Of a stretch of DNA of 64,000 nucleotides, positions 1 to 64,000 are shown in pieces. Origin of the DNA: Streptomyces sp. NBC_00554. GTDB taxonomy: Bacteria; Actinomycetota; Actinomycetes; Streptomycetales; Streptomycetaceae. Location of the stretch: positions 4,588,001-4,652,000 of the forward strand of contig NZ_CP107799.1 of the NCBI RefSeq assembly GCF_041431135.1, written 5' to 3'. The first letter of the stretch is position 1, and the number at the start of each line of letters is the position of its first letter. The position numbers and the translations under genes were made by a program. Below the pieces are notes generated by a model, which was not told the DNA's origin, ran no database searches, and saw only the letters and a list, made by a program, of their open reading frames with translations.

Positions 1-144
1 CTCCCCGCCCACCCGCCCCTGATTGGTGTGGGGGCCCTGCGCGCCCCCACACCCCGGCGGGCGGCGGGGCTCCGCACGCCCATCCTTGCGGGGCTCTGCC
101 CCTGCACCCCGCCGGGCTTTGCCCCGCACGACGGACATCACGGG

Positions 145-251
145 TTTTCTTCGCCCCCTCCGCCCCTACCCGTCCCTTGCTTCCTGGGGGCTCCGCCCCC
201 AGACCCCCGCATCGCGCTGACGCGCTCGTCCTCAAACGCCGGACAGGCTGA
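145..251 (+). repeat. Dispersed Streptomyces intergenic repeat, copy 1
   Basis: A GC-rich intergenic block of about 105 bp that recurs at 10634-10736 and 57414-57520. It contains the palindrome CTGGGGGCTCCGCCCCCAG and ends in a conserved tail around CTCAAACGCCGGAC. The first 485 bases hold no convincing gene. Bases 1-145 contain further C-rich imperfect repeats built on similar GGGGCTCCGC units. I recognise this kind of repeat as common between Streptomyces genes; its function is unknown. Confidence 0.75.
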
Positions 252-485
252 AAGATCTCTCCCTGGCCGGGACTGAAAGATCTGCCGGTGGGGGCGAAAA
301 ACCCTCACGCCCCCACCAAACGCGCCAAGCACCCCATTTGCACTTAACGTGAAGATCACCGGATAGGTCCGGTCGAGCCTTGGGTAGGATGAAGAGCGCG
401 TCAGTGACGCGACAAGATCCTCAAGGTGCGCCGGGAAGTCTGGTCGGCATGTGATTCGTCCTGCCCGCCCGACCGGAGGTCTCCC

Positions 486-1889
486 GTGCCCGCCCCCGCG
501 CCCCACACCACCAACCGCAAGTTCCTCGGCCGTCTGTCCCTGCCGGAGCGGAACTTCGTGGCGGACGCGCTGCGTGCCGAGACCGTGGGTGGCGTGCTGT
601 TGCTCGTGGCCGCGATCGCGGCGCTGATCTGGGCGAACACTCCGGTCAAGGACAGTTACCAGAGCGTCCTCGACTTCCACATCGGTCCCGCCGCGCTGGG
701 TCTGAACCTCTCCCTGCAGCACTGGGCCGCCGACGGACTGCTCGCCGTGTTCTTCTTCGTCGCCGGTATCGAGCTCAAGCGCGAACTGGTGGCCGGCGAT
801 CTGCGGGACCCGAAGGCGGCGCTGCTGCCGGTCGCCGCCGCGTTGTGCGGCATGGTGGTTCCGGCGCTCGTCTACGCCCTGACGAATGTGCTGGGGGGCG
901 GCTCTCTCGACGGCTGGGCGGTGCCCACCGCGACCGACATCGCGTTCGCGCTCGCCGTCCTCGCGGTCATCGGTACGTCCCTGCCGTCGGCGTTGCGCGC
1001 CTTCCTGCTGACGCTCGCCGTCGTCGACGACCTCTTCGCGATCCTGATCATCGCGGTCTTCTTCACCGCCGACCTGAACTTCGCCGCCCTCGCCGGCGCG
1101 GTCGTCGGCCTCGGCGTCTTCTGGTTGCTGCTGAGGAAGGGTGTACGCGGCTGGTACGTGTACGTGCCCCTCGCCCTCGTCATCTGGGGGCTGATGTACA
1201 ACAGCGGCATCCACGCCACCATCGCCGGTGTCGCGATGGGCCTGATGCTGCGCTGCACCCGGCACGAGGGCGAGGCGCACTCACCCGGCGAGCACGTCGA
1301 ACATCTGGTGCGGCCGTTGTCGGCGGGCCTCGCCGTGCCGCTGTTCGCGCTGTTCAGCGCCGGGGTCGCGGTCTCGGGAGGCGTACTGGGGGATGTGTTC
1401 CAGCGGCCCGAGACGCTCGGTGTCGTCCTTGGACTCGTCGTCGGCAAGGCGGTCGGCATCTTCGGCGGGACCTGGCTGACGGCCCGGTTCACCAGGGCCT
1501 CGCTCAGTGACGACCTGGCCTGGCCGGACGTGTTCGCCGTGGCCTCCCTCGCGGGCATCGGCTTCACCGTCTCGCTGCTGATCGGCGAACTCGCCTTCGA
1601 CGGGAACCCGGCGCTCACCGACGAGGTCAAGGCCGCCGTCCTCGTCGGCTCCCTCATCGCGGCCGTATGCGCCGGAACGCTGCTGAAGATACGCAACGCC
1701 AAGTACCGGGGGCTGGTCGAGGCCGAGGAGCGCGACGACGACCTCGACGGCATCCCCGACATCTACGAACAGGACAACCCGGCGTACCACCTGCGGATGG
1801 CCGAGATCTACGAGCGCAAGGCCGCCGAGCACCGAAGGCTTGCCGAAGTGACGGGCGGGGCAAGCGACGGGGACGACGGTCCGGCATGA
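486..1889 (+). CDS. nhaA: Na+/H+ antiporter NhaA
   Basis: A 467-residue multi-spanning membrane protein of the NhaA family, which exchanges protons for sodium across the plasma membrane and supports pH and salt tolerance. The family aspartates are visible in TATDIAFALAV and in VVDDLFAILI, which correspond to the transport-site Asp residues of E. coli NhaA. The GTG at 486 is chosen because GGAGG lies at 474-478; the frame is open further upstream but without a ribosome site. The hydrophilic tail of about 50 residues includes DDDLDGIPDIYEQD, which resembles a thrombospondin-type-3 calcium-binding loop and is not part of the core family. The holin-like gene follows 43 bases later in the same direction. 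Confidence 0.93.
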   Translation: MPAPAPHTTNRKFLGRLSLPERNFVADALRAETVGGVLLLVAAIAALIWANTPVKDSYQSVLDFHIGPAALGLNLSLQHWAADGLLAVFFFVAGIELKRELVAGDLRDPKAALLPVAAALCGMVVPALVYALTNVLGGGSLDGWAVPTATDIAFALAVLAVIGTSLPSALRAFLLTLAVVDDLFAILIIAVFFTADLNFAALAGAVVGLGVFWLLLRKGVRGWYVYVPLALVIWGLMYNSGIHATIAGVAMGLMLRCTRHEGEAHSPGEHVEHLVRPLSAGLAVPLFALFSAGVAVSGGVLGDVFQRPETLGVVLGLVVGKAVGIFGGTWLTARFTRASLSDDLAWPDVFAVASLAGIGFTVSLLIGELAFDGNPALTDEVKAAVLVGSLIAAVCAGTLLKIRNAKYRGLVEAEERDDDLDGIPDIYEQDNPAYHLRMAEIYERKAAEHRRLAEVTGGASDGDDGPA

Positions 1890-1932
1890 TCTGACACGAC
1901 CGTACAAAAACATGCAGGAGAGGGAGAACGCG

Positions 1933-2421
1933 ATGAGTGCACCCGACGGCAGTCCGGTCGGAGCCGAACGCAGCATCGGCCAGTTGTTCGCCTCGGCGAC
2001 GACCGAGATGTCCTCGCTGGTGCACGACGAGATCGCGCTGGCGAAGGCGCAGCTCAAGCAGGACGTGAAGCGCGGGGCGATCAGCGGTGGCGCGTTCGCG
2101 GTGGCGGGCGCGGTGCTGATCTTCTCCCTGCCGATGCTGAGCTTCGCCCTGGCGTACGGCATCCGGACCTGGAGCGACTGGAACCTCGCGATCTGCTTCC
2201 TGCTCTCCTTCGCGGCGAACGTGCTGGTCGCCGCCGCGCTCGCGCTGATCGGCGTGGTCTTCGCGAAGAAGGCCAAGAAGAGCAAGGGCCCGCAGAAGGT
2301 CGCGGCCTCGGTGAAGGAGACGGCGGGGGTCCTGCAGAACGCCAAGCCGCACCCGCGCGAGCTGCCCGCACAGGATCGTGTGCCCGAGGCCATCGAGGCT
2401 GTGGCACGCTCGTCCTCATGA
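1933..2421 (+). CDS. Phage holin family protein (holin superfamily III / Actinobacterial holin-X type)
   Basis: A 162-residue protein with an amphipathic N-terminal part (SIGQLFASATTEMSSLVHDE, about residues 12-31) and two strongly hydrophobic segments near residues 55-80 and 92-115, followed by a Lys-rich cytoplasmic tail. This is the pattern of the actinobacterial holin-X family, a housekeeping membrane protein of unknown function despite its name. The ATG at 1933 has GGAGAGGGA just upstream; an in-frame ATG at 1912 lacks a comparable site. Its stop overlaps the next start by four bases (ATGA, 2418-2421), so it is probably translated together with the hydrolase. Confidence 0.8.
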   Translation: MSAPDGSPVGAERSIGQLFASATTEMSSLVHDEIALAKAQLKQDVKRGAISGGAFAVAGAVLIFSLPMLSFALAYGIRTWSDWNLAICFLLSFAANVLVAAALALIGVVFAKKAKKSKGPQKVAASVKETAGVLQNAKPHPRELPAQDRVPEAIEAVARSSS

Positions 2422-3368
2422 CGGACCCCGCCACACCTTCGGCGCAACCCACTTCGGTCGTAAAGCTCGACATCCCTGGCGGAAAAGGCCTGATCCACCG
2501 GGACGTGGCGGCCAACGGCGCGCGCTTCCACATCGCCGAGATGGGCGACGGGCCGCTCGTCCTGCTGCTGCACGGCTTCCCGCAGTTCTGGTGGACGTGG
2601 CGCCATCAGCTGGTGGCGCTCGCCGACGCCGGTTTCCGCGCCGTCGCCATGGACCTGCGGGGAGTCGGCGGCAGCGACCGCACGCCCCGCGGCTACGACC
2701 CCGCCAACCTCGCGCTCGACATCACCGGAGTCGTCCGTTCCCTCGGCGAGCCCGACGCCGCGCTGGTCGGGCACGACCTGGGCGGATATCTGGCGTGGAC
2801 GGCGGCCGTGATGCGCCCCAAGCTCGTACGCCGGCTCGTGGTCTCCTCGATGCCGCATCCCCGGCGCTGGCGCTACGCCATGCTCTCCGACGTCAAGCAG
2901 ACGGCCGCGGGTTCATACATCTGGGGGTTCCAGCGGCCGTGGATCCCGGAGCGCCAACTCGTCGCGGACGACGGGGCGCTGGTGGGCCGTCTGGTACGGG
3001 ACTGGTCAGGGCCGCGCCTTCCTGACGACGAGGCCGTGGAGACGTACCGCCGCGCCATGTGCATCCCCTCCACGGCGCACTGCGCGATCGAGCCGTACCG
3101 GTGGATGGTGCGGTCCATGGCCCGCCCGGACGGGATCCAGTTCAACCGGCGCATGAAGCGGCCGGTCCGGGTGCCGACGCTGCATCTGCACGGCTCGCTC
3201 GACCCGGTGATGCGGACGCGGAGTGCCGCGGGCTCCGGCGAGTACGTCGAAGCGCCGTACCGCTGGCGGCTGTTCGACGGGCTCGGGCACTTCCCGCACG
3301 AGGAAGATCCGGTGGCGTTTTCGACCGAATTGGTCAACTGGCTGAAGGATCCCGAGCCTGATCGGTGA
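2418..3368 (+). CDS. Alpha/beta-fold hydrolase (epoxide hydrolase-like)
   Basis: A 316-residue alpha/beta hydrolase. The oxyanion region reads HGFPQFWWTW (about residues 51-60), the nucleophile elbow is VGHDLGGYLA with Asp as nucleophile (about residue 118), and a late HLHGSLDPV and GLGHFPHEEDP supply the remaining acid and the catalytic His. Asp at the elbow points to the epoxide hydrolase/haloalkane dehalogenase branch rather than to esterases. The substrate cannot be told. The start overlaps the holin-like gene by four bases. Confidence 0.85.
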   Translation: MTDPATPSAQPTSVVKLDIPGGKGLIHRDVAANGARFHIAEMGDGPLVLLLHGFPQFWWTWRHQLVALADAGFRAVAMDLRGVGGSDRTPRGYDPANLALDITGVVRSLGEPDAALVGHDLGGYLAWTAAVMRPKLVRRLVVSSMPHPRRWRYAMLSDVKQTAAGSYIWGFQRPWIPERQLVADDGALVGRLVRDWSGPRLPDDEAVETYRRAMCIPSTAHCAIEPYRWMVRSMARPDGIQFNRRMKRPVRVPTLHLHGSLDPVMRTRSAAGSGEYVEAPYRWRLFDGLGHFPHEEDPVAFSTELVNWLKDPEPDR

Positions 3369-3508
3369 GGCCGTTCACCCAGGCCACCCGGGCGTCCGGT
3401 ATCCGGACGGGAACGCCTGTCCTACGAACAGCCAAATGCCTTACGCATAGGCCAATTGGGGGGCCAGGGGGCGGTTATCGACCTTGGGGCGGGGGCAGAC
3501 GTCGGGGT

Positions 3509-3691
3509 ATGGGCTGGACGCACGACTACAGTGACGCAGCACGCACACGCCGCTCGGCCGCGGGCCTGAGCTCCCATCAGAGGGGCACCCCGCAGTTGCC
3601 GGGCACGGATCATCCCCTGGTGGGGATCCCGCGCATTCTGCGCCGTCGGGCCCGCTGGGTCTCGGTGCGGCTGCGCCATCCTCGCGGCTGA
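3509..3691 (+). CDS. Hypothetical small basic protein
   Basis: A possible 60-residue product starting MGWTHDYSDAARTRRSAAG and ending in an Arg-rich tail. It lies alone in the roughly 400-base gap between the hydrolase and the convergent MarP gene. The frame is open back to 3365, but translation from 3509 looks most natural. I recognise no domain. It could be chance; the Streptomyces-like composition is the only support. The rest of 3369-3767 shows no other gene. Confidence 0.35.
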   Translation: MGWTHDYSDAARTRRSAAGLSSHQRGTPQLPGTDHPLVGIPRILRRRARWVSVRLRHPRG

Positions 3692-3767
3692 CACCCTCCA
3701 GGGCTCACGCGGACCCCCTCCAGGGCTCACGGACACACTTCAGGCCTCACGCGGCACGGTTCAGGCA

Positions 3768-4967
3768 TCACAGCGCGCAGCTGTCGCTGTCCACCTGCTG
3801 GTTCGCGGTACGGCCCTTGATGATGTCCTCCTGGACCTCGTCCACGGTGAGCGCGTACCCGGTGTTGGCGTCGTCGAGCGACTTCGCGAAGACCACGCCG
3901 TACACCTTGCCGTCGGTGGTGAGCAGCGGGCCGCCGGAGTTGCCCTGGCGGACGGTCGCGTAGAGCGAGTAGACGTCGCGGCGCACCGTGCCCCGGTGGT
4001 AGATGTCCGGGCCGTTGGCCGTGAGGCGGCCCCGCACGCGCGCGGGCTGGATGTTGTACGCGCCGTTCTCCGGGAAGCCGGCGACGATCGCGCTGTTGCC
4101 GCTGCTCGCGTCCTCGGTCGTGAACTGGAGGGCGGGCGCGTCCAGGCTCGGCACGTCGAGTACGGCGATGTCGCGCTCCCAGTCGTAGAGGACGACCGTG
4201 GCGTCGTACTTCTTGCCCTCGCCGCCTATCTGGACGGTGGGTTCGTCGACTCCGCCGACCACATGGGCGTTGGTCATCACACGGCGGGCCCCGAAGACGA
4301 AGCCGGTGCCTTCGAGGACCTTGCCGCAACTCGGGGCGGTGCCCATGACCTTGACGATGGACCGCTGGGCGCGGATGGCGACCGCGCTGTTGGCGAGGGC
4401 CGGGTCGGGGGGCTGGACGTCGGTGATGGGCTCGTTGGCGAACGGGCTGAAGACCTGCGGGAAGCCGTTCTGCGCGAGGACCGAGGAGAAGTCGGCGAAC
4501 CAGGTGTCGGCCTGGTTGGGCAGGGCCCGTGACACGCCGGTCAGCACCTTGGAGCTGCGGACCTCCTTGCCGAGCGTCGGCAGCGTCGTGCCGGCCAGGG
4601 CCGAGCCGATCAGCCAGGCGACCAGGAGCATCGCCACGACGTTGACGAGGGCGCCGCCCGTCGCGTCCAGGGCGCGGGCCGGGGACCAGGTGATGTAGCG
4701 GCGCAGTTTGTTGCCGAGGTGGGTGGTGAGGGCCTGGCCCACGGAGGCGCAGACGATGACGACGACGACAGCGACGACGGCGGCGGTCGTGTTCACCTCG
4801 GCGTCGTCGGTGACCGCGCCCCAGATGACCGGCAGCAGGTAGACGGCGACGAGGCCGCCCCCGAGAAAGCCGATCACGGACAGGATGCCGACGACGAAGC
4901 CCTGGCGATAGCCCACGATCGCGAACCACACGGCGGCGACCAGCAACAGGATGTCCAGCACGTTCAC
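3768..4967 (-). CDS. marP: MarP-family membrane-anchored serine protease (CvpA domain plus trypsin-like domain)
   Basis: A 399-residue protein. The first 170 residues form a CvpA-like membrane domain with about four hydrophobic helices, beginning MNVLDILLLVAAVWFAIVGY. The C-terminal half is a trypsin-like protease with His in VMTNAHVVGG (about residue 231), Asp in DWERDIAVLDV (about 267) and Ser in RQGNSGGPLL (about 342). In Mycobacterium MarP cleaves periplasmic substrates to withstand acid and oxidative stress; the same role here is inference. Two Cys residues (TAPSCGK and the C-terminal DSDSCAL) could form the regulatory disulfide known for MarP. The start is GTG; the NUDIX gene lies upstream on the same strand. 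Confidence 0.9.
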   Translation of the reverse strand: MNVLDILLLVAAVWFAIVGYRQGFVVGILSVIGFLGGGLVAVYLLPVIWGAVTDDAEVNTTAAVVAVVVVIVCASVGQALTTHLGNKLRRYITWSPARALDATGGALVNVVAMLLVAWLIGSALAGTTLPTLGKEVRSSKVLTGVSRALPNQADTWFADFSSVLAQNGFPQVFSPFANEPITDVQPPDPALANSAVAIRAQRSIVKVMGTAPSCGKVLEGTGFVFGARRVMTNAHVVGGVDEPTVQIGGEGKKYDATVVLYDWERDIAVLDVPSLDAPALQFTTEDASSGNSAIVAGFPENGAYNIQPARVRGRLTANGPDIYHRGTVRRDVYSLYATVRQGNSGGPLLTTDGKVYGVVFAKSLDDANTGYALTVDEVQEDIIKGRTANQQVDSDSCAL

Positions 4968-5087
4968 TGCTTCAAGCCTCGCCTCATCACTCTGCGGTCA
5001 CTCCGTCTCGGCTGGGGGTCCGACCCGCGGCGCAGCCGCTGACGGGTGCGGCGTCCCCCAGGAAGACACAGCACAGGGGCCACCCTG

Positions 5088-5816
5088 TCATGCGCGCCAG
5101 TCGAGCGGGACGTGGTTCTCCCTGTCCCAGGGGCGCTCCCAGCCCGCATAGTGCAGGATCCGGTCGATGATGCCCGCCGTGAAGCCCCAGACGAGGGCGG
5201 ATTCGACCAGGAATGCCGGGCCTTTGTGGCCTCTGGGGTGCACGGCGGTGGCGCGGTTGGCGGGGTCCGTGAGATCCGCCACGGGGACGGTGAAGACGCG
5301 CGCCGTCTCGTTCGGATCGACCACGCCCACCGGTGTCGGGCGGCGCCACCAGCCCAGGACGGGCGTGACCACGAAGCTGCTCACCGGGATGTAGAGCTTG
5401 GGCAGCACGCCGAAGAGCTGGACGCCGCTCGGGTCGAGCCCGGTCTCCTCCTCGGCCTCGCGGAGAGCGGCCCGCAGCGGCCCGTCGGCCTTCGGGTCGC
5501 CGTCCTCGGGGTCGAGAGCGCCGCCGGGGAAGGAGGGCTGCCCCGCGTGCGATCGCAGGGAGGTGGCGCGCTCCATGAGCAGCAGCTCGGGGCCGCGCTC
5601 GCCCTCGCCGAACAGGATGAGGACGGCGGACTGCCGCCCCGCTCCGTCGCTCGGGGGCAGGAAGCGGCTCAGCTGGAGCGGCTCCACCGTCTCGGCGGCG
5701 TGCACCACCGGATCGAGCCAGTCGGGCAGACCGTCCTTGCTCACGGCCACCGGGCCGCCTTCTGTGTTGCCGGCCAACCGACCGCCCTGCGTGTTGCTGG
5801 CGTGCGTCATCGCCAC
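5088..5816 (-). CDS. NUDIX hydrolase, CoA-pyrophosphatase (NudL) type
   Basis: A 242-residue NUDIX protein. The Nudix box is seen as GGALDPEDGD followed by RAALREAEEETGL. Just before it, LLMERATSLRSHAGQPSFPG matches the extra UPF0035/PCD1 signature that marks NUDIX enzymes acting on coenzyme A and its esters. The predicted reaction is hydrolysis of CoA to 3',5'-ADP and 4'-phosphopantetheine. Translation may begin at the GTG at 5816 or two codons later at an ATG. It lies between MarP and endonuclease III, all on the minus strand. Confidence 0.85.
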   Translation of the reverse strand: MAMTHASNTQGGRLAGNTEGGPVAVSKDGLPDWLDPVVHAAETVEPLQLSRFLPPSDGAGRQSAVLILFGEGERGPELLLMERATSLRSHAGQPSFPGGALDPEDGDPKADGPLRAALREAEEETGLDPSGVQLFGVLPKLYIPVSSFVVTPVLGWWRRPTPVGVVDPNETARVFTVPVADLTDPANRATAVHPRGHKGPAFLVESALVWGFTAGIIDRILHYAGWERPWDRENHVPLDWRA

Positions 5817-5934
5817 CCCCGTTCTGCTCTTCCCAACGCCTGCCGGTGCCGTGTTCGTTCCGTCGTCCGGAGCCCGGGGGTGTCTCCGGCGGGAGCCGTC
5901 GTGCAGCGCCTTGGGGTGTTCCCGGCGGGGGCCG

Positions 5935-7017
5935 TCATCCAGCGCCCTGAGGTGTGCCCAGCGGGGGCGCCGGAATGCCGCCCGCGTCCAGGTAGGACTG
6001 CGGGGGGTTGAGGCGCTGGCCCGGGAAGCCGCCCTTCTCGTACTTCAGGAGCTTCTTCGCCTTCTCCGGGTCCGTCTCGCCCTCGCCGTACGCCGGGCAG
6101 AGCGGGGCGATGGGGCAGGCTCCGCAGGCGGGCTTGCGGGCGTGGCAGATGCGGCGGCCGTGGAAGATCACGTGGTGGGAGAGCATGGTCCAGTCGCTCT
6201 TCGGGAAGAGCGCGCCGACGGCCGCCTCGATCTTGTCGGGCTCCGTCTCCGCGGTCCACTGCCAGCGGCGGACCAGCCGCTGGAAATGGGTGTCCACGGT
6301 GATTCCGGGGCGCCCGAACGCGTTGCCGAGCACCACGAAGGCGGTTTTGCGGCCCACGCCGGGGAGCTTGACGAGGTCTTCGAGGCGGCCGGGGACCTCG
6401 CCCCCGAAGTCGTCCCTCAGCGCCTTGGAGAGCCCTATCACCGACTTGGTCTTGGCCCGGAAGAACCCCGTCGGACGCAGGATCTCCTCGACCTCCTCCG
6501 GATTGGCCGCGGCCAGGTCCTCTGGGGTCGGGTACTTGGCGAAGAGCGCCGGAGTCGTCTGATTGACCCTCAGGTCGGTCGTCTGCGCCGACAGGACGGT
6601 GGCGACGACCAGTTGGAAGGGGTTCTCGAAGTCGAGCTCCGGGTGGGCGTACGGGTACACCTCGGCGAGTTCGCGGTTGATGCGGCGGGCTCGGCGTACC
6701 AAGGCGGTGTCTGGCGCGGGGGCCTTCTGCGGGGGCTTGGCAGGAGTGGCCTTTTTGGCGGACTGCGCGGGCTTGGCGGGGGTGGCCTTCTTGGCGGCGG
6801 CCGACTTCCTGGTCGTAGCCGTCGCCTTCTTGGGAGTCACTTTCCCGGGCGTCGCCTTCTTGGCGGGCGTCGCAGCCGTCACCTTCACCGGCACCCCCTT
6901 TGCTCCCTTTGTCGTTTTCTTGGTACCGTCCGTGGGCTGTTCGCCCACAGCAGAATCGCGACGTACAGCCACCCGCCCAGCCCCCTTGGCCTGTGCTCTC
7001 ACCGGCGTTTTGGACAC
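5935..7017 (-). CDS. nth: Endonuclease III with a long Lys/Ala/Pro-rich N-terminal tail
   Basis: The C-terminal 250 residues are a complete endonuclease III, a base-excision-repair DNA glycosylase/AP lyase. The helix-hairpin-helix reads [14 protein letters not shown] with the catalytic Lys, followed by the catalytic Asp in [10 protein letters not shown]. The [4Fe-4S] ligands follow the C-x6-C-x2-C-x5-C spacing in [17 protein letters not shown]. The first 110 residues are different: low-complexity KKATP/AKK motifs repeat several times, as in histone H1-like tails. The family is usually 210-260 residues, so at 360 this protein is unusually long. The start is taken at a GTG (7017) with no strong ribosome site; the true N-terminus could be further in. 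Confidence 0.9.
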
Positions 7018-7224
7018 CCGGCCAGCCTAAAGCCCGGCACTGACATCCGCCCCGGACCCATGAGATCAGCCCCCAATTGGCCCCCTGCCGCACTGCCCGG
7101 GACACCAGTGCGGCAGACTTGTGACTGATCACACTGTTTGGACCGTCCGGCAAGATGGGGAACACGGTCCCCTGGTACCAAGGGGGAGCAAGATCCCCTG
7201 AGCAGGTCGACAAGGAGAGAACTC

Positions 7225-7899
7225 GTGGACGACGTTCTGCGGCGCGCCCCGCTCTTCGCGGCGCTCGATGACGAGCAGGCCGCGGAGCTCCGCGCCTCCA
7301 TGAGTGAGGTGACCCTCGCTCGCGGCGACGCTCTCTTCCATGAGGGCGACCCCGGGGACCGCCTCTACGTGGTCACCGAGGGCAAGGTGAAGCTCCACCG
7401 CACCTCCCCCGACGGCCGCGAGAACATGCTGGCGGTCCTGGGCCCCGGTGAGCTGATCGGCGAGCTGTCGCTGTTCGACCCGGGTCCGCGCACGGCCACG
7501 GCCTCCGCGCTGACCGAGGTCAAGCTGCTGGGCCTTGGCCACGGCGACCTCCAGCCCTGGCTGAACGCGCGGCCCGAGGTGGCCGCCGCCCTGCTGCGCG
7601 CCGTCGCCCGGCGCCTGCGCAAGACCAACGACCAGATGTCCGACCTGGTCTTCTCGGACGTCCCGGGCCGCGTCGCCCGCGCCCTCCTGGACCTCTCCCG
7701 CCGCTTCGGCGTGCAGTCCGAAGAGGGCATCCACGTCGTGCACGACCTCACGCAGGAGGAGCTGGCCCAGCTGGTCGGCGCGTCCCGCGAGACGGTCAAC
7801 AAGGCCCTCGCCGACTTCGCGGGCCGCGGCTGGCTCCGCCTGGAGGCGCGTGCCGTGATCCTGCTGGACGTGGAGCGGCTCGCGAAGCGGTCGCGCTAG
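7225..7899 (+). CDS. crp: Crp/Fnr-family cAMP receptor protein
   Basis: A 224-residue transcription factor. An N-terminal cyclic-nucleotide-binding domain contains the phosphate-binding cassette GELIGELSLFDPGPRTAT (about residues 70-90). The C-terminal winged helix contains QEELAQLVGASRETVNKAL as recognition region (about 170-190). In S. coelicolor the protein of this length controls germination and antibiotic production; that role is assumed here by similarity. The GTG start follows AAGGAGAGA at 7212-7220. It is divergent from nth and followed by a strong terminator. Confidence 0.93.
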   Translation: MDDVLRRAPLFAALDDEQAAELRASMSEVTLARGDALFHEGDPGDRLYVVTEGKVKLHRTSPDGRENMLAVLGPGELIGELSLFDPGPRTATASALTEVKLLGLGHGDLQPWLNARPEVAAALLRAVARRLRKTNDQMSDLVFSDVPGRVARALLDLSRRFGVQSEEGIHVVHDLTQEELAQLVGASRETVNKALADFAGRGWLRLEARAVILLDVERLAKRSR

Positions 7900-7933
7900 C
7901 ACTGGCGCCGGCACCAGCCGTACGTCTTCTTAC

Positions 7934-7965
7934 TGAAGGGCCCCGCCGCGAGGTGGGGCCCTTCA
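7934..7965 (+). terminator. Hairpin terminator after crp
   Basis: An 11-bp perfect stem (TGAAGGGCCCC at 7934-7944 pairing with 7955-7965) with a 10-base loop, 34 bases after the crp stop. No U tract follows, as is usual in Streptomyces. Confidence 0.75.
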
Positions 7966-8030
7966 CGTATCGCCGCGTCGTCCGCTGGAAATGACCTGAC
8001 GGCGTCGCGTCGCCGTTGCACAGTGGTCGC

Positions 8031-8846
8031 ATGCAGAACAAGGGGCTCGACGCCCAGGGCTACATCGCGCCCGAGGGCGCCCTCGGGCGCGTCCCGCGGG
8101 AGTTCCGGCCCGTGGTGGCCATGGCGCGGGACCGGGTCCTCGACGTCTTCGGGTCGCGGCTCGACAGCGCGTACCTGTACGGGTCGATTCCGCGCGGCAC
8201 CGCGCGCGTGGGGCGCAGCGATCTCGATCTGCTGCTCGTGCTGCGCGAGGAGCCCACCGAGGAGGACCGTGCGGACGCCCGCTCCCTCGACGAGGCGCTG
8301 GACAAGGAATTCGCGCAGATCGACGGGTCCGGAACGCTCCTGGTCAGCCGTACGCGGCTGCTGAGCGACCTGGAGAGGTACGACCTCGGCTGGTTCGTCG
8401 CCTGCCTCTGTACGCGCCTCCTTGGCGAGGATCTGGCCGAGTACCTGCCGCGCTACCGCCCCGACTCCCTCCTCGCCCGCGAGACGAACGGCGAGCTCGC
8501 ACTGTTCCTGCCGCGCTGGCGCGAGCGGATCGCCGATGCCGCCGACACCGAGGAGGCCCGCCGACCGCTGGTGCGCTACATGTCACGCCATCTCGTACGG
8601 ACCGGGTTCACGCTCGTCATGCCGCGTTGGAACGGCTGGACCAGCGACCTGCGGGAGATGGCCGAGGCGTTCGCCGCGTACTACCCGGAGCGGGCCGACG
8701 AGATGCGGGCAGCGGCCGTCCTCGGCTACGAGCCCGGCGGCGACCTCGCCGTGCTGCGGTCGTACGTCGACGACCTCGGGCCGTGGCTCGCCGAGGAGTA
8801 CGCGCGCGTGCATGGCGTGAAGGCCCCGAGGCCCGACCAGCCGTAG
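8031..8846 (+). CDS. Nucleotidyltransferase domain protein
   Basis: A 271-residue protein with the polymerase-beta-type nucleotidyltransferase signature GSIPRGTARVGRSDLDLLL (about residues 47-65): Gly-Ser at the start of the helix and Asp-x-Asp for metal binding. The remainder is helical without a recognisable partner domain. Such proteins transfer nucleotides to drugs, proteins or RNA; the substrate here is unknown. The ATG at 8031 is preferred over an in-frame TTG at 8016. It stands alone, convergent with the MBL hydrolase six bases away. Confidence 0.75.
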   Translation: MQNKGLDAQGYIAPEGALGRVPREFRPVVAMARDRVLDVFGSRLDSAYLYGSIPRGTARVGRSDLDLLLVLREEPTEEDRADARSLDEALDKEFAQIDGSGTLLVSRTRLLSDLERYDLGWFVACLCTRLLGEDLAEYLPRYRPDSLLARETNGELALFLPRWRERIADAADTEEARRPLVRYMSRHLVRTGFTLVMPRWNGWTSDLREMAEAFAAYYPERADEMRAAAVLGYEPGGDLAVLRSYVDDLGPWLAEEYARVHGVKAPRPDQP

Positions 8847-8851
8847 GGGGC

Positions 8852-9682
8852 CTAGATGAGGCCGTGCTCCCGCAGGTAGTCCAGCTGGGCGCGGACCGAC
8901 AGTTCGGCCGCGGGCCACAGGGAGCGGTCCACGTCCGCGTACACGTGGGCGACGACCTCGGACGGGGACCGGTGGCCGTTCTCGACCGCCGTCTCGATCT
9001 GGGCGAGGCGGTGCGCGCGGTGGGCGAGGTAGAACTCGACGGCGCCCTGGGCGTCTTCGAGGACGGGTCCGTGGCCCGGCAGGACGGTGTGGACGCCGTC
9101 GTCCACCGCGAGTGACCTCAGGCGCCTCAGGGAGTCCAGATAGTCGCCCAGACGGCCGTCGGGATGGGCCACCAGGGTCGTACCGCGGCCGAGGACGGTG
9201 TCCCCGGTCAGGACGGCCTGATCGGCCGGGAGATGGAAGCACAGCGAGTCGGAGGTGTGGCCGGGGGTGGACACCACACGCAGCTCCAGGCCGCCGGTGG
9301 TGATCACCTCCCCCGCGCCGAGCCCCTCGTCCCCGAGCCGCAGCGCCGGATCCAGCGCCCGCACCTTCGTGCCCGTCAGCCCGGCGAACCGCACGGCGCC
9401 CTCGGCGTGGTCGGGGTGCCCGTGCGTGAGCAGCGTCAGCGCGATCCGCTTGCCGGCCTTCTCGGCCGTGTCCACGACATTCCGCAGGTGTACGTCGTCC
9501 AGGGGCCCCGGGTCGATCACCACCGCGAGCTCGGAGTCCGGCTCGGCCAGGATCCAGGTGTTCGTGCCGTCCAGGGTCATCGCGGAGGCGTTGGGTGCCA
9601 GGACGTTGACGGCTCGCGGGGTGGCGGGGCCGGAGAGCACCCCGCCTCGCGGCTGGCCGGGGAGGGCGGCTGCGTCGGTCAT
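8852..9682 (-). CDS. MBL-fold metallo-hydrolase
   Basis: A 276-residue metallo-beta-lactamase-fold hydrolase with the zinc motif LLTHGHPDHAEG (about residues 84-95) and later metal ligands in STPGHTSDS and LTGDTVLGRG. The C-terminal region resembles the LACTB2-like subgroup. The gene start overlaps the stop of the upstream NUDIX gene by four bases (ATGA, 9679-9682), so the two are co-translated. The substrate is unknown. Confidence 0.87.
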   Translation of the reverse strand: MTDAAALPGQPRGGVLSGPATPRAVNVLAPNASAMTLDGTNTWILAEPDSELAVVIDPGPLDDVHLRNVVDTAEKAGKRIALTLLTHGHPDHAEGAVRFAGLTGTKVRALDPALRLGDEGLGAGEVITTGGLELRVVSTPGHTSDSLCFHLPADQAVLTGDTVLGRGTTLVAHPDGRLGDYLDSLRRLRSLAVDDGVHTVLPGHGPVLEDAQGAVEFYLAHRAHRLAQIETAVENGHRSPSEVVAHVYADVDRSLWPAAELSVRAQLDYLREHGLI

Positions 9683-10548
9683 GCGGAGGCTCCACCGGTC
9701 GGGATGTGCTTGGTGAACTCGTCGTGGCCCGGCCAGGAGAGGACCACTTCACCGTTCTCCAGGCGGGCCTTCGCCAGTACGGGGGTCAGGTCGCGGTCGG
9801 GTGCGGCGGCGAGGGCGTCGGCGGCGGTGTCGTACGCGGTGAGCTGGCGCAGGGTCGCGACGGTCGGCGGCATCATCAGCAGCTCGCCCTTGTCGTACGA
9901 GGCTGCCGCGTCCGCCGGGTTGATCCACACCGTGCGGTCGGCCTCCGTGGAGGCGTTGCGGGTGCGCTGGCCCTCCGGGAGGGCGGCCACGAAGAACCAC
10001 GTGTCGTAGCGGCGGGTCTCGAACTCCGGGGTGATCCAGCGGGCCCAGGCGCCCAGGAGGTCCGACCTGAGGACGAGTCCCCGGCGGTCCAGGAACTCCG
10101 CGAAGGAGAAGTCGCGGGCGACCAGGGCGGCGCGGTCCGCCTCCCACTCGTCGCCCGTGGTGTCGCCGACGACCGTGTCCGGGGTGGGGCCCGCGAGGAG
10201 GACGCCCGCCTCCTCGTACGTCTCGCGGACCGCGGCGCAGACGACGGCCTGGGCGGAGGTCTCGTCGACGCCGAGCCTTTTCGCCCACCACGCGCGCGTG
10301 GGGCCCGCCCAGCGGATGTGGTGCTCGTCGTCGCGCGGGTCGACGCCGCCGCCGGGATACGCGTACGCGCCTCCGGCGAAGGCCATGGAGGCGCGTCTGC
10401 GCAGCATGTGCACGGTGGGGGCGGTCGGCCCGTCCTTGAGCAGCATCACGGTGGCCGCCCGCTTCGGGGCGACCGGTGTGAGGGTGCCCTCCGCGAGTGC
10501 GCGGATGCGGTCGGGCCACTCCGGGGGGAACCACTGCCCATTCGCCAT
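9679..10548 (-). CDS. NUDIX hydrolase (NUDT19-like arrangement)
   Basis: A 289-residue NUDIX protein. The box is split by an insertion: AYPGGGVDPRDDE is followed about 30 residues later by VCAAVRETYEEAGVLL. An insertion at this place is typical of the NUDT7/NUDT19-like acyl-CoA diphosphatases, but the substrate here is not certain. The ATG at 10548 begins MANGQWFPPEWPDRI. It is the first gene of a two-gene unit with the MBL hydrolase. Confidence 0.85.
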   Translation of the reverse strand: MANGQWFPPEWPDRIRALAEGTLTPVAPKRAATVMLLKDGPTAPTVHMLRRRASMAFAGGAYAYPGGGVDPRDDEHHIRWAGPTRAWWAKRLGVDETSAQAVVCAAVRETYEEAGVLLAGPTPDTVVGDTTGDEWEADRAALVARDFSFAEFLDRRGLVLRSDLLGAWARWITPEFETRRYDTWFFVAALPEGQRTRNASTEADRTVWINPADAAASYDKGELLMMPPTVATLRQLTAYDTAADALAAAPDRDLTPVLAKARLENGEVVLSWPGHDEFTKHIPTGGASA

Positions 10549-10633
10549 GGGCGGAGGCTATCCCGAGCCGGGCGGATGTTCGAGTGGCCGCCCTTGGGGA
10601 TCCCTCTGCCCGGCGGCGGGGGCGGGACCGAGA

Positions 10634-10736
10634 GTTTTTTCGCCCCCTCCGCCCCTGCCCATCCCGTACCTGGGGGCTCCGCCCCCAGACCCCCGTATCG
10701 CGCTGACGCGCTCGTCCTCAAACGCCGGACGGGCTG
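10634..10736 (+). repeat. Dispersed Streptomyces intergenic repeat, copy 2
   Basis: A second copy of the block at 145-251, with the same palindrome CTGGGGGCTCCGCCCCCAG and the same CTCAAACGCCGGACGGGCTG end. Its last part overlaps the 3' end of ridA and supplies that gene's stop codon. Confidence 0.8.
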
Positions 10737-11197
10737 GAGAGCTCCACCATGATCTCGACCTCGACCGGCGCGTCCAGCGGGAGGACCGCGACGCCGACCG
10801 CGCTTCGGGCGTGGACGCCCTTGTCGCCCAGGACGGCGCCGAGGAGTTCGCTGGCTCCGTTGAGGACGGCGGGCTGGCCGGTGAAGTCGGAGGCGGAGGC
10901 GACGAAGCCGGTGACCTTCACGACACGCGCGATGCGGTCCAGGTCGCCCGCGACGGACTTGACCGCGGCGAGCGCGTTCAGGGCGCAGGTGCGGGCCAGG
11001 TCCCTGGCTTCCTCGGGCGTGACCTCCGCGCCCACCTTGCCGGTGAGCGGAAGCTTGCCTTCCACGATCGGGAGCTGGCCCGCGGTGTAGACGTACACAC
11101 CGGACTGCACGGCAGGCTGGTACGCGGCCAGCGGCGGGACGACCTCGGGCAGTGTCAGCCCGAGTTCCGCCAGCTTGGCCTCGATGGCGCCACTCAT
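10718..11197 (-). CDS. RidA family protein
   Basis: A 159-residue RidA/YjgF-type protein, the family that removes reactive enamine/imine intermediates. It shows the YTAGQLPIVEGKLPLTGKVG region, the ALNALAAVKS helix, and a C-terminal part (HARSAVGVAVLPLDAPVEVE) holding the family's conserved Arg. The ATG at 11197 is chosen because it overlaps the stop of the upstream small gene by four bases; the frame continues upstream only as an antisense shadow of the ATPase. The last codons and the stop lie inside a dispersed repeat. Confidence 0.9.
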   Translation of the reverse strand: MSGAIEAKLAELGLTLPEVVPPLAAYQPAVQSGVYVYTAGQLPIVEGKLPLTGKVGAEVTPEEARDLARTCALNALAAVKSVAGDLDRIARVVKVTGFVASASDFTGQPAVLNGASELLGAVLGDKGVHARSAVGVAVLPLDAPVEVEIMVELSSPSGV

Positions 11198-11352
11198 GCC
11201 TTCTCCCGCTTCAGGTAGGCCACCAACTGCTCGGGGTTGTTCGGCCCGGGCACGACCTGGACGAGCTCCCAGCCGTCCTCGCCCCAGGTGTCCAGAATCT
11301 GCTTCGTGGCATGGACGAGCAGAGGCACGGTTGCGTATTCCCACTTGGTCAT
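11194..11352 (-). CDS. DUF4177 small protein
   Basis: A 52-residue protein beginning MTKWEYATVPLLVH with a central GEDGWELVQVVPG, the pattern of DUF4177 proteins. The function is unknown. It sits immediately upstream of ridA with a four-base overlap and is divergent from the ArsA-like pair, an arrangement I recall as conserved in streptomycetes. Confidence 0.8.
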   Translation of the reverse strand: MTKWEYATVPLLVHATKQILDTWGEDGWELVQVVPGPNNPEQLVAYLKREKA

Positions 11353-11470
11353 GTCGCCGACTGTAGCCGTTGCCGGGCACGGCCTTTCGCGGGTGTCGTC
11401 CAAGGCCTCGCGCACACGTTGTCCACAGCCTCCTGCGTAGTACGGCGGCCGACTGGTTAGGCTCGAATAC

Positions 11471-12448
11471 GTGAGCAGGCTCCAGGTCGTCAGCGGCAAG
11501 GGCGGTACCGGCAAGACCACGGTAGCCGCCGCCCTCGCGCTCGCCCTCGCCACGGAGGGCAAGCGCGCCCTTCTCGTCGAGGTCGAGGGCAGGCAGGGCA
11601 TCGCGCAGCTCTTCGAAACAGAAGCGCTGCCCTACGGGGAGCGGAAAATCGCCGTCGCTCCCGGGGGCGGGGAGGTGTACGCCCTCGCCATCGACCCCGA
11701 ACTGGCCCTTCTGGACTACCTCCAGATGTTCTACAAGCTGGGCGGCGCCGGCCGCGCCCTGAAGAAACTCGGCGCCATCGACTTCGCGACGACCATCGCG
11801 CCGGGTCTGCGGGACGTACTCCTGACCGGCAAGGCGTGCGAGGCCGTACGCCGCAAGGACAAGAGCGGGCGGTTCGCGTACGACTACGTGGTCATGGACG
11901 CGCCGCCGACGGGGCGCATCACCCGCTTCCTGAACGTCAACGACGAGGTGGCGGGCCTCGCGAAGATCGGCCCGATACACAATCAGGCACAGGCCGTCAT
12001 GCGGGTCCTCAAGTCCAAGGAGACGGCCGTTCACCTGGTGGCGCTCCTGGAGGAGATGCCCGTACAGGAGACCGCGGACGGCATCGCCGAACTGCGGGCC
12101 GCGAAGCTGCCGGTCGGGCGGATCATCGTGAACATGGTGCGGCCCGCGCTGCTCGACGACGCCGATCTGGAACTCACCGCCGCCGCCCCCCGTACCGCCA
12201 TCGCCAAGTCGCTCTCCGCGGCCGGACTCGGCGGCGCCCGGCGTGGCGGACTCGCCGAGCGGCTGGTGGACCCGCTGCTGGAGCAGGCCGCCGAGTACGC
12301 CGAGCGGCACACCCTGGAGCGCGAGCAGCGGGCGGTGCTCACGGAACAGGGCCTGCCGCTGCACGAACTCCCTTTGCTCGCCGAGGGAATGGATCTGGCG
12401 GGCCTGTACCAACTGGCCAAGGAACTGCGTCAGCAAGGGATCTCATGA
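11471..12448 (+). CDS. ArsA-family anion-transporting ATPase, first of a pair
   Basis: A 325-residue ArsA/GET3-like P-loop ATPase with the deviant Walker A VSGKGGTGKTT near residues 7-17 and a switch-like MDAPPTGRI at about 144-152. It is shorter than the second protein. The two probably act together, as the two halves of ArsA do, but nothing indicates arsenite as substrate: no arsB, arsR or arsC is nearby. The start is GTG; the stop overlaps the next start (ATGA, 12445-12448). Confidence 0.88.
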   Translation: MSRLQVVSGKGGTGKTTVAAALALALATEGKRALLVEVEGRQGIAQLFETEALPYGERKIAVAPGGGEVYALAIDPELALLDYLQMFYKLGGAGRALKKLGAIDFATTIAPGLRDVLLTGKACEAVRRKDKSGRFAYDYVVMDAPPTGRITRFLNVNDEVAGLAKIGPIHNQAQAVMRVLKSKETAVHLVALLEEMPVQETADGIAELRAAKLPVGRIIVNMVRPALLDDADLELTAAAPRTAIAKSLSAAGLGGARRGGLAERLVDPLLEQAAEYAERHTLEREQRAVLTEQGLPLHELPLLAEGMDLAGLYQLAKELRQQGIS

Positions 12449-13929
12449 GTTCGGACCCGGCCCGCGCACGCGACTCCGCCCGCGCACAGGAATCCGCCCG
12501 CGCACGCGACTCCGCCCACGCGCACGACTCCACCCGTGCACTGGGAAACGCACGCCTCCTGGACGTCGATCCGCTGATCGACGACCCGAAGACCCGCATC
12601 GTGGTGTGCTGCGGCTCGGGCGGCGTGGGCAAGACGACCACAGCGGCGGCGCTGGGGCTGCGCGCCGCCGAGCGCGGCCGCAAGGTCGTCGTGCTCACCA
12701 TCGACCCGGCGCGCCGCCTCGCCCAGTCCATGGGCATCGACTCCCTGGACAACACCCCACGCCGGGTGAAGGGCGTCGAGGGGGACGGCGAACTGCACGC
12801 CATGATGCTCGACATGAAGCGCACCTTCGACGAGATCGTCGAGGCGCACGCGGACCGCGAGCGGGCGGCGGCGATCCTCAACAACCCCTTCTATCAGTCG
12901 CTTTCGGCGGGCTTCGCGGGCACGCAGGAGTACATGGCGATGGAGAAGCTGGGGCAGCTGCGGGCGCGGGAGGAATGGGACCTCATCGTCGTCGACACGC
13001 CGCCGTCCCGCTCGGCCCTGGACTTCCTGGACGCGCCCAAGCGGCTCGGGTCCTTCCTGGACGGACGGCTGATCCGGCTCCTGACGGCGCCGGCGAAGCT
13101 GGGCGGCCGGGCGGGAATGAAGTTCCTGAACGTCGGGATGTCGCTGATGACCGGCACCCTGGGGAAGCTGCTCGGCGGGCAACTCCTCAAGGACGTACAG
13201 ACCTTCGTGTCCGCGATGGACACGACCTTCGGCGGGTTCCGTACGCGCGCGGACGCCACGTACAAGCTGCTCCAGGCGCCCGGCACGGCGTTCCTGGTGG
13301 TCGCGGCCCCGGAGCGGGACGCGCTGCGCGAGGCCGCGTACTTCGTGGAGCGGCTGGCCGCCGAGGACATGCCGTTCGCCGGTCTGGTGCTCAACCGGGT
13401 GCACGGCAGCGGCGCCGCTCAGCTGTCGGCCGAGCGGGCACTCGCCGCCGCGGAAAACCTCGGACCCGATGCCGCGGCGGACCGTGATCTGGAAGCCGCG
13501 GAAAATCTTGCCGAGGCCCGCATTGTGGATCAGGGGGGCGGGAAGGCTGGACTTCGTAACTCTCCCGACACGTACGACAGTTCAGAATCTCCCGCTTCCG
13601 AGGCACCAGCTCCCGACGCCGCCGACGATCCCGACGAAGGCTCCCCCGCCGCCACGGACAGGACCGCCGCCACGAACGGGAATCGGACCACAGACACCGG
13701 CCGGACCGTCGAACAGCTCACCGCAGGCCTGTTGAGGCTGCACGCCGAGCGCATGCAGCTGCTCTCCCGCGAGCAGCGCACGCGTGACCGCTTCACCGCC
13801 CTCCACCCCGAGGTGGCGGTGGCCGAAGTGGCGGCGCTGCCCGGCGACGTGCACGACCTGGCAGGGCTGCGGGACATCGGGATCCGGCTCGCGGCCGGTA
13901 GGCCGGAGCTGCCCGAAACCGGCGCCTGA
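12445..13929 (+). CDS. ArsA-family ATPase, second of a pair
   Basis: A 494-residue ATPase with Walker A CGSGGVGKTTTAAA (about residues 54-67), the DPARRLAQ region and VVDTPPSRSALDFL. The first 35 residues are a repetitive Arg/Ala/Asp/Ser stretch (RARDSA, RAQESA), and a second low-complexity linker rich in Asp, Ala, Pro and Thr (about residues 345-425) separates the ATPase core from a helical C-terminal part. It is co-translated with the upstream ATPase and lies directly before wblA on the opposite strand, as I recall in S. coelicolor. The function in Streptomyces is not established. Confidence 0.87.
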   Translation: MSSDPARARDSARAQESARARDSAHAHDSTRALGNARLLDVDPLIDDPKTRIVVCCGSGGVGKTTTAAALGLRAAERGRKVVVLTIDPARRLAQSMGIDSLDNTPRRVKGVEGDGELHAMMLDMKRTFDEIVEAHADRERAAAILNNPFYQSLSAGFAGTQEYMAMEKLGQLRAREEWDLIVVDTPPSRSALDFLDAPKRLGSFLDGRLIRLLTAPAKLGGRAGMKFLNVGMSLMTGTLGKLLGGQLLKDVQTFVSAMDTTFGGFRTRADATYKLLQAPGTAFLVVAAPERDALREAAYFVERLAAEDMPFAGLVLNRVHGSGAAQLSAERALAAAENLGPDAAADRDLEAAENLAEARIVDQGGGKAGLRNSPDTYDSSESPASEAPAPDAADDPDEGSPAATDRTAATNGNRTTDTGRTVEQLTAGLLRLHAERMQLLSREQRTRDRFTALHPEVAVAEVAALPGDVHDLAGLRDIGIRLAAGRPELPETGA

Positions 13930-14060
13930 CGCGGCGCCTTCCATGACCTGCATGGTCATTGCGAGGCCATGATCTGCGGGGCCGTGACAGGCACAGCCGT
14001 GACATGCACAGCCGTGGCCATGGCCTACAGGGACTGCTGCGGGGACTGAGGGAAACGCCC

Positions 14061-14399
14061 TCAGCCCACCGCCAAGTAGCGCTCGTACACCTCTTCCTCA
14101 TCAAGAGGCAGCAGGCCCGCACCGCGCTCGTACTCCGTACGCGCGGTCTCGAGCAGATGACGCCAAGAGGTGACGGTGGGGCGCCGGCGCAACAATGCGC
14201 GGCGCTCCCGCTCGGTCATGCCACCCCACACGCCGAATTCGACGCGGTTGTCGAGCGCATCGGCGAGGCACTCCGTGCGCACCGGACATCCGGTGCACAC
14301 TGCCTTCGCCCGGTTCTGCGCTGCTCCTTGAACGAACAGTTCATCCGGATCGGTAGTGCGGCAGGCCGCCTGCGCACTCCAGTCGGTTACCCAGCCCAT
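14061..14399 (-). CDS. wblA: WhiB-like regulator WblA
   Basis: A 112-residue WhiB-family iron-sulfur transcription factor. The four cluster cysteines are in SAQAACRTTD, KAVCTGCPVRTEC (C-x2-C-x5-C), and the GVWGG turn follows in NRVEFGVWGGMTERER. WblA controls the switch from vegetative growth to aerial development and represses antibiotic pathways in several streptomycetes. The ATG at 14399 begins MGWVTDWSAQAAC and has GAGAGGA ten bases upstream; an in-frame GTG at 14456 would add 19 residues (MNMPLPPWGS...). Position between the ArsA pair and the PBP supports the assignment. Confidence 0.93.
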   Translation of the reverse strand: MGWVTDWSAQAACRTTDPDELFVQGAAQNRAKAVCTGCPVRTECLADALDNRVEFGVWGGMTERERRALLRRRPTVTSWRHLLETARTEYERGAGLLPLDEEEVYERYLAVG

Positions 14400-15015
14400 A
14401 CCGGCGCCGTCCTCTCCCGAATCGAGGCTCCCCCACGGCGGCAGCGGCATATTCACCGCCGCCAGTTGAGGACGTTACGGAAGGTGGGCACAGCGCAACA
14501 CCCCCTTCGGGCCCAATCTTGAATGGCCCGAACGGACTATGCGTAAGCGGCAGATCACCCGGGGGAGTGACCTGAGGACATACGTGAGTATCCCGGCAAA
14601 CCGGGACAGTTCAGTTGAGTCACAACGGACGCCGGGTGACACACAAGGCGGATTCGGACACGCCCCCAACAAAAATTAGGGAACCTCCGGAACGATTCGG
14701 GGTCGCCGGACGTATTGATACGTAGCCGCACTGCTGTGACAGTTGAGAGCAGCTTAGGCCAAGGCCTATACGCGTGTCCGGCGATTGAGAACGTAGACAG
14801 CTCGCGTTGCCATGCCGTCAAGTTCTCGGGATGAGGCCTCCGAACACGGCGCAGTCGTAGAGCCGCTGGTGCGCAGTGAGCATCTGGACCGCGCACCCGG
14901 TCTACGTTGAGGCGTAGCCCGCCCGGCTGCCCTTGGATGTCACGGTCTCGTACTCGAACATCCCGAGAACCACCTGCCCCTCGGGACGCCCGTAATTAGG
15001 GATTAGGCTGCCCTC
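14400..15015. promoter_or_regulatory. Long divergent control region between wblA and the PBP gene
   Basis: About 600 bases with no convincing gene. It must hold the promoters of wblA (leftward) and of the PBP (rightward). A perfect inverted repeat TAGGCCAAGGCCTA is at 14755-14768. The length suggests a long wblA leader or several regulator sites, but I see no operator I can name. Confidence 0.5.
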
Positions 15016-17295
15016 ATGCCAAAGAAGCGCTCGGGCGGTGGTCTGTCGCCATTCCAGCAGGCCGCCAAGTTCCTCGGTGTCAGCGTGCTCGCGGGGGCGG
15101 TCATGGCGGGAATCGCGCTGCCCGCGGCGGGCGCGCTCGGACTCGCGGCCAAGGGTTCGGTCCAGAGTTTCGACGAGATTCCGGACAGCCTGAAGAGTCC
15201 GCAGCTGAGTCAGCGCACCACGATCCTGGACAGCGAGGGCGGCCAGATCGCCACGGTCTACTCGCGTGACCGGACCGTGGTCGCCCTCAAGGACATCTCG
15301 CCGTACATGCAGAAGGCGATCGTCGCGATCGAGGACTCGCGCTTCTACGAGCACGGCGCGATCGACCTGAAGGGTGTCCTGCGCGCCCTGAACCAGAACG
15401 CGCAGAGCGGCGGAGTGTCCCAGGGCGCCTCCACGCTCACGCAGCAGCTCGTGAAGAACTACTTCGTCGAAGAGGCCGGCGACGACCCGACGAAGGTCGC
15501 CCAGGCCACCCAGCAGACCCTCGGCCGCAAGATCCGCGAGCTCAAGTACGCGATCCAGCTCGAGGAGAAGCTCGGCAAGAAGAAGATCCTCGAGAACTAC
15601 CTGAACATCACGTTCTTCGGCGAGCAGGCGTACGGCATCGAGGCAGCGGCTCAGCGCTACTTCTCCAAGCCCGCCAAGAAGCTGAACCTCCAGGAGTCGG
15701 CGCTGCTCGCGGGCATCGTCCAGTCGCCCAGCCGGTACGACCCGGTCAACGACGAGGCGGAGGCGACCAAGCGCCGCAACACCGTCCTGCAGCGCATGGC
15801 CGAGACGAACGACATCTCGCAGGCGGAAGCCAACAAGGCCATGAAGACGCCGCTCGGCCTGAAGGTCAGCAAGCCGAACAACGGCTGCATCACGGCGGTC
15901 GAAGGCGCGGCCTTCTTCTGCAAGTACGTGGAGAAGGTCTTCCTCAGCGACCCGGTCTTCGGCGAGACCAAGGAGGAGCGGGCGAAGATCTGGAACCAGG
16001 GCGGCCTGACGATCCGTACGACGCTCGACCCGCAGGCACAGGAATCGGTGCAGGCCTCGCTCAAGGACCACGTCAACCAGACGGACAAGGTCACCGCGGC
16101 GGCCACCCTGGTCGAACCGGGCACGGGCAAGATCGTCGGCATGGGCCAGGCGACGCCGTACGGCTACGGCAAGAACGAGACCGAGTACAACTACTCGGTC
16201 AACTACGCCATGGGCGGCTCCAACTTCGGCTTCCCGACCGGTTCGACGTTCAAGCCGTTCGTGGCCGCGGCCGCCCTGGAGGAGGGCCGGCCCGCGACCC
16301 AGGAGTACGCGTCGCCGTACGAGATGGACTACCCGAGCCCCGTCCAGAGGTGTGGCACCGATCCGTACGTCAACACGCAGGGCGACACGGTGGAGAACGA
16401 GGCCGAGTCCGAGGTCGGGCCGTACCAGCTGAAGGAGGCGATGGCCAAGTCGGTCAACACCTACTTCGTGCAGATGATCTCCGACATCGGCCTGTGCCCC
16501 GTGGTCAACATGACCGACAAGCTGCACGTCACGCAGGGCAACGGCGAAAAGCTGCCGGAGAGCCCGTCCATCGCCCTCGGCGCGGTGGGCCTCTCGCCGC
16601 TGACGATGGCCACCGCGTACGCCTCCTTCGCCGCCCGGGGCATGTACTGCACCCCGGTCGCCATCGAGTCGATCACGCAGAAGGTCGGCGACAAGCAGAA
16701 GTCCCTCGACGTGCCGAAGTCCACCTGCTCGCGGGCGATGTCCGAGAAGACCGCGGACACCGTCAACACCCTCCTGAGCGGCGTGATCGACTCCGGTACG
16801 GGTCAGGCCGCCGGTCTCACCGACCGCGCCAACGCCGGTAAGACGGGTACGACCGACTCCCGCAAGAACGCCTGGTTCGTCGGCTACACGCCGAACCTCG
16901 CCGGCGCGGTCTGGGTCGGCAGCGCCACGCAGAAGGTCGAGATGGAGAACATCACGATCGGCGGCGTCTGGCACGACAAGGTCTACGGCGGCCAGGTGCC
17001 GGGTCCCATCTGGAAGGACGCGATGACCGGCGCCCTCGACGGCAAGGACTCCCCGTCCTTCAACCTCGTCAACATCCCCGATCCCCAGAAGGACAAGGAC
17101 AAGGGCAACGACGACGGGGACAACGGGGACGACGACAACGGGAACGGCAACAACGGCGGTCTGATCGACGGCGGCCTCACGACCGGGGGCACCACTACCG
17201 GCGGCACCACGCCGACGCCCACCATCTCTCTCCCCGAGGGCTTCATCCAGGGGCAGGGCGATGGTGGCAACGGGAACGGTGGGCGGGACGGCTAG
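15016..17295 (+). CDS. Class A penicillin-binding protein (transglycosylase/transpeptidase)
   Basis: A 759-residue bifunctional PBP that polymerises and cross-links peptidoglycan outside the membrane. One hydrophobic anchor lies near residues 18-45. The glycosyltransferase-51 domain has IEDSRFYEHGAIDLKG (about 104-119) and GASTLTQQLVKNY. The transpeptidase has the Ser of GSTFKPF (about 411), the SVN triad in KSVNTYF, and KTGTTDSRKNAWF (about 607). The C-terminal 90 residues are a disordered Asp/Asn/Gly/Thr tail. The gene is divergent from wblA and ends before an exceptionally strong hairpin. Confidence 0.93.
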   Translation: MPKKRSGGGLSPFQQAAKFLGVSVLAGAVMAGIALPAAGALGLAAKGSVQSFDEIPDSLKSPQLSQRTTILDSEGGQIATVYSRDRTVVALKDISPYMQKAIVAIEDSRFYEHGAIDLKGVLRALNQNAQSGGVSQGASTLTQQLVKNYFVEEAGDDPTKVAQATQQTLGRKIRELKYAIQLEEKLGKKKILENYLNITFFGEQAYGIEAAAQRYFSKPAKKLNLQESALLAGIVQSPSRYDPVNDEAEATKRRNTVLQRMAETNDISQAEANKAMKTPLGLKVSKPNNGCITAVEGAAFFCKYVEKVFLSDPVFGETKEERAKIWNQGGLTIRTTLDPQAQESVQASLKDHVNQTDKVTAAATLVEPGTGKIVGMGQATPYGYGKNETEYNYSVNYAMGGSNFGFPTGSTFKPFVAAAALEEGRPATQEYASPYEMDYPSPVQRCGTDPYVNTQGDTVENEAESEVGPYQLKEAMAKSVNTYFVQMISDIGLCPVVNMTDKLHVTQGNGEKLPESPSIALGAVGLSPLTMATAYASFAARGMYCTPVAIESITQKVGDKQKSLDVPKSTCSRAMSEKTADTVNTLLSGVIDSGTGQAAGLTDRANAGKTGTTDSRKNAWFVGYTPNLAGAVWVGSATQKVEMENITIGGVWHDKVYGGQVPGPIWKDAMTGALDGKDSPSFNLVNIPDPQKDKDKGNDDGDNGDDDNGNGNNGGLIDGGLTTGGTTTGGTTPTPTISLPEGFIQGQGDGGNGNGGRDG

Positions 17296-17348
17296 TTCCT
17301 CCAGTTCCTCCGGGAACCAGGTGCTGCCTGCTTGAAGTCTGATGTCGA

Positions 17349-17397
17349 TACGCCGGTGGGGGCGCCCCTTGTGACAAGGGGCGCCCCCACCGGCGTA
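17349..17397. terminator. Very strong bidirectional hairpin terminator
   Basis: A 22-bp uninterrupted stem (17349-17370 with 17376-17397) closing a five-base loop GTGAC, between the convergent PBP and YqeY genes. After it, 17429-17466 holds short tandem repeats of GCCGTCCGTATC just before the YqeY stop. Confidence 0.85.
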
Positions 17398-17461
17398 CGG
17401 GTGGACGGGTCGTTCGGCTGCCTGTTCAGCCGTCCGTATCGCCGTCCGTATCGCCGTCCGT

Positions 17462-17929
17462 TCAGCCGCCCGCGAGGAGTTGCTTGACGAGGGCGGAGAC
17501 GCGGCCGCCCTCCGCCAGGCCGGCCACCTTCGGGTTCACGATCTTCATGACCTGGCCGATCGCACGCGGCCCCTCGGCGCCCGCCGACTTCGCCTCCTCG
17601 ACGGCCTGGGCGACGATGGCGTTCAGCTCCTCGTCGCTGAGCTGCTTGGGCAGGTACGTGGCGAGGATCTCGCCCTCCGCCTTCTCCCGCTCGGCCGACT
17701 CGGGGCGCCCGCCCTTCGCGAAGGCGTCCGCGGCCTCGCGGCGCTTCTTCGCCTCGCGGGTGATCACCTTCTGCACTTCTTCGTCGGAGAGTTCACGCTT
17801 GGTCTTGCCCGCGACCTCCTCGTTGGTGATCGCGGAGAGGGTCAGCCGGAGCGTCGAGGAGCGGAGCTCGTCGCGCTCCTTGATGGCGGCGTTGAGGTCT
17901 TCCTTGAGCTTCGACTTAAGGGTGGTCAT
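17462..17929 (-). CDS. GatB/YqeY domain protein
   Basis: A 155-residue protein starting MTTLKSKLKEDLNAAIKERD, with RSSTLRLTLSAI, EEVQKVITREAKKRREAADA and a C-terminal GQVMKIVNPKV. These match the YqeY family, which resembles the tail domain of the GatB amidotransferase subunit and may bind tRNA. The function is unproven. The ATG at 17929 is the only sensible start; upstream the frame is antisense to the next gene. Confidence 0.9.
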   Translation of the reverse strand: MTTLKSKLKEDLNAAIKERDELRSSTLRLTLSAITNEEVAGKTKRELSDEEVQKVITREAKKRREAADAFAKGGRPESAEREKAEGEILATYLPKQLSDEELNAIVAQAVEEAKSAGAEGPRAIGQVMKIVNPKVAGLAEGGRVSALVKQLLAGG

Positions 17930-18050
17930 GCCGTCGATTGTCGCAGGTGTGGGGAGACGGTCGCCTGCTGATTTCGGGGGTGCTCGTCGTGCGTCCGAGG
18001 TTGTCCACAGGCGGGCACGGCGAGTTGCCGGGGTCTGACACGATGGGCGT

Positions 18051-18977
18051 ATGCGCGCGCGATACGGAGTACCCCTGGGAATCACGGCGGTCGGCGCCGC
18101 CGGTCTGTTGTACGCGGCGGGTTTCGAGGCCCGTTCCTTCCGGCTGCGACGGGTGACGGTGCCGGTGCTGCCGCCCGGCATGCGGCCGTTGCGCGTTCTC
18201 CAGCTCTCCGACATCCACATGGTGAGAGGCCAGCGCAAGAAGCAGCGCTGGCTGCGCTCGCTGGCCGGCCTGCGCCCCGACTTCGTCATCAACACCGGGG
18301 ACAACCTCTCCGACCCGGAGGGCGTGCCCGAGGTGCTGGACGCGCTGGGTCCGCTGATGGAGTTCCCGGGGGCGTACGTCTTCGGGTCGAACGACTACTA
18401 CGGCCCCACACTCCGCAACCCCGCCCGGTACTTGTTCGAGAAGGCCCAGGGCAAGCACGGTCTGAACGGCAACAAGCCAGTCGTCGGCGCCGTCCACAAC
18501 CCGTGGGAGGAGCTGCGCGACGGCTTCGACACGGCGGGCTGGCTGAATCTGACGAACACCCGCGGTGAGCTGAAGATCGAGGGCGCCTCCGTGGAGCTGA
18601 CCGGCCTCGACGACCCCCACATCAAGCGGGACCGGTACGCCCGCGTGGCCGGCGGCCCCTCGGAGTCGGCCGACTTCTCGATGGGCGTGGTCCACGCCCC
18701 GTACCTGCGCGCGCTCGACGCGTTCGCCGCGGACGGCTACCCGCTGATACTGGCCGGCCACACCCACGGCGGCCAGATCTGCCTCCCCTTCTACGGCGCC
18801 TTCGTCACCAACTGCGACCTGGACACGGACCGAGTGAAGGGCCTGTCCACGCATACGGCGGAGGGGCGGACGTCGTACATGCACGTGTCGGCGGGATGTG
18901 GGGCCAGCCGGTACACGCCGGTGCGGTTCGCTTGCCCGCCCGAGGCTTCGTTGTTGACGTTGGTGGCGCGGGGGTAG
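18051..18977 (+). CDS. Membrane-associated metallophosphoesterase
   Basis: A 308-residue calcineurin-like phosphoesterase. An N-terminal hydrophobic segment (about residues 5-25) probably anchors it. The metal-site motifs appear in order: LQLSDIHMV (Asp-x-His), INTGDNLSD, VFGSNDYYG (replacing the usual GNHD) and ILAGHTHGGQI. The Asn-Asp of GSNDY keeps the key residues. The family is often linked to UDP-diacylglucosamine or phospholipid cleavage; the substrate here is not known. The start is ATG, 120 bases after the divergent YqeY gene. Confidence 0.87.
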   Translation: MRARYGVPLGITAVGAAGLLYAAGFEARSFRLRRVTVPVLPPGMRPLRVLQLSDIHMVRGQRKKQRWLRSLAGLRPDFVINTGDNLSDPEGVPEVLDALGPLMEFPGAYVFGSNDYYGPTLRNPARYLFEKAQGKHGLNGNKPVVGAVHNPWEELRDGFDTAGWLNLTNTRGELKIEGASVELTGLDDPHIKRDRYARVAGGPSESADFSMGVVHAPYLRALDAFAADGYPLILAGHTHGGQICLPFYGAFVTNCDLDTDRVKGLSTHTAEGRTSYMHVSAGCGASRYTPVRFACPPEASLLTLVARG

Positions 18978-19041
18978 TGGGCCGTAACCCACGCGGGTGA
19001 CCCGTATCGCCCGATTTGTCGATCCGTCCTAGCGTGGGGCC

Positions 19042-19842
19042 ATGATCGCCCCGATACCCAAGGACATACCCGACCTCCCCGCGATACCGGGTATGCCCGC
19101 GCCACCTCCCTCCATCGTCCCCGCGACGGCTGTGGTGGCCCCCTCGCGCCGTCGGCCGGCGGCGGCCTTCCGCATCCTCGTGGCCCTCGCGGCGGCGGCG
19201 GGCGTGGCCATCGACCTGACCCTGGGCAGCCCGGCCCGCGTGCTCAGCTACTTCACGATCCAGAGCAGCCTGCTCGTGGCGGTGGTCTTCGCCGCCTCGG
19301 CCCGGCGGGCGTGGGCGGCCCGCCGGCCACTGCCCGGTGCGGTGACGGGCGGCACCCTGCTCTACATCTCGATCACGGGCCTGGTCTACCACCTGATCCT
19401 GGCGAACCAGTCCGGCGTCTTCTCCATGACGGGGGACGTCGCCCCGCCCACCGGCTGGCAGGCGGTGGCCAACAACCTCCTCCACACGGTGGTACCGATC
19501 GCGGCCGCGGCCGACTGGCTCCTGCTCACCCGCCCCGCCCCGCTGGCCTTCCGCCACGCGGCGACCTGGCTCCTCTATCCCCTCGCGTACCTGACCTTCT
19601 CCCTGGCCCGCGGCGCGATGATGTCGCCGGGCACCCCGGCGCGCTACCTCTACCCCTTCGTGGACGTCGACCAGCACGGCTACCCCGGCGTCCTCGCCAA
19701 CGCACTCCTCCTCGGCCTCGCCTTCTACGCCCTCGCCCTCCTCCTCGTCGCCCTCGACCACATCCGCCCCGACCCGGTCCGCCGCCGCGTCAGACGCCCC
19801 GAAAACCGGATTTCGTCTCCGGCCACCGGTGGGCTAAAGTAA
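19042..19842 (+). CDS. Pr6Pr family membrane protein
   Basis: A 266-residue integral membrane protein with about six hydrophobic segments after a Pro-rich N-terminus. The sequences [28 protein letters not shown] and [13 protein letters not shown] match the Pr6Pr (FAR-17a/AIG1-like) family, whose eukaryotic members are threonine hydrolases of fatty-acid esters; no bacterial role is established. It is the last chromosomal gene before the tRNA that carries the mobile element. Confidence 0.8.
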
Positions 19843-19870
19843 ACGACGTCGCCGCCAAGGCAGCGACAAT

Positions 19871-19944
19871 CGGGGTGTAGCGCAGCTTGGCAGCGCGCTT
19901 CGTTCGGGACGAAGAGGTCGTGGGTTCAAATCCCGCCACCCCGA
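19871..19944 (+). tRNA. tRNA-Pro (anticodon CGG)
   Basis: A complete cloverleaf: acceptor CGGGGTG with CACCCCG, D stem GCGC, anticodon stem CTTCG/CGAAG around TTCGGGA (anticodon CGG at 19905-19907), five-base variable region, T arm GTGGG-TTCAAAT-CCCGC, discriminator A. CCA is not encoded. The 3' half is the attachment site of the mobile region and remains intact, so the tRNA should still work. Confidence 0.96.
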
Positions 19945-19947
19945 CAG
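19903..19947 (+). other. attL core (45 bp, 3' half of tRNA-Pro)
   Basis: The 45 bases from the anticodon loop through three bases after the tRNA are repeated exactly at 39582-39626 (attR). A diverged copy with six changes lies at 22284-22328. Exact tRNA 3'-end duplication is the signature of tyrosine-integrase elements. Confidence 0.95.
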
Positions 19948-19960
19948 TGAAGTACCAGGT

Positions 19961-19995
19961 CAGGGGCCTGATCCGCTTAGCGGGTCGGGTCCCTG
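19961..19995 (+). terminator. Hairpin after attL (tRNA terminator substitute)
   Basis: A 16-bp stem with three G-T pairs (19961-19976 with 19980-19995) and a TTA loop, followed by GTGGTTT. It is preceded by ACCAGGTCAG, as are the hairpins after the other two att copies. Confidence 0.7.
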
Positions 19996-20025
19996 AGTGG
20001 TTTCCGGGGGTCTCTTGGGAGAAAT

Positions 20026-20056
20026 CTGGGAGAAGATCTTGGACTCCCTCTCCCAG
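20026..20056. repeat. att-proximal palindrome, copy A
   Basis: Inverted repeat CTGGGAGA ... TCTCCCAG, 79 bases after the attL core. It aligns base for base with 22408-22438 and shares CTGGGAGAAGATCTT with 39467-39488. It could be an integrase arm site or a terminator. Confidence 0.65.
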
Positions 20057-20482
20057 ACGTCGCCCAACGACGCTCATGCAACAGCTCGCGCGAACAACCG
20101 TCGGAAACGATGGGGTACATGGCCAACTGGCCAACGAAGGTTCGTCGACGCACCCAATGTGCACCCGCAGGGGCCTCAGCGCGGCGCCGCAATGGCGCAC
20201 ACCAACTGGCGGAGCGGTAGAAACCTCCCTCCCCATCAAGGTCCGCACACGACCTGGGCGCGCGCCGACAGGTGGGAGAACCCGCTGCGGCTGGGACGGT
20301 CGGCACGGATGAGTGCACCGCGGACTAGCGGATCTACGGCCACAGGAGAGTCTGCGATTCCAGTGCCACAATGCAGTGGAGGAGCTACGCTAGCCGCCCA
20401 GGATCTACATGTAGCTCTTTTCGAGAGTCTCGCGATCCTCTATTTTTGCATCCATGTCGACTCGCGGGGGGAATCCGAATCG

Positions 20483-21610
20483 ATGACGAAGATTATTTCC
20501 ATCTTTAACCACAAGGGCGGGGTCAGTAAGACCACGACGACCTTTAACTTGGGTTGGATGCTCGCAGAACTCGGGAAACGCGTAATCATGGTTGACGCGG
20601 ACCCGCAAAGCAATCTCACTGGTGTCGCACTCGGCATGGTTGAACCCCCTCAGCCTGACATCTCGGATGACGCCCAAAGCGAGCGATTCTCTGCGACTCA
20701 GGTAGAAAAAGACGATTTCTTCGAACATAACACCGAGAAGACGCTCTATGGCGCATTGAAGCCAGCGTTTGAATCCGAACCGCGCCTTCTAGAACCAGTC
20801 GACTGTATCGAAATTCCGGAGCGACCCGGCCTCTACATTCTCCCCGGACATCTTCAGCTTGGGGAGTATGAAGTTTCTTTGAGTATTGCCCAGGAACTCT
20901 CGGGGTCCCTTGTCGCTTTGAAGAATATTCCAGGCGCTTTCCACTATCTAATTCATCAGACCGCTGAAGCCCTTGACATCGACTACGTTTTGGTCGACAT
21001 GAGCCCCAGCCTTGGGGCTCTCAACCAAAATATCGTCTGCTCCAGCGACCTGCTATTTGTACCCACCTCGCCCGACTTCTTCTCCATTATGGCTCTCCGC
21101 TCTCTGGCACGGGTTCTACCGCGGTGGAATAGGTGGGCGATCTCCGCCAGCGATAACGAGGTTCTGAGGACTGCCACCTACGCCTTCCCGGCCCCAAAGC
21201 TACGGTACGCGGGGGCAGTGATCCAGAGGTATCGCCTTTATAGGGCTCCCACACAAGACAACCCTTATGGCGACCCCACGGGCCCATTCCAGCAATGGAT
21301 CGATAAGGTTTCTGACGCGCTTCGCGACACCTTCGTTCCCGCACTTAACTCTTCCGGCCTCCTCCTCCCAAAGAGCGTCTATTCTGAAGCTGGAATGTCT
21401 GAGGACCTCGTACTAGGAAAGATTCAGGAATTCAACAGCCTGTTGCCGAAGTCTCAAGACCATCGCGTACCGGTCTTTGCGTTGACACCTGACCAGCTAA
21501 ATCAAGCGGGAGTCGTACTTCAGGGTTCCCTGCGGCAGATCGAAAGCCTTCGAGTAATTTTTCGAGATATCGCGGACAAGATCGTAAAGATTGCGGCGGC
21601 ACAGGGGTAG
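20483..21610 (+). CDS. ParA-like (AAA_31) ATPase
   Basis: A 375-residue ParA/MinD-type ATPase. The deviant Walker A is NHKGGVSKTTTTFN (about residues 9-22), followed by MVDADPQSNLTG and VLVDMSPSLGAL, all typical of the family. The C-terminal third is longer than in plasmid ParA (usually about 250-300 residues). No parB or centromere repeat is nearby. The ATG at 20483 has GGGGGGA ten bases upstream. Seven bases separate its stop from the HEPN-like gene, so they form an operon. Base composition and codon use are less GC-rich than in neighbours, a sign of transfer. It may regulate or sense for the HEPN partner rather than segregate DNA. Confidence 0.85.
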   Translation: MTKIISIFNHKGGVSKTTTTFNLGWMLAELGKRVIMVDADPQSNLTGVALGMVEPPQPDISDDAQSERFSATQVEKDDFFEHNTEKTLYGALKPAFESEPRLLEPVDCIEIPERPGLYILPGHLQLGEYEVSLSIAQELSGSLVALKNIPGAFHYLIHQTAEALDIDYVLVDMSPSLGALNQNIVCSSDLLFVPTSPDFFSIMALRSLARVLPRWNRWAISASDNEVLRTATYAFPAPKLRYAGAVIQRYRLYRAPTQDNPYGDPTGPFQQWIDKVSDALRDTFVPALNSSGLLLPKSVYSEAGMSEDLVLGKIQEFNSLLPKSQDHRVPVFALTPDQLNQAGVVLQGSLRQIESLRVIFRDIADKIVKIAAAQG

Positions 21611-21617
21611 CACTGAA

Positions 21618-22205
21618 ATGACAATTCAGGATGCCGATTCCCTCTTCGTACTGCTCAACAGTAAAGTGGAGGATCTTGAAGCCGTTGCGACATCGCAAGC
21701 AGAAACGGGCAGTGCCGAATCCGCGGAGTCCATCTTTCGAGCCTGCGTCCTGCTAGCGGTGTCGTCCCTGGACGCCTTCGTTCACGAAAAGTCCGTTGAA
21801 ATATATCTGGATCGCCTGGCCAATACTTCCGCTGCCGTACCGAAAATTGCGAGCTACCTCAGAGTCTCCCCCTCTGACCTGCAAACCCCGACCACGGCAA
21901 GCCTCATTAGATATAAACTCTCCTTCAAGACGCTTGTCTCTCCGGAGAAAATCGACGAGGCCATTGATGCCAGCGGGTCTCAATCGAGCACCGTATGGAC
22001 AGATATCGGAATCGCCACGGGAGCGCGAGAGTCCCGGTTGCGGAATGCACTCACACTTCAGGTTGACCGACGGAACCAGATCGCTCATGAAGGGGACTGG
22101 GATCCCGTCGATGTCGCACTGAGACATATTTCGGTATCACACTCGCAAGATTGCAGAAAATGCATCAAAGCTGTGGTTGAGGGGCTCGGGACGCATTGGG
22201 CCTAA
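21618..22205 (+). CDS. HEPN-like domain protein (putative RNase/abortive-infection effector)
   Basis: A 195-residue, largely helical protein. An N-terminal helix pair contains FRACVLLAVSSLDAFVHE (about residues 41-58), as in the RiboL-PSP-HEPN group, and near the C-terminus VDRRNQIAHEGDW supplies the R-x4-H motif (Arg-Asn-Gln-Ile-Ala-His) used for RNA cleavage in HEPN toxins. No other domain is seen. It is the second gene of a two-gene unit with the ParA-like ATPase. Function as a defence or toxin effector is inference from the motif and the island context; a scaffold role is possible. Confidence 0.65.
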   Translation: MTIQDADSLFVLLNSKVEDLEAVATSQAETGSAESAESIFRACVLLAVSSLDAFVHEKSVEIYLDRLANTSAAVPKIASYLRVSPSDLQTPTTASLIRYKLSFKTLVSPEKIDEAIDASGSQSSTVWTDIGIATGARESRLRNALTLQVDRRNQIAHEGDWDPVDVALRHISVSHSQDCRKCIKAVVEGLGTHWA

Positions 22206-22283
22206 TGCCTGGCACGCAGACAAGAGGCCATCGCAGCAGATGAGATACGCACCAGCCCAACGTCGAGTGCCCAGCCGAGTTGC

Positions 22284-22328
22284 TTCGGGACGAAGGGATC
22301 GTGGATCCAGATCCCGCCGCCCCGACAG
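22284..22328 (+). other. Inner, decayed att core
   Basis: Aligns without gaps to the 45-bp attL/attR core with 39 identities; all six differences are transitions. The 5' half of the tRNA is not present here. It lies next to int, where the left end of a self-contained AICE is expected. Confidence 0.8.
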
Positions 22329-22343
22329 GTGCAACACCAGGTC

Positions 22344-22379
22344 AGCCGAGCACGTGCTCACGTGAGTACGTGCTCGGCT
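22344..22379 (+). terminator. Hairpin after inner att core
   Basis: A 12-bp perfect stem AGCCGAGCACGT (22344-22355) with 22368-22379, followed by TTCT; it follows ACCAGGTCAG like the hairpins after attL and attR. It could also end the leftward int transcript. Confidence 0.7.
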
Positions 22380-22407
22380 TTCTGTGTGGATCCCTCCTGG
22401 GTGGAAT

Positions 22408-22438
22408 CCGGGAGAGGACCTTAGAATCTCTCTGCCAG
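22408..22438. repeat. att-proximal palindrome, copy B
   Basis: An imperfect copy of the palindrome at 20026-20056, ending in TCTCTGCCAG, at almost the same distance (79 bases) from its att core and eight bases from the int stop. Confidence 0.6.
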
Positions 22439-22445
22439 ACGACGC

Positions 22446-23960
22446 CTACTGACGCATTCTCAGACGCGCACGCAAAAGGTCGTTAAGCACAGCCACCGGA
22501 GACGTCGGGCACATCGCCAGTCGCGCATCGAGCGCTGCCTCCCACTCAGTGGTGAGAGCCGCCATCAGGTCCTCGCGCATCTGCCGAGTGATGTGCGAGT
22601 AGCGCGCCTGCACCGATCCGTCGATGTGCCCCATCCGCTCATCCATCAGCTTCGGTGGCGTGCGGAACCCCTCCATTCGCGTCTTGTGCGTGTGCCGCAG
22701 CCCGTGAGGAGTCAGCCCCTTCGCAATCGGCGCCCAGCACGCATCGGCCCGCGCTTGCGCTCCTCTCCCCCGCGCCGGCACACCGGGCCAGGGATCGGCG
22801 AGCACGGGCACGGGGCGCGCCTCCTGCGGAGCCTTCTTCGGGTACCAGCCAGAGGCAGCGGGCGTGAAGAGCCACGTGGCGAACCCGTTCCGCCTCCAGT
22901 GCGCGGCCTGGTCGACGGCGCCCCCGCCGCGGGTGAAGCCGAGTGCGTCGATGGCTTCGCGCACTCGGGCTTTGGTTGACTCGGCTACCGCGTCGGGCCG
23001 GTTTAGGACGTTGGACACGGTGCCCGTGGAGACGCCCGCGCGTCTCGCAACGTCCACCACCTTCGCTCCGGTCTCCCCCGTCCGGGAGACTCCCTGCCCA
23101 CGGAACATGTACGTCTTCCCGTGGCACGGGCAGGGGCTCGGTTGGGTGCGAGCTATGTGTCCGGCCCAGAGGCGAGGGAGCCAGGCGGGGGCGTCGATGG
23201 TGCGGTAGCTGTCGTCTTTGGGAGGGCAGCGCTCGAACTCTCCCGAGTCGAGTTCGTAGAGCTGCCATTCCACGCGCACGGCTGCGGGACGAAGGAACTC
23301 GGTCTCCAGCCCCACGATTTCGGCCCAGCGCATACCTGTGTAGCCCTTGGTGACGATGGCGACGAACTCGTCGTCGCGCCCGGAGAGGAGCGAGGCGCGT
23401 TCGGCGATGAGAAGGATGCCGAGTGGATCGGTGACCACCTTTTCCGGTCCGCGGTCACGCGAGCGGCCGGCGCGCTTGCCCCTGCCACGGCGTTTGGTTG
23501 CCGGGTTGGAGCTGATGAGTTCTTCGTCCACCGCGTCTTCCAGGACCAGGTGGAGGGTGCCGCGCCACGTCTTCACGCTCGATACGGCGTACAGGGCCCT
23601 TTCCTTCTTGTCCCAGACGTCGACGTCCGCGCGCTGGATTGATGCGAGCGGGCGCTCCTCGAACTCCGGGAGTAGATGCTCTTCGAGGTGGCGCCGGTAG
23701 TTCTGCATCGTTGATGCGGCAAGGTCTTGCGCCGCGTACCAGCGTGAGGCGTACTCGCCGAATGTGATCTGTCCGGACGCTGGGTCCTTCCATCTGCCTG
23801 AACGGACCTTCGCTTCCTCCGCATCGGCTGCTTGCTTGGCTTCGCGCTTCGTGCGGAAGCGGATTGTGTCCCCGTTGTCGTCAACAACGGTTCCGTACTT
23901 GCCTGTTGAGATCTTGTAGCGGCCACGCCAATACGCGCCGCGGTCCTCCACGAACCCCAT
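22446..23960 (-). CDS. int: Tyrosine integrase with inserted LacI-type HTH
   Basis: A 504-residue site-specific recombinase that integrates and excises the element at tRNA-Pro. An N-terminal AP2-like arm-binding part and a SAM-like core-binding domain (about 65-160) precede the catalytic domain. Catalytic residues: Arg211 in YTGMRWAEI, Lys248 in PKDDSYRTI, His419 and Arg422 in TPHGLRHTH, His445 in RMGHID, and the nucleophile Tyr454 in RYSHITRQ. Between Lys248 and His419, residues about 299-345 form a LacI-family helix-turn-helix (VARRAGVSTGTVSNVLNRP), so the catalytic domain is longer than usual. The ATG at 23960 begins MGFVEDRGAYW. xis lies upstream on the same strand. Confidence 0.95.
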   Translation of the reverse strand: MGFVEDRGAYWRGRYKISTGKYGTVVDDNGDTIRFRTKREAKQAADAEEAKVRSGRWKDPASGQITFGEYASRWYAAQDLAASTMQNYRRHLEEHLLPEFEERPLASIQRADVDVWDKKERALYAVSSVKTWRGTLHLVLEDAVDEELISSNPATKRRGRGKRAGRSRDRGPEKVVTDPLGILLIAERASLLSGRDDEFVAIVTKGYTGMRWAEIVGLETEFLRPAAVRVEWQLYELDSGEFERCPPKDDSYRTIDAPAWLPRLWAGHIARTQPSPCPCHGKTYMFRGQGVSRTGETGAKVVDVARRAGVSTGTVSNVLNRPDAVAESTKARVREAIDALGFTRGGGAVDQAAHWRRNGFATWLFTPAASGWYPKKAPQEARPVPVLADPWPGVPARGRGAQARADACWAPIAKGLTPHGLRHTHKTRMEGFRTPPKLMDERMGHIDGSVQARYSHITRQMREDLMAALTTEWEAALDARLAMCPTSPVAVLNDLLRARLRMRQ

Positions 23961-24029
23961 GCTCCCTCTCAGCGAAATGCGTTGGAGGGAGCCGTAGTTC
24001 GACTCCCCCCAACGCGGTCTTCTTGTTCG

Positions 24030-24350
24030 TCAGGCTGCGTTCCGGGCTCGCCGCGGGCGCCGTGCCCGGAGCTGCACTACAGGTGCTCCCGGGGAGGCGT
24101 ATGTGCGTCGGCGAGTGGAAGTGGCCCTGTTCTCCTGCGTGTTCGTCTGGTCGGGGCGTTCCTCAAGAATGCGGAAGATCTCCTCCACATGGTCCGCGGT
24201 GAAGCGGTAGCCGCTGCCACCCCGGATGAACGGGATACGGCGCCGCCTCGCCTGTTCCTTCACCCACCACTCCGAGCAGTCGAGCGCCTCAGCGATTTCG
24301 GCGGGCGAGTACGTCGGGGGAAGGCGGTGGTTCTTCTGACCCGAGGTCAT
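24030..24350 (-). CDS. xis: Excisionase-like HTH protein
   Basis: A 106-residue protein whose first 65 residues form a MerR/excisionase-type winged helix: YSPAEIAEALDCSEWWVKE, then RRIPFIRGGSGYRFTADHVEEI. The C-terminal tail is Arg/Thr-rich and disordered. Adjacent to int on the same strand, it should direct the integrase towards excision. The ATG start lies just downstream of the iteron region, which might therefore also affect its transcription. Confidence 0.85.
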   Translation of the reverse strand: MTSGQKNHRLPPTYSPAEIAEALDCSEWWVKEQARRRRIPFIRGGSGYRFTADHVEEIFRILEERPDQTNTQENRATSTRRRTYASPGAPVVQLRARRPRRARNAA

Positions 24351-24410
24351 GGCTCCTCTTCGTGAAGTTGAGCGGGCAGGAAGAGGGAGCGCGCCCCCCT
24401 TCCTGTCAGG

Positions 24411-24627
24411 TCCGCTACTTCCGCTACCTCCGCTACCGCCCTGGTCAGGGGCATGATCGAAGTAGCGGATAGAGGTGGCGGTAGCGGATAAGTCCGCTAC
24501 CGGCCCCGGGTGGTGTCGCGGGACCGGTAGCGGATGGGGTAGCGCGGGTAGCGGATGAATCCGGGCTTGCCGCTACCTTTTCTAGGCCTCTGACCTGCTC
24601 GGTAGCGGAGGTAGCGGAAGTAGCGGA
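24411..24627. repeat. GTAGCGGA iteron cluster (candidate replication origin)
   Basis: Eleven exact copies of GTAGCGGA in both orientations: reversed at 24411, 24420, 24429 and 24493; forward at 24462, 24481, 24527, 24548, 24602, 24611 and 24620; plus a partial reverse copy at 24570. The outer triplets have an exact 9-bp spacing and face each other. The cluster lies beside the replication genes and extends into the last codons of the DUF3631 gene. Iterons next to the replication protein are typical origins; the assignment is inference. Confidence 0.8.
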
Positions 24628-25748
24628 CTCTCAGGGGGTGGGGGGCAGTACCGCTCCCACGCGTCGTGCAAGTCCGCGGCGTAGTAGCCCTTCATCACGC
24701 TGCCGCCGGTCTTGATGTTCCGCGCCGTGACCGGGGTGTTGTCGGCGGTCATGTACTCGCGCAGCATCCGCGCCAGGCCGCGGGCATCGAGGGGCTTGCC
24801 GCTCATGTCCGCCCACGGTGCCTCTTCGAGGCTGTGGAGGCGGTCCAGGACGGCGACGGTGGGCAGGCGGTCGATGCCGTTGAACACGGCATCGCGCAGG
24901 TCGGTGAGCAGCCGGATTCCGATGCTGCCCTTGTCCCCGACCTTGGCCGCGTTGACCAGTTCCACGCACGCGGTGCGGGCCCGCTCCGGCCACTCGCCCC
25001 CGGCAGCGTCCGCCACTGCGAGCAGGGGTTCCCAGACGTCCGCGGGCCGGTCGGTGACCTCCGGTGGCAGCGTGGGAAACACCCCGTCGACCAAGTGGCG
25101 TACGGATTCGGCCCAGTTGGAGAGCCGGTCGCGCAGCGCGTTGCCTTCCTTCTCGTGGATGCGCTGCCGGTAGGGCTCCACGTACTCGTTCCGTGCGCGG
25201 CGGCGCATGCGGATGATGACGGAGCGGGTGAGGATCGTGTCCGGCAGTGAACCGAGTCCCGCCATCGCGACCGCGCAGTACGAGGGGAATTCCTGTACCT
25301 GCTGATTGGCTCCGTCTCCGACGCAGCGCCACATGCCCACTCCGCGGCGGTGTCCGGCGTTCAGGAAGCCGCGGAGGGGTTCGTTGTCTCCGGCCTTGGG
25401 CCCGAACACGGTGTCCACTTCGTCGAAGAGGATCGTGGGGCGGGTCTCCAGGGTGGACACGGCGCGGAAGAGCACCGAGGCGGATGCGTTGGCCGCAACG
25501 AGCGGCTTGGGCACCAGGGTTTCGATGATCTCCAGGGCCCGTGACTTCCCCGATCCGGGTTCCGGCGAGAGGAATGCGATGCGGGGGGTGGCGTCGAAGC
25601 TGTCGAGCAGGTGGGCGTGTGCGTTCCACAGCGTGACGGCGACGTAGGCGGCTTCGAGGGGGAAGACGTTGAAGCGTCGGTGGAAGGCTTCGACCTCATC
25701 GAGCAGGGCCGAGCCGTCGGTGGGGTGTGCCGGCGGTTTGGTGGTCAT
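24582..25748 (-). CDS. DUF3631-domain replication protein (AICE)
   Basis: A 388-residue P-loop ATPase starting MTTKPPAHPTDG. The Walker A is SPEPGSGKSRALE (about residues 56-68), Walker B PTILFDEVDTVFG (about 95-107), and the C-terminal half is the helical DUF3631 region with DARGLARMLREY. In AICEs this helicase-like protein acts with Prim-Pol in replication of the excised circle. The ATG at 25748 overlaps the upstream stop by four bases. The C-terminal Pro/Leu repeats come from the iteron DNA that the gene end overlaps. Confidence 0.9.
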   Translation of the reverse strand: MTTKPPAHPTDGSALLDEVEAFHRRFNVFPLEAAYVAVTLWNAHAHLLDSFDATPRIAFLSPEPGSGKSRALEIIETLVPKPLVAANASASVLFRAVSTLETRPTILFDEVDTVFGPKAGDNEPLRGFLNAGHRRGVGMWRCVGDGANQQVQEFPSYCAVAMAGLGSLPDTILTRSVIIRMRRRARNEYVEPYRQRIHEKEGNALRDRLSNWAESVRHLVDGVFPTLPPEVTDRPADVWEPLLAVADAAGGEWPERARTACVELVNAAKVGDKGSIGIRLLTDLRDAVFNGIDRLPTVAVLDRLHSLEEAPWADMSGKPLDARGLARMLREYMTADNTPVTARNIKTGGSVMKGYYAADLHDAWERYCPPPPESPLLPLPPLPSRSEA

Positions 25749-26098
25749 GCCGCGGCCCTCCCTTCCTGGGTGGTGCGGAGCGGGCATGCGTCGCGGTGGG
25801 CGGTGTGGTCGTCGATCAGAGCGAGCACGCGGGCTTTGCCGACGGCGCTGCGGTCCCAGCCGCACAGGCATTTCGAGGTGGCGGTGGGCACGGCGCCGCG
25901 CGGTGCACAGATGTACAGCCACGCGACCGGGTACCGGCCGTCGCCCTGCTGCGGGTCAGAACGAAGAGCCGAAATGACGCCTTCGGCGCCGCCCTTCGAC
26001 TCGCCCACAGCCGGACCGGGATCGGCTTGTACGGCGGCGCGCGGACCGGAGGGAGTGGAAGGGAGGCTCTTCAGTGGGGAGCGGGGAGGGGTGCTCAT
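25745..26098 (-). CDS. Small Cys/His protein between Prim-Pol and DUF3631
   Basis: A 117-residue protein; the first 45 residues are Pro/Ser-rich, and the C-terminal part has SKCLCGWDRSAVG and DDHTAHRDACPLR, a C-x-C ... H-x2-H-x3-C arrangement able to bind zinc. It is coupled on both sides by four-base overlaps, so it is surely translated with the replication genes. No family can be named with confidence. Confidence 0.75.
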   Translation of the reverse strand: MSTPPRSPLKSLPSTPSGPRAAVQADPGPAVGESKGGAEGVISALRSDPQQGDGRYPVAWLYICAPRGAVPTATSKCLCGWDRSAVGKARVLALIDDHTAHRDACPLRTTQEGRAAA

Positions 26099-26991
26099 GC
26101 CGTCCTCCGCCGCTGGTTGCGGGCAACGGACCAGTCCAGACCGCTGCGGATGGTGGAGCGGCACTGAGACGGCGGCAGTCCGATGCACTCCCCCGCCGAC
26201 TGAAGAGCGTCCTCCACCACCGATCGCGGAAGGTCGCCCCACGCGATGAACCGCCCCAACGCTCGCGCCGCCCGCAGAAGCGTGGCGTTGCGCTCGCCCT
26301 CCGGAGCCGCCCGCACCGACGCGGTTTCCGCGTTGAAGCCCGCTGTGGCGTAACTGGACGCGCGAGCCGAGGACGGCACGGCCGTTAGTGCCCGCGAAGC
26401 CTGACGGGGCGTCGGAAGCGCGTACAGCCAGTCCGGCAGCGGCACGGGCGCCGTGTTGTCGACGACCGCGTACGTGCCCGTGCGGGTGATGCTGCCGGGG
26501 GCGACGACGTAGCCTCCCCAGGCTCGGGTGTCGATGTGCTTGCCGAGCCGTCCCGCGGTGTTGCCGAGCCGGATGCCGGGTGGGGTGGTGAAGTACAGGT
26601 GGAACCCGCCGCTCGCGGTCCGCACCGTGCGGGTGGTGGGGATGGCCTGTCCGGCGCGCTCGCAGAGCGCCGTGAAGGTCGTCACGCCGTCAGGCGTGTC
26701 CGCACTGCTGTTGGTCTTGTGTTTGGGCATGTCGAGGTCGACGACGACCAGCCCGGACGGGCCGGTCGCAATGCCGACGTTGAACAGCAGGCTGCCCCAT
26801 GCACGGCGGATGCGGTCCGGGTCGATGGTGGCGCGCTCTTCCCACTTGCGGTGACCGGCCGCGCAGTCCCCGAGGCCGGGGCAGACGCCTTCACCGTGCA
26901 GAGCTGGGGGCTTGTCACCAGGGCGCAGCGGGAGCACGGCCCAGCCGTGCTCTGCCGCGTCCAGCGCGGCGTAGAGGAGGTGCCGGTTCAT
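26095..26991 (-). CDS. Bifunctional DNA primase/polymerase (Prim-Pol)
   Basis: A 298-residue archaeo-eukaryotic-type primase. Metal residues are in GLVVVDLDMPK (about residues 78-88) and the family SGGFHLYF follows at about 124-131; the substrate-binding DTRAWGGYVVAPGS is also clear. It begins replication of the excised element. The ATG at 26991 overlaps the stop of a 25-codon upstream ORF by four bases, which suggests translational coupling. Confidence 0.93.
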   Translation of the reverse strand: MNRHLLYAALDAAEHGWAVLPLRPGDKPPALHGEGVCPGLGDCAAGHRKWEERATIDPDRIRRAWGSLLFNVGIATGPSGLVVVDLDMPKHKTNSSADTPDGVTTFTALCERAGQAIPTTRTVRTASGGFHLYFTTPPGIRLGNTAGRLGKHIDTRAWGGYVVAPGSITRTGTYAVVDNTAPVPLPDWLYALPTPRQASRALTAVPSSARASSYATAGFNAETASVRAAPEGERNATLLRAARALGRFIAWGDLPRSVVEDALQSAGECIGLPPSQCRSTIRSGLDWSVARNQRRRTA

Positions 26992-27065
26992 GCCGTCACC
27001 TCCGACGCGCTCGATGGGGTGGCATGGGCCGGTCGGCCCTCGCCGAATGACGTCCGTTGGGTCAT
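26988..27065 (-). CDS. 25-residue leader ORF coupled to Prim-Pol
   Basis: ATG at 27065 preceded by AGGAG at a good distance; it encodes MTQRTSFGEGRPAHATPSSA plus five more residues and ends at TGA overlapping the Prim-Pol start (ATGA). It stands between the repeated hairpin RNA and Prim-Pol. It may act only to control translation of Prim-Pol. Confidence 0.5.
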   Translation of the reverse strand: MTQRTSFGEGRPAHATPSSASEVTA

Positions 27066-27087
27066 GCTGGATGTCTCCTGTTCTGAG

Positions 27088-27139
27088 AGGGACACGGAGA
27101 ACCGGGGCGGGCGCAGGCTTTCGAGAGACGGCGCCCGCC
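27088..27139 (-). promoter_or_regulatory. Conserved leader hairpin, copy 1 (upstream of replication genes)
   Basis: A 9-bp stem (27106-27114 with 27131-27139) closes a loop reading CGTCTCTCGAAAGCCT on the transcribed minus strand, followed by CTCCGTGTCCCTC. Copy 2 at 33136-33190 keeps loop and tail but has a different, still paired, stem. Confidence 0.65.
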
Positions 27140-27149
27140 TCGGGCATAG

Positions 27150-27752
27150 CTAGGCCGCGTCGCGGCGTTCGGGCAGTTCCGGAAGCCCCGCGGATTCCAG
27201 GGCCTTGGGGTCGAAGCCGGGCAGCATCGCGCGGGCGGTGAGTGCCTGCGCGAGGGACTCGGCGTAGGCGGCGCCGGTACGGGCCACCTCCACTTGGGTG
27301 GTGCCGCGGATGGTTTCGACACGTTCGATGTGGGCGCGTTCCTCGCGGCGGTCGCTCACGTGCCGCTCGTAGGTGACGCGGTCGCGGCGGTCGGTGCGCC
27401 AGTAGCGGGCAGCGAGTCCGTAGGCGCCCGCGGTGGCGACCGACCACAGCAGCAAGGGCAGCGGCAGGCCGTCGGCGTATCCGGCGACGCCCGCGAACGC
27501 GAGCGCACCGGACGCGGCGAACGCGGTACCCGCGATCACGGGGTCCCCCGCGCGGCCGACGCTCGCGCAGGCGCCGGCCGCCGCGGCAGCGAGCGAGAGC
27601 GCGGTCATCAACACGGCGTTGCCGACGGAGTGTTCGGCGCCGTTGGCGTTCCAGATCCGCGCCAGGATCAGCACGGTCGACGTCGCCACAGCGGGTGCGG
27701 CCTTGGGGGTGATGTGGGCGAGCCAGTGGCGCGCCACGATCTGTTCGTTCAC
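27150..27752 (-). CDS. SpdB-like transfer membrane protein
   Basis: A 200-residue protein with about four hydrophobic segments in the first 115 residues (for example VLMTALSLAAAAAGACASVG), then a charged cytoplasmic region with heptad-like Arg/Glu (YERHVSDRREERAHIERVE). Such proteins sit downstream of the tra gene in Streptomyces plasmids and AICEs and support intramycelial spread; the name is by position and topology. GTG start with GAGGAG upstream. Confidence 0.75.
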   Translation of the reverse strand: MNEQIVARHWLAHITPKAAPAVATSTVLILARIWNANGAEHSVGNAVLMTALSLAAAAAGACASVGRAGDPVIAGTAFAASGALAFAGVAGYADGLPLPLLLWSVATAGAYGLAARYWRTDRRDRVTYERHVSDRREERAHIERVETIRGTTQVEVARTGAAYAESLAQALTARAMLPGFDPKALESAGLPELPERRDAA

Positions 27753-27762
27753 GGCCTGCTCC

Positions 27763-27951
27763 TCACAGTTGCTGGATGGCGTCGATGACGGCGACGGCGA
27801 GTTCGTTGATGGGCCCGGCCGCTCCCGTGGAGGCGAGGAAGAACCCGAAGCCGGTCGCGATGAACGCGGCGCCGTAGCCGAGGGACTTGGAGCGCAGCAG
27901 GAAGAACAGGACCAGGCCGAACAGAGCGACCAGGGAGACGGTGACGGCCAT
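27763..27951 (-). CDS. Small two-helix membrane protein (Spd-like)
   Basis: A 62-residue protein made almost only of two hydrophobic helices: VSLVALFGLVLFFLL and YGAAFIATGFGFFLAST. It lies in the transfer cluster. Similar small membrane proteins are found there in other AICEs; a spread function is inference. Confidence 0.7.
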   Translation of the reverse strand: MAVTVSLVALFGLVLFFLLRSKSLGYGAAFIATGFGFFLASTGAAGPINELAVAVIDAIQQL

Positions 27952-27954
27952 CGG

Positions 27955-28236
27955 TTATCCCTTCGCGGTAGGTGTCTTGGCGGGGGCGTGGCTGCCGTCG
28001 CGGTAGACGTGCAGCCACAGGTTGTAGAGGTGGCGGCCGACGCGTATCCGCTTGCCGTGGCCCTTGCAGCGGCGGCACGGCTTGCCGCGCTTGAGGCGGC
28101 CCTTGCGGTCGGTCTTCATCGCGAAGCCGAAGCCGCGGCACTTGCGGCAGTCGCCGTACGGGCTCGACGCACACAGACTCACGTAACCGAGAGTGACGGT
28201 GAGTAGGCAGGTGCAAGCAAGGAGAAGGAGGGTCAT
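27955..28236 (-). CDS. Membrane-anchored zinc-ribbon protein with CxxCxGxG repeats
   Basis: A 93-residue protein: an N-terminal hydrophobic helix (about residues 2-20) followed by two DnaJ-type half-sites, CRKCRGFG and CRRCKGHG, and a basic C-terminal region. The four cysteines can bind one zinc. It is in the transfer cluster between TraB and the Spd-like genes, three bases from the next gene. It may bind DNA or a partner at the membrane. Confidence 0.75.
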   Translation of the reverse strand: MTLLLLACTCLLTVTLGYVSLCASSPYGDCRKCRGFGFAMKTDRKGRLKRGKPCRRCKGHGKRIRVGRHLYNLWLHVYRDGSHAPAKTPTAKG

Positions 28237-28278
28237 GGGATGCCTTCCAGGCAGGGTTTCCGGCGTTCTCGCAGGTCG

Positions 28279-28368
28279 GGTGCTAGGTGCGAGGTTGCTG
28301 ATCAGAGCCGATTTGGGGTGCTAGCGGGGCTGCTAGGTCTAGCACCGTGGGGTGCTAGACCTAGCAGC
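28279..28368. promoter_or_regulatory. Candidate clt (transfer) locus with GGTGCTAG repeats
   Basis: The 140-base gap after traB has GGTGCTAG at 28279-28286, 28317-28324 and 28351-28358, an inverted copy at 28339-28346, and GCTGCTAGG variants. The last copies form an 18-bp perfect hairpin (28329-28346 with 28351-28368, loop GTGG). Streptomyces TraB proteins recognise short direct repeats in a non-coding clt next to traB. The hairpin may in addition end the traB transcript. Confidence 0.6.
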
Positions 28369-28377
28369 GGTGCGCGG

Positions 28378-30423
28378 TCAGTCGCCGGACCGCTTTCCGT
28401 CACGCTGGGTGACGGCTGTGGTGATGTCGGCGCGGGCGATGCCGCGACGGGTGGTGCCCTTGCCCTTGTCGGTGGTGCCCCACACGTCCTGCGCCGTGAC
28501 GCCGTGCGGGCGCAGGTTCGAGGTGACTGTTTCGGCCTTCCACCCGCCGTAGACCTCCGGGCGCAGGGTGGCGAGGCGGGCGGCGACCTTCTCGTTCCAC
28601 ACCTTGTCCTCATCGGCCGCCACGACCTTGAGGATGTCCGCGAGCAGGTCGAACGCGGGCTCACCGCTCTCGGGTTCCTGACCAATCGCGTGACCGGTGA
28701 CGTTGCCGTAGGCCTCGCGCATCTTCCGGGCCCGGACAACGACTTGTTCGGCGCCGACCGCGTCGACGAACGCGGACGCGACGATGCGGGGGTCGTCGCC
28801 CTCACCTGCCATCCAGCAAATGCCGCGGTCGGTACGGGAGAACATCGTTGCCCGGTACCCGGCCTTGTACATCGAGGTACCGAGGACCATGTCGTTGGCA
28901 GGCTGGCCCATCACCTTCAGGCAGAACCGCAGCACCGCGTTGGCGGAGATGCCGGTGGGAAGCGACTTGGCGTCCGGCCGCTGCGTGCCGAACAGCATCG
29001 TCATCCCCAACGCGGGACCGCGCTTGCCCAAGTCGGTGGCGATCTCTTCGATCTCCGCGCCGTACTTCTCGTGCTCGAAGGGCACTTGGCACTCATCGAA
29101 CCCGGCCACGATCGGGTGCAGACCGAGCGACTTGTCGTTCGCCAGCTCCGGAGTCACCTTCGACTCCGGGCAGCGCGAACGCGGCAGCGACTTGATGACC
29201 TTCGCCCGCCTGCGCAGTTCCGCCCGCAGCTCCCGCAGCGAATCGAGGACATAGAGGATGTCTTCATCCTCGTCACCCGCCCGGTAGCGGTGGCAGACCG
29301 GCTCCAGAGCGCCGAAGTCGCCAGTCCCCTTGAAGTCGAACGCATACAGCGCCGCGCGCGGATCCAACGCGGCGATGAGCAGGAACAGCCGCATCAGGAA
29401 CGTCTTTCCCATGCGCGGGACGGAGCCGACGACGACCGAGGCGAACATCAGAGTGACGGCGACGTCGCCCATGCGCTGGTCGTTGCCGAACACGACCGGC
29501 TTGAACAGGTCCACGGTGCCCGACTTCAACAGCGGCCACGCGGGCTTGGTCGTCTCGTTCATGGGCTTGTCGCCCACCCACAGGATCAGCCGACCCTCAT
29601 GCTCGGTCGGGTCGGCCGACGGCCACACACAGCCCACCTTGCGACGCAGCCCGGAGGCCAGCGGCTTGCGGGCCTCCATGATGTCCTCCGGGGTGACGCC
29701 CCAGGGAAGGTCAAGGTCGGCGCGGTAGCCGGGGCCGTCGCGGGTGATCTCGCTGGTGAAGCGCATGCCGTTCATGTCGCCGCCCTTCTTGAGGGCGGCC
29801 GACAGCTTCGCGTTGCCGATGTTGTCCAGTGCACGCAGCACGATCGGACCGGTGAGCTTCTGGATCTCCGTCTTCAGCACCGCGGGCCCGATCACGGGGT
29901 GGTCCTGGGGGGCTCCCCAGAATCCGGCGACCAGGACCGCGGCTGAGGCCAGGACCGCGAGCCAGCCGGGTGCCATGACGTACATGGTCAGCGCGAATGC
30001 ACTGCCGAAGATGAGCGCCACGGTGGTGACCAGCACGCGCAGCCTCACGCGGCTGTCCCGCTGCCGGGACAGCTTGAGGTATTCGGCGGTGTTCTCCTTG
30101 TAGACCTCGTAGGCGCGCAGCGGGGCGCCCTCGGCATCCCACACCCACCGGTTGGTGTCCTTCACCAGGCGGGCCGTGCCGCGCGGCGCGTTCAGCGTGA
30201 GCTGCAACGCGTACCAGGGGGTGCGGATGCCGTGGAAGGCGGTGGCGTAGAAGGCGTTGGCGGTGGCCCGCTGCGTGGTGGCCACGAACCCCGGCTTCGA
30301 GGTCAGCCACGTCGGCAGGATCGGCCGACGCTTGTACGTGGTGATGCCGGGCGAGGGAAGGTCGGGCCGGTCGACCGGTCGGGCGACCGAGTCGGGCGAC
30401 CGAGTCGGGCGACACCTCATCAT
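28378..30423 (-). CDS. traB: TraB-type FtsK/SpoIIIE DNA translocase (frame disrupted near the N-terminus)
   Basis: The pump that moves double-stranded element DNA between hyphae. This frame encodes 681 residues: two hydrophobic helices at about 127-170, Walker A VVGSVPRMGKTFLMR (about 338-352), Walker B PIVAGFDECQVPF (about 430), and a C-terminal winged-helix region (about 600-660). The natural N-terminus is in another frame (30391-30595); removing one 13-bp copy at 30378-30403 joins the two exactly. The ATG ATG at 30423/30420 could still allow internal initiation of a shortened protein, but no ribosome site is evident. Whether transfer works is open. Confidence 0.9.
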   Translation of the reverse strand: MMRCRPTRSPDSVARPVDRPDLPSPGITTYKRRPILPTWLTSKPGFVATTQRATANAFYATAFHGIRTPWYALQLTLNAPRGTARLVKDTNRWVWDAEGAPLRAYEVYKENTAEYLKLSRQRDSRVRLRVLVTTVALIFGSAFALTMYVMAPGWLAVLASAAVLVAGFWGAPQDHPVIGPAVLKTEIQKLTGPIVLRALDNIGNAKLSAALKKGGDMNGMRFTSEITRDGPGYRADLDLPWGVTPEDIMEARKPLASGLRRKVGCVWPSADPTEHEGRLILWVGDKPMNETTKPAWPLLKSGTVDLFKPVVFGNDQRMGDVAVTLMFASVVVGSVPRMGKTFLMRLFLLIAALDPRAALYAFDFKGTGDFGALEPVCHRYRAGDEDEDILYVLDSLRELRAELRRRAKVIKSLPRSRCPESKVTPELANDKSLGLHPIVAGFDECQVPFEHEKYGAEIEEIATDLGKRGPALGMTMLFGTQRPDAKSLPTGISANAVLRFCLKVMGQPANDMVLGTSMYKAGYRATMFSRTDRGICWMAGEGDDPRIVASAFVDAVGAEQVVVRARKMREAYGNVTGHAIGQEPESGEPAFDLLADILKVVAADEDKVWNEKVAARLATLRPEVYGGWKAETVTSNLRPHGVTAQDVWGTTDKGKGTTRRGIARADITTAVTQRDGKRSGD
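30378..30413. repeat. 13-bp tandem repeat within traB
   Basis: The unit GTCGGGCGACCGA (plus strand) occurs at 30378 and 30391, followed by its first ten bases at 30404. Because 13 is not a multiple of three, the extra copy shifts the reading frame of traB. Confidence 0.9.
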
Positions 30424-30595
30424 CCAAGTCGGCCGACTCGGTCGGGCGGGAGTCGGGCGACGCGGGGGCGGTCGGGTCGGCCGACCCGCCGCGGGCGGAT
30501 CGGGCCTTGTCGAGGTCGACTACCTCCGCGCCGGAGTCGTCGGCCATCTCGGCTTCGAGCCGGTTGAACAGTTCGTTGTCGTCAGGCTGGTTCAC
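30391..30595 (-). pseudogene. N-terminal segment of traB, out of frame with the rest
   Basis: Begins at a GTG (30595) with GGAAGGAA upstream and reads MNQPDDNELFNRLEAEMADD, then a Pro/Ser/Asp-rich linker including VVDLDKARSARGG. Soft, acidic N-termini of this kind precede the membrane helices in AICE TraB proteins. After the repeat the frame runs into meaningless Arg/His/Pro-rich sequence, antisense in character. The divergent gap to the next gene contains a 10-bp inverted repeat (30626-30635 with 30661-30670). Confidence 0.7.
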
Positions 30596-30692
30596 TGAGG
30601 TGGTTCCTTCCAAGAGGAGGACAGGGCGGGGTCCGGCCGTCGCTGTAGGAGGTGAGCGGACGGACCCCGCTGAGGGGCGTTACTGTGCGGAC

Positions 30693-30851
30693 ATGGACGG
30701 GGAGCCAGAGATCCGGACGCGGCCGTGCAAGTGGTGCCAGGAGCCGGTTCCGCAGCCGGGGCGGTGGCGTCGACGGCGTTTCTGTAGCCGCGCGCACCGT
30801 GTGAAGTACCGCGGAGTGTCAGCCGTCGGCCGCTTCCTGGACTGGCTGTAG
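30693..30851 (+). CDS. 52-residue zinc-finger-like protein
   Basis: Reads MDGEPEIRTRPCKWCQEPVP and then RRRFCSRAHRVKYRG: C-x2-C followed by C-x3-H, a compact treble-clef-like zinc site with a basic surface. It is on the opposite strand to the operon and divergent from traB. TACTGT at 30681-30686 lies six bases before the ATG, so a leaderless transcript is possible. The function is unknown. Confidence 0.6.
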   Translation: MDGEPEIRTRPCKWCQEPVPQPGRWRRRRFCSRAHRVKYRGVSAVGRFLDWL

Positions 30852-30855
30852 CCGG

Positions 30856-31239
30856 TCAAGCGGCGCGCTGTTCCTCGGCATTGATGCACAGACCGCAGAT
30901 GCCGTACGAGCGCGGGATGCAGTACCCGACATCAAGCAGGCAGCGGGGGCAAGTGCGGCGGGCGAGCATCGCCAACGCGAGCGCACCCCACTTGCGCGAC
31001 GTCATCGGCCGGACCGGCTTGGCCAGGTCGAGGCGGTAGAGGTAGGCGACGCGGACGTTGCCGCGCCGCCGGTTGATCCGCATCACCTGTGCCGCGATCG
31101 GCTGACCGCCCGGACGCAGGCCCTTGGCGCGGAGCTGACGGCGGGTGGCGAGGTCGTCGGGGGCCAGGCGCCACGGGTAGGTGGGGATCCCATGGAGCGC
31201 GCCGGTCGGGTCGTAGCACTTGCCGAAGACGGCGGGCAT
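30856..31239 (-). CDS. RRQRL-motif zinc-binding protein
   Basis: A 127-residue protein with LATRRQLRAKGLRPGGQP (about residues 30-47), the family's name-giving region, and a C-terminal cluster CPRCLLDVGYC and CGLC for zinc. It is a frequent, uncharacterised AICE and plasmid protein. Its ATG shares a base with the stop of the upstream DUF2637 gene (TGATG). Confidence 0.8.
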   Translation of the reverse strand: MPAVFGKCYDPTGALHGIPTYPWRLAPDDLATRRQLRAKGLRPGGQPIAAQVMRINRRRGNVRVAYLYRLDLAKPVRPMTSRKWGALALAMLARRTCPRCLLDVGYCIPRSYGICGLCINAEEQRAA

Positions 31240-32234
31240 CAGGCCGCGTCCGCTGTCTCAGCCTCGGCGGTGTCCACAGAGTGCAGCGGGCGGCCGTCGG
31301 CGCGCTCGGTCTTCAACTGGTCGCGGAGCTTGCGGGCGTTGGCGGCCGAGCAGTGAACCGAGGTGCGGATGGCCTCCGCGTTCAGCTCGGCGTCCGTCCA
31401 GCCCGCGGTGGCCGCGCGAGCCTCGGCGAGCAGCTCCTCGAAGGTGCGCTGCGCCGTGCCCTTGGCCTTGGACGGGGTCCGGCGGGGCGGGCGCGGCTTG
31501 AGGTCGGCCGGATCGGCCGGCGGCTTGGCCACCGGGGGCGGCACGGGCGTGCCCTGCTCTGTGGCGGGGGCGAGTTCGCCCATGCGCAGCATCACGCGCT
31601 CGCGCCGCGGCGTCTTCGAGCGCCACTTCCAGCCGAACCGCTGCCGCAGCTCCGCGCGGGCCAACTGCCGTTCCCGCTCCCGCCTCAGTGCCTCAGAGTA
31701 GGAGGTGACCTCCCACAGCGTCATGCGGCGCCACAGCGCGAAGGTAGAGGGGAACGCGAGCAGCCAGCGGGAGAACCGGATCTTTTCCATGCGGCGGCCG
31801 GTCGCGGCGCCGATCCGTACGGCGTAGATGTGCGCGCCGATCTCGGAGAACACCACCCACAGCAGCGGCATGGTGCCGTGCGCGACCTTGGCCGACAGGG
31901 AGTGTCCGGCCGCGACGTTCAGTCCGCAGGTGATCAGGGTGAGGATCCAGGGCACGAACCGCACCCAGGCGAGCGCCATGTCCATCCGGATCAACAGCAG
32001 GTTGGCGACGGTGAACACCGGGATGGACACGTCGATACCGACAGGGAGCATCCACGGGGAGCTGAAGCCCCAGGTGGCAGCGGCCTCGGACACGGCGTCG
32101 AAGGAGGAGATCAGACCGAGTGCGCCGACTCCTGCCGCGGCGAGTGCGCCGATACCGGCGAGCCCCATTTCCGGGCGGGTCAGCGGCGGCACCCCGGACA
32201 CGGGCGCCTCGGGGGCGGGGGTCGTGGCAGTCAT
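31239..32234 (-). CDS. DUF2637 membrane protein
   Basis: A 331-residue protein with about four hydrophobic helices in the first 150 residues (for example FVPWILTLITCGLNVAAGHS), then a charged region and Pro-rich linker, and a C-terminal helical part (TFEELLAEARAATAGWTDAE) that looks like a DNA-binding HTH (IRTSVHCSAANARKLRD). DUF2637 proteins are typical of AICEs and Streptomyces plasmids. A role in transfer or its control at the membrane is inference. It overlaps the upstream gene by four bases. Confidence 0.85.
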   Translation of the reverse strand: MTATTPAPEAPVSGVPPLTRPEMGLAGIGALAAAGVGALGLISSFDAVSEAAATWGFSSPWMLPVGIDVSIPVFTVANLLLIRMDMALAWVRFVPWILTLITCGLNVAAGHSLSAKVAHGTMPLLWVVFSEIGAHIYAVRIGAATGRRMEKIRFSRWLLAFPSTFALWRRMTLWEVTSYSEALRRERERQLARAELRQRFGWKWRSKTPRRERVMLRMGELAPATEQGTPVPPPVAKPPADPADLKPRPPRRTPSKAKGTAQRTFEELLAEARAATAGWTDAELNAEAIRTSVHCSAANARKLRDQLKTERADGRPLHSVDTAEAETADAA

Positions 32235-32833
32235 GCCGCACCCCCCTGAAACGGCGGGTTGCCCAGACCGGTCAGGGCGGCGATCTCATCGCCGGTGAGC
32301 ACGCCGCGCTCGTTCATGGCGTACGCGACGTTGCGGATCTCCCACCACCGGTAGGCGACCTTGCGGCGGGCCATCCCGCGCACCATGCCCCAGGACTTGC
32401 CGCCCTCGGGGGTGTGGTCGCGGCCGAGCCGGTAACCGGCCTGCGCGAGGGCGTCGACGGCCAACTCGCGGTCATGGACGGCCGCGCAGGCGGCGGCACG
32501 CTCGGGGGTCCACAGGCCGTGGATCATGAGGTACTGGACTTGCGCGAGGGTTCCGGCCGCGCACTGCGCGGCGAAGTGCCAGGGCGAGGTGTTCTCTGCC
32601 CGGAGGTCGGTGCTGCCGGTGACCGCCCAACCGCCGTCGTCGTCGGTGTTCCAGGAGATGACCTCGCTGGTCACGACGTGCATGCCGTAGGACAGGGCCA
32701 GCACCGCGTGACCTGCCTCGTGGAAGGCCATGCCCAGCCGCGTCTGTTCGTAGCTGAGGGACATATGGATTGCGGCGCGCGGCTTGCCGGTGTGGTCGGC
32801 CAGTTCCTCGGACGTGGGGGCCATGGTCTTCAC
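32231..32833 (-). CDS. HEAGH-motif protein (FtsH/M41-like metallopeptidase fold)
   Basis: A 200-residue protein with GMAFHEAGHAVLALSYGM (about residues 33-50), the HExxH zinc-peptidase motif as in FtsH-type M41 enzymes, and a following AAGTLAQVQYLMI region that resembles the M41 helix. No ATPase domain or membrane segment is present. It may be a small protease or an anti-restriction or regulatory protein. The GTG at 32833 overlaps the upstream stop (GTGA); the next in-frame ATG is three codons in. Confidence 0.7.
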   Translation of the reverse strand: MKTMAPTSEELADHTGKPRAAIHMSLSYEQTRLGMAFHEAGHAVLALSYGMHVVTSEVISWNTDDDGGWAVTGSTDLRAENTSPWHFAAQCAAGTLAQVQYLMIHGLWTPERAAACAAVHDRELAVDALAQAGYRLGRDHTPEGGKSWGMVRGMARRKVAYRWWEIRNVAYAMNERGVLTGDEIAALTGLGNPPFQGGAA

Positions 32834-33117
32834 GCCGCCACCCCCCTGCGGGCCACGCGCCGGCGGCTGGTGCGGGTCAGCGGGATGACGTCGAACAGGT
32901 CCGGGTTCTCCTCGATGACCTGCGCGGCGATGCGGATCAGGTCATCGGGCAGGTTGGGGATGTCGGTGAGGATGTCGCGCGCCGCGTCCTCGCGGGCCGC
33001 GCGCTCTTCCTCGGTCTCGCCCTCGACCCCGAGCCACAGCTCAATGGGGGTGCCGAGCGCGAGTTCCGCGAAGTCCTCGGGGGAGATGGCCTGTTGACGG
33101 CCGATGTACGTACGCAT
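32830..33117 (-). CDS. Hypothetical acidic AICE protein
   Basis: A 95-residue protein starting MRTYIGRQQAISPEDFAELA, with an acidic middle (EGETEEERAAREDAARD) and a basic tail (TSRRRVARRGV). First gene of the long minus-strand operon, preceded by AGGAG and by a structured leader. I recognise no family. Confidence 0.75.
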   Translation of the reverse strand: MRTYIGRQQAISPEDFAELALGTPIELWLGVEGETEEERAAREDAARDILTDIPNLPDDLIRIAAQVIEENPDLFDVIPLTRTSRRRVARRGVAA

Positions 33118-33135
33118 GAAGGCTCCTGAAGTGGG

Positions 33136-33190
33136 AGGGACACGGAGCCGGGGCAGACGCAGGCTTTTCGAGAGACGGCGACTGCCCCGG
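33136..33190 (-). promoter_or_regulatory. Conserved leader hairpin, copy 2 (start of transfer operon)
   Basis: Stem 33148-33156 with 33182-33190 (9 bp), inner CGC/GCG pairs, loop CGTCTCTCGAAAAGCCT on the minus strand, tail CTCCGTGTCCCTC, then the ribosome site of the first gene. The stem bases differ from copy 1 but still pair, which argues for a functional RNA. Confidence 0.65.
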
Positions 33191-33224
33191 AAGAACCCCA
33201 GGCCGCGAGCGCGGCGCGGGTAAG

Positions 33225-33273
33225 TGCCCCGGGCGGGAGTCGACCCCGCGCCCTCGCGGCTGGATACCGGGGC
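33225..33273 (-). ncRNA. tRNA-like acceptor/T-arm fold
   Basis: On the minus strand, GCCCCGG (33273-33267) pairs with CCGGGGC (33232-33226), and GCGGG-GTCGACT-CCCGC forms a T arm, followed by A. Seventeen bases replace the D and anticodon arms. It looks like a degenerate or minimal tRNA in the operon leader. Confidence 0.5.
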
Positions 33274-33324
33274 GGCATTGCAGCTCAGCGGCGCGAACGG
33301 CGGCTGAGCCAATGAATTGATCCA

Positions 33325-33345
33325 CTGTTGAGTTCTCAAGGAACA
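33325..33345 (-). promoter_or_regulatory. boxA-like antitermination sequence
   Basis: The minus strand reads TGTTCCTTGAGAACTCAACA, very close to boxA of Gram-positive rRNA leaders (B. subtilis TGTTCTTTGAAAACT; actinobacterial leaders with TTTGAGAACTCAA). It lies about 210 bases before the first gene of the roughly 10-kb operon. Bases 33346-33470 further upstream must hold the promoter, which I cannot point to. Confidence 0.6.
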
Positions 33346-33478
33346 GCCGATAAGGGGCCCGCGGCGTGCGGCCAAAGCCGCCTTCCTGCCGGGCAATCCC
33401 GAACCGATTCGTGCAGGTCAAGCACTTGCGAACACAGCCGGTGAAGCCCTTCCGGGCCTCGCGTGCCGGCGTGACCTA

Positions 33479-33498
33479 AGATTGACCTAGGTCAATCT
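33479..33498. promoter_or_regulatory. Palindromic operator 1 for the GntR regulator
   Basis: A perfect 20-bp palindrome built on TTGACCTAGGTCAA, in the divergent region between the transfer operon and gntR. Very likely the repressor's own site. Confidence 0.75.
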
Positions 33499-33528
33499 GA
33501 CTGTCAAGGGGATCCGCTGAAGGATCAG

Positions 33529-33544
33529 AGATTGACCTAGGTCC
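33529..33544. promoter_or_regulatory. Operator 2 (half-perfect copy)
   Basis: AGATTGACCTAGGTCC repeats most of operator 1 exactly 50 bases away and 16 bases before the gntR start; TACTCT at 33548 could be the -10 of a leaderless transcript, so binding here would block it. Confidence 0.65.
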
Positions 33545-33560
33545 GGCTACTCTCGAAGCC

Positions 33561-33956
33561 ATGGACCAGAGCCCCGAAGCGCCCAAGCAGACGCCCACGG
33601 CCAAAGAGATTGCGGCGGAGTACCGCGAGAAGATCACGGGCCCCGACCGCGAGTACGAGCCGGGCAGCCAGCTCCCGGCAGCTCGCAAGCTCGCCAAGGA
33701 ACTTGGCGTGCAACTCATGACTGTTCAGAGCGCGTTCGGGCAGCTCCGCGACGAGGGGTTGGTTCTCACTCAGCAGGGTCGCGGGACGTTCGTCCGCGAT
33801 CCTTCCCTTCCCCTCGGTACCGAGCCGGGTAGCAGCCCAGCATTCACCGCCTTGGCGACAGAGCTCAGCACGATCCATGACGCCCTCCACCTGCTCGGCG
33901 AGCGGCTAGATCGGCTTGAGCGGCTTGTGGGAAGCGAGACTCCACCGAAGCCGTGA
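33561..33956 (+). CDS. GntR-family repressor of the element
   Basis: A 131-residue protein: a GntR winged helix (EIAAEYREKI ... GSQLPAARKLAKELGVQLMTVQSAFGQLRDEGLV, about residues 14-70) and a short helical tail (about 90-125) rather than a full effector domain. KorSA of pSAM2, also a GntR protein, represses replication and transfer; this protein probably does the same through the palindromes at 33479 and 33529. Divergent from the transfer operon. Confidence 0.88.
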   Translation: MDQSPEAPKQTPTAKEIAAEYREKITGPDREYEPGSQLPAARKLAKELGVQLMTVQSAFGQLRDEGLVLTQQGRGTFVRDPSLPLGTEPGSSPAFTALATELSTIHDALHLLGERLDRLERLVGSETPPKP

Positions 33957-34044
33957 GTTCGTCCGCGCGCCTCAGCAGTCGTTCGACCTTGACGCGCGCT
34001 TCACTCAAACTCGCTTTGAGCAAAGCGAGTTCAGCGGGAGTCAT
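33865..34044 (-). CDS. Possible small coiled-coil protein
   Basis: MTPAELALLKASLSEARVKV and following residues give a regular amphipathic helix, then a basic tail, 59 residues in all. It overlaps the 3' end of gntR on the opposite strand by 92 bases. GGAAAG precedes the ATG. It could be an antisense artefact. Confidence 0.35.
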   Translation of the reverse strand: MTPAELALLKASLSEARVKVERLLRRADELTASVESRFPQAAQADLAARRAGGGRHGSC

Positions 34045-34110
34045 GCTTTCCAGTTCGCCGCTTCGCTCAGTGATCCCTGACATGCCAATGAGCATGTGGC
34101 CGGGAACGGC

Positions 34111-34141
34111 AGAGGACCCGGACAGAGTGTCCGGGTCCTCT
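34111..34141. terminator. 14-bp hairpin terminator
   Basis: AGAGGACCCGGACA (34111-34124) pairs perfectly with 34128-34141 around GAG, followed by TTCC. It serves the gntR side and the flavoprotein side. A closely similar hairpin lies at 36087-36115. Confidence 0.8.
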
Positions 34142-34172
34142 TTCCTTGCAGGTCAGGATGGTTGACGACTCG

Positions 34173-34736
34173 TCATCTAGTGGCTTCGTCAACTGCGTCC
34201 AGCACTGCGGCCCATGGGAGTTCGCGCCCCGCCGGCGCTTCCCTCGGCTCGTACAGCGGCCACACGTCCGGCCCATCGACGACGTGCACGCCTCCCGCCC
34301 TGAGAGTGTCGATATGGCGCTGCCATGCAGGGTGGCGAGCATGCGCCGCGTTCACCCGCGGGAAGACGACGACGGGCAAATCGAGGGTGCCGATAGCCTC
34401 GCCCACCTGCGTCAGTGCCTGGTTGTCCATCAGGCCTGTCGCGAGCTTGGCCACCATGTTGGCGGACGCAGGGGCGACCACGTAGCAGTCAACCGGGGGA
34501 TGCGGTCGAACGTCGCCGGGCAACCGCGGCTCATCGCGCACGGGGAGGCCAGTCAGCTTCTGCAGCCGCTCAACCTCGCCGCTCATCCGCAGCCACTGAC
34601 CAGCGGTCGGCGTCAGCGTGACGGCCACCTGCCATCCCCGCTCCATCGCGGGCTCAACCAGACCGCTGCGCAGCGCCTCTAGACCTCCAGCCGCGGACCC
34701 TACGACTCCGAGCACCCCACGCTTGCCTGAACTCAC
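34173..34736 (-). CDS. Flavoprotein (HFCD/PPC-decarboxylase family)
   Basis: A 187-residue protein with the flavodoxin-like N-terminus GVLGVVGSAAGGLEALRSGL and the FMN-site region VDCYVVAPASANMVAKLATG (about residues 84-103), as in CoaC/EpiD flavoproteins. Cys-decarboxylase activity is possible, but the family also includes other flavin enzymes. The GTG at 34736 overlaps the stop of the upstream regulator by four bases, so both are made together. A common AICE/plasmid cargo pair. Confidence 0.82.
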   Translation of the reverse strand: MSSGKRGVLGVVGSAAGGLEALRSGLVEPAMERGWQVAVTLTPTAGQWLRMSGEVERLQKLTGLPVRDEPRLPGDVRPHPPVDCYVVAPASANMVAKLATGLMDNQALTQVGEAIGTLDLPVVVFPRVNAAHARHPAWQRHIDTLRAGGVHVVDGPDVWPLYEPREAPAGRELPWAAVLDAVDEATR

Positions 34737-35968
34737 TGCACCGCCCTGCACCGTTGAGCCATCACGAACACCTCGGACGAACGCGAGCCGCCAGTGACCG
34801 GTGACCGCTTGATGAGGTCCCGCAGGGTCTCGCGCACCCTGGGATTGTTGCGTACGAGCTGCGGCGATGTGCGCTCAGCGGTTCGCAGCTCCGCGAACGC
34901 CTCATCGCCTTGTCCGGCGAGCGACAGGGCGCGCGCGAAGTCGATTCGGTGCGACACGCTGCGCTCCTGCGGCATGTGGTCCACGTTGATCCGCCCGTTT
35001 TCCACGACGTACGACACGTTGTCGAGGTCCAGCTCAACGGACAACCGGTGAAGCAACACGTTCGTGGGTCCGAAGCCCGTTTGCCAGTAGTTCTCATCTG
35101 ACCCCAGGTCGTCAGCGAGTTCCTCGGCTCGGTCCAACAGGCCTGTTGCGGTGGGTCGGTCCTGGTGACGTGCTGCCGCCACAGCGGCGCGCAGGTGAAT
35201 CATCCCCAGCAGGCTCAGTGCCGCCGGGTCGTTGTCACTCACCCGAGACGACAGCCATGCCGCGGCCGTGTTGCCCAGCTCCAGCGCGTCGTCATACCGG
35301 CCGTTGGCCAGCAAGGCGTGAGTGCCAGAACGTGCGGCCGACGCCAACACGAGAGGGTCATCCGACTCGTCCGCGGCACGCATCGCGCGCTCGGCGGCGA
35401 GCCATGAGATGTCGGACTCGCCGATCTTCGCGAGCGTCGTCGCCGCGAGGTGGTGCGTACGAGCCGACACCGCCCAGCAGTCGCTACGATCCTCGCCACG
35501 GCGCGCCGCTCGCTCCTCCAACTCCTGTGCAGTCTGCAGAAGCGCCGGCAGCGCCGCGACGACGCTGCCGAGTCGACCTCCCTGATAGTCGTTCCACGCG
35601 TGCTCCACACGCACGGCCACGGGGGCGGGTGTCGGGAGCTGCACCTCCACCTCAGGGCCGAAGAGCAAGCGAGACAGCCGCCGCGGGCTCATGAGCGCAT
35701 CGCGCACGGCCGGAACGTCGTCGTGTTCCCTCTCGTCCTCCATGAGCATTGTCTGACCAAGCAAGTCCCCGAGCGGCACGCGCAGGATGCGCGACAGCTC
35801 CGCGAGCATGTCGATACGGGGCGGCTTCCGGCGCCCAGTTTCGATCTTGGCCAACCAGTCAGTGCTGTAGCCGACCAGTCCAGCCAGAACTTCTTGCGTG
35901 TAGCCGCGACGCTTGCGGTAGAACGCGATCCGCTCGCCGATGCTGAGGTGATCTCCGAGACCACGCAT
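34733..35968 (-). CDS. XRE-family regulator with helical sensor domain
   Basis: A 411-residue protein: HTH at about residues 8-65 (RIAFYRKRRGYTQEVLAGLV and STDWLAKIETGRRKPP), then a long all-helical region with TPR-like repeats (THALLANGRYDDALELGNTA, FARALSLAGQGDEAFAELRT). The ATG at 35968 begins MRGLGDHLSIGERI. It is translationally coupled to the flavoprotein. It may bind a peptide or small signal. Confidence 0.85.
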   Translation of the reverse strand: MRGLGDHLSIGERIAFYRKRRGYTQEVLAGLVGYSTDWLAKIETGRRKPPRIDMLAELSRILRVPLGDLLGQTMLMEDEREHDDVPAVRDALMSPRRLSRLLFGPEVEVQLPTPAPVAVRVEHAWNDYQGGRLGSVVAALPALLQTAQELEERAARRGEDRSDCWAVSARTHHLAATTLAKIGESDISWLAAERAMRAADESDDPLVLASAARSGTHALLANGRYDDALELGNTAAAWLSSRVSDNDPAALSLLGMIHLRAAVAAARHQDRPTATGLLDRAEELADDLGSDENYWQTGFGPTNVLLHRLSVELDLDNVSYVVENGRINVDHMPQERSVSHRIDFARALSLAGQGDEAFAELRTAERTSPQLVRNNPRVRETLRDLIKRSPVTGGSRSSEVFVMAQRCRAVQ

Positions 35969-36086
35969 TGCGTGCTGCCTCCTGCTGGTTGTGGGGGCCG
36001 GTTTCACCGTACAGAGCCGGTGGTGAGGCGGGTAGTTCGCCTTGCTCACCATCGGAACCAGTACGAGCGTGACGGCCCCAAAGCAA

Positions 36087-36115
36087 AGAGACCCAGACAC
36101 TGTGTCCGGGTCTCT
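36087..36115. terminator. Hairpin similar to 34111-34141
   Basis: AGAGACCCAGACAC and GTGTCCGGGTCTCT form a stem with one mismatch and a very short loop. With the related hairpin at 34111 it brackets the XRE/flavoprotein pair. Confidence 0.65.
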
Positions 36116-36486
36116 GATCTCGTGATTTCGCGTGAGAGTATGTCCGTCTCCGGGTCCTCCGAGGGGGCCAAACGAGGCAGCCCCACGAAGACGGTCCCGG
36201 ACGGTAATGGACGATGCCGGAGCCGAACGAGCAGGTCAGTGACTGACCGCGTTCGGAACGAAGGCGTCGTTGAGCTACGGCCCCTCCATCGACGAGGTTT
36301 TTGGGCTACGCGCGCACATCCCCCCAGAGCGCCATCCTGCGCCGCACCGGAGTTTCGACAGGCGTGATCCGCCTTGGCACTGAAGCTGTCACCGATGACT
36401 TGGGCTAACAGTTTCCAGCATGCATGTTCGCGAGAAACCCTATTCTGAGTAGCTGCCAAGACTTGGACAGTTGTCCTGGTGGGCTG
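36116..36486. other. Non-coding gap
   Basis: No convincing gene. Contains GGTCAGTGACTGACC, an interrupted palindrome (36231-36245). GC falls towards the right, marking the change to the lower-GC cargo segment. Confidence 0.4.
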
Positions 36487-36735
36487 CTACCCGCGCTTAT
36501 GGTCATCTCCTCCAAATGCCTGCTTCAGGAGCCAAATGAACACCGCCCCTGTTATCGACCCACTCAGGAGAGCTTGTGCAACTAGAGCCACTCCGAGAAG
36601 CAGAGCTGCTGCAATCAGTCCACCAGTCACGATGAGCGCAGCAACAACGCTCGGTGGGAAGCGACCAGAGCTGGCGAACGGCCTCTGATCCTGCGACCGT
36701 GAATTATCTCTGTCCTGGCTGTGATGGAAGAACAT
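36487..36735 (-). CDS. Small membrane protein
   Basis: An 82-residue protein: a polar N-terminus (MFFHHSQDRDNSRSQDQRP), then two adjacent hydrophobic helices (VVAALIVTGGLIAAALLLGV and ALLSGSITGAVFIWLLK) and a basic end. It is divergent from the HTH-TPR regulator. No family recognised. Confidence 0.6.
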   Translation of the reverse strand: MFFHHSQDRDNSRSQDQRPFASSGRFPPSVVAALIVTGGLIAAALLLGVALVAQALLSGSITGAVFIWLLKQAFGGDDHKRG

Positions 36736-36859
36736 GTAACCAGCCTGATGCCAGTTACCGATACCCCATATGCATTACCGCATGAATCTATGCATGATGT
36801 GCATACTTCTTCGCGGCCAATCCGATATCATCTGCCGATCTTATTCAATGGAGCACATC

Positions 36860-38308
36860 GTGAGTCGGTCTCCAGCAGTGCGCACGTGCCATAAGTGTCG
36901 GGCTCGACTTGCACGAGACAATAAAGGAGTCTTCTGCTCTAGCTGTTCGCGCATTTTACGTCAAGCCAACGGGGAGACTCCGGATGTCCCACCAGATTTT
37001 TGGAATTCCTCAGACATGAGGGAGGCACTGGAATCACATCACATAGGGCACATATTGCGAGCATTCCGGACTCACCACTTCCACGGTAAGGCCATACCGC
37101 AATCAGTTGCAGCAGAGTGGTTCCATCTAACTCAATCTCAATTGAGTCGCATCGAAACGGGCCCTCCCGTAAATGATTTGACTCGACTTGCGCAGTGGGC
37201 ACAGCAGCTCAAAGTTCCACACCATCTGCTATGGTTTTCTTTACCCCAGATGGAGGAGCAGAGAGACGATACGAATCGCATCTCCTACACATCACCTATC
37301 AGCGACCTGGAAGGTATGAGCGAAGTGCTTCGCCGCACATTCCTAAGGCATGGACTGGTAGCATTTTCTTCACCAGTAATTGGCATGGATGAACTCAGGC
37401 ATGTCGTGGCGGCTCTAAATAACGCTAGGCGATATGCAGATGATCAGGTCGCTCAGCACTTCCAGCGCCAGCTCCAGTATTGTGCAGCAAATGACGGAGC
37501 CGAAGGGCCTAAGAGCATCGTTCCGGCCATCATGGGGCAGATCGCTTCTCTTGATGAACTGATCAGGCAGGTTAAGCCCGCTTTCCGTCGGAGCCTACTC
37601 AGGGTCGCCGCCGAAAGTTCCGAGTTCGCCGCATGGCTCTATCGCGACTTGGCGTTGCCTGTACAAGCAACCTACTGGCGAGACCGGGCTTTGGAATTTG
37701 CTCAAGAAGCAAGCGATTTTTCCATGCAAGGCTACGTCTTGCTCAAGAAAAGCCAGGCCGCTTGGGATGAGCGCGATGCATTGCACATGCTGACAATGGC
37801 GCAAGCGGTCCAAGAGGGACCATGGAATCTCCCCCTCCGGGTGCAGGCTGAGGCCGTGCAGCAAGAGGCTCGCGCTCTAGCAATGACCGGCGCAAAACCC
37901 ACGACCATCGCTGCAAAGCTGAGCCAAGCCCGCGAGTTGCTACTCCAGGAAAGCGAGCAGAGTGGGATCAGCGCACACTATAACAAGGCGCTATTTAGCC
38001 TTCAAGTTGCACTCAGCTATAGGGAATCTGGGCAACTCGACGCATGTTTGGATCTATTTGACAGATACCTATCACCCGAAAACATGTCTCACCGGGATTA
38101 CGGCTATTTTCTGGCACTTCAGAGTGGTGCGTTGGCGAGGTCGGGAGCTCCCGATGCAGCCGCCCATATGGGGATACAAGCGCTCTCTTTGGCGCGCGAA
38201 ACTTACTCGGCTCGCACAGGCGAGGAGGTTTATAGACTCGTCAAGCAGCTTTATCGCTGGAAAGATCGAGACAGCGTAAGGGAGTTATTGAACCATTTCT
38301 ACGGCTAG
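36860..38308 (+). CDS. HTH-TPR regulator with N-terminal zinc-ribbon-like Cys pairs
   Basis: A 482-residue protein. The N-terminus has CHKCRARLARDN and FCSSCSRIL, two C-x2-C pairs that may bind zinc; an XRE-like HTH follows (QSVAAEWFHLTQSQLSRIE, about residues 85-105); the rest is helical with TPR-like repeats, such as SYRESGQLDACLDLFDRYL. The GTG at 36860 has GGAG six bases upstream; an ATG at 36848 is also possible. GC is low for the genome and the gene uses rare TTA leucine codons (in RILRQ and near the end in RELLNH), so it should depend on the bldA tRNA. It overlaps the convergent hydrolase by four bases. Confidence 0.82.
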   Translation: MSRSPAVRTCHKCRARLARDNKGVFCSSCSRILRQANGETPDVPPDFWNSSDMREALESHHIGHILRAFRTHHFHGKAIPQSVAAEWFHLTQSQLSRIETGPPVNDLTRLAQWAQQLKVPHHLLWFSLPQMEEQRDDTNRISYTSPISDLEGMSEVLRRTFLRHGLVAFSSPVIGMDELRHVVAALNNARRYADDQVAQHFQRQLQYCAANDGAEGPKSIVPAIMGQIASLDELIRQVKPAFRRSLLRVAAESSEFAAWLYRDLALPVQATYWRDRALEFAQEASDFSMQGYVLLKKSQAAWDERDALHMLTMAQAVQEGPWNLPLRVQAEAVQQEARALAMTGAKPTTIAAKLSQARELLLQESEQSGISAHYNKALFSLQVALSYRESGQLDACLDLFDRYLSPENMSHRDYGYFLALQSGALARSGAPDAAAHMGIQALSLARETYSARTGEEVYRLVKQLYRWKDRDSVRELLNHFYG

Positions 38309-39120
38309 TCTTTCAGCCATTCCACCACGTCGCGGATTACACGACTTTGCCATGCCTGAGTCTGGGGATTCAGATATTTAGGGTCGTCATGCACAGCAAA
38401 CCCATGTTGCGCCCCGTCAATCTCGATAAGTCGCGCGCCGCCGCCGAAATTATCTAGCACTTCACGAGACGACTGGATGGGGATGAAGGTGTCTTTCGTA
38501 CCATGAACGATCAATGTAGGCGCCTGAATCGAGGGGAGTTCATTCTTTGGCTTTACATAGAAAACCTCATTCAGCAACGGGCGTCCGAGCTTGAACGTGG
38601 GCGAATGCTCGATCGCCCCTTGCCTTCGCAATTCTTCCGCTTTTTCCGCGTCGATATATCCATTATTCCAGTATGGCTTATCGTCAATGAAGCGCTTCTT
38701 GTAGTCCATTAGTGGGTTGAAGAGAACGAGCCGCTGGACCGAATCCGGAAAATGTGCGGCATAAAACGCACAGATGCCACCACTAAAACTCGCACCGATG
38801 ATGTTCACCTTCTCTTTCCCGGTCACGGAAATCAAGTAGTCTACAGCAGTGCGGATATCGTTAGATACTCCCAGGAGGGTTAAACTCTCCTGATCACCCT
38901 GGCTCTCACCATGCCCACGGAAATCGAATCGCAGACAAGGCATACCGGAAGATTTAAGCGCAATGGCCAATCGAGTAAAGAACCCTCCCTCGTCTCGATT
39001 TACTCCCCCGCCATGGACTAGCACTGTGGGGCTTCCAAGGATTTCATCTGGCATGAGCATGGTTCCCTGGAGTTGGAGACCATCCAAGCTGTCGAATGAG
39101 ACTTCCACGCCTGTTGACAT
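38305..39120 (-). CDS. Alpha/beta hydrolase (dienelactone hydrolase/esterase type)
   Basis: A 271-residue hydrolase: oxyanion HGGGVNRDEGGFF, RFDFRGHGES, nucleophile Ser in IIGASFSGGICA (about residue 111), acid in VHGTKDTFIP and His in DGAQHGFAVH. Soluble, no signal peptide. Lower GC than the chromosome and convergent with the HTH-TPR gene; the two look like one acquired cassette. The substrate is unknown. Confidence 0.87.
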   Translation of the reverse strand: MSTGVEVSFDSLDGLQLQGTMLMPDEILGSPTVLVHGGGVNRDEGGFFTRLAIALKSSGMPCLRFDFRGHGESQGDQESLTLLGVSNDIRTAVDYLISVTGKEKVNIIGASFSGGICAFYAAHFPDSVQRLVLFNPLMDYKKRFIDDKPYWNNGYIDAEKAEELRRQGAIEHSPTFKLGRPLLNEVFYVKPKNELPSIQAPTLIVHGTKDTFIPIQSSREVLDNFGGGARLIEIDGAQHGFAVHDDPKYLNPQTQAWQSRVIRDVVEWLKD

Positions 39121-39581
39121 GACCTGAACTCCTTACTATAAAGCGCCATTGTTCGCGGATCGACGGGGCCAACCAGATCCAGATGTAGTCGGCTTAACTC
39201 CAACCAGCATGCCCGGTAGCGCGTACTTGCACTCCCTTCGCGCGACGGATCCAGCGATGCACCGTCGCGTGTCCGGCCCTGGTAGCGCACCCAGATTCGG
39301 ACGGGTGGCCGTTTTTTCGCGCTCCGGTTAGAGCCGGGTGCGGTGGGGGTTACGCAGGGACAGCCAGTCCAGGCCCTCGGTCATGCCAACCTCTATCTTG
39401 GCGCCCAGACGGCTCCTTGTGACCGGCCCTGACAGACGCTCTAGCGTCCAAAGCCTCGGGAGAAAACTGGGAGAAGATCTTCTCCCAGCTGCCTCCGAGC
39501 GCAGGGCCAGACCAGCTAAGACCAATGTCCTGAGCTGCGCGGACGCCACGGACATCGGGTGTAGATCTTGCCCGGACCTTA
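39121..39581. other. Right-end region of the AICE
   Basis: About 460 bases without a supported gene. It includes an 18-codon minus-strand ORF (39328-39384, MTEGLDWLSLRNPHRTRL) that may be the remains of a gene. Confidence 0.45.
39467..39488. repeat. att-proximal palindrome, copy C
   Basis: A 22-bp perfect palindrome beginning CTGGGAGAAGA, 94 bases before attR. It shares CTGGGAGAAGATCTT with copy A at 20026 and the general form of copy B at 22408. Confidence 0.75.
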
Positions 39582-39626
39582 TTCGGGACGAAGAGGTCGT
39601 GGGTTCAAATCCCGCCACCCCGACAG
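39582..39626 (+). other. attR core
   Basis: Exactly the same 45 bases as attL (19903-19947). The 5' half of the tRNA is not here, though CGGGTGTAG at 39556 faintly resembles the tRNA start. Confidence 0.95.
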
Positions 39627-39639
39627 CTTTAGCACCAGG

Positions 39640-39675
39640 TCAGGCCTGGTTTCCGGAGACGGGAACCGGGCCTGA
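39640..39675 (+). terminator. Original tRNA-Pro terminator, now displaced
   Basis: A 15-bp stem with two G-T pairs (39640-39654 with 39661-39675), loop GGAGAC, then TGTGTTTT. It follows ACCAGGTCAG after attR. Before integration it would have lain directly behind tRNA-Pro. Confidence 0.75.
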
Positions 39676-39771
39676 TGTGTTTTCCGGGGGCATCTCCGGG
39701 GGGGTGTGAGCTAGGTGTGATCACTGCTCGCGCCCGACCGGCGTATGCCGGTCCCCTCGCCCCGAAACATG

Positions 39772-39827
39772 CCGCACCGTTCGGTACCGGTCCCTCCCCA
39801 CGTGGGGACCGGTACCGAACGGTGCGG
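39772..39827. repeat. Long perfect inverted repeat
   Basis: A 22-bp arm (39772-39793, starting CCGCACCGTTCGGTACCGG) is perfectly complementary to 39806-39827. A smaller hairpin GACCGGC-GTAT-GCCGGTC precedes it at 39736-39753. The 39676-40224 gap otherwise has no supported gene. Confidence 0.8.
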
Positions 39828-40224
39828 GCGGAGTCGGTCCGTGCCGTATGCCGTACCGGCGCGGATCGAGTGGATCAGGGGCGGGTCGGGTGGGTCGAGG
39901 AGGAGCCGGGCCCTTGTCGGTGCGATGGCGGTCGCGGTTGGGGTCGGCTCCGTGGATCTCTACAGGGCCTCGCTACGGGGCCGTCGCCGCCGTTTCGTCA
40001 CTTCAGTGGAAGTTGACCGAAAACGCAGCGTCATGAGTTGGTCTCCGAGCGCTGAGCTGGTGGTTTGGCCGGGCGTCGCGCGGTTGGTTCGCTACTGGGG
40101 CGTGATCCTGCCAGTTGTGGGTCGCGCGGAGGAGGTTCCGGAGCCGGACGAGCGGCTTAGCCGCAGGTCAGCCGTATAAGGTGAGTTTTCCGGTCCGGAT
40201 GACCAGCTGCGGGGGAAGTAAGGG

Positions 40225-43200
40225 GTGGAGGCCTTGAGTTCCGACTCAGGGGCACGCATTGCCTTCGCGGAGCGTCTCGCGCTGCTCTACAAGGAGGCCG
40301 GCAATCCTCCCCTCAGTCGCGTGGCCGAGGCGGTCGTACGGCTGCATCGGGTCGATGAACGCGGGCGGCCCGTGCGGGTGTCCGCCCAGCGGATCAGCGA
40401 CTGGCGACGGGCCAAGAACGTACCTGCCCAGTTCGCCGCGCTCGCGGCGGTGCTGCAGATCCTGATACCCGATGCGCGGCGCCTGCGGCCCGTGCCGGTG
40501 TCCCCGGGCCTGTACGACCCGGTCCAGTGGCAGCGCCTCTGGGAGCGAGCGGTTGCCGTCCCCGTCGGCGACCGTGCCCCGGCGTCCGCGGAAGCGGAGG
40601 AACACGCCGCGGTCGAGGCCCCGGCCGTGTGTCCGTACCGGGGGCTGGCTTCCTACCGTCAGCAGGACGCCCGGTGGTTCTTCGGCCGTGAGCGGAGCAC
40701 GGACGCTCTCATCGCTCAGCTCGACGCAGCGGAGAAGACCGGCGGCCTTGTCATGCTCGTGGGTGCCTCGGGGGCGGGTAAGTCGTCTCTGCTGAACGCC
40801 GGTCTGGTGCCCGCGCTGCGCAACGGGGCCCGAGGGGACGACGACGGCCGGGCAAGGGTGGTTCTGCAGCTCGTGCCGGGCGGCGATCCGCTCGCGGAGC
40901 TGACCCGGCGGATCCCTGAACTCGCGCAGGTCCTCTCCACCGCGAGGGACGAGGAGGACGGGGAGGAGCACCCGGCCGAGGACCCCTGTACTCCGCGTTT
41001 CGCGCACGAGGTGCGGATGGCCGTCAGCGCGTGGGCCCGGCGCGAGGCGTCCTCCGCCGACCCTCCGGTCGTCATCGTGGACCAGTTCGAGGAGGCGTTC
41101 ACCCTCTGCTCCGACGAGGCTCAGCGGCGCACCTTCATCCAGCTCCTGCACGCCGCGTGCTCGCCCGCCGCCCCCGCGGACGCCGGTGTCCCCGTCGACC
41201 CGGCCCCCGTGCTCGTGGTCCTGGGCATACGCGCCGACTTCTACGAGCAGTGTCTCGGGTATCCCGAACTGGCCGACGCGCTCCAGCACCGGCACATGGT
41301 GCTCGGGCCGCTGGCCACCGCGGAGCTGCGCGAGGCGGTGACCGGGCCGGCCAAGGCCGTGGGTCTGGAACTGGAGCCGGGCCTTGCGGAACTGATCGTC
41401 CGGGAGCTGAGCGCCGACGGCCCGCGTGGGGCGCACGACGCGGGGGTGCTGCCGCTGCTGTCCCACGCCCTGCTCGCCACCTGGCAGCGGCGGAAGGCGG
41501 GCAGGCTCACGCTGGCCGGCTACCGCGCGGCGGGCGGGATCCAGGGGGCGGTGGCGGCGACCGCCGAGCAGGCCTGGTCCGGCCTCGATCCGGCGGCGCG
41601 TACGGCCGCGAGGCTGCTCCTGCTCCGGCTGGTCCGGCTGGGCGAGGACACCCAGGCCACCCGGCGGCGGGGGACGCGGCGCCAGCTGGCGGAGGAGTCG
41701 ACGGACCCCGGCAAGACGGAGGAATCGCTCGAGGCGCTGGTTCGCGCCCGGCTGGTGACGCTCGACGCGGAGACCGTGGAGATCACCCATGAGGCGCTGC
41801 TGCACGCCTGGCCGCGCCTGCGCGACTGGATCGGCGAGGACAAGAACAGCAACCTGCTGCGCCAGCAACTGGAGGATGACGGCAGGGCCTGGGAGGGCTC
41901 GAACCGCGACACGTCACTCCTCTACCGGGGTTCCCGCCTGGAGCAGGCCCGTGGCTGGGCGAAAACCGCCGGGAACACCTTCCTGACCCGGAGCGCGGTG
42001 GAGTTCCTGGCCGCTTCGGTCAGGCTGCGCAAGCGCACGGTCTGGATCTTCCGCGGCGCGGTGTCGGCCCTGGTCGTCCTTGCGATGCTGGCCGTCGGTT
42101 CGGCGGTGGTCGCGTGGCAGCAGCGGAACGACGCGGTGTTCGAGCAGGTGATCGCCGAAGCCGATCGCGTCCAGTACACGGACCCGTCGTTGTCGGCTCA
42201 ACTGGACCTGGTGGCCCACCGTTTGCGGCCGGACGACGAGGGCGCGAACAACCGGCTGATCTCGATCGTGAACGCGCCGCTGGCCACACCGCTCCTCGGG
42301 CACACCGGCGCCGTGTACCTCACCTCGTTCAGCCCGAGCGGACTGATCCTGGCCACCGCCAGCTACGACCGGACCGTGCGGCTGTGGGACGTATCGGACC
42401 GGACTCGGCCCAAGCCGCTGGGCAAACCCCTCACCGGCCACACGAGTTGGGTGAGCAGCGCGGTCTTCAGCCCCGACGGCAGCACTCTCGCCACCGCTGC
42501 CGACGACGGCACGATCCGGCTGTGGGACGTGCGGGAGCCCGGCCACCCGCGCCCGCTCGGCACGCCCCTGACCGGCCATGACGGCACGATCTACCTGATC
42601 ACCTTCAGCCCGGACGGACACACTCTGGCGTCCGCGAGCGAAGACCACACCGTCGGTCTGTGGGACGTGCGCGATCCGAGCCGGCCGAAGAAACTCGGCG
42701 CTCTGACCGGCCACACCGACGCCGTACGCTCCGTGGCGTTCAGCCCGGACGGACGGACGGTGGCGGCCGGGGGCGACGACAACACGGTCAGGTTGTGGAA
42801 CACGGCCGATCCGCGTCATCCGGTGCGGATCGGCACGGTGCTGACCGGACACACGAGCCTGGTGCACTCCGTGGCCTTCAGCCCCGACGGACGTACCCTC
42901 GCCAGCGGCAGTGCGGACAACACCGTCCGGCTGTGGGACGTCGCCGACCCCCGTCACGCGAAACCGCTCGGCGCGCCGCTCACCGGCCACACCGGTCCCA
43001 TCTGGTCGGTGGCCTTCAGCCCTGACGGAACCATGCTCGCCGCGGCCAGCCAGGACAGTACGGCGAGTCTGTGGAACGTCAGCGATCCGGCGTACCCCTC
43101 GCAGGTCGGCGAGCCGCTCGCGGGGAGCAGCGGTGAGATGTACGCCCTGGGATTCAGCCCCGACGGACGGACCCTGGCCACCGGGAGCGGCGACAACACG

Positions 43201-44265
43201 GTCCGCCTGTGGTCGATACCGACATCGGACATGATCGGCCGCATCGGAGCGTTCCGCCCGGACGGGAAGGTGCTCGCCACGGCCGCGCGCGACGAGAAGG
43301 TCCGGCTGTGGAACGTGGAGGATCCCGACCGGCCCGTGTCGCTGGGCGATCCGTTCATGCCCGGGGAGGGTGAGCTGCGTGAGCCGGTCTTCTCCCCCGA
43401 CGGCCGCATACTCGCGGTGGTGACCGGAGACCGCGCGGTACAGCTGTGGAACGTCAGCGACCCGTCCCGGCCCGTCGCCTACGGAGAGCCCGTCGCCCTG
43501 CGGACACGGTTCGCGGCCGCGCTGACCTTCAGCCCGGACGGGCGCACGATGGCGACCGCCTATGACGACCGCACCATCCAGTTGTGGAACGTCAGTGACC
43601 CGTCCCACCCTGTCCGGCTCGGCGCGCCCCTGACCGGCCACAAGGGGTACGTCAACTCCCTCGCCTTCAGCCCGGACGGCCGTACGTTGGCCAGCGGCAG
43701 CGCGGACGTCACCATCCGGCTCTGGAACGTGGCCGACCCACGCCACGCGACACTGCTCGGCGCACCCCTCACGGGACATCTGGGGCCCATCAACGCACTC
43801 GTCTACAGCCCGGACGGCCGTACGTTGGCCAGTGGCAGCGACGACAACACGGTCCGCCTCTGGGACGTCACCGACTCCTCCAAGGACCGGGCGCCCCGGC
43901 TGGAGTCCACGCTCACGGGCCACACCGAATCGGTGGTGTCGCTGACCTTCAGCCAGGACGGCACCAGGCTGGCGAGCGGCGGCAACGACAACACGGTCCG
44001 GCTCTGGGACGTCACCGTGCCGTCCAGGGCCACCCCGATCGGCCAGTCGATGAGCCCCAACGCCAAAACCGGCAATTTCCTTTCGTTCAGCGCCAAGAGC
44101 CACACGCTCGGCGTATCCAGCGGAGCCGATACCGTCCGGCTCTGGAACCTCGACGTCGACGAGGCCATTCGCCGTATCTGCTCGACCACTCGGGGTGTTC
44201 TGACACCGGACAAATGGCACGAGTATCTGCCCCGGCTCTCGTACGAGTCTCCGTGCGACCAGTAG
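40225..44265 (+). CDS. nSTAND1-type NTPase with 14 WD40 repeats
   Basis: A 1346-residue signal-transduction NTPase. Residues 1-90 are a helical HTH-like region; CPYRGLASYRQQDARWFFGR (about 136-155) introduces the nSTAND1 P-loop domain with Walker A VGASGAGKSSLL (about 179-190) and Walker B VVIVDQFEEAF (about 281-291). A single hydrophobic helix lies at about 601-628. From about residue 690 there are 14 WD40 repeats ending in RLWDV or RLWNV, enough for two seven-bladed propellers; repeats 7 to 9 and 14 are degenerate. STAND NTPases act as ligand-triggered switches in signalling and defence. The start is a GTG. It lies just outside the AICE. Confidence 0.9.
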   Translation: MEALSSDSGARIAFAERLALLYKEAGNPPLSRVAEAVVRLHRVDERGRPVRVSAQRISDWRRAKNVPAQFAALAAVLQILIPDARRLRPVPVSPGLYDPVQWQRLWERAVAVPVGDRAPASAEAEEHAAVEAPAVCPYRGLASYRQQDARWFFGRERSTDALIAQLDAAEKTGGLVMLVGASGAGKSSLLNAGLVPALRNGARGDDDGRARVVLQLVPGGDPLAELTRRIPELAQVLSTARDEEDGEEHPAEDPCTPRFAHEVRMAVSAWARREASSADPPVVIVDQFEEAFTLCSDEAQRRTFIQLLHAACSPAAPADAGVPVDPAPVLVVLGIRADFYEQCLGYPELADALQHRHMVLGPLATAELREAVTGPAKAVGLELEPGLAELIVRELSADGPRGAHDAGVLPLLSHALLATWQRRKAGRLTLAGYRAAGGIQGAVAATAEQAWSGLDPAARTAARLLLLRLVRLGEDTQATRRRGTRRQLAEESTDPGKTEESLEALVRARLVTLDAETVEITHEALLHAWPRLRDWIGEDKNSNLLRQQLEDDGRAWEGSNRDTSLLYRGSRLEQARGWAKTAGNTFLTRSAVEFLAASVRLRKRTVWIFRGAVSALVVLAMLAVGSAVVAWQQRNDAVFEQVIAEADRVQYTDPSLSAQLDLVAHRLRPDDEGANNRLISIVNAPLATPLLGHTGAVYLTSFSPSGLILATASYDRTVRLWDVSDRTRPKPLGKPLTGHTSWVSSAVFSPDGSTLATAADDGTIRLWDVREPGHPRPLGTPLTGHDGTIYLITFSPDGHTLASASEDHTVGLWDVRDPSRPKKLGALTGHTDAVRSVAFSPDGRTVAAGGDDNTVRLWNTADPRHPVRIGTVLTGHTSLVHSVAFSPDGRTLASGSADNTVRLWDVADPRHAKPLGAPLTGHTGPIWSVAFSPDGTMLAAASQDSTASLWNVSDPAYPSQVGEPLAGSSGEMYALGFSPDGRTLATGSGDNTVRLWSIPTSDMIGRIGAFRPDGKVLATAARDEKVRLWNVEDPDRPVSLGDPFMPGEGELREPVFSPDGRILAVVTGDRAVQLWNVSDPSRPVAYGEPVALRTRFAAALTFSPDGRTMATAYDDRTIQLWNVSDPSHPVRLGAPLTGHKGYVNSLAFSPDGRTLASGSADVTIRLWNVADPRHATLLGAPLTGHLGPINALVYSPDGRTLASGSDDNTVRLWDVTDSSKDRAPRLESTLTGHTESVVSLTFSQDGTRLASGGNDNTVRLWDVTVPSRATPIGQSMSPNAKTGNFLSFSAKSHTLGVSSGADTVRLWNLDVDEAIRRICSTTRGVLTPDKWHEYLPRLSYESPCDQ

Positions 44266-44410
44266 CGGAGGCCCGCGAACGGCGGCGGAACCCGGCGTCG
44301 GCCACCGGCCCGGGTCACGCACCGAGGTACGTGATCCCGATCACAACGCCTCAACGCGGCTGAGCAGTCGACTCCCGCCGCCCCGGCAGCCTTGTTACGC
44401 TTGGGTTGGA

Positions 44411-44448
44411 CCCGATCGCTGGTGCATCCCCCGTCTCCAGCGGTCGGG
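44411..44448 (+). terminator. Terminator after the WD40 gene
   Basis: CCCGATCGCTGG (44411-44422) pairs with 44437-44448 with one G-T pair, followed by TTCTTGC. It lies between the WD40 gene and gntR. Confidence 0.7.
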
Positions 44449-44561
44449 TTCTTGCATGCCCTGCGACACCGGACCGGCTCCTTCACAGCCGTCTCCCGAC
44501 TCGTCAAGACCTCTTTAGGAGTCGTAGGCTGAGGCCCCCCGCGACGGATCGGTGAGCGGCT

Positions 44562-45350
44562 GTGCCAAAGGCGTACGAGGTGATCGCGGACGACCTGCGC
44601 CGGTCCATCCGTGAAGGCAGGCGCAAGCCCGGCGACAGGCTGCCGTCGGAAACGGACCTGGCGGGCCACTACAAGAGAAGCGTGCCCACCGTTCAGAACG
44701 CGCTCCGGGTTCTGCACGAGGAAGGCCTGATCGACAAGCAGCACGGCCGCGGCAACTTCGTCCGGCGCCCCCGGACGATGGCGCGGCGCGCGAACTCCCG
44801 GCACCAGTGGGAGAAGGGCCGGGTGCGCGAGCCGGTGGCGGAGCGGGCGCAGACCGGGGCCACCGAACACGACACCGGCCTCGTACTGGACGACCTCGTC
44901 TTCCACGCGTCCTACCGCGAGATCGAGGCGCCCCAGGACATCGCCGAGGCCATGGGCGTCCCCGAAGGGACCGCGCTGGTCGAACGCACCTACCGGACGC
45001 GCTACGCCGCCGAGACCGCACCCTTCAACCTGGTGACCTCCTACCTCGTCCGCGACATGATCGCGGGGAATCCCGATCTCCTGGACGAGACCAAGGAGCC
45101 GTGGCCCGGGGGCTCGCAGAACCAGCTCTACACCGTCGGCATCGAGCTGGACCGCATCGAGGAACGCGTCACGGCCCGGCCGCCGACACCGGAGGAGGCG
45201 GACGAACTGGAGCTGCCGCGCGGAACGTCCGTGCTCGTCCTGCGCAAGACCTCCCACGACCTCGACGACCGCGTCGTGGACCTCTCCGACATCATCCTGC
45301 CCGGCGATCGCACCGAGCTGCTCTTCACCACTCCACTGGAAAGGTGGTGA
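44562..45350 (+). CDS. GntR/HutC-family regulator with UTRA domain
   Basis: A 262-residue regulator: winged helix at residues 5-70 (GDRLPSETDLAGHYKRSVPT and LHEEGLIDKQHGRGNFV), then a UTRA effector domain (about 100-255) with APQDIAEAMGVPEGTALVER and TPEEADELELPRGTSVLVLR. The HutC subfamily senses small metabolites. GTG start. Its stop overlaps or touches the next gene, so the two are coupled. Confidence 0.9.
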   Translation: MPKAYEVIADDLRRSIREGRRKPGDRLPSETDLAGHYKRSVPTVQNALRVLHEEGLIDKQHGRGNFVRRPRTMARRANSRHQWEKGRVREPVAERAQTGATEHDTGLVLDDLVFHASYREIEAPQDIAEAMGVPEGTALVERTYRTRYAAETAPFNLVTSYLVRDMIAGNPDLLDETKEPWPGGSQNQLYTVGIELDRIEERVTARPPTPEEADELELPRGTSVLVLRKTSHDLDDRVVDLSDIILPGDRTELLFTTPLERW

Positions 45351-45358
45351 GTGCTGCC

Positions 45359-46117
45359 GTGAGCCGGCGCATCATCATCGTCACTGCCGTCCACGGGCCC
45401 TCGGCCCACTTCCTGACGGAGGCCTACAAGTCGCTGTGCGAGCAAGTGCTTCCGGACGGCTGGGAGTGGCACTGGGTGATCCAGGAGGACGGGAGGACGG
45501 ACACCGTCGCCCCGCACGTGCCCGAGGACGAGCGCGTGACCTTCCGCCAGGGCCGGCCCGGGGGTCCGGGCGTCGCCCGGACCATCGCGCTCGCCCAGGC
45601 CGACGGCGAGTACGTCAAGGTGCTGGACGCCGACGACCAGCTCGCTCCGGGTGCGCTCGCCCGCGACCTGGCCGCCCTCGAAGGGGACCGCACCATCGGC
45701 TGGGCGACCTCCCGGGTCCTGGACTTTCTGCCCGACGGTTCCACCGCCGGCTTCCCGGGCGACCCCGACAACGGGCCCGTCGAGCGCGGTGCCGTGCTCG
45801 ACTTCTGGAAGGCGAACGGCTTCCGCGCGCAGGTGCACCCCGCGACGCTCTTCGTACGGCGTGACCTGGTGCTCGCCCTCGGCGGCTGGATGGCGCTGCC
45901 CGCATCCGAGGACACCGGTCTCCTGCTCGCGCTGAGCGCCGTCAGCCGCGGGTGGTTCTCGGCGGAGGTCGGGCTTCTCTACCGGAAGTGGGAAGGGCAG
46001 GCGACGGGGCAGGCCTCGCACGTCGATCCGGCCGAACGGGAAGCCCGTATGGCCGTGGTGGAGGCCAGGGCCAGGGCGTTGGCCTCGTTCGGCTGGCGCT
46101 TCCCCGTCTCCGACTGA
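45359..46117 (+). CDS. Glycosyltransferase family 2
   Basis: A 252-residue GT-A-fold protein: RRIIIVTAVHGPSAHFLTEA at the N-terminus, GVARTIALAQADGEYVKVLD with the DxD metal site in KVLDADDQL (about residues 85-93), and a C-terminal region with PASEDTGLLLAL. No membrane helix, so probably a soluble enzyme. GTG at 45359 with GGTGGTGAG upstream; a GTG at 45347 overlapping the gntR stop is the alternative. The acceptor is unknown. Confidence 0.85.
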   Translation: MSRRIIIVTAVHGPSAHFLTEAYKSLCEQVLPDGWEWHWVIQEDGRTDTVAPHVPEDERVTFRQGRPGGPGVARTIALAQADGEYVKVLDADDQLAPGALARDLAALEGDRTIGWATSRVLDFLPDGSTAGFPGDPDNGPVERGAVLDFWKANGFRAQVHPATLFVRRDLVLALGGWMALPASEDTGLLLALSAVSRGWFSAEVGLLYRKWEGQATGQASHVDPAEREARMAVVEARARALASFGWRFPVSD

Positions 46118-46148
46118 CCCGAGCTCCACAGCGGGCGGTTCACCGCCT

Positions 46149-47096
46149 TCAGAGCAGCGCCTCGACATCCAGCCTGGAGAAGATCAGGTCGCTCTCGCCG
46201 AGCAGGGGCCCGCGCCAGCGCATCGGAACACGGTGCGCTCGCTTGAGTGCGGGCGGGTAGCTCCCCGGGGCGTAGTCGTTCTCCATCCGGAAGACGTGGA
46301 AGCCGGCGCCCGTCATCGTCTTCATCAACTCATCGGCGGAGTCGCCGAGTTGGGCCATCCGGTCGGGCGTGACCTCGATGCAGATCTCGGCGTCCGGCCG
46401 GAGCTTGTCCAGCATGGGCGCCAGGCCGCGGACGACCTTTCCCTCCGCGCCTTCCACATCGATCTTGATCACCCGGGCGTTGGCGATCTCCGAGGGATCG
46501 AGCAGCTCGGGCAGCGGGAGCGCCTCGATCTCGAACGTGGATTCCGCCGGGCCGTCGTAGGGAACGATGCTGTTCGCCCCCATGTTGCGCGAGCTCGCCA
46601 GCACGAATGTCAGTGTCTGGCGGCTGTCCGACACCGCGGAGTTGACCGCGCGGAGGTTGCCGCAGTCGTTGAGCCGGGCCTCCTGCAACAGCCGCTGATG
46701 GAACACCGGCGAGGCCTCGATCGCCACCACCTGGCCCTCATCGCCGACGAGTTGTGAGGCCAGCACGCTGAACACGCCGATGTTGGCTCCGACGTCGATG
46801 AAACCGTCGCCCGGCCTCAAGCGGCTCTGGAGGAAGTTCGTCATGTGCGGCTCCCACACGCCGAACAGGTACAGGTAGCGCTGGATCAGGTCCTGGGTGT
46901 CGACGGCGAACCGGGCGCCGGATCGCGTCTCGACGACCCGCCGGCGCGGGTGCTCCCTCAGATGGGCGTTCAGAAAACGCGTGGCCAGCAGCGCCTTTCC
47001 GAACGAGCCCGGGGCCGCACGGACGTACCGGCGCCCGAGGGTGACCAAAGCCTCCGAAACAGCCGCTGAAACAGCCCCTGAAATGGGATCACGCAT
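46149..47096 (-). CDS. FkbM-family methyltransferase
   Basis: A 315-residue SAM-dependent methyltransferase with FIDVGANIGVFSVLA (about residues 99-113), VVAIEASPVFHQRLL and VIKIDVEGAEGKVV (about 208-221), the FkbM signature. Family members O-methylate sugars, antibiotics or lipids. It is convergent with the glycosyltransferase; the two may modify the same glycan, but that is inference. Confidence 0.9.
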   Translation of the reverse strand: MRDPISGAVSAAVSEALVTLGRRYVRAAPGSFGKALLATRFLNAHLREHPRRRVVETRSGARFAVDTQDLIQRYLYLFGVWEPHMTNFLQSRLRPGDGFIDVGANIGVFSVLASQLVGDEGQVVAIEASPVFHQRLLQEARLNDCGNLRAVNSAVSDSRQTLTFVLASSRNMGANSIVPYDGPAESTFEIEALPLPELLDPSEIANARVIKIDVEGAEGKVVRGLAPMLDKLRPDAEICIEVTPDRMAQLGDSADELMKTMTGAGFHVFRMENDYAPGSYPPALKRAHRVPMRWRGPLLGESDLIFSRLDVEALL

Positions 47097-47203
47097 CCGC
47101 TCGCCTCTCCGCCGGGTCCAGCGGAAACCGTAGCGCGCCGGTCCTTCCGGGGCGCACTGGAGCCGGAGAAGCCAGGCCCTCCGGCGCTACTCGGCGATGG
47201 GCG

Positions 47204-47395
47204 CTACTCGGCGATGACGATGGCCTGGGACGGACACCAGTCGGCCGCCTCCCGCACCTGTGGATCGTCTCCCCTGTCCTCCTGGCCCGGCAGGACGGTG
47301 CCGTATCCGGAGTCCGCCAGGGCGAAGACGGAGGGGACCCGGTGGGCGCAGTCACCGGAGCCGTAACACACGTCGCGGTCGACGGAGACCTTCAT
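47204..47395 (-). CDS. [3Fe-4S]-type ferredoxin
   Basis: A 63-residue ferredoxin beginning MKVSVDRDVCYGSGDCAHRV with DWCPSQAIVI near the end. Three cysteines and the missing fourth between them mark a 3Fe-4S cluster, typical of Streptomyces cytochrome P450 donors. No P450 lies in the window. It is probably transcribed with the amidohydrolase upstream. Confidence 0.87.
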   Translation of the reverse strand: MKVSVDRDVCYGSGDCAHRVPSVFALADSGYGTVLPGQEDRGDDPQVREAADWCPSQAIVIAE

Positions 47396-47527
47396 TCGCA
47401 CTCCAGTTGGCAAGAGGGCGCCGTCCCTCGGAGCGGGCCGACGAGCCGGCCGGAATCCAGCAGACTTCCGACCTCCCCACTTGACTGCCCGCCGGACAAT
47501 CAACTGAATCAAGGGTGCCCCTGACGT

Positions 47528-48748
47528 CTACTTGCCCTGGTCAAAGGGGAGTTGCAGCATCCGGATGGCGTTCCCCCGCAACAGCTTGTACGTCACCTCT
47601 TCGGAGAGACCGGCCACGTGGTCCGCCGCCACTTCCTTCGTGTGCGGCCAAGTCGAGTCGACGTGCGGGTAGTCCGTCTCGAAGGTCGCGTTGTCCACGC
47701 CGACGGTCTCGATCGACGCGATGCCGTGCTTGTCCCGGAAGAAGCAGCAGAAGATCTGCCGGTAGTAGTACGTCGAGGGCGGCTCCGGGATCAGATCCTT
47801 CACCCCGCCCCACGCCCGGTGCTCCTCCCACACGTCGTCGGCGCGCTCCAGGGCGTACGGGATCCAGCCCATCTGCCCTTCGCTGTACGCCAGTTTGAGG
47901 CGCGGGAACTTCACCAGGACCCCGGAGAAGAGGAAGTCCATCATCGACGCCATCGCGTTGTTGAAGCTCAGCGAGGCCTGTACGGCCGGTGGTGCGTCCG
48001 GCGAGGCCGCGGGCATCTGCGACGAGGAGCCGATGTGCATGTTGACCACGGTCCCGGTCTCCTCGCACACCGCGAAGAACGGGTCCCAGTAGCCGGAGTG
48101 GATGGACGGCAGCCCCAGGTACGTCGGGATCTCGCTGAAGGTCACCGCCCGCACGCCACGGGCCGCGTTGCGCCTGATCTCCGCGACGGCGAGGTCGATG
48201 TCCCACAGCGGGATCAGGCACAGCGGGATGAGCCGCCCTCCGCTGTCGCCGCACCACTCCTCGACCATCCAGTCGTTGTAGGCGCGGACGCACGCGAGCG
48301 CGACCTCCTTGTCCTTGGCCTCCGCGAAGGTCTGCCCGCAGAACCGCGGGAAGGTCGGGAAGCAGAGCGAGGCCTCCACATGGTTGAGGTCCATGTCCTC
48401 CAGGCGCGCCTTCGGGTCCCAGCAGCCGCGCCGCATCTGCTCGCGCGTGATGCCGTCGAGGGTCATCTCGTCGCGCGAGAAGCCGACGGCCGCGATGATG
48501 CGCTTGTACGGGAAGACCTCGCCCTCGTACCTCCACCAGTCGGTGATCTGGCCCTTGGGATCCGTGGTGAACCGGTACTTCCCGCCGATGTACTGGAGGT
48601 CACCGATACCGGCGGTGAAGGGCTGCGGACCCTTGTCGCGGTACTTGCTCGGGAGCCATGTCTCGAAGAGGTGCGCGGGCTCGATCACGTGATCGTCCAC
48701 GCTGATGACCCTGGGAAGATCCCCGGTGCCGCTCTCGGTACTGACCAC
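47528..48748 (-). CDS. Amidohydrolase-family (ACMSD-like) TIM-barrel enzyme
   Basis: A 406-residue metal-dependent hydrolase/decarboxylase: VISVDDHVIEPAHLFETWLP at the N-terminus (the D-x-H metal site as Asp-Asp-His), ALACVRAYNDWMVEEW, VVNMHIGSSSQMP with a metal His, and TFETDYPHVDSTWP near the end with the catalytic Asp and His. The family catalyses non-oxidative decarboxylation or hydrolysis of ring compounds. The GTG at 48748 with AGGGGGTT upstream is preferred over the open frame to 48853. Divergent from the DoxX gene across two operator-like repeats. Confidence 0.85.
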   Translation of the reverse strand: MVSTESGTGDLPRVISVDDHVIEPAHLFETWLPSKYRDKGPQPFTAGIGDLQYIGGKYRFTTDPKGQITDWWRYEGEVFPYKRIIAAVGFSRDEMTLDGITREQMRRGCWDPKARLEDMDLNHVEASLCFPTFPRFCGQTFAEAKDKEVALACVRAYNDWMVEEWCGDSGGRLIPLCLIPLWDIDLAVAEIRRNAARGVRAVTFSEIPTYLGLPSIHSGYWDPFFAVCEETGTVVNMHIGSSSQMPAASPDAPPAVQASLSFNNAMASMMDFLFSGVLVKFPRLKLAYSEGQMGWIPYALERADDVWEEHRAWGGVKDLIPEPPSTYYYRQIFCCFFRDKHGIASIETVGVDNATFETDYPHVDSTWPHTKEVAADHVAGLSEEVTYKLLRGNAIRMLQLPFDQGK

Positions 48749-48799
48749 GCCCAACCCCCTGCTGCCTGCCGGTTCTCCGGCCCCTGCCCGACGCCATAT

Positions 48800-48816
48800 C
48801 TGACGATCCATCAGAT
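48800..48816. promoter_or_regulatory. Operator-like repeat 1
   Basis: CTGACGATCCATCAGAT, with flanking AT giving the dyad ATCTGA-n7-TCAGAT. It repeats exactly at 48897-48913. Such dyads are typical of TetR-family operators in actinobacteria. No TetR gene lies in the window. Confidence 0.65.
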
Positions 48817-48896
48817 TCAGGCTAGGGGACCACTCCCCCGACAGCAAGAGCAAGCACCCCTTCCAACCCTTGCGATCTCGAACCGAGTCCGCTCAA

Positions 48897-48913
48897 CTGA
48901 CGATCCATCAGAT
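48897..48913. promoter_or_regulatory. Operator-like repeat 2
   Basis: Exact second copy of the 17-mer at 48800, 97 bases away and 30 bases before the DoxX start. One copy per divergent promoter. Confidence 0.65.
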
Positions 48914-48942
48914 AGAAGGAATTCCGGGGAGGGACGTCGGAG

Positions 48943-49392
48943 ATGCAGACGACATGGCTCAGCGGTGCCGAGTGGTTCGCGGTCCTGCGCATAGGCGTCG
49001 GCCTGTGGTGGCTGGAGAGCTGGCGTCACAAGGACAAGAAGGACTGGTTCACGGGCGGCGGCATCAAGTGGGCGGGGGGAATCGCCGCCAAGCACCGATG
49101 GCCCTTCGTACGGCTCGGCTTCGACCGCGTGGTCGCGCCGAGGCCCCGCCTGATGGCGTACGTCGTCGCCTACGCGGAACTGGCCCTCGGCCTCGGTCTG
49201 ATCGCCGGATTCCTGACGCCGATCGCCCTCGTCGGCGGCCTCCTGCTCAACCTGATCTACCTCGTACTGATGATCCACGACTGGGCCGAGCAGGGGCAGA
49301 ACCTCATGATGGCCCTGATCTCCGCCGTCGCACTCTTCGCCATGAGCTGGCAGGTGTGGTCCCTCGACAACGCGCTGGGGCTCTTCAACTAG
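48943..49392 (+). CDS. DoxX family membrane protein
   Basis: A 149-residue protein with four hydrophobic helices, AEWFAVLRIGVGLWWLESW first, then AYAELALGLGLIAGFLTPIA and LIYLVLMIHD. This is the DoxX pattern; members support redox reactions or thiosulfate:quinone chemistry, but most are uncharacterised. It probably belongs to the same regulon as the divergent amidohydrolase and ferredoxin. Confidence 0.85.
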   Translation: MQTTWLSGAEWFAVLRIGVGLWWLESWRHKDKKDWFTGGGIKWAGGIAAKHRWPFVRLGFDRVVAPRPRLMAYVVAYAELALGLGLIAGFLTPIALVGGLLLNLIYLVLMIHDWAEQGQNLMMALISAVALFAMSWQVWSLDNALGLFN

Positions 49393-49489
49393 GGGGTTGC
49401 CACTGGCACTTCGGCAAGTCGCGGACCAACGGCCGCCCACCCTCGTAAGATCATCCAGTCGTTTTCGGAAGGCATGACTGGGGGACGAG

Positions 49490-50053
49490 TTGAGCACCGG
49501 CGAGCAGTTCGTGACCATCGCCGCAGTACTGCTCGGTGCGTTGATGACACACGTCACCACCTACCTGATGGAGAGGAGCCGGAACCGCTACCAGCTCCTC
49601 ACGCGGTGGGACGACAAGAAGATCGACGCGTACGGGGACTACGTGGACGCCGTGAAGGCGAGGATCGCCACGGCCGTCCGGCTGTACGAGGTCCGGGAGG
49701 GCCTGGCCGAGAGCGAGAGGTCCGAGCACGAGCTGCGTGAGGATCTCTCGGAGGCCAGCCGCGTATGGGGTGGCTCCTTCGAGCGCGTCATGCTTCTCGG
49801 CGGCGACGACGCCATCGAGGAGGGGCACGAACTGAACGTGCTGGTCGCGGAGATCGTCTGGCAGGCGACCGGGAAGATCGATGGAAGCCTAGACGACTGG
49901 CGCCGACGCAACCGAACCGCCTTCCGCGCCATCAACGCCTTCCACGAGGCCGCCCGGCAGGACCTCGGGATCCGGGGAAGCGTCACCGGCGAGAAGCATC
50001 CCGAGCGCGACCTCCTGCTGCCGCCCTCCCGTCAGGCGCCCGCCGACGGCTGA
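49490..50053 (+). CDS. Hypothetical membrane-anchored helical protein
   Basis: A 187-residue protein: one N-terminal hydrophobic helix (FVTIAAVLLGALMTHVTTYL, about residues 7-26) followed by a long charged helical region. TTG start with GGGGACGAG upstream. No family recognised. It stands alone between the DoxX gene and the Ala-rich protein. Confidence 0.7.
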   Translation: MSTGEQFVTIAAVLLGALMTHVTTYLMERSRNRYQLLTRWDDKKIDAYGDYVDAVKARIATAVRLYEVREGLAESERSEHELREDLSEASRVWGGSFERVMLLGGDDAIEEGHELNVLVAEIVWQATGKIDGSLDDWRRRNRTAFRAINAFHEAARQDLGIRGSVTGEKHPERDLLLPPSRQAPADG

Positions 50054-50155
50054 CGGCGCTCCGTGCGCGGGCCTGAACCGGCCGCGCGGCTCTGGTCTCT
50101 TCGCGCCGTACCTGCCATCCTGCCGGGCACTGTCGTCCCGACGGAGGAGGCGGAG

Positions 50156-50827
50156 ATGAGCGACCCGAAGGGCAACGAGCCCGAGCAGACGCTCAGGTCG
50201 AGTCACGCCGCACGCACCCGAAGTGCCGCGTCCCGGGCCGCCGCGATCTGCCACTACATCGAGCGGCACGGCTCCGCCGAGCTACACGAAGCCGGAACGG
50301 CGGAGGACGGAACGGCGGAGGACGGAACGGCGGAGGACGGAACAGCGGAAGGCGGAACGGCAGCCAGCGGACCGGCGGAAGGCGGGGCGGCAGCCGGCGG
50401 AACGGCAGAAGTCGGACCGGCGGCGAAAGAGATCGCCTGGAAGGCCGCCCACGCCGCCCGCGTCGCCGCTCAGGCCTTCGCCGTCCTCTCCGAGAGCGCC
50501 CCCGCGCCCGCGGCGGACTCGCGCTGTGCCAGGAACGCCGCCGCCTCCGCCGCTCAGGCCGCCCAGATGGGCCAACTCCACGACCGCGACGGCGAGCTGT
50601 CGGTGGCCGCTTGCCGCGCCGCCGTTCACGCGTCCCGGGCCGCCGCGGAGGCCGCCGGAGCCCAAGGCCTGGGCGTGAACGAGACGTTGAACGCCAGTGC
50701 GGACGCGGCCGAGGCAGCCGCCGTCGCCGCCGCCGAGGAGGCGGGCTGGATGCGGCCGGGCCAGGACCTTCCCCAGGTGTCCACGGGCGTGCGAAGCCCG
50801 GAGATCATGTCGATGCTGCACCTGTGA
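50156..50827 (+). CDS. Alanine-rich repetitive protein
   Basis: A 223-residue protein, starting MSDPKGNEPEQTLRSS, with long Ala-rich helical stretches (SRAAAICHYIERHG, AAHAARVAAQAFAVLSESA, ASADAAEAAAVAAAEEAGW). Between them lies a run of nine pentapeptide units such as GTAED (about residues 46-90). ATG with GGAGGAGG upstream. No catalytic motif; the function is unknown. Confidence 0.65.
   Translation: MSDPKGNEPEQTLRSSHAARTRSAASRAAAICHYIERHGSAELHEAGTAEDGTAEDGTAEDGTAEGGTAASGPAEGGAAAGGTAEVGPAAKEIAWKAAHAARVAAQAFAVLSESAPAPAADSRCARNAAASAAQAAQMGQLHDRDGELSVAACRAAVHASRAAAEAAGAQGLGVNETLNASADAAEAAAVAAAEEAGWMRPGQDLPQVSTGVRSPEIMSMLHL
50289..50420 (+). repeat. 15-bp coding tandem repeat
   Basis: Nine 15-base units based on GGAACGGCGGAGGAC; the first three are identical. 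They encode GTAED, GTAEG, GTAAS, GPAEG and similar pentapeptides. Likely variable in copy number between strains. Confidence 0.8.
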
Positions 50828-50984
50828 CCAGTACCTCACCGGTGTGTGACGGATACATCTGACGGGTACCGCCTTCCCGCCACGGCGTTTCTTTCCGATC
50901 ATCCGAATCGTTGGTCCGGGCGAATCCGCCCCTCAACTGCCCTACCCGCATCCCAGGGGCATGCGATCGGAGAGCCCCGTGCGA

Positions 50985-52397
50985 ATGACCGACATCCAGC
51001 GTTGCGAGATCCGGCCCGGATGTCTCGTGGAGTGGACGCTGCATCCGAGGACCGTCGAGGCCGCGGCCGGCCTGCCGGAGGATTCCCGGCCACCGGCGTA
51101 TGTGCAGGAGTCCCATGTGCGGACGGCCCGATCGGTGCGGGACGACGGGCTGTTCGTGCCCACCTGGCTGGGCACCGCGTTCGACATCCCGGGGCAGGTC
51201 GACCTCGACGTGCTGCAACACGCCTTGCGGGACTGGACACTTCGGCACGAGACGCTGCGCAGCGGTTTCCGGTGGAGCGGTGACGAGATGCGCCGGTTCA
51301 CGCTGGACGCCGACGCGGTCGTGCTGCACCGCGAGGACGTCGGCGACTTCGCCGAAGCGGCCACGCTGACCCGGTATCTGCAGGACCGTTTCGACGTCGC
51401 GGCGGACGCGCTCAGCTGGCCGAACTTCATCTACACGGCGGTCGTCCGGGAGGACGGCGCGAGTGTCTACATGGCGTTCGACCACAGCAACGTCGACGCG
51501 TACTCGCTCCACCGCATCGCCGCCGAGATCCACGAGCTCTACGAAGCGGGCCTCGAAGGCCGCGCCGTCGCCACGGCACCGATCGCCAGCTACGTCGACT
51601 TCTGCGCGATCGAGCGTGCGCAGGCCGACGAGATCGACGACACGCACGCGATCGTCGCCCGCTGGCGGGAGTTCATCGCCCAGTGCGACGGGAAGCTGCC
51701 GGGCTTCCCCGTCGACCTCGGCCTCGAACCCGAAGGTCCGCTGCCCGCCCAGAAGTTGATGCACGAGATGCTCGTGGACGACGCGGACGCGGCCGCCTTC
51801 GAGGCGTACTGCAGGCCGTACGGCGGAAGCCTGGTCGGCATCCTCGCGGCCACCGCCCTCATCGTCCGCGAGATCGGCGGGCAGGAGGTGTACCGCACCG
51901 TCGTGCCGTTCCACACCAGGGCGAAGTCCAAGTGGTCGGACTCGATGGGCTGGTACGTGGGCGGCGCGCCGATCGAGATTCCGGTGGCCCGGGCGGCAGA
52001 TTTCGACAGCGCGCTGGGGATGGTTCGCGCCGCGCTGCGCGAGGGCCGGCCGCTGTCGCGGATGCCCATCGCCCGCGTACTGCGGCTGCTGGGCTCCGAC
52101 TTCCGGCCCACCTCACCCGACCTGTACTCGATCGTCTCGCTCGTCGACACGCGCGACACCCCGGGGTCGGAACGGTGGCAGGACCTGAAGGCGTACGGAC
52201 TGATCCGGATCTCGTACGGCGACCAGGTGTGCGCCTGGGTCACCCGGCTCCACGAGGGCCTGCAGTTCGCCAGCCGCTATCCGGACACGGACATCGCGTA
52301 CAAGAACATGCGGCTGTACGCCGAGGGGCTGCGCGAACGCATCCGGTCGGTCGCGCGGGACCGCGAAGAGGCCCTGGCCGGGCGCGCCCGGGCCTGA
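50985..52397 (+). CDS. Stand-alone condensation-domain protein
   Basis: A 470-residue protein of the NRPS condensation/acyltransferase fold. The active site is MAFDHSNVDAYS (about residue 166 on): the usual HHxxxDG is reduced to HxxxD with Asp before it and Ala after it, as in PapA-like acyltransferases. RTVVPFHTRAKSKWSDSMGW and DLYSIVSLVDTRD correspond to later core motifs. There is no carrier or adenylation domain nearby. ATG at 50985 has CGGAGAG upstream; an ATG at 50961 is possible. It probably transfers an acyl group to an alcohol or amine. Confidence 0.82.
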   Translation: MTDIQRCEIRPGCLVEWTLHPRTVEAAAGLPEDSRPPAYVQESHVRTARSVRDDGLFVPTWLGTAFDIPGQVDLDVLQHALRDWTLRHETLRSGFRWSGDEMRRFTLDADAVVLHREDVGDFAEAATLTRYLQDRFDVAADALSWPNFIYTAVVREDGASVYMAFDHSNVDAYSLHRIAAEIHELYEAGLEGRAVATAPIASYVDFCAIERAQADEIDDTHAIVARWREFIAQCDGKLPGFPVDLGLEPEGPLPAQKLMHEMLVDDADAAAFEAYCRPYGGSLVGILAATALIVREIGGQEVYRTVVPFHTRAKSKWSDSMGWYVGGAPIEIPVARAADFDSALGMVRAALREGRPLSRMPIARVLRLLGSDFRPTSPDLYSIVSLVDTRDTPGSERWQDLKAYGLIRISYGDQVCAWVTRLHEGLQFASRYPDTDIAYKNMRLYAEGLRERIRSVARDREEALAGRARA

Positions 52398-52453
52398 GAG
52401 GCGGGGACGGGCAGCAGCCTCTCAAGCCCGGGGTGGCCGGCGGGGTACCTACG

Positions 52454-53797
52454 TCACAGGCCGGCCGCGTCCACCACGGCCCCCAGGTCGACGAACTTGA
52501 AGCCCGTCGCCGTACGCGTGCCGCCCTCCCCGTCCGGCACCTCCGGGGTCTCCTGGCCGTCCTGCACGACGAGCAGGCCGCGCGGATAACGCTTGCCCAG
52601 CGGGGCGTTCAGGATGGCGGCGCCGTCGCACTCCTCCACGCTGTCGAGGGTCTCCGAGGCGGCACCGACGCGGAAGCCGCCCTCGTAGGCGTTGCTCTTA
52701 CGAACGTCACGGTCGTACAGCGCGAAGGTGTTGTCGCCCTGGCTGGAGGCGAGCAGGTATCCGGCGCCACCCCGCTGCTGGAGCAGGGTCAGGCCCTCGA
52801 CGTCGGCCGACAGGCGCTTGCCGCCGTAGCCGGGGTCCGCGCCAAGCACGCACTCCTCGGTCGCCTCGTCGTAGACGCCGGGGACGCCGAACTCCTTCGT
52901 CCTGTCGACCAGGACCGGCTTGCCGGTGAGGTCGGCGCGCAGCCGCCAGATGCCGATGTCCTCCTGGCCCGCGTAGAGCGTGCCGGTGGCCGGGTCGACG
53001 ACCATGCCTTCGACCTGCGGGAGTTCGCCGGGCTCTGCGCACGCACTCCACGACGTGCCGTCGGGCAGCTTGAAGGACGACGGCAGGTCCAGTGTGCGCA
53101 CCTTGCGGTAGCCGACCTTGCCGCCCGCCGCCGGAACCAGCTCGAGCAGCGCGAGCCGGGTCCGCTCCCGCTGGCTGACCAGCGCGTACGTCCGTCCGGT
53201 CGCCTTGTTCGTCCAGGTGGCCAGGCCGTACGCGGTCCGCTGGTCGTTGATCTCGCTCTGGTCGGCGGAGAACACGGGCGCGGCCGCCGGGTCGGTGACA
53301 TCGGTCAGGGGGCCGCCGGGACGGGACAGGTCGATGCGGTAGATCCGGAGGCGGTCGTTGCCCCGGTCGGTCACCACCGCCACGTCGGTGCGGCCGGCGG
53401 AGGTGCGCAGGCCGGAGACGAGGTCGACGTTGTTGAAGCGGCCCGGGGCGTCGTCCTCGGCGGGCGGCTTCGGGGCGGACAGCGACTGCACCAGGCGGGC
53501 GCCCAGGTCGTAGACCTTCAGTCCGCCTTCCTTGGCGGTGGCCACGACGAGGCTGCGCCCGGGGTCGGCGGCGTTCCGCCAGATCGCCGGGTCGTCCGCG
53601 TCGGAGTTGCCGCCCGCCTCGTCGTCGTACAGCGCGGCGGCCTCGCTGGTGGCGGTCACCACCGGCAGACCGGACGTGCCCGCCCCCGCGGGGGACGTCG
53701 CGAGGAGGCTGACGAGTGCGGTGCCCAGGGCGAGGGCCGCGGCTCTCCGTGGGGTGCGGTGCGCTCTCACAAGCGTTTCCTTACTGTCGGGACGCAT
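52454..53797 (-). CDS. Secreted beta-propeller phytase
   Basis: A 447-residue protein with a signal peptide (RRAAALALGTALVSLLATSP then AGAG, about residues 14-37). The mature part shows SDADDPAIWRNAADPGRSLV, the DDPAIW motif of beta-propeller 3-phytases, plus Asp/Glu-rich calcium-site loops such as VVTDRGNDRLRIY and GQEDIGIWRL. It releases phosphate from phytate outside the cell with calcium as cofactor. The start could also be at 53806. Confidence 0.87.
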   Translation of the reverse strand: MRPDSKETLVRAHRTPRRAAALALGTALVSLLATSPAGAGTSGLPVVTATSEAAALYDDEAGGNSDADDPAIWRNAADPGRSLVVATAKEGGLKVYDLGARLVQSLSAPKPPAEDDAPGRFNNVDLVSGLRTSAGRTDVAVVTDRGNDRLRIYRIDLSRPGGPLTDVTDPAAAPVFSADQSEINDQRTAYGLATWTNKATGRTYALVSQRERTRLALLELVPAAGGKVGYRKVRTLDLPSSFKLPDGTSWSACAEPGELPQVEGMVVDPATGTLYAGQEDIGIWRLRADLTGKPVLVDRTKEFGVPGVYDEATEECVLGADPGYGGKRLSADVEGLTLLQQRGGAGYLLASSQGDNTFALYDRDVRKSNAYEGGFRVGAASETLDSVEECDGAAILNAPLGKRYPRGLLVVQDGQETPEVPDGEGGTRTATGFKFVDLGAVVDAAGL

Positions 53798-54061
53798 CGA
53801 CCACATGTCGAGGTCATGCCGATGGTGCGGGGAGAAGCTTGCGCCCAGAGGTCCGTCAACTGTCCATGCCGTCATGGGGAGTTCGGCAGTACGTCAGCGG
53901 AAGTTCGCCTGAGTTTGTCGCGCCGGGTCGCCCGCGCCTTGGCGAACGGCCCTGTGGGGGTGGCCTGTCGGGTGGGCGAGCGGCCTTGTGGGGGCGGCCT
54001 GTCGGGTGGGCGAGGGGTCTCGTACGGTGATGATCGGCTCCCCTGCGAAAGGTCTCCCCCG

Positions 54062-54496
54062 GTGACAGTCAACGCCCCGCGCCAGCGGTCCCGTACGGTC
54101 GCCGTCGGGGCCGCCGCGTCCCGCCCCTGCACCCTGGTCGTCTGCCGGGGGTGCTGCTGCGGCAACCCGCGGAAGTACCCGGCCGACGACCACACCTGGC
54201 AGCTGGAGCGGCTGCGCGCCGGGGCGGAGGCGTCCGGGGGGCGGTTCGCCGTGCGGACCTCGGACTGTCTCGGGCCGTGCGACCAGGCCAATGTCGTCGT
54301 CGTACAGCCCTCGGGGGCCGGGCGGCGCGGCGGTGGGCAGGTGACCTGGATCGGGTTCGCGATGGGGGACGACTGCACCGAGGAACTCATCGAGTGGGCG
54401 GCCGCCGGTGGGCCGGGGATCGCGCAACCGCCGGCCACGCTGGAGTTGCAGTTCGTCCGGCCGCCGCGGGAGGCACGGGCGCGGGCGCGCCGGTGA
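54062..54496 (+). CDS. (2Fe-2S) ferredoxin-domain protein
   Basis: A 144-residue thioredoxin-like [2Fe-2S] protein: TLVVCRGCCCGNPRKYP supplies the first cysteines and RTSDCLGPCDQANVVVVQ the C-x3-C pair. GTG start with AAAGG upstream. Family members are often linked to (bacterio)chlorophyll-type or metal enzymes; here the role is unknown. Followed by the GNAT gene after 99 bases. Just upstream (53926-54010) a GGCGGCCTGTCGGGTGGGCGA motif is repeated in part. Confidence 0.8.
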   Translation: MTVNAPRQRSRTVAVGAAASRPCTLVVCRGCCCGNPRKYPADDHTWQLERLRAGAEASGGRFAVRTSDCLGPCDQANVVVVQPSGAGRRGGGQVTWIGFAMGDDCTEELIEWAAAGGPGIAQPPATLELQFVRPPREARARARR

Positions 54497-54595
54497 AGTA
54501 TGCGGACAGCGACGGGAGTTGGGCGGCGGTGTACGAGGATGCGTACCCCACAGGGTGTGCGTCCCCACGCACCCCTCAGGCGACAGGAGATTGGC

Positions 54596-55357
54596 ATGAC
54601 CGCGTACCCCGACCGTTCCCTCACCGCGGCGGACCGGCTGCCCGCGCCCGTCGCCAATCACCTCGCCTTCATGGCGGCACACCGCGGATCGGTGGAGATC
54701 ACCGCCGACACCCTTGCCCTGGAGGGCGATGAGGAGTTCTTCTCGTGGTGGGCCCCGCTCGGCGAGGACGTGCCGATTCCGGCCGGGGCGAAGACGGTCC
54801 GGGTGTTCCCCTTCAGCGGAAACGGCTGGCCGGCCCGCCTTGAGCAGGCCGGGTTCAAGCGGGCCGGGGAACTGTCCTACCTGCGCGCTCCCGCCGCGCC
54901 CGACGGGCCGGAGCTGCCCGACGGTGTCACGCTGACCGTCGTCGACGACGACGGACAGGCGCGGGAGTTCGCCCTGACCCAAGCGGCCGGATTCGCCGAG
55001 CCCGGCGACACCCCCGAACAGACCGCCTGGTGGGAGGAGGACTTCACCCGGAACGCCCTGCGCAACTACACCCGTGCCGACCAGACCTTCTACCTCCTGC
55101 GGTCCGAGGGCGAAGGAGCCGCCGTCGCGCTGGCCCTGCACTCCCACGGCCTCGCGGGCATCTACGCCGTCGCCACCCGCCCCGCCCACCGGGGCCGCCG
55201 TTACGCCGGTCTGCTCCTCACCGCCATCAGCGCCGAGGCCCACGAGCGCGGCGAACAGCTCGCCCTGCAGACCGAGGTCGGCTCCACCGCCGAACGCCTC
55301 TACCTCAGGTCGGGGTTCACCGAGGACTTCCGCACACCCCTCTACGTACGACACTGA
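54596..55357 (+). CDS. GNAT-family N-acetyltransferase
   Basis: A 253-residue acetyltransferase. The C-terminal half is the GNAT core with GIYAVATRPAHRGRRYAGLL (acetyl-CoA-binding motif, R-G-x-x-A) and TEVGSTAERLYLRSGFTEDF. The first 120 residues form an extra N-terminal domain of unknown role. ATG preceded by AGGAG. Confidence 0.87.
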   Translation: MTAYPDRSLTAADRLPAPVANHLAFMAAHRGSVEITADTLALEGDEEFFSWWAPLGEDVPIPAGAKTVRVFPFSGNGWPARLEQAGFKRAGELSYLRAPAAPDGPELPDGVTLTVVDDDGQAREFALTQAAGFAEPGDTPEQTAWWEEDFTRNALRNYTRADQTFYLLRSEGEGAAVALALHSHGLAGIYAVATRPAHRGRRYAGLLLTAISAEAHERGEQLALQTEVGSTAERLYLRSGFTEDFRTPLYVRH

Positions 55358-55384
55358 TCACGGTCGTACGGCGGCCGCCTCCCC

Positions 55385-57406
55385 GTGCCTGGTGGAACCA
55401 CCGGTGCCGGTGAGGCAGTCTTCTCCCTCGTGGGGAACCTTCCGTCTCAGAGCGCGCCAGGCGCGTCGAACGCTTCAACCGACGCCACCGCACACATGGT
55501 TGTCGCCGGGGACGACGCCCTGGCGCACCGGCTGGCCGCCGAACTGCGCGGAGTGTACGGGGAGCAGGTGACCCTGGTCGTGCCGCCCGCCCATCGGAGT
55601 GTGCGGCCGCCGGTGGTGGGACGGACACGGGCCACCGCTCTGTTCGACCGGGTGTCCGCCGCGGTGAACCGGGCCGCCGGGAACGGTGACCCGGCGACCG
55701 CCCGGACGTCCGAACCACCCGGCACGGAAAGGGTGTTGGAAGCCGCCGAACTCACCGAGGCGGTGCTCGCCGAGGCCAGTGTGGAGCGGGCCGCCGCGCT
55801 GGCGCTGGTGTACGACGACGACGAGACGAACATCCGGGCCGCGCTCACCGCCCGGCGGCTCAACCCGCGGATCCGGCTGGTCCTGCGCCTCTACAACCGT
55901 CGCCTCGGCCACCACATCGAGGCGCTCCTCGACCAGGCCTCGGCGCTGGCCGCCGCGGGAGCCGACGGCGCTGACGATGGCGGCGAAGGGTTCGACGCGT
56001 CCACCACCGTCCTGTCCGACGCCGACACCGCCGCGCCCGCGCTGGCCGCGACCGCCGTGGCCGGCACCAGCAAGGTCGTCCAGACGGACGGGCTGATGCT
56101 GCGCGCGGTGGAACGGCCGCCGCCCGCGCCCGGAGAGGTCGCCGATCCCGGACTGTGCACGCTGGCACTGCTGTCCACCACGGCCAGCGACCCCGCGGGC
56201 GCCGACGGGTCCGAGAGCAGCGGTACGCAGGGCCCCCGGCTGCTGCCCGACGAAGAGGCGGTGGCCGCCGCGACCGGGCGCGGAACCGTCGTACTGGAGA
56301 ACGTCTCCTACTCCGGTCCCTCCTCGCCCCCGGGGCGCAGCGTCGTGCCGTTCGGCTCACTGATGTCGCGGCGGCTGCGGTGGTCGTTCGCCGGGCTCGT
56401 GGCGTGCGTGGTCGGTCTCGCGGTCGCGTCGATGCTGGTTACCGGGGACCATCCGCTGCGTGCGACCTACCTGACGCTGCTCGACCTCTTCGGCATCAAC
56501 GACCCCGCGATCGGGCGGCCGATGGGGGAACAGGTCCTTCAACTCTTCTCCGGGCTCATCGGGTTGCTGCTCCTTCCGGTGCTGCTCGCCGCCGTCCTCG
56601 AGGCGCTCGGTACGTTCCGCAGCGGGTCCGCGCTGCGCCGGCCGCCGCGCGGGCTGTCCGGGCACGTGGTGCTGCTCGGGGTCGGCAAGATCGGCACGCG
56701 CGTGCTGGCGCGCCTGCGTGAGCTGCACATTCCCGTGGTGTGCGTCGAGGCCGATCCCGAGGCCCGGGGGCTGGCGCTGGCCCGGCGGCTGCGGGTGCCC
56801 GTGGTGCTCGGCGATGTGACGCAGGAAGGCGTACTGGAGGCCGCGAAGATCCATCGGGCCCATGCGCTGCTCGCGCTGACCAGCGCGGACACGACGAATC
56901 TGGAGGCCGCGTTGTACGCCCGTACCGTGCGGCCCGATCTGCGGGTCGTACTGCGGCTGTACGACGACGACTTCGCGACCGCCGTGTACCGGACGCTGCG
57001 GGCCGCGCACCCGGGGGCCCTCACCCGGAGCCGGAGTGTGTCCCATCTGGCCGCGCCCGCGTTCGCCGGGGCGATGATGGGGCGGCAGATTCTCGGGGCG
57101 ATTCCTGTGGAGCGGCGGGTGCTGCTGTTCGCGGCCGTGGATGTGGGCGGGCATGCGCAGTTGGAGGGGCGGACTGTCGGGGAGGCGTTTCGGGCGGGGG
57201 CGTGGCGGGTGCTCGCGCTGGACACCGACCCGAGGTCGGCGTCGTCCCCCAGGGCCCCCAGAGCCCCCGGGTCCTCTTCGGGGCTTGTGTGGGACCTTCC
57301 CTCTACGTATGTGCTGCGGGCCGAGGACCGGGTGGTGCTGGCCGCGACGCGGCGGGGGTTGGCGGAGTTGCTGGGGCGGAGGGCTCGGGAGCGGGCGGGG
57401 GCGTAG
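55385..57406 (+). CDS. Potassium-channel-type NAD-binding (RCK/TrkA-N) protein
   Basis: A 673-residue protein with two RCK-like domains. The first (about 35-215) has a degenerate Rossmann start MVVAGDDALAHRL and an inserted linker; two hydrophobic segments follow at about 327-350 and 383-409 with a short loop, and then a classical TrkA-N domain with GHVVLLGVGKIGTRVLARL (about 424-442) and TrkA-C-like end. This is the layout of putative ligand-gated ion channels (Castor/Pollux-like). The start is uncertain: GTG at 55385 or 55430, or ATG at 55496. Confidence 0.82.
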   Translation: MPGGTTGAGEAVFSLVGNLPSQSAPGASNASTDATAHMVVAGDDALAHRLAAELRGVYGEQVTLVVPPAHRSVRPPVVGRTRATALFDRVSAAVNRAAGNGDPATARTSEPPGTERVLEAAELTEAVLAEASVERAAALALVYDDDETNIRAALTARRLNPRIRLVLRLYNRRLGHHIEALLDQASALAAAGADGADDGGEGFDASTTVLSDADTAAPALAATAVAGTSKVVQTDGLMLRAVERPPPAPGEVADPGLCTLALLSTTASDPAGADGSESSGTQGPRLLPDEEAVAAATGRGTVVLENVSYSGPSSPPGRSVVPFGSLMSRRLRWSFAGLVACVVGLAVASMLVTGDHPLRATYLTLLDLFGINDPAIGRPMGEQVLQLFSGLIGLLLLPVLLAAVLEALGTFRSGSALRRPPRGLSGHVVLLGVGKIGTRVLARLRELHIPVVCVEADPEARGLALARRLRVPVVLGDVTQEGVLEAAKIHRAHALLALTSADTTNLEAALYARTVRPDLRVVLRLYDDDFATAVYRTLRAAHPGALTRSRSVSHLAAPAFAGAMMGRQILGAIPVERRVLLFAAVDVGGHAQLEGRTVGEAFRAGAWRVLALDTDPRSASSPRAPRAPGSSSGLVWDLPSTYVLRAEDRVVLAATRRGLAELLGRRARERAGA

Positions 57407-57413
57407 GGGGGTG

Positions 57414-57573
57414 TTTTTTCGCCCCCGCCGCCCCTACCCGTCCCTTGTTCCTGGGGGCTCCGCCCCCAGACCCCCGTATCGGCCTGGACGGCCTCGTCCT
57501 CAAACGCCGGACGGGCTGAAACCGGGCGTAGCCCGGAAGGATGGGACGGGTAGGGGCGGAGGGGGCGAAGAAA
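57414..57573. repeat. Dispersed repeat copy 3 with inverted end
   Basis: The repeat (57414-57520) is followed by an inverted copy of its C-rich start (57543-57573, GGGACGGGTAGGGGCGG and on), so the whole can fold into a large hairpin. It lies between convergent genes and probably stops both transcripts. Confidence 0.8.
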
Positions 57574-57580
57574 CCACCCG

Positions 57581-59398
57581 CTAGCCCCCGAGGTGCCTCT
57601 CCGCGAAGTCCAGTTCCAGGCGGACCTGCTTGATGCGCTCGTCCACGACCAGGGAACCGTGGCCCGCGTCGTAGCGGTAGACCTCGTGGACGGCGTCGCG
57701 GGCGGTGAGGCGGTCGACGTAGTTCTCGACCTGGCGGATGGGGCAGCGGGGGTCGTTGACGCCCGCCGAGATGTAGACCGGCGCCTTCACGGCGTCGACG
57801 TACGTGAGGGGGGACGACGCCTCGAAGCGCTCCGGGACCTCCTCCGGGGTGCCGCCCAGCAGCGTCCGGTCCATGGCCTTCAGCGCTTCCATCTCGTCGT
57901 GGTACGCCGTGACATAGTCGGCGACCGGAACGGCGGCGATACCGAGCGTCCAGGCGTCCGGCTGCATGCCGAGGCCGAGCAGCGTGAGGTAGCCGCCCCA
58001 GGACCCGCCGGTGAGGATCAGGCGGTCGGGGTCGGCGAGTCCGGACGTGACCGCCCATTCGCGGACCGCCGCGATGTCCTCCAGCTCGATGAGACCGACA
58101 CGGTGCTTGAGCGCGTCCGTCCACTCACGCCCGTACCCGGTGGAACCCCGGTAGTTGACCCTCACCACCGCGTACCCGTGGTCCACCCACGCCGCCGGCC
58201 CCGCCGCGAACGAGTCGCTGTCGTGCCAGGTCGGACCACCGTGGATGTCGAAGACGGTGGGGAGCGGGCCGGTCACGCCCGCCGGCTTCTGGACCAGGGC
58301 GTGGACGCGACCGCCGGGGCCCTCCACCCAGACGTCCTCCACCGGGACGGATCCCGGGGACTTCATGCCCGGCGGGTCCAGGACCACCTCACCCGTGGTG
58401 GAGCGGACCACGGACGGCTCGGCCGCCGACGACCACAGGTACTCCACGCTTCCGTCGGGCCGCGCCGTCGCCCCGGACACCGAGCCCGCCGGGGTCGGCA
58501 CGGGGAGCAGCTCACGGGACGCCAGGTCATAGCGCCACAGGTCGCTGCGGGCCTCGAAGCTGTGCGCGACGAGCAGCGCGGAACCGTCCGGATACCACTC
58601 GGCGCCCACATCACCGGGAAGGTCGAGGGCGAGGTCCGTCTCCTCGCCGGTCGCGACGTCCCACACCATCGGCTCCCAACGACCGCGCCGCTGGTGCCCG
58701 ATGAGCAGCCGTGTGTCCCCGTCGACCGGGGCGAAGCCCAGCACCTCGAGGCCCAGCTCGACCGTGCCGCCCTTGGTGTCGTCGAGCTCCGTGACCGCCG
58801 AACCGTCCGGGCGCAGCACCCGCAGCGCCGAGTGCATCGCGTCGCCGTGCTCGGTGTGCTCGACGACGATCAGCGAGCCGTCGTGCGAGAGGTCACCGAC
58901 GCCGGCGGATTCCCGGTGACGGTAGATCTCCACGGGGTCCTCGCCGGTCCGCACCACATGGATCGTCGAACCGTCCTCGTCCGTGGACCGCCCCACGACG
59001 GCCGTACGCCCGTCCCGGCCGATCGCGAGTCCACCGGGGTACGAGGGCTCAAGGCCCGGGGCCGCGGGCTCGTCGGAGCCGTCGGAGCCCTGGGAGGTGT
59101 GCGAACCGTCGAAGCGCTGTCGGCGCCAGATGCCGAACTCGTCCCCGTCCTTGTCGTCGAACCACCAGATCCACTCGCCGTCGGGCGAGAGCACCCCGTC
59201 CGTCGTACCGTTCGCCCGGTCCGTGACCTGGCGCTGCTCCCCCGTCACCCGGTCCCACGCGTACAACTCGTACGTCCCCGTCGCGTTCGAGACGAACAGC
59301 GAGCGGTGCGGTGCGTCCTCCGCCCAGTCCGGCAGCGACACCCGCGGCGCCCGGAAGCGCTTCTCCCAGTCCGGCATGGACCCCTTGCTCTCAGTCAT
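57581..59398 (-). CDS. S9-family prolyl oligopeptidase
   Basis: A 605-residue serine peptidase: an N-terminal beta-propeller with WD-like strands (LSPDGEWIWWFDDKDGDE and others) and a C-terminal alpha/beta hydrolase domain. Nucleophile Ser in LTGGSWGGYLTL (about 464), acid in SAGVNDPRCPIRQ and His in YDAGHGSLV. Cytoplasmic, without signal peptide. It removes dipeptides or acyl-amino acids from short peptides. The start MTESKGSMPDW at 59398 is chosen over the open frame to 59422. Confidence 0.9.
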   Translation of the reverse strand: MTESKGSMPDWEKRFRAPRVSLPDWAEDAPHRSLFVSNATGTYELYAWDRVTGEQRQVTDRANGTTDGVLSPDGEWIWWFDDKDGDEFGIWRRQRFDGSHTSQGSDGSDEPAAPGLEPSYPGGLAIGRDGRTAVVGRSTDEDGSTIHVVRTGEDPVEIYRHRESAGVGDLSHDGSLIVVEHTEHGDAMHSALRVLRPDGSAVTELDDTKGGTVELGLEVLGFAPVDGDTRLLIGHQRRGRWEPMVWDVATGEETDLALDLPGDVGAEWYPDGSALLVAHSFEARSDLWRYDLASRELLPVPTPAGSVSGATARPDGSVEYLWSSAAEPSVVRSTTGEVVLDPPGMKSPGSVPVEDVWVEGPGGRVHALVQKPAGVTGPLPTVFDIHGGPTWHDSDSFAAGPAAWVDHGYAVVRVNYRGSTGYGREWTDALKHRVGLIELEDIAAVREWAVTSGLADPDRLILTGGSWGGYLTLLGLGMQPDAWTLGIAAVPVADYVTAYHDEMEALKAMDRTLLGGTPEEVPERFEASSPLTYVDAVKAPVYISAGVNDPRCPIRQVENYVDRLTARDAVHEVYRYDAGHGSLVVDERIKQVRLELDFAERHLGG

Positions 59399-59533
59399 GG
59401 CCCCATATTGCCTGGCGCGCACGACACTCCGCTGCCAAGGTCCCCAGCCTGTGGATAACTTCGCGGCCCCACCAGTCTCCCGGGCCGCGCAGGCCGAGGC
59501 CGGTTGTCAGTGGTCGGGTGCAGACTTCTTCGC

Positions 59534-59908
59534 ATGACCGATCTGCGCAAGACAGTCGAGAGCTACTGGGCCACCGCCGACGCCCGGGACTGGGCGGCGT
59601 TCGCGGACATGCTGGCCGAGGACGTCGTGTACACGCTGCCTCAGACGCGGGAGGTGATCCACGGCAGGGAGCGGTTCGTCCAGTTCAACCGCGAGTATCC
59701 GGGCGACTGGCATGTCCGGATCGAACGTGTCGTCGCCGAGCCCGGCCAGGCAGTCACCTGGATCCTCGTCACGGTGGGCCTGGAGGAGATGCACGCGATC
59801 ACGTTCTTCACGGCGGACGAGTCCGGTCGAATAGCCTCCATCACCGACTTCTGGCCGGAGCCGTACGAGCCCCCGCCGGGGCGCGAGCACCTCGTCGAGC
59901 GGTACTGA
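59534..59908 (+). CDS. NTF2-like (SnoaL-type) protein
   Basis: A 124-residue protein: MTDLRKTVESYWATADARDW, AEDVVYTLPQTREVIHGRER and ITDFWPEPYEPP are the typical blocks of the nuclear-transport-factor-2-like family. Function, enzymatic or binding, cannot be told. Confidence 0.85.
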   Translation: MTDLRKTVESYWATADARDWAAFADMLAEDVVYTLPQTREVIHGRERFVQFNREYPGDWHVRIERVVAEPGQAVTWILVTVGLEEMHAITFFTADESGRIASITDFWPEPYEPPPGREHLVERY

Positions 59909-59997
59909 CTCCAAGGCCCGACCCCGCGTACCCGCCAGCGAAACGGTGCCGTACCCCGACGCCCTGCCCCGCCCGGCGGCCCCGTACCTTTGAAGTC

Positions 59998-60798
59998 GTG
60001 TACCGGTTCCTGCTGACGCCCCGCTGGTGGGGGATCAACGTCTTCGTGCTGTTGGCCATCCCCTTCTGCGTGTTCATGGGGTCATGGCAGTTGGGGCGGT
60101 TCGAGGACCGGGTGCAGACCAGCCGGGACGCCAGTGAGCAGGCCGAGGCGGCGAAGACGGAGGCGGCCCGGCCGCTCGCCGAGCTGCTGCCCGTGGACAA
60201 GAACACGTCCGGCAAGCAGGCCACCGCGACCGGCCGGTACGCCGAGCAGCTGCTCGTGCCGGACCGCGAGGTGGACGACAAGCGCGGCTTCTACGTACTG
60301 ACGCTGCTGCGGACCGACGACGGCAGGGCGCTGCCCGTCGTCCGGGGCTGGCTGCCCGGCGACGCGGACCCGGCGAAGGCCCCGGCCCCGCCGGCCGGCG
60401 AGGTCACGGTGACGGGCGCGCTCCAGGCGTCCGAGAGCCCGGGGTCGAACGGGGTGAGCGCTGTCGGCGGGCTGCCCAAGGGCCAGACCGGCGCGATCAG
60501 CTCGGCGTCGCTGGTGAACCTGGTGCCGTACAAGATGTACGACGCCTGGATCACCCTCGCCAAGGCCGACAGCGGGATGATGGCGGTTCCCGCGACCGCG
60601 GCGCAGGACACCGGCCTCGACCTGAAGGCGTTCCAGAACCTCGGCTACACCGGTGAGTGGTTCGTCTTCGCGGGCTTCGTGGTCTTCATGTGGTTCCGGC
60701 TGCTGCGCCGCGAGGTGGAGTTCGCCCGGGACGCGGAACTGGGCCTGGTCCCGGACGAGGAGCCGGCACCGGACACCGCCGGTACGCCGGTCTCGTAG
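59998..60798 (+). CDS. SURF1-family cytochrome oxidase assembly protein
   Basis: A 266-residue membrane protein that helps to assemble the aa3-type cytochrome c oxidase. Two helices flank an extracellular domain: the first at about 12-32 (GINVFVLLAIPFCVFMGSWQ, then LGRF), the second near 222-240 (GEWFVFAGFVVFMWFRLL). LLVPDREVDDKRGFYVLTLL and PVVRGWLPGDADP are SURF1 motifs. The start is a GTG with TACCTT seven bases upstream, which suggests a leaderless transcript. Confidence 0.88.
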   Translation: MYRFLLTPRWWGINVFVLLAIPFCVFMGSWQLGRFEDRVQTSRDASEQAEAAKTEAARPLAELLPVDKNTSGKQATATGRYAEQLLVPDREVDDKRGFYVLTLLRTDDGRALPVVRGWLPGDADPAKAPAPPAGEVTVTGALQASESPGSNGVSAVGGLPKGQTGAISSASLVNLVPYKMYDAWITLAKADSGMMAVPATAAQDTGLDLKAFQNLGYTGEWFVFAGFVVFMWFRLLRREVEFARDAELGLVPDEEPAPDTAGTPVS

Positions 60799-60831
60799 AC
60801 CTCCGGAAAGACCCGCAGCCAGACCCGGGAA

Positions 60832-62049
60832 CTACGAGGCGTCGGCCGCCAGCATCCCGGTCCGGTACACCGTCCCCGCGCACGCGTTGGAGACCGTCGT
60901 CGTCGCCGTGGCCGTACCCGTCTGGTCCGTGTGCGAGACGGTGACGCTGCCCTCGGCCACCCCGTCCTCCGTGATGAGCTGCGTCGAGGTGCCGCCGCTG
61001 TCCGTGGAGGTGCCGCCGGAGGTGGTGGCGTCGTCCGTGGTGGTCGGGTCGGGCGAGGGCTCGCTGGTGGTCGGGCAGGTCTCCGAAGGCACCCAGGCGA
61101 ACTTCACGACGTACGAGGCACCCGGCTGAAGTACCAGGGAGGTGACCTCCGTGGAGGGGTCGGGCAGCCCGCTGGCCGCGTCGCCCGCCACATGGTTCAC
61201 CACGCTGATCTTGGTGGCGTCAGCCGCGCCCTGCGTGACGGTGCTCACGGTGCCCGCGCCGCTGACCGAGCACACGGCGGTGGAGACGTTCGAGACGGCG
61301 AAGGAGCCGTAGACCGTGCCGGTGGAGTCCGGGTCGCCGAGGGCGCTGGTCGCCCCGCCGAGCTGGTCCACGGTGCAGGTGGGCGCGGTCACCGAGGAAG
61401 CCGTCGGAACAGCGCCGCCCGTGGCGGCCCCGGTGTCCGCGCCCGTACTCGCCGACGGCGTGCCCTTCGGGCCTTCCTTGCCCGGATCCTTGGCCGTGCC
61501 GGAGGAACCGCCCACCGCGTGCTCCCCGCCGTCCGTGCTCTTGCCCTGCCCCGAGCCGCCCTCTGTCTGCGAGGTGTTGCCCGCGATGGACGGATTGGCG
61601 TTCGGTCCCGAGGCGTTCGAGACGTGCAGCAGGGCCGGGACGGCCGTGCCGACGAAGAGCGCGGCGGCCGCCATCCCGACCGCGGCGTGGCGCTTGCGGG
61701 CCCGCCGGGCCGGCACCGCGCGGCGCAGGTGCTCCAGGGTGCCGTCGGTGGGTTCGATCTCCTGGACGGCCTGGTGCAGCAGGAGCCGCAGCGCCCGCTC
61801 GTCCGAGCCGAGCCCTTCGGGATCGGGTCCGTCCGAGCCGAGCCCTTCGGAGATCTGTACGCCGGAGCCCTGTACGTCAGTACCGCGTCCGCCGTCGGGA
61901 CCGTGCCCGCCGTCCGGACCGTGTCGTCCGTCGCGGCCGTGTCCTTCGGGGCCGTGATTCACAATTCCGTTCCCAGCGTGCGATTGCTTGTGCTCGTGTT
62001 CGGGGCGCCCGGGTTCCTCGGGGCGCCGCCGCTCGTCGTACTCGCTCAT
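60832..62049 (-). CDS. Membrane-anchored anti-sigma-like protein
   Basis: A 405-residue protein. The cytoplasmic part (1-125) has Gly/Asp/His-rich repeats and a conserved helix LRLLLHQAVQEIEPTDGTLE; one hydrophobic helix lies at about 122-142 (VGMAAAALFVGTAVPALLHV); the outer part has a Ser/Thr/Gly linker and an Ig-like beta domain with paired cysteines. It overlaps the sigma gene by four bases (ATGA). Translational coupling and topology suggest a regulator of that sigma factor, but no ZAS anti-sigma motif is present. Confidence 0.75.
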   Translation of the reverse strand: MSEYDERRRPEEPGRPEHEHKQSHAGNGIVNHGPEGHGRDGRHGPDGGHGPDGGRGTDVQGSGVQISEGLGSDGPDPEGLGSDERALRLLLHQAVQEIEPTDGTLEHLRRAVPARRARKRHAAVGMAAAALFVGTAVPALLHVSNASGPNANPSIAGNTSQTEGGSGQGKSTDGGEHAVGGSSGTAKDPGKEGPKGTPSASTGADTGAATGGAVPTASSVTAPTCTVDQLGGATSALGDPDSTGTVYGSFAVSNVSTAVCSVSGAGTVSTVTQGAADATKISVVNHVAGDAASGLPDPSTEVTSLVLQPGASYVVKFAWVPSETCPTTSEPSPDPTTTDDATTSGGTSTDSGGTSTQLITEDGVAEGSVTVSHTDQTGTATATTTVSNACAGTVYRTGMLAADAS

Positions 62050-62714
62050 GCCGGAGCCTCCATGGCGACACGGAGCGCTGCTATGCCGCGCGAGCCGTAC
62101 GCCTTGACCGACCCCAGCGACACCCCGAGCGTCTCAGCGACCTGCGCCTCGGTCATGTCCGCGAAGTAACGCAGCACCAGGACCTCGCGCTGGCGGCGCT
62201 GGAGTCCCTTCATCGCCTTGATCAGCGCGTCGCGCTCCAACTGGTCGTAGGCGCCTTCCTCGGCGCTCGCCATGTCGGGCATCGGCTTGGAGAGGAGCTT
62301 GAGGCCGAGGATGCGCCGACGCAGGGCGGACCGCGAGAGGTTCACGACGGTCTGGCGCAGATACGCGAGCGTCTTCTCCGGGTCGCGGACGCGCTTGCGC
62401 GCCGAGTGCACCCGGATGAAGGCCTCCTGGACGACGTCCTCGCACGACGCGGTGTCGTCCAGCAGGAGCGCCGCGAGGCCCAGGAGCGACCGGTAGTGGG
62501 CGCGGTAGGTCTCGGTGAGATGGTCGACGGTGGTTCCGGCGGCCGTGCTGTCCTCGGCGCCGTCGCGCTGGTTCGGTAGGCGGGCGGGCCGCGCTGCGGG
62601 CATGGGCGCGATCACCGGCATGCCGCCGGGCACGCCGGGGCTGCGGAGTCGGCGGGGTGGACGAAGGGCGTTGCCCCTCGTCTGTACCGCGGTGAATTCG
62701 AGTACCTCTGCCAC
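62046..62714 (-). CDS. SigE-family ECF RNA polymerase sigma factor
   Basis: A 222-residue sigma-70 of the ECF type. After a 60-residue Pro/Arg-rich N-terminus, region 2 reads YRSLLGLAALLLDDTASCED and VVQEAFIRVH, region 4 QRRQREVLVLRYFADMTEAQ and VAETLGVSLGSVKAYGSRGI. GTG start. The neighbour downstream is its probable regulator; upstream is asd, as I recall from S. coelicolor. Confidence 0.9.
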   Translation of the reverse strand: MAEVLEFTAVQTRGNALRPPRRLRSPGVPGGMPVIAPMPAARPARLPNQRDGAEDSTAAGTTVDHLTETYRAHYRSLLGLAALLLDDTASCEDVVQEAFIRVHSARKRVRDPEKTLAYLRQTVVNLSRSALRRRILGLKLLSKPMPDMASAEEGAYDQLERDALIKAMKGLQRRQREVLVLRYFADMTEAQVAETLGVSLGSVKAYGSRGIAALRVAMEAPA

Positions 62715-63022
62715 GCCAGTTGGACACGCGTCCCCCCGCGAGGGTTGTACGCATCAGGCATCGCGTTTGCGTCAGGCACCCCTTTTGACAATGCGTCAAA
62801 TGCCCTCATGCGTACCAGCTCATCCCCTATGTCCCGTTTTACCGCGACGCCCGGCCACCCCTGAATGGCGACCGCAAAGACGCTCCCCGCCCTCCGCACG
62901 GTTGCGGAAGACGGGGAGGAAAATCTTCGAACGACTGGTGACTCGTTTCAAGTGGTCCGGACCATTATTCGCACCACATATCGGCGGCCGATCGCCGCCG
63001 CACGCACCCGGTCGACCACTCC

Positions 63023-63133
63023 GGCCACCTGAAGACCGGAACACCCGCCCGGATGCTCAGGCCACTTGAAGACCGAGACACCCATCAGGACGCACCGGCC
63101 ACCTGAAGACCGGGACGTCCATCCAGATGCTCG
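63023..63133. repeat. 37-bp tandem repeat, three copies
   Basis: Units begin at 63023, 63060 and 63097, each with GGCCACCTGAAGACCG or one change from it; the exact period is 37. A reverse-oriented fragment TTCAAGTGGTCC lies at 62947. The whole 62715-63217 gap separates asd from the sigma gene and has no supported ORF. Confidence 0.8.
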
Positions 63134-63217
63134 CACCACACATCCAACACAGATCCTACAAACGAATCCCCGGAAGGCCACCAGGATTCCGGCCCCAGGT
63201 CATGCTTGACGCGAAAC

Positions 63218-64000
63218 TTAAAGCCTCGTGATCTCCGCCGCCACGAGCTCCGCGATCTGCGCCGTGTTCAATGCAGCACCTTTGCGCAGGTTGTCCCCGC
63301 AGACAAACAGTTCGAGTGCCGTCGAATCGTCCAGCGAGCGGCGTACCCGGCCGACCCAGGTCGGATCGGTGCCCACCACATCGGCGGGGGTGGGGAATTC
63401 ACCGGCGGCCGGGTTGTCGAACAGCACCACCCCGGGCGCCGTGGCGAGGATCTCCCGCGCCTTGTCGACGGTGACCTCGGCCTGGAAGCGGGCGTGGACG
63501 GTGAGGGAGTGCGTGGTGACGACGGGGACGCGTACGCACGTCACGGCCACCGGCAGCGTGGGGAGCCCGAGGATCTTGCGGGACTCGTTGCGTACCTTCA
63601 TCTCCTCGGAGGAGAAACCGTCCTCGGCGAGGGACCCGGACCACGGCACCACGTTCAGCGCGACCGGCTCCGGGAACGGTCCGGTGTTGTCGCCCACCGC
63701 CCGCCGTACGTCACCGGGCTTGGTCCCCAGTTCCGTACCGGCGACCAGCGACAGCTGCTGCCGCAGGGTGTCGATGCCCGCGCGGCCCGCCCCGCTCACC
63801 GCCTGATAGCTGGATACCACCAGCTCGCGGAGCCCGAACTCGGCGTGCAGCGCGCCGAGGGCCACGATCATGGAGAGGGTCGTGCAGTTCGGGTTGGAGA
63901 TGATCCCGCGCGGGCGCACGCGCGCCGCGTGCGGATTCACCTCGGGTACGACGAGGGGCACGTCCGGGTCCATCCGGAAGGCGCCGGAGTTGTCGACGAC
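63218..64000 (-). CDS. asd: Aspartate-semialdehyde dehydrogenase (3' part)
   Basis: The C-terminal 260 residues; the start lies beyond the window. It contains [20 protein letters not shown] at the edge, the catalytic Cys in [21 protein letters not shown], and the late [17 protein letters not shown] motif. The enzyme reduces aspartyl phosphate in the lysine/threonine/diaminopimelate pathway. Confidence 0.93.

Follow-up and report, generated by a model that had tools for sequence, protein, structure and literature searches.

The window, by which we mean the whole 64-kb stretch of DNA that was analysed, contains a 19.7-kb AICE inserted in a tRNA-Pro(CGG) gene (19871..19945, plus strand), and this element holds the repeat array considered here. 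The element is bounded by two 45 bp att repeats on the plus strand, each a copy of the tRNA-Pro 3' end, at 19903..19947 (left end) and 39582..39626 (right end). A gene for a ParA-type ATPase (19997-21610, plus strand) lies between the left att repeat and the integrase gene. Read leftwards, the minus strand then encodes a DUF2637 protein (31239-32234), a TraB/FtsK-like transfer ATPase (28378..30423), a Prim-Pol protein (PF09250, 26095..27447) that is the proposed replicon primase and RepAM (DUF3631, PF12307, 24582..25748), followed by the array, an Xis-like HTH_17 protein (24030..24350) whose start lies 60 bp from the array, and a tyrosine integrase (22446..23960). The integrase, Xis-like protein and Prim-Pol were identified with Pfam, and the element scores 208.7 bits for PF12307 and 155.5 bits for PF09250. 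The RepAM open reading frame reaches 25922, and the ATG at 25748 was used for numbering. The 28378-30423 product has no Pfam match at E 0.001 and was tentatively assigned from its alignment with an annotated FtsK/SpoIIIE protein of a related locus, L005 (27% identity). Other traits expected of an AICE are clearly present: integration in a tRNA gene, att repeats, a tyrosine integrase, an Xis-like HTH_17 protein and a replication protein of the RepAM / Prim-Pol type.

The window integrase carries a LacI-type HTH (PF00356, 3.1e-13, residues 303-343) inserted ahead of its catalytic C-terminus, a motif present in six of the 124 integrases of the set, this one counted. Outside the element, at 42515-44002, the window features many repeated segments of 16-27 bp with spacings of, for example, 138 and 144, which probably belong to a repeat protein.

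A symmetrical array at the RepAM 3' end

The array spans 24411..24627 and comprises 11 exact copies of GTAGCGGA and 12 of its core, GTAGCGG. Only one further copy of GTAGCGGA occurs in the window, at 44262 and therefore outside the element, whereas 100 dinucleotide shuffles of the window gave a mean of 1.60 and a maximum of 6 copies per 64 kb. The other GTAGCGG 7-mers of the element are three singles (23916, 27402 and 29284) that form no cluster. Each end of the array is a triplet with a 9-bp period, the left one on the minus strand (24411..24436; copies at 24411, 24420 and 24429) and the right one on the plus strand (24602..24627; copies at 24602, 24611 and 24620) within the RepAM coding region, and the tandem GTAGCGGANGTAGCGGA matches nothing in the 10.08-Mb genome except these two triplets. 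Inside them lie two opposed iterons. In the first (24462..24469, plus strand), the distance between the start of GTAGCGG and that of the innermost left-triplet 7-mer (24430) is 32 bp. The second (24570..24576, minus strand), a GTAGCGG without the final A, has the same start-to-start spacing of 32 bp to the right triplet (24602). A spacer box, GGTCA, within CCTGGTCAGGGGC (24443..24447, plus strand) has an inverted partner on the minus strand at 24591..24595, which reads TGACC within CTCTGACCTGC on the plus strand, and each box is 6 bp from the innermost 7-mer of its triplet. No clear AT-rich element was found, the lowest 25-mer in or near the window array still being 12/25 G/C. The DUF3631 open reading frame (minus strand, 24582-25922) passes through the right triplet, so that the protein ends ...PLLPLPPLPSRSEA.

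The sequence-only reading that preceded this analysis had reported eleven exact 8-mers in 217 bases, triplets of 9-bp period in opposite orientation at both ends, and a position between xis and the replication genes that runs into the DUF3631 3' end. All of this held, although the twelfth GTAGCGG (24570-24576) and the inverted GGTCA/TGACC pair had been overlooked, and the protein it called DUF3631 is here RepAM. Its proposal of a candidate AICE origin is supported by the sequence comparison described below, replication itself being inferred. Relatives without the array had been named as a refutation, and the survey did not provide one: an array was present in 196 of 197 distinct RepAM loci, window included (161/162 in a first set and 35/35 further loci), and the sole exception, L010, stops at a contig end. 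The search for equivalent arrays in related AICEs that it had recommended found them throughout the RepAM clade, and the result applies to that clade alone.

These counts rest on a scan of genome contigs, from which the best 80 of 261 loci were retained, and on genus-genome searches that added more; removal of identical loci left 162 distinct clade loci, counting the window and two plasmids. Identical loci were dropped before counting (134 to 127, others later, and 4 of 39 in the later set), the later set being 39 loci from a family-level search (19 + 20), of which 35 were new. Twenty of 120 listed DUF3631 places, all of the other clade, were left out of the sample. L113 was assigned to this other clade (55% to L171, 38% to the window), and L120, an array-bearing RepAM that is cut by a contig end and falls under the score limit, was excluded from the second-clade count. 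Within the genus of the window, RepAM was found in 117 of 392 genomes.

The 161 arrays of the first set have 7-18 sites each (median 12), always at the RepAM 3' end, and share a recurring layout: a triplet, 32 bp, an opposed site, and then, after the centre, an opposed site, 31-32 bp and a triplet. Single sites are sometimes lost, and the first interval is 44 in one large subgroup. With RepAM reading rightwards, TGACC occurs at most 20 bp before a right-hand site, at the end away from RepAM, in 152 of the 161 arrays (4 for the reversed word), whereas GGTCA occurs at most 20 bp after a left-hand site, on the RepAM side, in just 74 (10 for the reversed word). Circular plasmid records NZ_CP108827 (13,544 bp) and NZ_CP108973 (14,273 bp) feature the same module and array, which is merely suggestive of a possible array-dependent autonomous replication that remains an inference. 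An array serving as a partition site for ParA is unlikely, because these 13.5- and 14.3-kb plasmid relatives retain it while their annotated genes list no ParA.

A reverse search of 150 genomes gave 46 GTAGCGG triplet places when overlapping runs were treated as one. A DUF3631 match is present within 1.5 kb of 36 of them, and by our reading of the lists all 13 inverted triplet pairs less than 450 bp apart are among these 36. The other ten places are not near DUF3631, and five of them are longer tandem runs. For L088 and L092, whose triplets are far from DUF3631, no further sites were found within 1.5 kb. In one genome (G057, C1:1967062-1967982), a triplet pair 887 bp apart lies away from any DUF3631 match. 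In a second DUF3631 clade, a significant repeat at the DUF3631 3' end was present in just 6 of 48 loci, and no convincing array was found in 12 distant DUF3631 loci, so the claim made here is limited to the RepAM clade as sampled in Streptomyces and relatives of its family. The six second-clade loci (L165, L168, L171, L172, L173 and L178) have words such as GACGGCA or CAAGACG, and these repeats could conceivably represent another origin type.

The overlap of gene and array raised the possibility that the protein tail is itself selected. The sequence-only reading had stated that the repeat shapes the C-terminus (PLLPLPPLP) and that coding and origin functions are overlaid. The tail is correct for the window, and the overlap is real. 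However, the reading frame of rep across the first tandem pair varies among the 162 loci: 82 use one frame, 64 another and 2 the third, while the pair lies outside the gene in 4 and is missing in 10. RepAM tails differ accordingly (PLLPLPPLP, TSATSAT, LQPLQP, RYLRYL). Because one stretch of DNA is thus translated in different frames, selection on the PLLPLPPLP tail was rejected. The tail seems to be a by-product and the overlap passive, and what is conserved does not appear to be the protein tail.

Proteins that travel with the array

To associate the array with a protein, the proteins of array-bearing loci were clustered at 40% identity, TraB and integrase (Int) sequences having been collected with profiles grown from the window's own proteins. 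RepAM (126 sequences) and Prim-Pol (114) each form one cluster, whereas TraB (110) falls into 11 and integrase (124) into 8. The array words were then compared with the trees of these proteins. Among lineages, arrays are built from GTAGCGG, from GTGGCGG throughout (as in L078), from GTTGCGG/GTGGCGG mixtures, from GTAACCG (L254-L256) and from others, with the spacing kept; the later loci added GCAACCG (L296) and GTTACGG (L307) in the same kind of layout. Arrays were first labelled A, G or T, a scheme later refined to A, G, g (mostly G with 2-3 T) and K (G/T mixed), with g and K pooled for the later loci. Placed on a RepAM tree of 126 loci, the labels require 4 changes, whereas 200 shuffles gave 14.8 on average and never fewer than 12. 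For the 105 of these labelled loci that have all four proteins, the RepAM tree shows 5 changes of class, compared with 9 for the Prim-Pol tree, 8 for the TraB tree and 11 for the Int tree. The array therefore follows RepAM: the two stay together while TraB, Int and, exceptionally, Prim-Pol are exchanged.

This bears on the possibility that the 8-bp repeats are TraB recognition sequences (TRS) of a clt locus for conjugation. TraB assembles at clt by recognising 8-bp TRS repeats (PMC4170104), a length that fits, and Streptomyces clt loci hold short direct and inverted repeats (PMC3583192). Against this, the 110 TraB proteins fall into 11 clusters, and L005 and L006 share the array and have RepAM proteins 82 and 74% identical to that of the window, although their TraB proteins are only 27 and 21% identical to it. 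In each of the 196 array-bearing loci, moreover, the array is found at the 3' end of rep. A repeat that travels with its cognate TraB, as expected of clt/TRS, is not what is seen, and this very unlikely explanation was rejected.

A second alternative is that Xis/Int use the array as a set of operator or arm-type sites, through which excision or the transcription of xis-int would be controlled. The array and the xis start are 60 bp apart, and the pSAM2 integrase is known to bind repeated arm-type sites (PMC3364876). However, the 124 integrases form 8 clusters, a profile seeded on the window Xis matches only 8 of the 183 loci searched and over 4 kb separate the array from the nearer att site, all of which makes this role highly improbable. 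An additional operator role of bound RepAM is not excluded and remains possible.

A further alternative is that Prim-Pol, not RepAM, is the reader of the iterons, given that the 114 usual-type Prim-Pols are one cluster and thus mostly travel with RepAM. Prim-Pol went undetected by profile or tblastn in six loci with more than 6.6 kb upstream (L014, L031, L114, L119, L148 and L162), and Pfam analysis of 13 open reading frames from five of these (L014, L031, L114, L148 and L162) recognised one Prim-Pol (L148), one SSB domain in an open reading frame upstream in L114, and three FtsK_SpoIIIE domains. The L148 Prim-Pol, which was missed by tblastn with the window Prim-Pol and recognised by Pfam alone (1.7e-8), is a different protein, yet the locus has the usual array of GTAGCGG sites. 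L114 and L119 retain the array with no Prim-Pol detected in either, although the L119 open reading frames were outside the Pfam scan. A relative of the L148 Prim-Pol (74% identity over 82% of it) is encoded on plasmid NZ_CP107792 (L272) near a YfjI-family protein, and there ten GTTCTGTCA-type sites occupy the corresponding place. Together with the greater number of class changes on the Prim-Pol tree, L148 and L114/L119 disfavour Prim-Pol, which we consider a most improbable reader. The pairing of Prim-Pol with DUF3631 in the sequence-only reading is corrected to this extent: the C-terminal domain of RepAM, and not Prim-Pol, TraB, Xis or Int, is the likely reader of the repeats, although there are no binding data.

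A further RepAM tree was constructed from the residues before 285 only (161 rows). The refined label changes 11 times on this tree and residue 351 changes 10 times, compared with a mean of 38 and a minimum of 33 changes in 100 shuffles. The array thus seems to move with the C-terminal domain and, in part, separately from the ATPase domain.

RepAM fold and the residues that covary with the iteron

RepAM features a P-loop (GSGKS) and an LFDE Walker B motif, and AlphaFold2 modelling with 58 sequences gave a mean pLDDT of 85.8 and a pTM of 0.71. MCM subunits are the best Foldseek matches of this model, and the first eleven also include regions of AsfvPrimPol, NrS-1 and vaccinia D5. VIA-align, applied to the Foldseek candidates, aligned the model with an MCM homologue at a Z of 16.7 over 224 residues at 3.2 A. 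The C-terminal 93 residues, modelled alone (mean pLDDT 94.2), form three helices, a hairpin (343-347/350-356) and a last helix. This domain alone has no significant match in the PDB (best E 0.11), its matches including forkhead-DNA, PadR-operator and NrS-1 entries. The models therefore predict RepAM to be an AAA+ protein similar to MCM and D5 that ends in a winged-helix-like domain, from which helicase and DNA-binding activities are inferred.

An alternative role for RepAM is given by Ghinet et al. 2011 (PMC3218068), who describe RepAM proteins as predicted rolling-circle initiators with putative nick sites resembling those of the pC194 family, in which case the array would be a dso nicked by RepAM. 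An HAH (HxH) motif, present in 161 of 161 clade-1 rows, could be seen as compatible with this. However, HAH sits within a helix of the model (residues 32-50) and its first His is absent from the rows of the other DUF3631 clade, and the P-loop, Walker B motif and MCM/D5-like AAA+ modelled fold also argue against this reading. An inverted, symmetrical multi-iteron array is not known to be typical of a dso. The predicted AAA+ fold and the symmetrical array thus sit badly with the published prediction, and we regard rolling-circle replication from this array as very doubtful.

Returning to RepAM as a winged-helix-type reader of the iterons, two residues of the predicted wing hairpin covary with the third base of the iteron. 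The codons of residues 344-351 (N344 to V351 in the window) are at 24696..24719 on the minus strand. All 121 A-arrays (the three GTAACCG loci included) go with V, I or L at residue 351, 13 of the 14 pure-G arrays with F, the fourteenth reading TF, and all 26 G/T-mixed arrays with T. At residue 344, the 121 A-array loci have N, S or P and the 40 others G or T. Across 161 rows, 344 and 351 are the only columns of 363 that divide A from non-A arrays without error. Since residue 351 had already been looked at once when the G and mixed classes were refined, the fit on these rows was not blind. In the 35 later loci, which share ancestry with the earlier 161 rows, residue 351 could be scored in 28 and gave the correct iteron class in all 28 (22 A, 5 mixed, 1 G); the remaining 7 have a residue not seen before at this position, S in 5 with ordinary A arrays and P and A once each with new iterons.

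Independent contrasts are few (4/4 and 3/3 concordant) and fall below significance. Linkage could also account for part of the covariation, since the wing codons and the nearest iteron are only ~70-90 bp apart. Columns 352-372, which are nearer the array, nevertheless perform worse, with at least 11 errors, although many of these columns are invariant. A two-residue turn would pair 346:351 and 344:353, which, as inferred from the strands of the model, would place 344, 346, 351 and 353 on one face. From this sequence covariation, and without binding data, we infer that residues 344 and 351 appear to read base 3 of the iteron.

A bolder reading can be made as a single joint claim, which on balance we lean towards. 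This clade would be one of actinobacterial self-loading MCM-like initiator-helicases in which two wing residues set origin specificity, with N/S/P344 and V/I/L351 specifying A at base 3 of GTNGCGG, G344 and F351 specifying G, and G344 and T351 specifying G or T. Origins of ~12 sites would have been rewritten in concert several times, and laboratory reprogramming would need 1-2 substitutions. If true, the origin specificities of AICEs, and presumably their incompatibility groups, would be predictable from protein sequence alone.

In mixed arrays (L158, L160, L162, L211-L216 and L220-L222), the positions of T and G are nearly fixed, and a common pattern is TTT-32-G-23-G ... T-18-G-31-T-8-G-9-T, as if sites differ in role.

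A putative origin and its counterparts

Sequence comparison establishes the array, its conserved symmetrical layout, its linkage to RepAM, the covariation of residues with bases and the modelled fold. On this basis the array is likely to be the oriV of a Prim-Pol/RepAM-type AICE, the origin of a self-loading initiator-helicase, although this and replication itself are inferred. The subsequent steps of binding, hexamer loading, melting, priming and direction are likewise all inferences. In the model that we propose, excision would be followed by binding of RepAM to the iterons via the wing of its C-terminal winged-helix-like domain, with the side chains of 344 and 351 in the beta-hairpin reading base 3 of GTAGCGG. 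At the two inverted triplets, a pair of RepAM hexamers facing in opposite directions would be nucleated, and these would melt the centre of the array and become the fork helicases, while the neighbouring Prim-Pol would prime theta replication, probably bidirectional. Bound RepAM may additionally repress xis-int, whose start is so close to the array. With the end of the gene lying in its own putative origin, the two would be passed on as a single cassette, and switches of base and residue would create new specificities.

The closest known parallels are the Rep/ori system of SaPIs and the Cch2 origin of SCCmec, where an initiator helicase is encoded directly upstream of a short-iteron origin. 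There, the C-terminal domain of the helicase recognises the iterons, two hexamers are apparently bound and a primase is encoded in the same element (PMC7581432). The SaPI-type trait of short repeated sites directly downstream of the initiator gene is seen here, where they also lie within its end. In contrast, the SaPI and SCCmec helicases are DUF927 or Primase_Cterm/D5-like rather than DUF3631, their primases are also other proteins, and in the RepAM system the iterons enter the gene, in symmetrical triplets of 9-bp period, and the element has a TraB-like transfer gene. A relation such as that between base 3 and residue 351 was not found in the bearing parts of PMC7581432 on SaPI/SCCmec.

Among Streptomyces replicons, plasmid pWTY27 requires RepA, the Prim-Pol protein RepB and a non-coding iteron region of 300 bp in which 8-bp repeats occur in both orientations. 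Replication was lost when this region was deleted and returned when it was put back, RepA binds the region in EMSA and footprinting experiments, and bidirectional replication was inferred (PMC3583192). It differs in its iteron (GTGGGAAC), and its RepA (GU226194) is called a 'hypothetical protein' whose membership of DUF3631 is not established. AICEs of the pMEA300 type share RepAM (DUF3631) with the window; 12 surveyed AICEs have repAM immediately beside the Prim-Pol gene (PMC3218068), and the word 'iteron' is absent from the main text of that study. The archaeal plasmid pRN1 encodes ORF904, which combines an AEP primase, a helicase and a C-terminal winged helix. As in the window, its putative origin is directly downstream of the replication gene, but this is one fused protein and the putative origin is a 100-nt stem-loop without iterons (PMC4234260).

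No description of a RepAM iteron origin was found in the open-licence literature searched; the primary pMEA300 papers are outside it, so absence from print is not shown. The literature matches to GTAGCGGA that were examined look unrelated by title. RepAM/Prim-Pol AICEs gain a concrete candidate origin, and an initiator-helicase model is offered in place of the rolling-circle prediction. The loci also represent a natural data set in which the DNA specificity of an initiator appears to have been switched repeatedly along with an entire array, such that the open question of how initiators and multi-site origins co-evolve becomes testable with few mutants, and vectors for actinomycetes could gain origins of predictable compatibility.

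A further comparison is provided by the plasmid NZ_CP107792 (L272), which resembles the window in gene order, array position and inverted sites with 9-bp tandem pairs, but differs in that the Prim-Pol partner is annotated as YfjI family and the iteron is of another sequence. Its array (6792-7047) is symmetrical and has boxes TGACCTGC and GCAGGTCA in opposite order. A box common to two families of replication proteins suggests a common or host factor.
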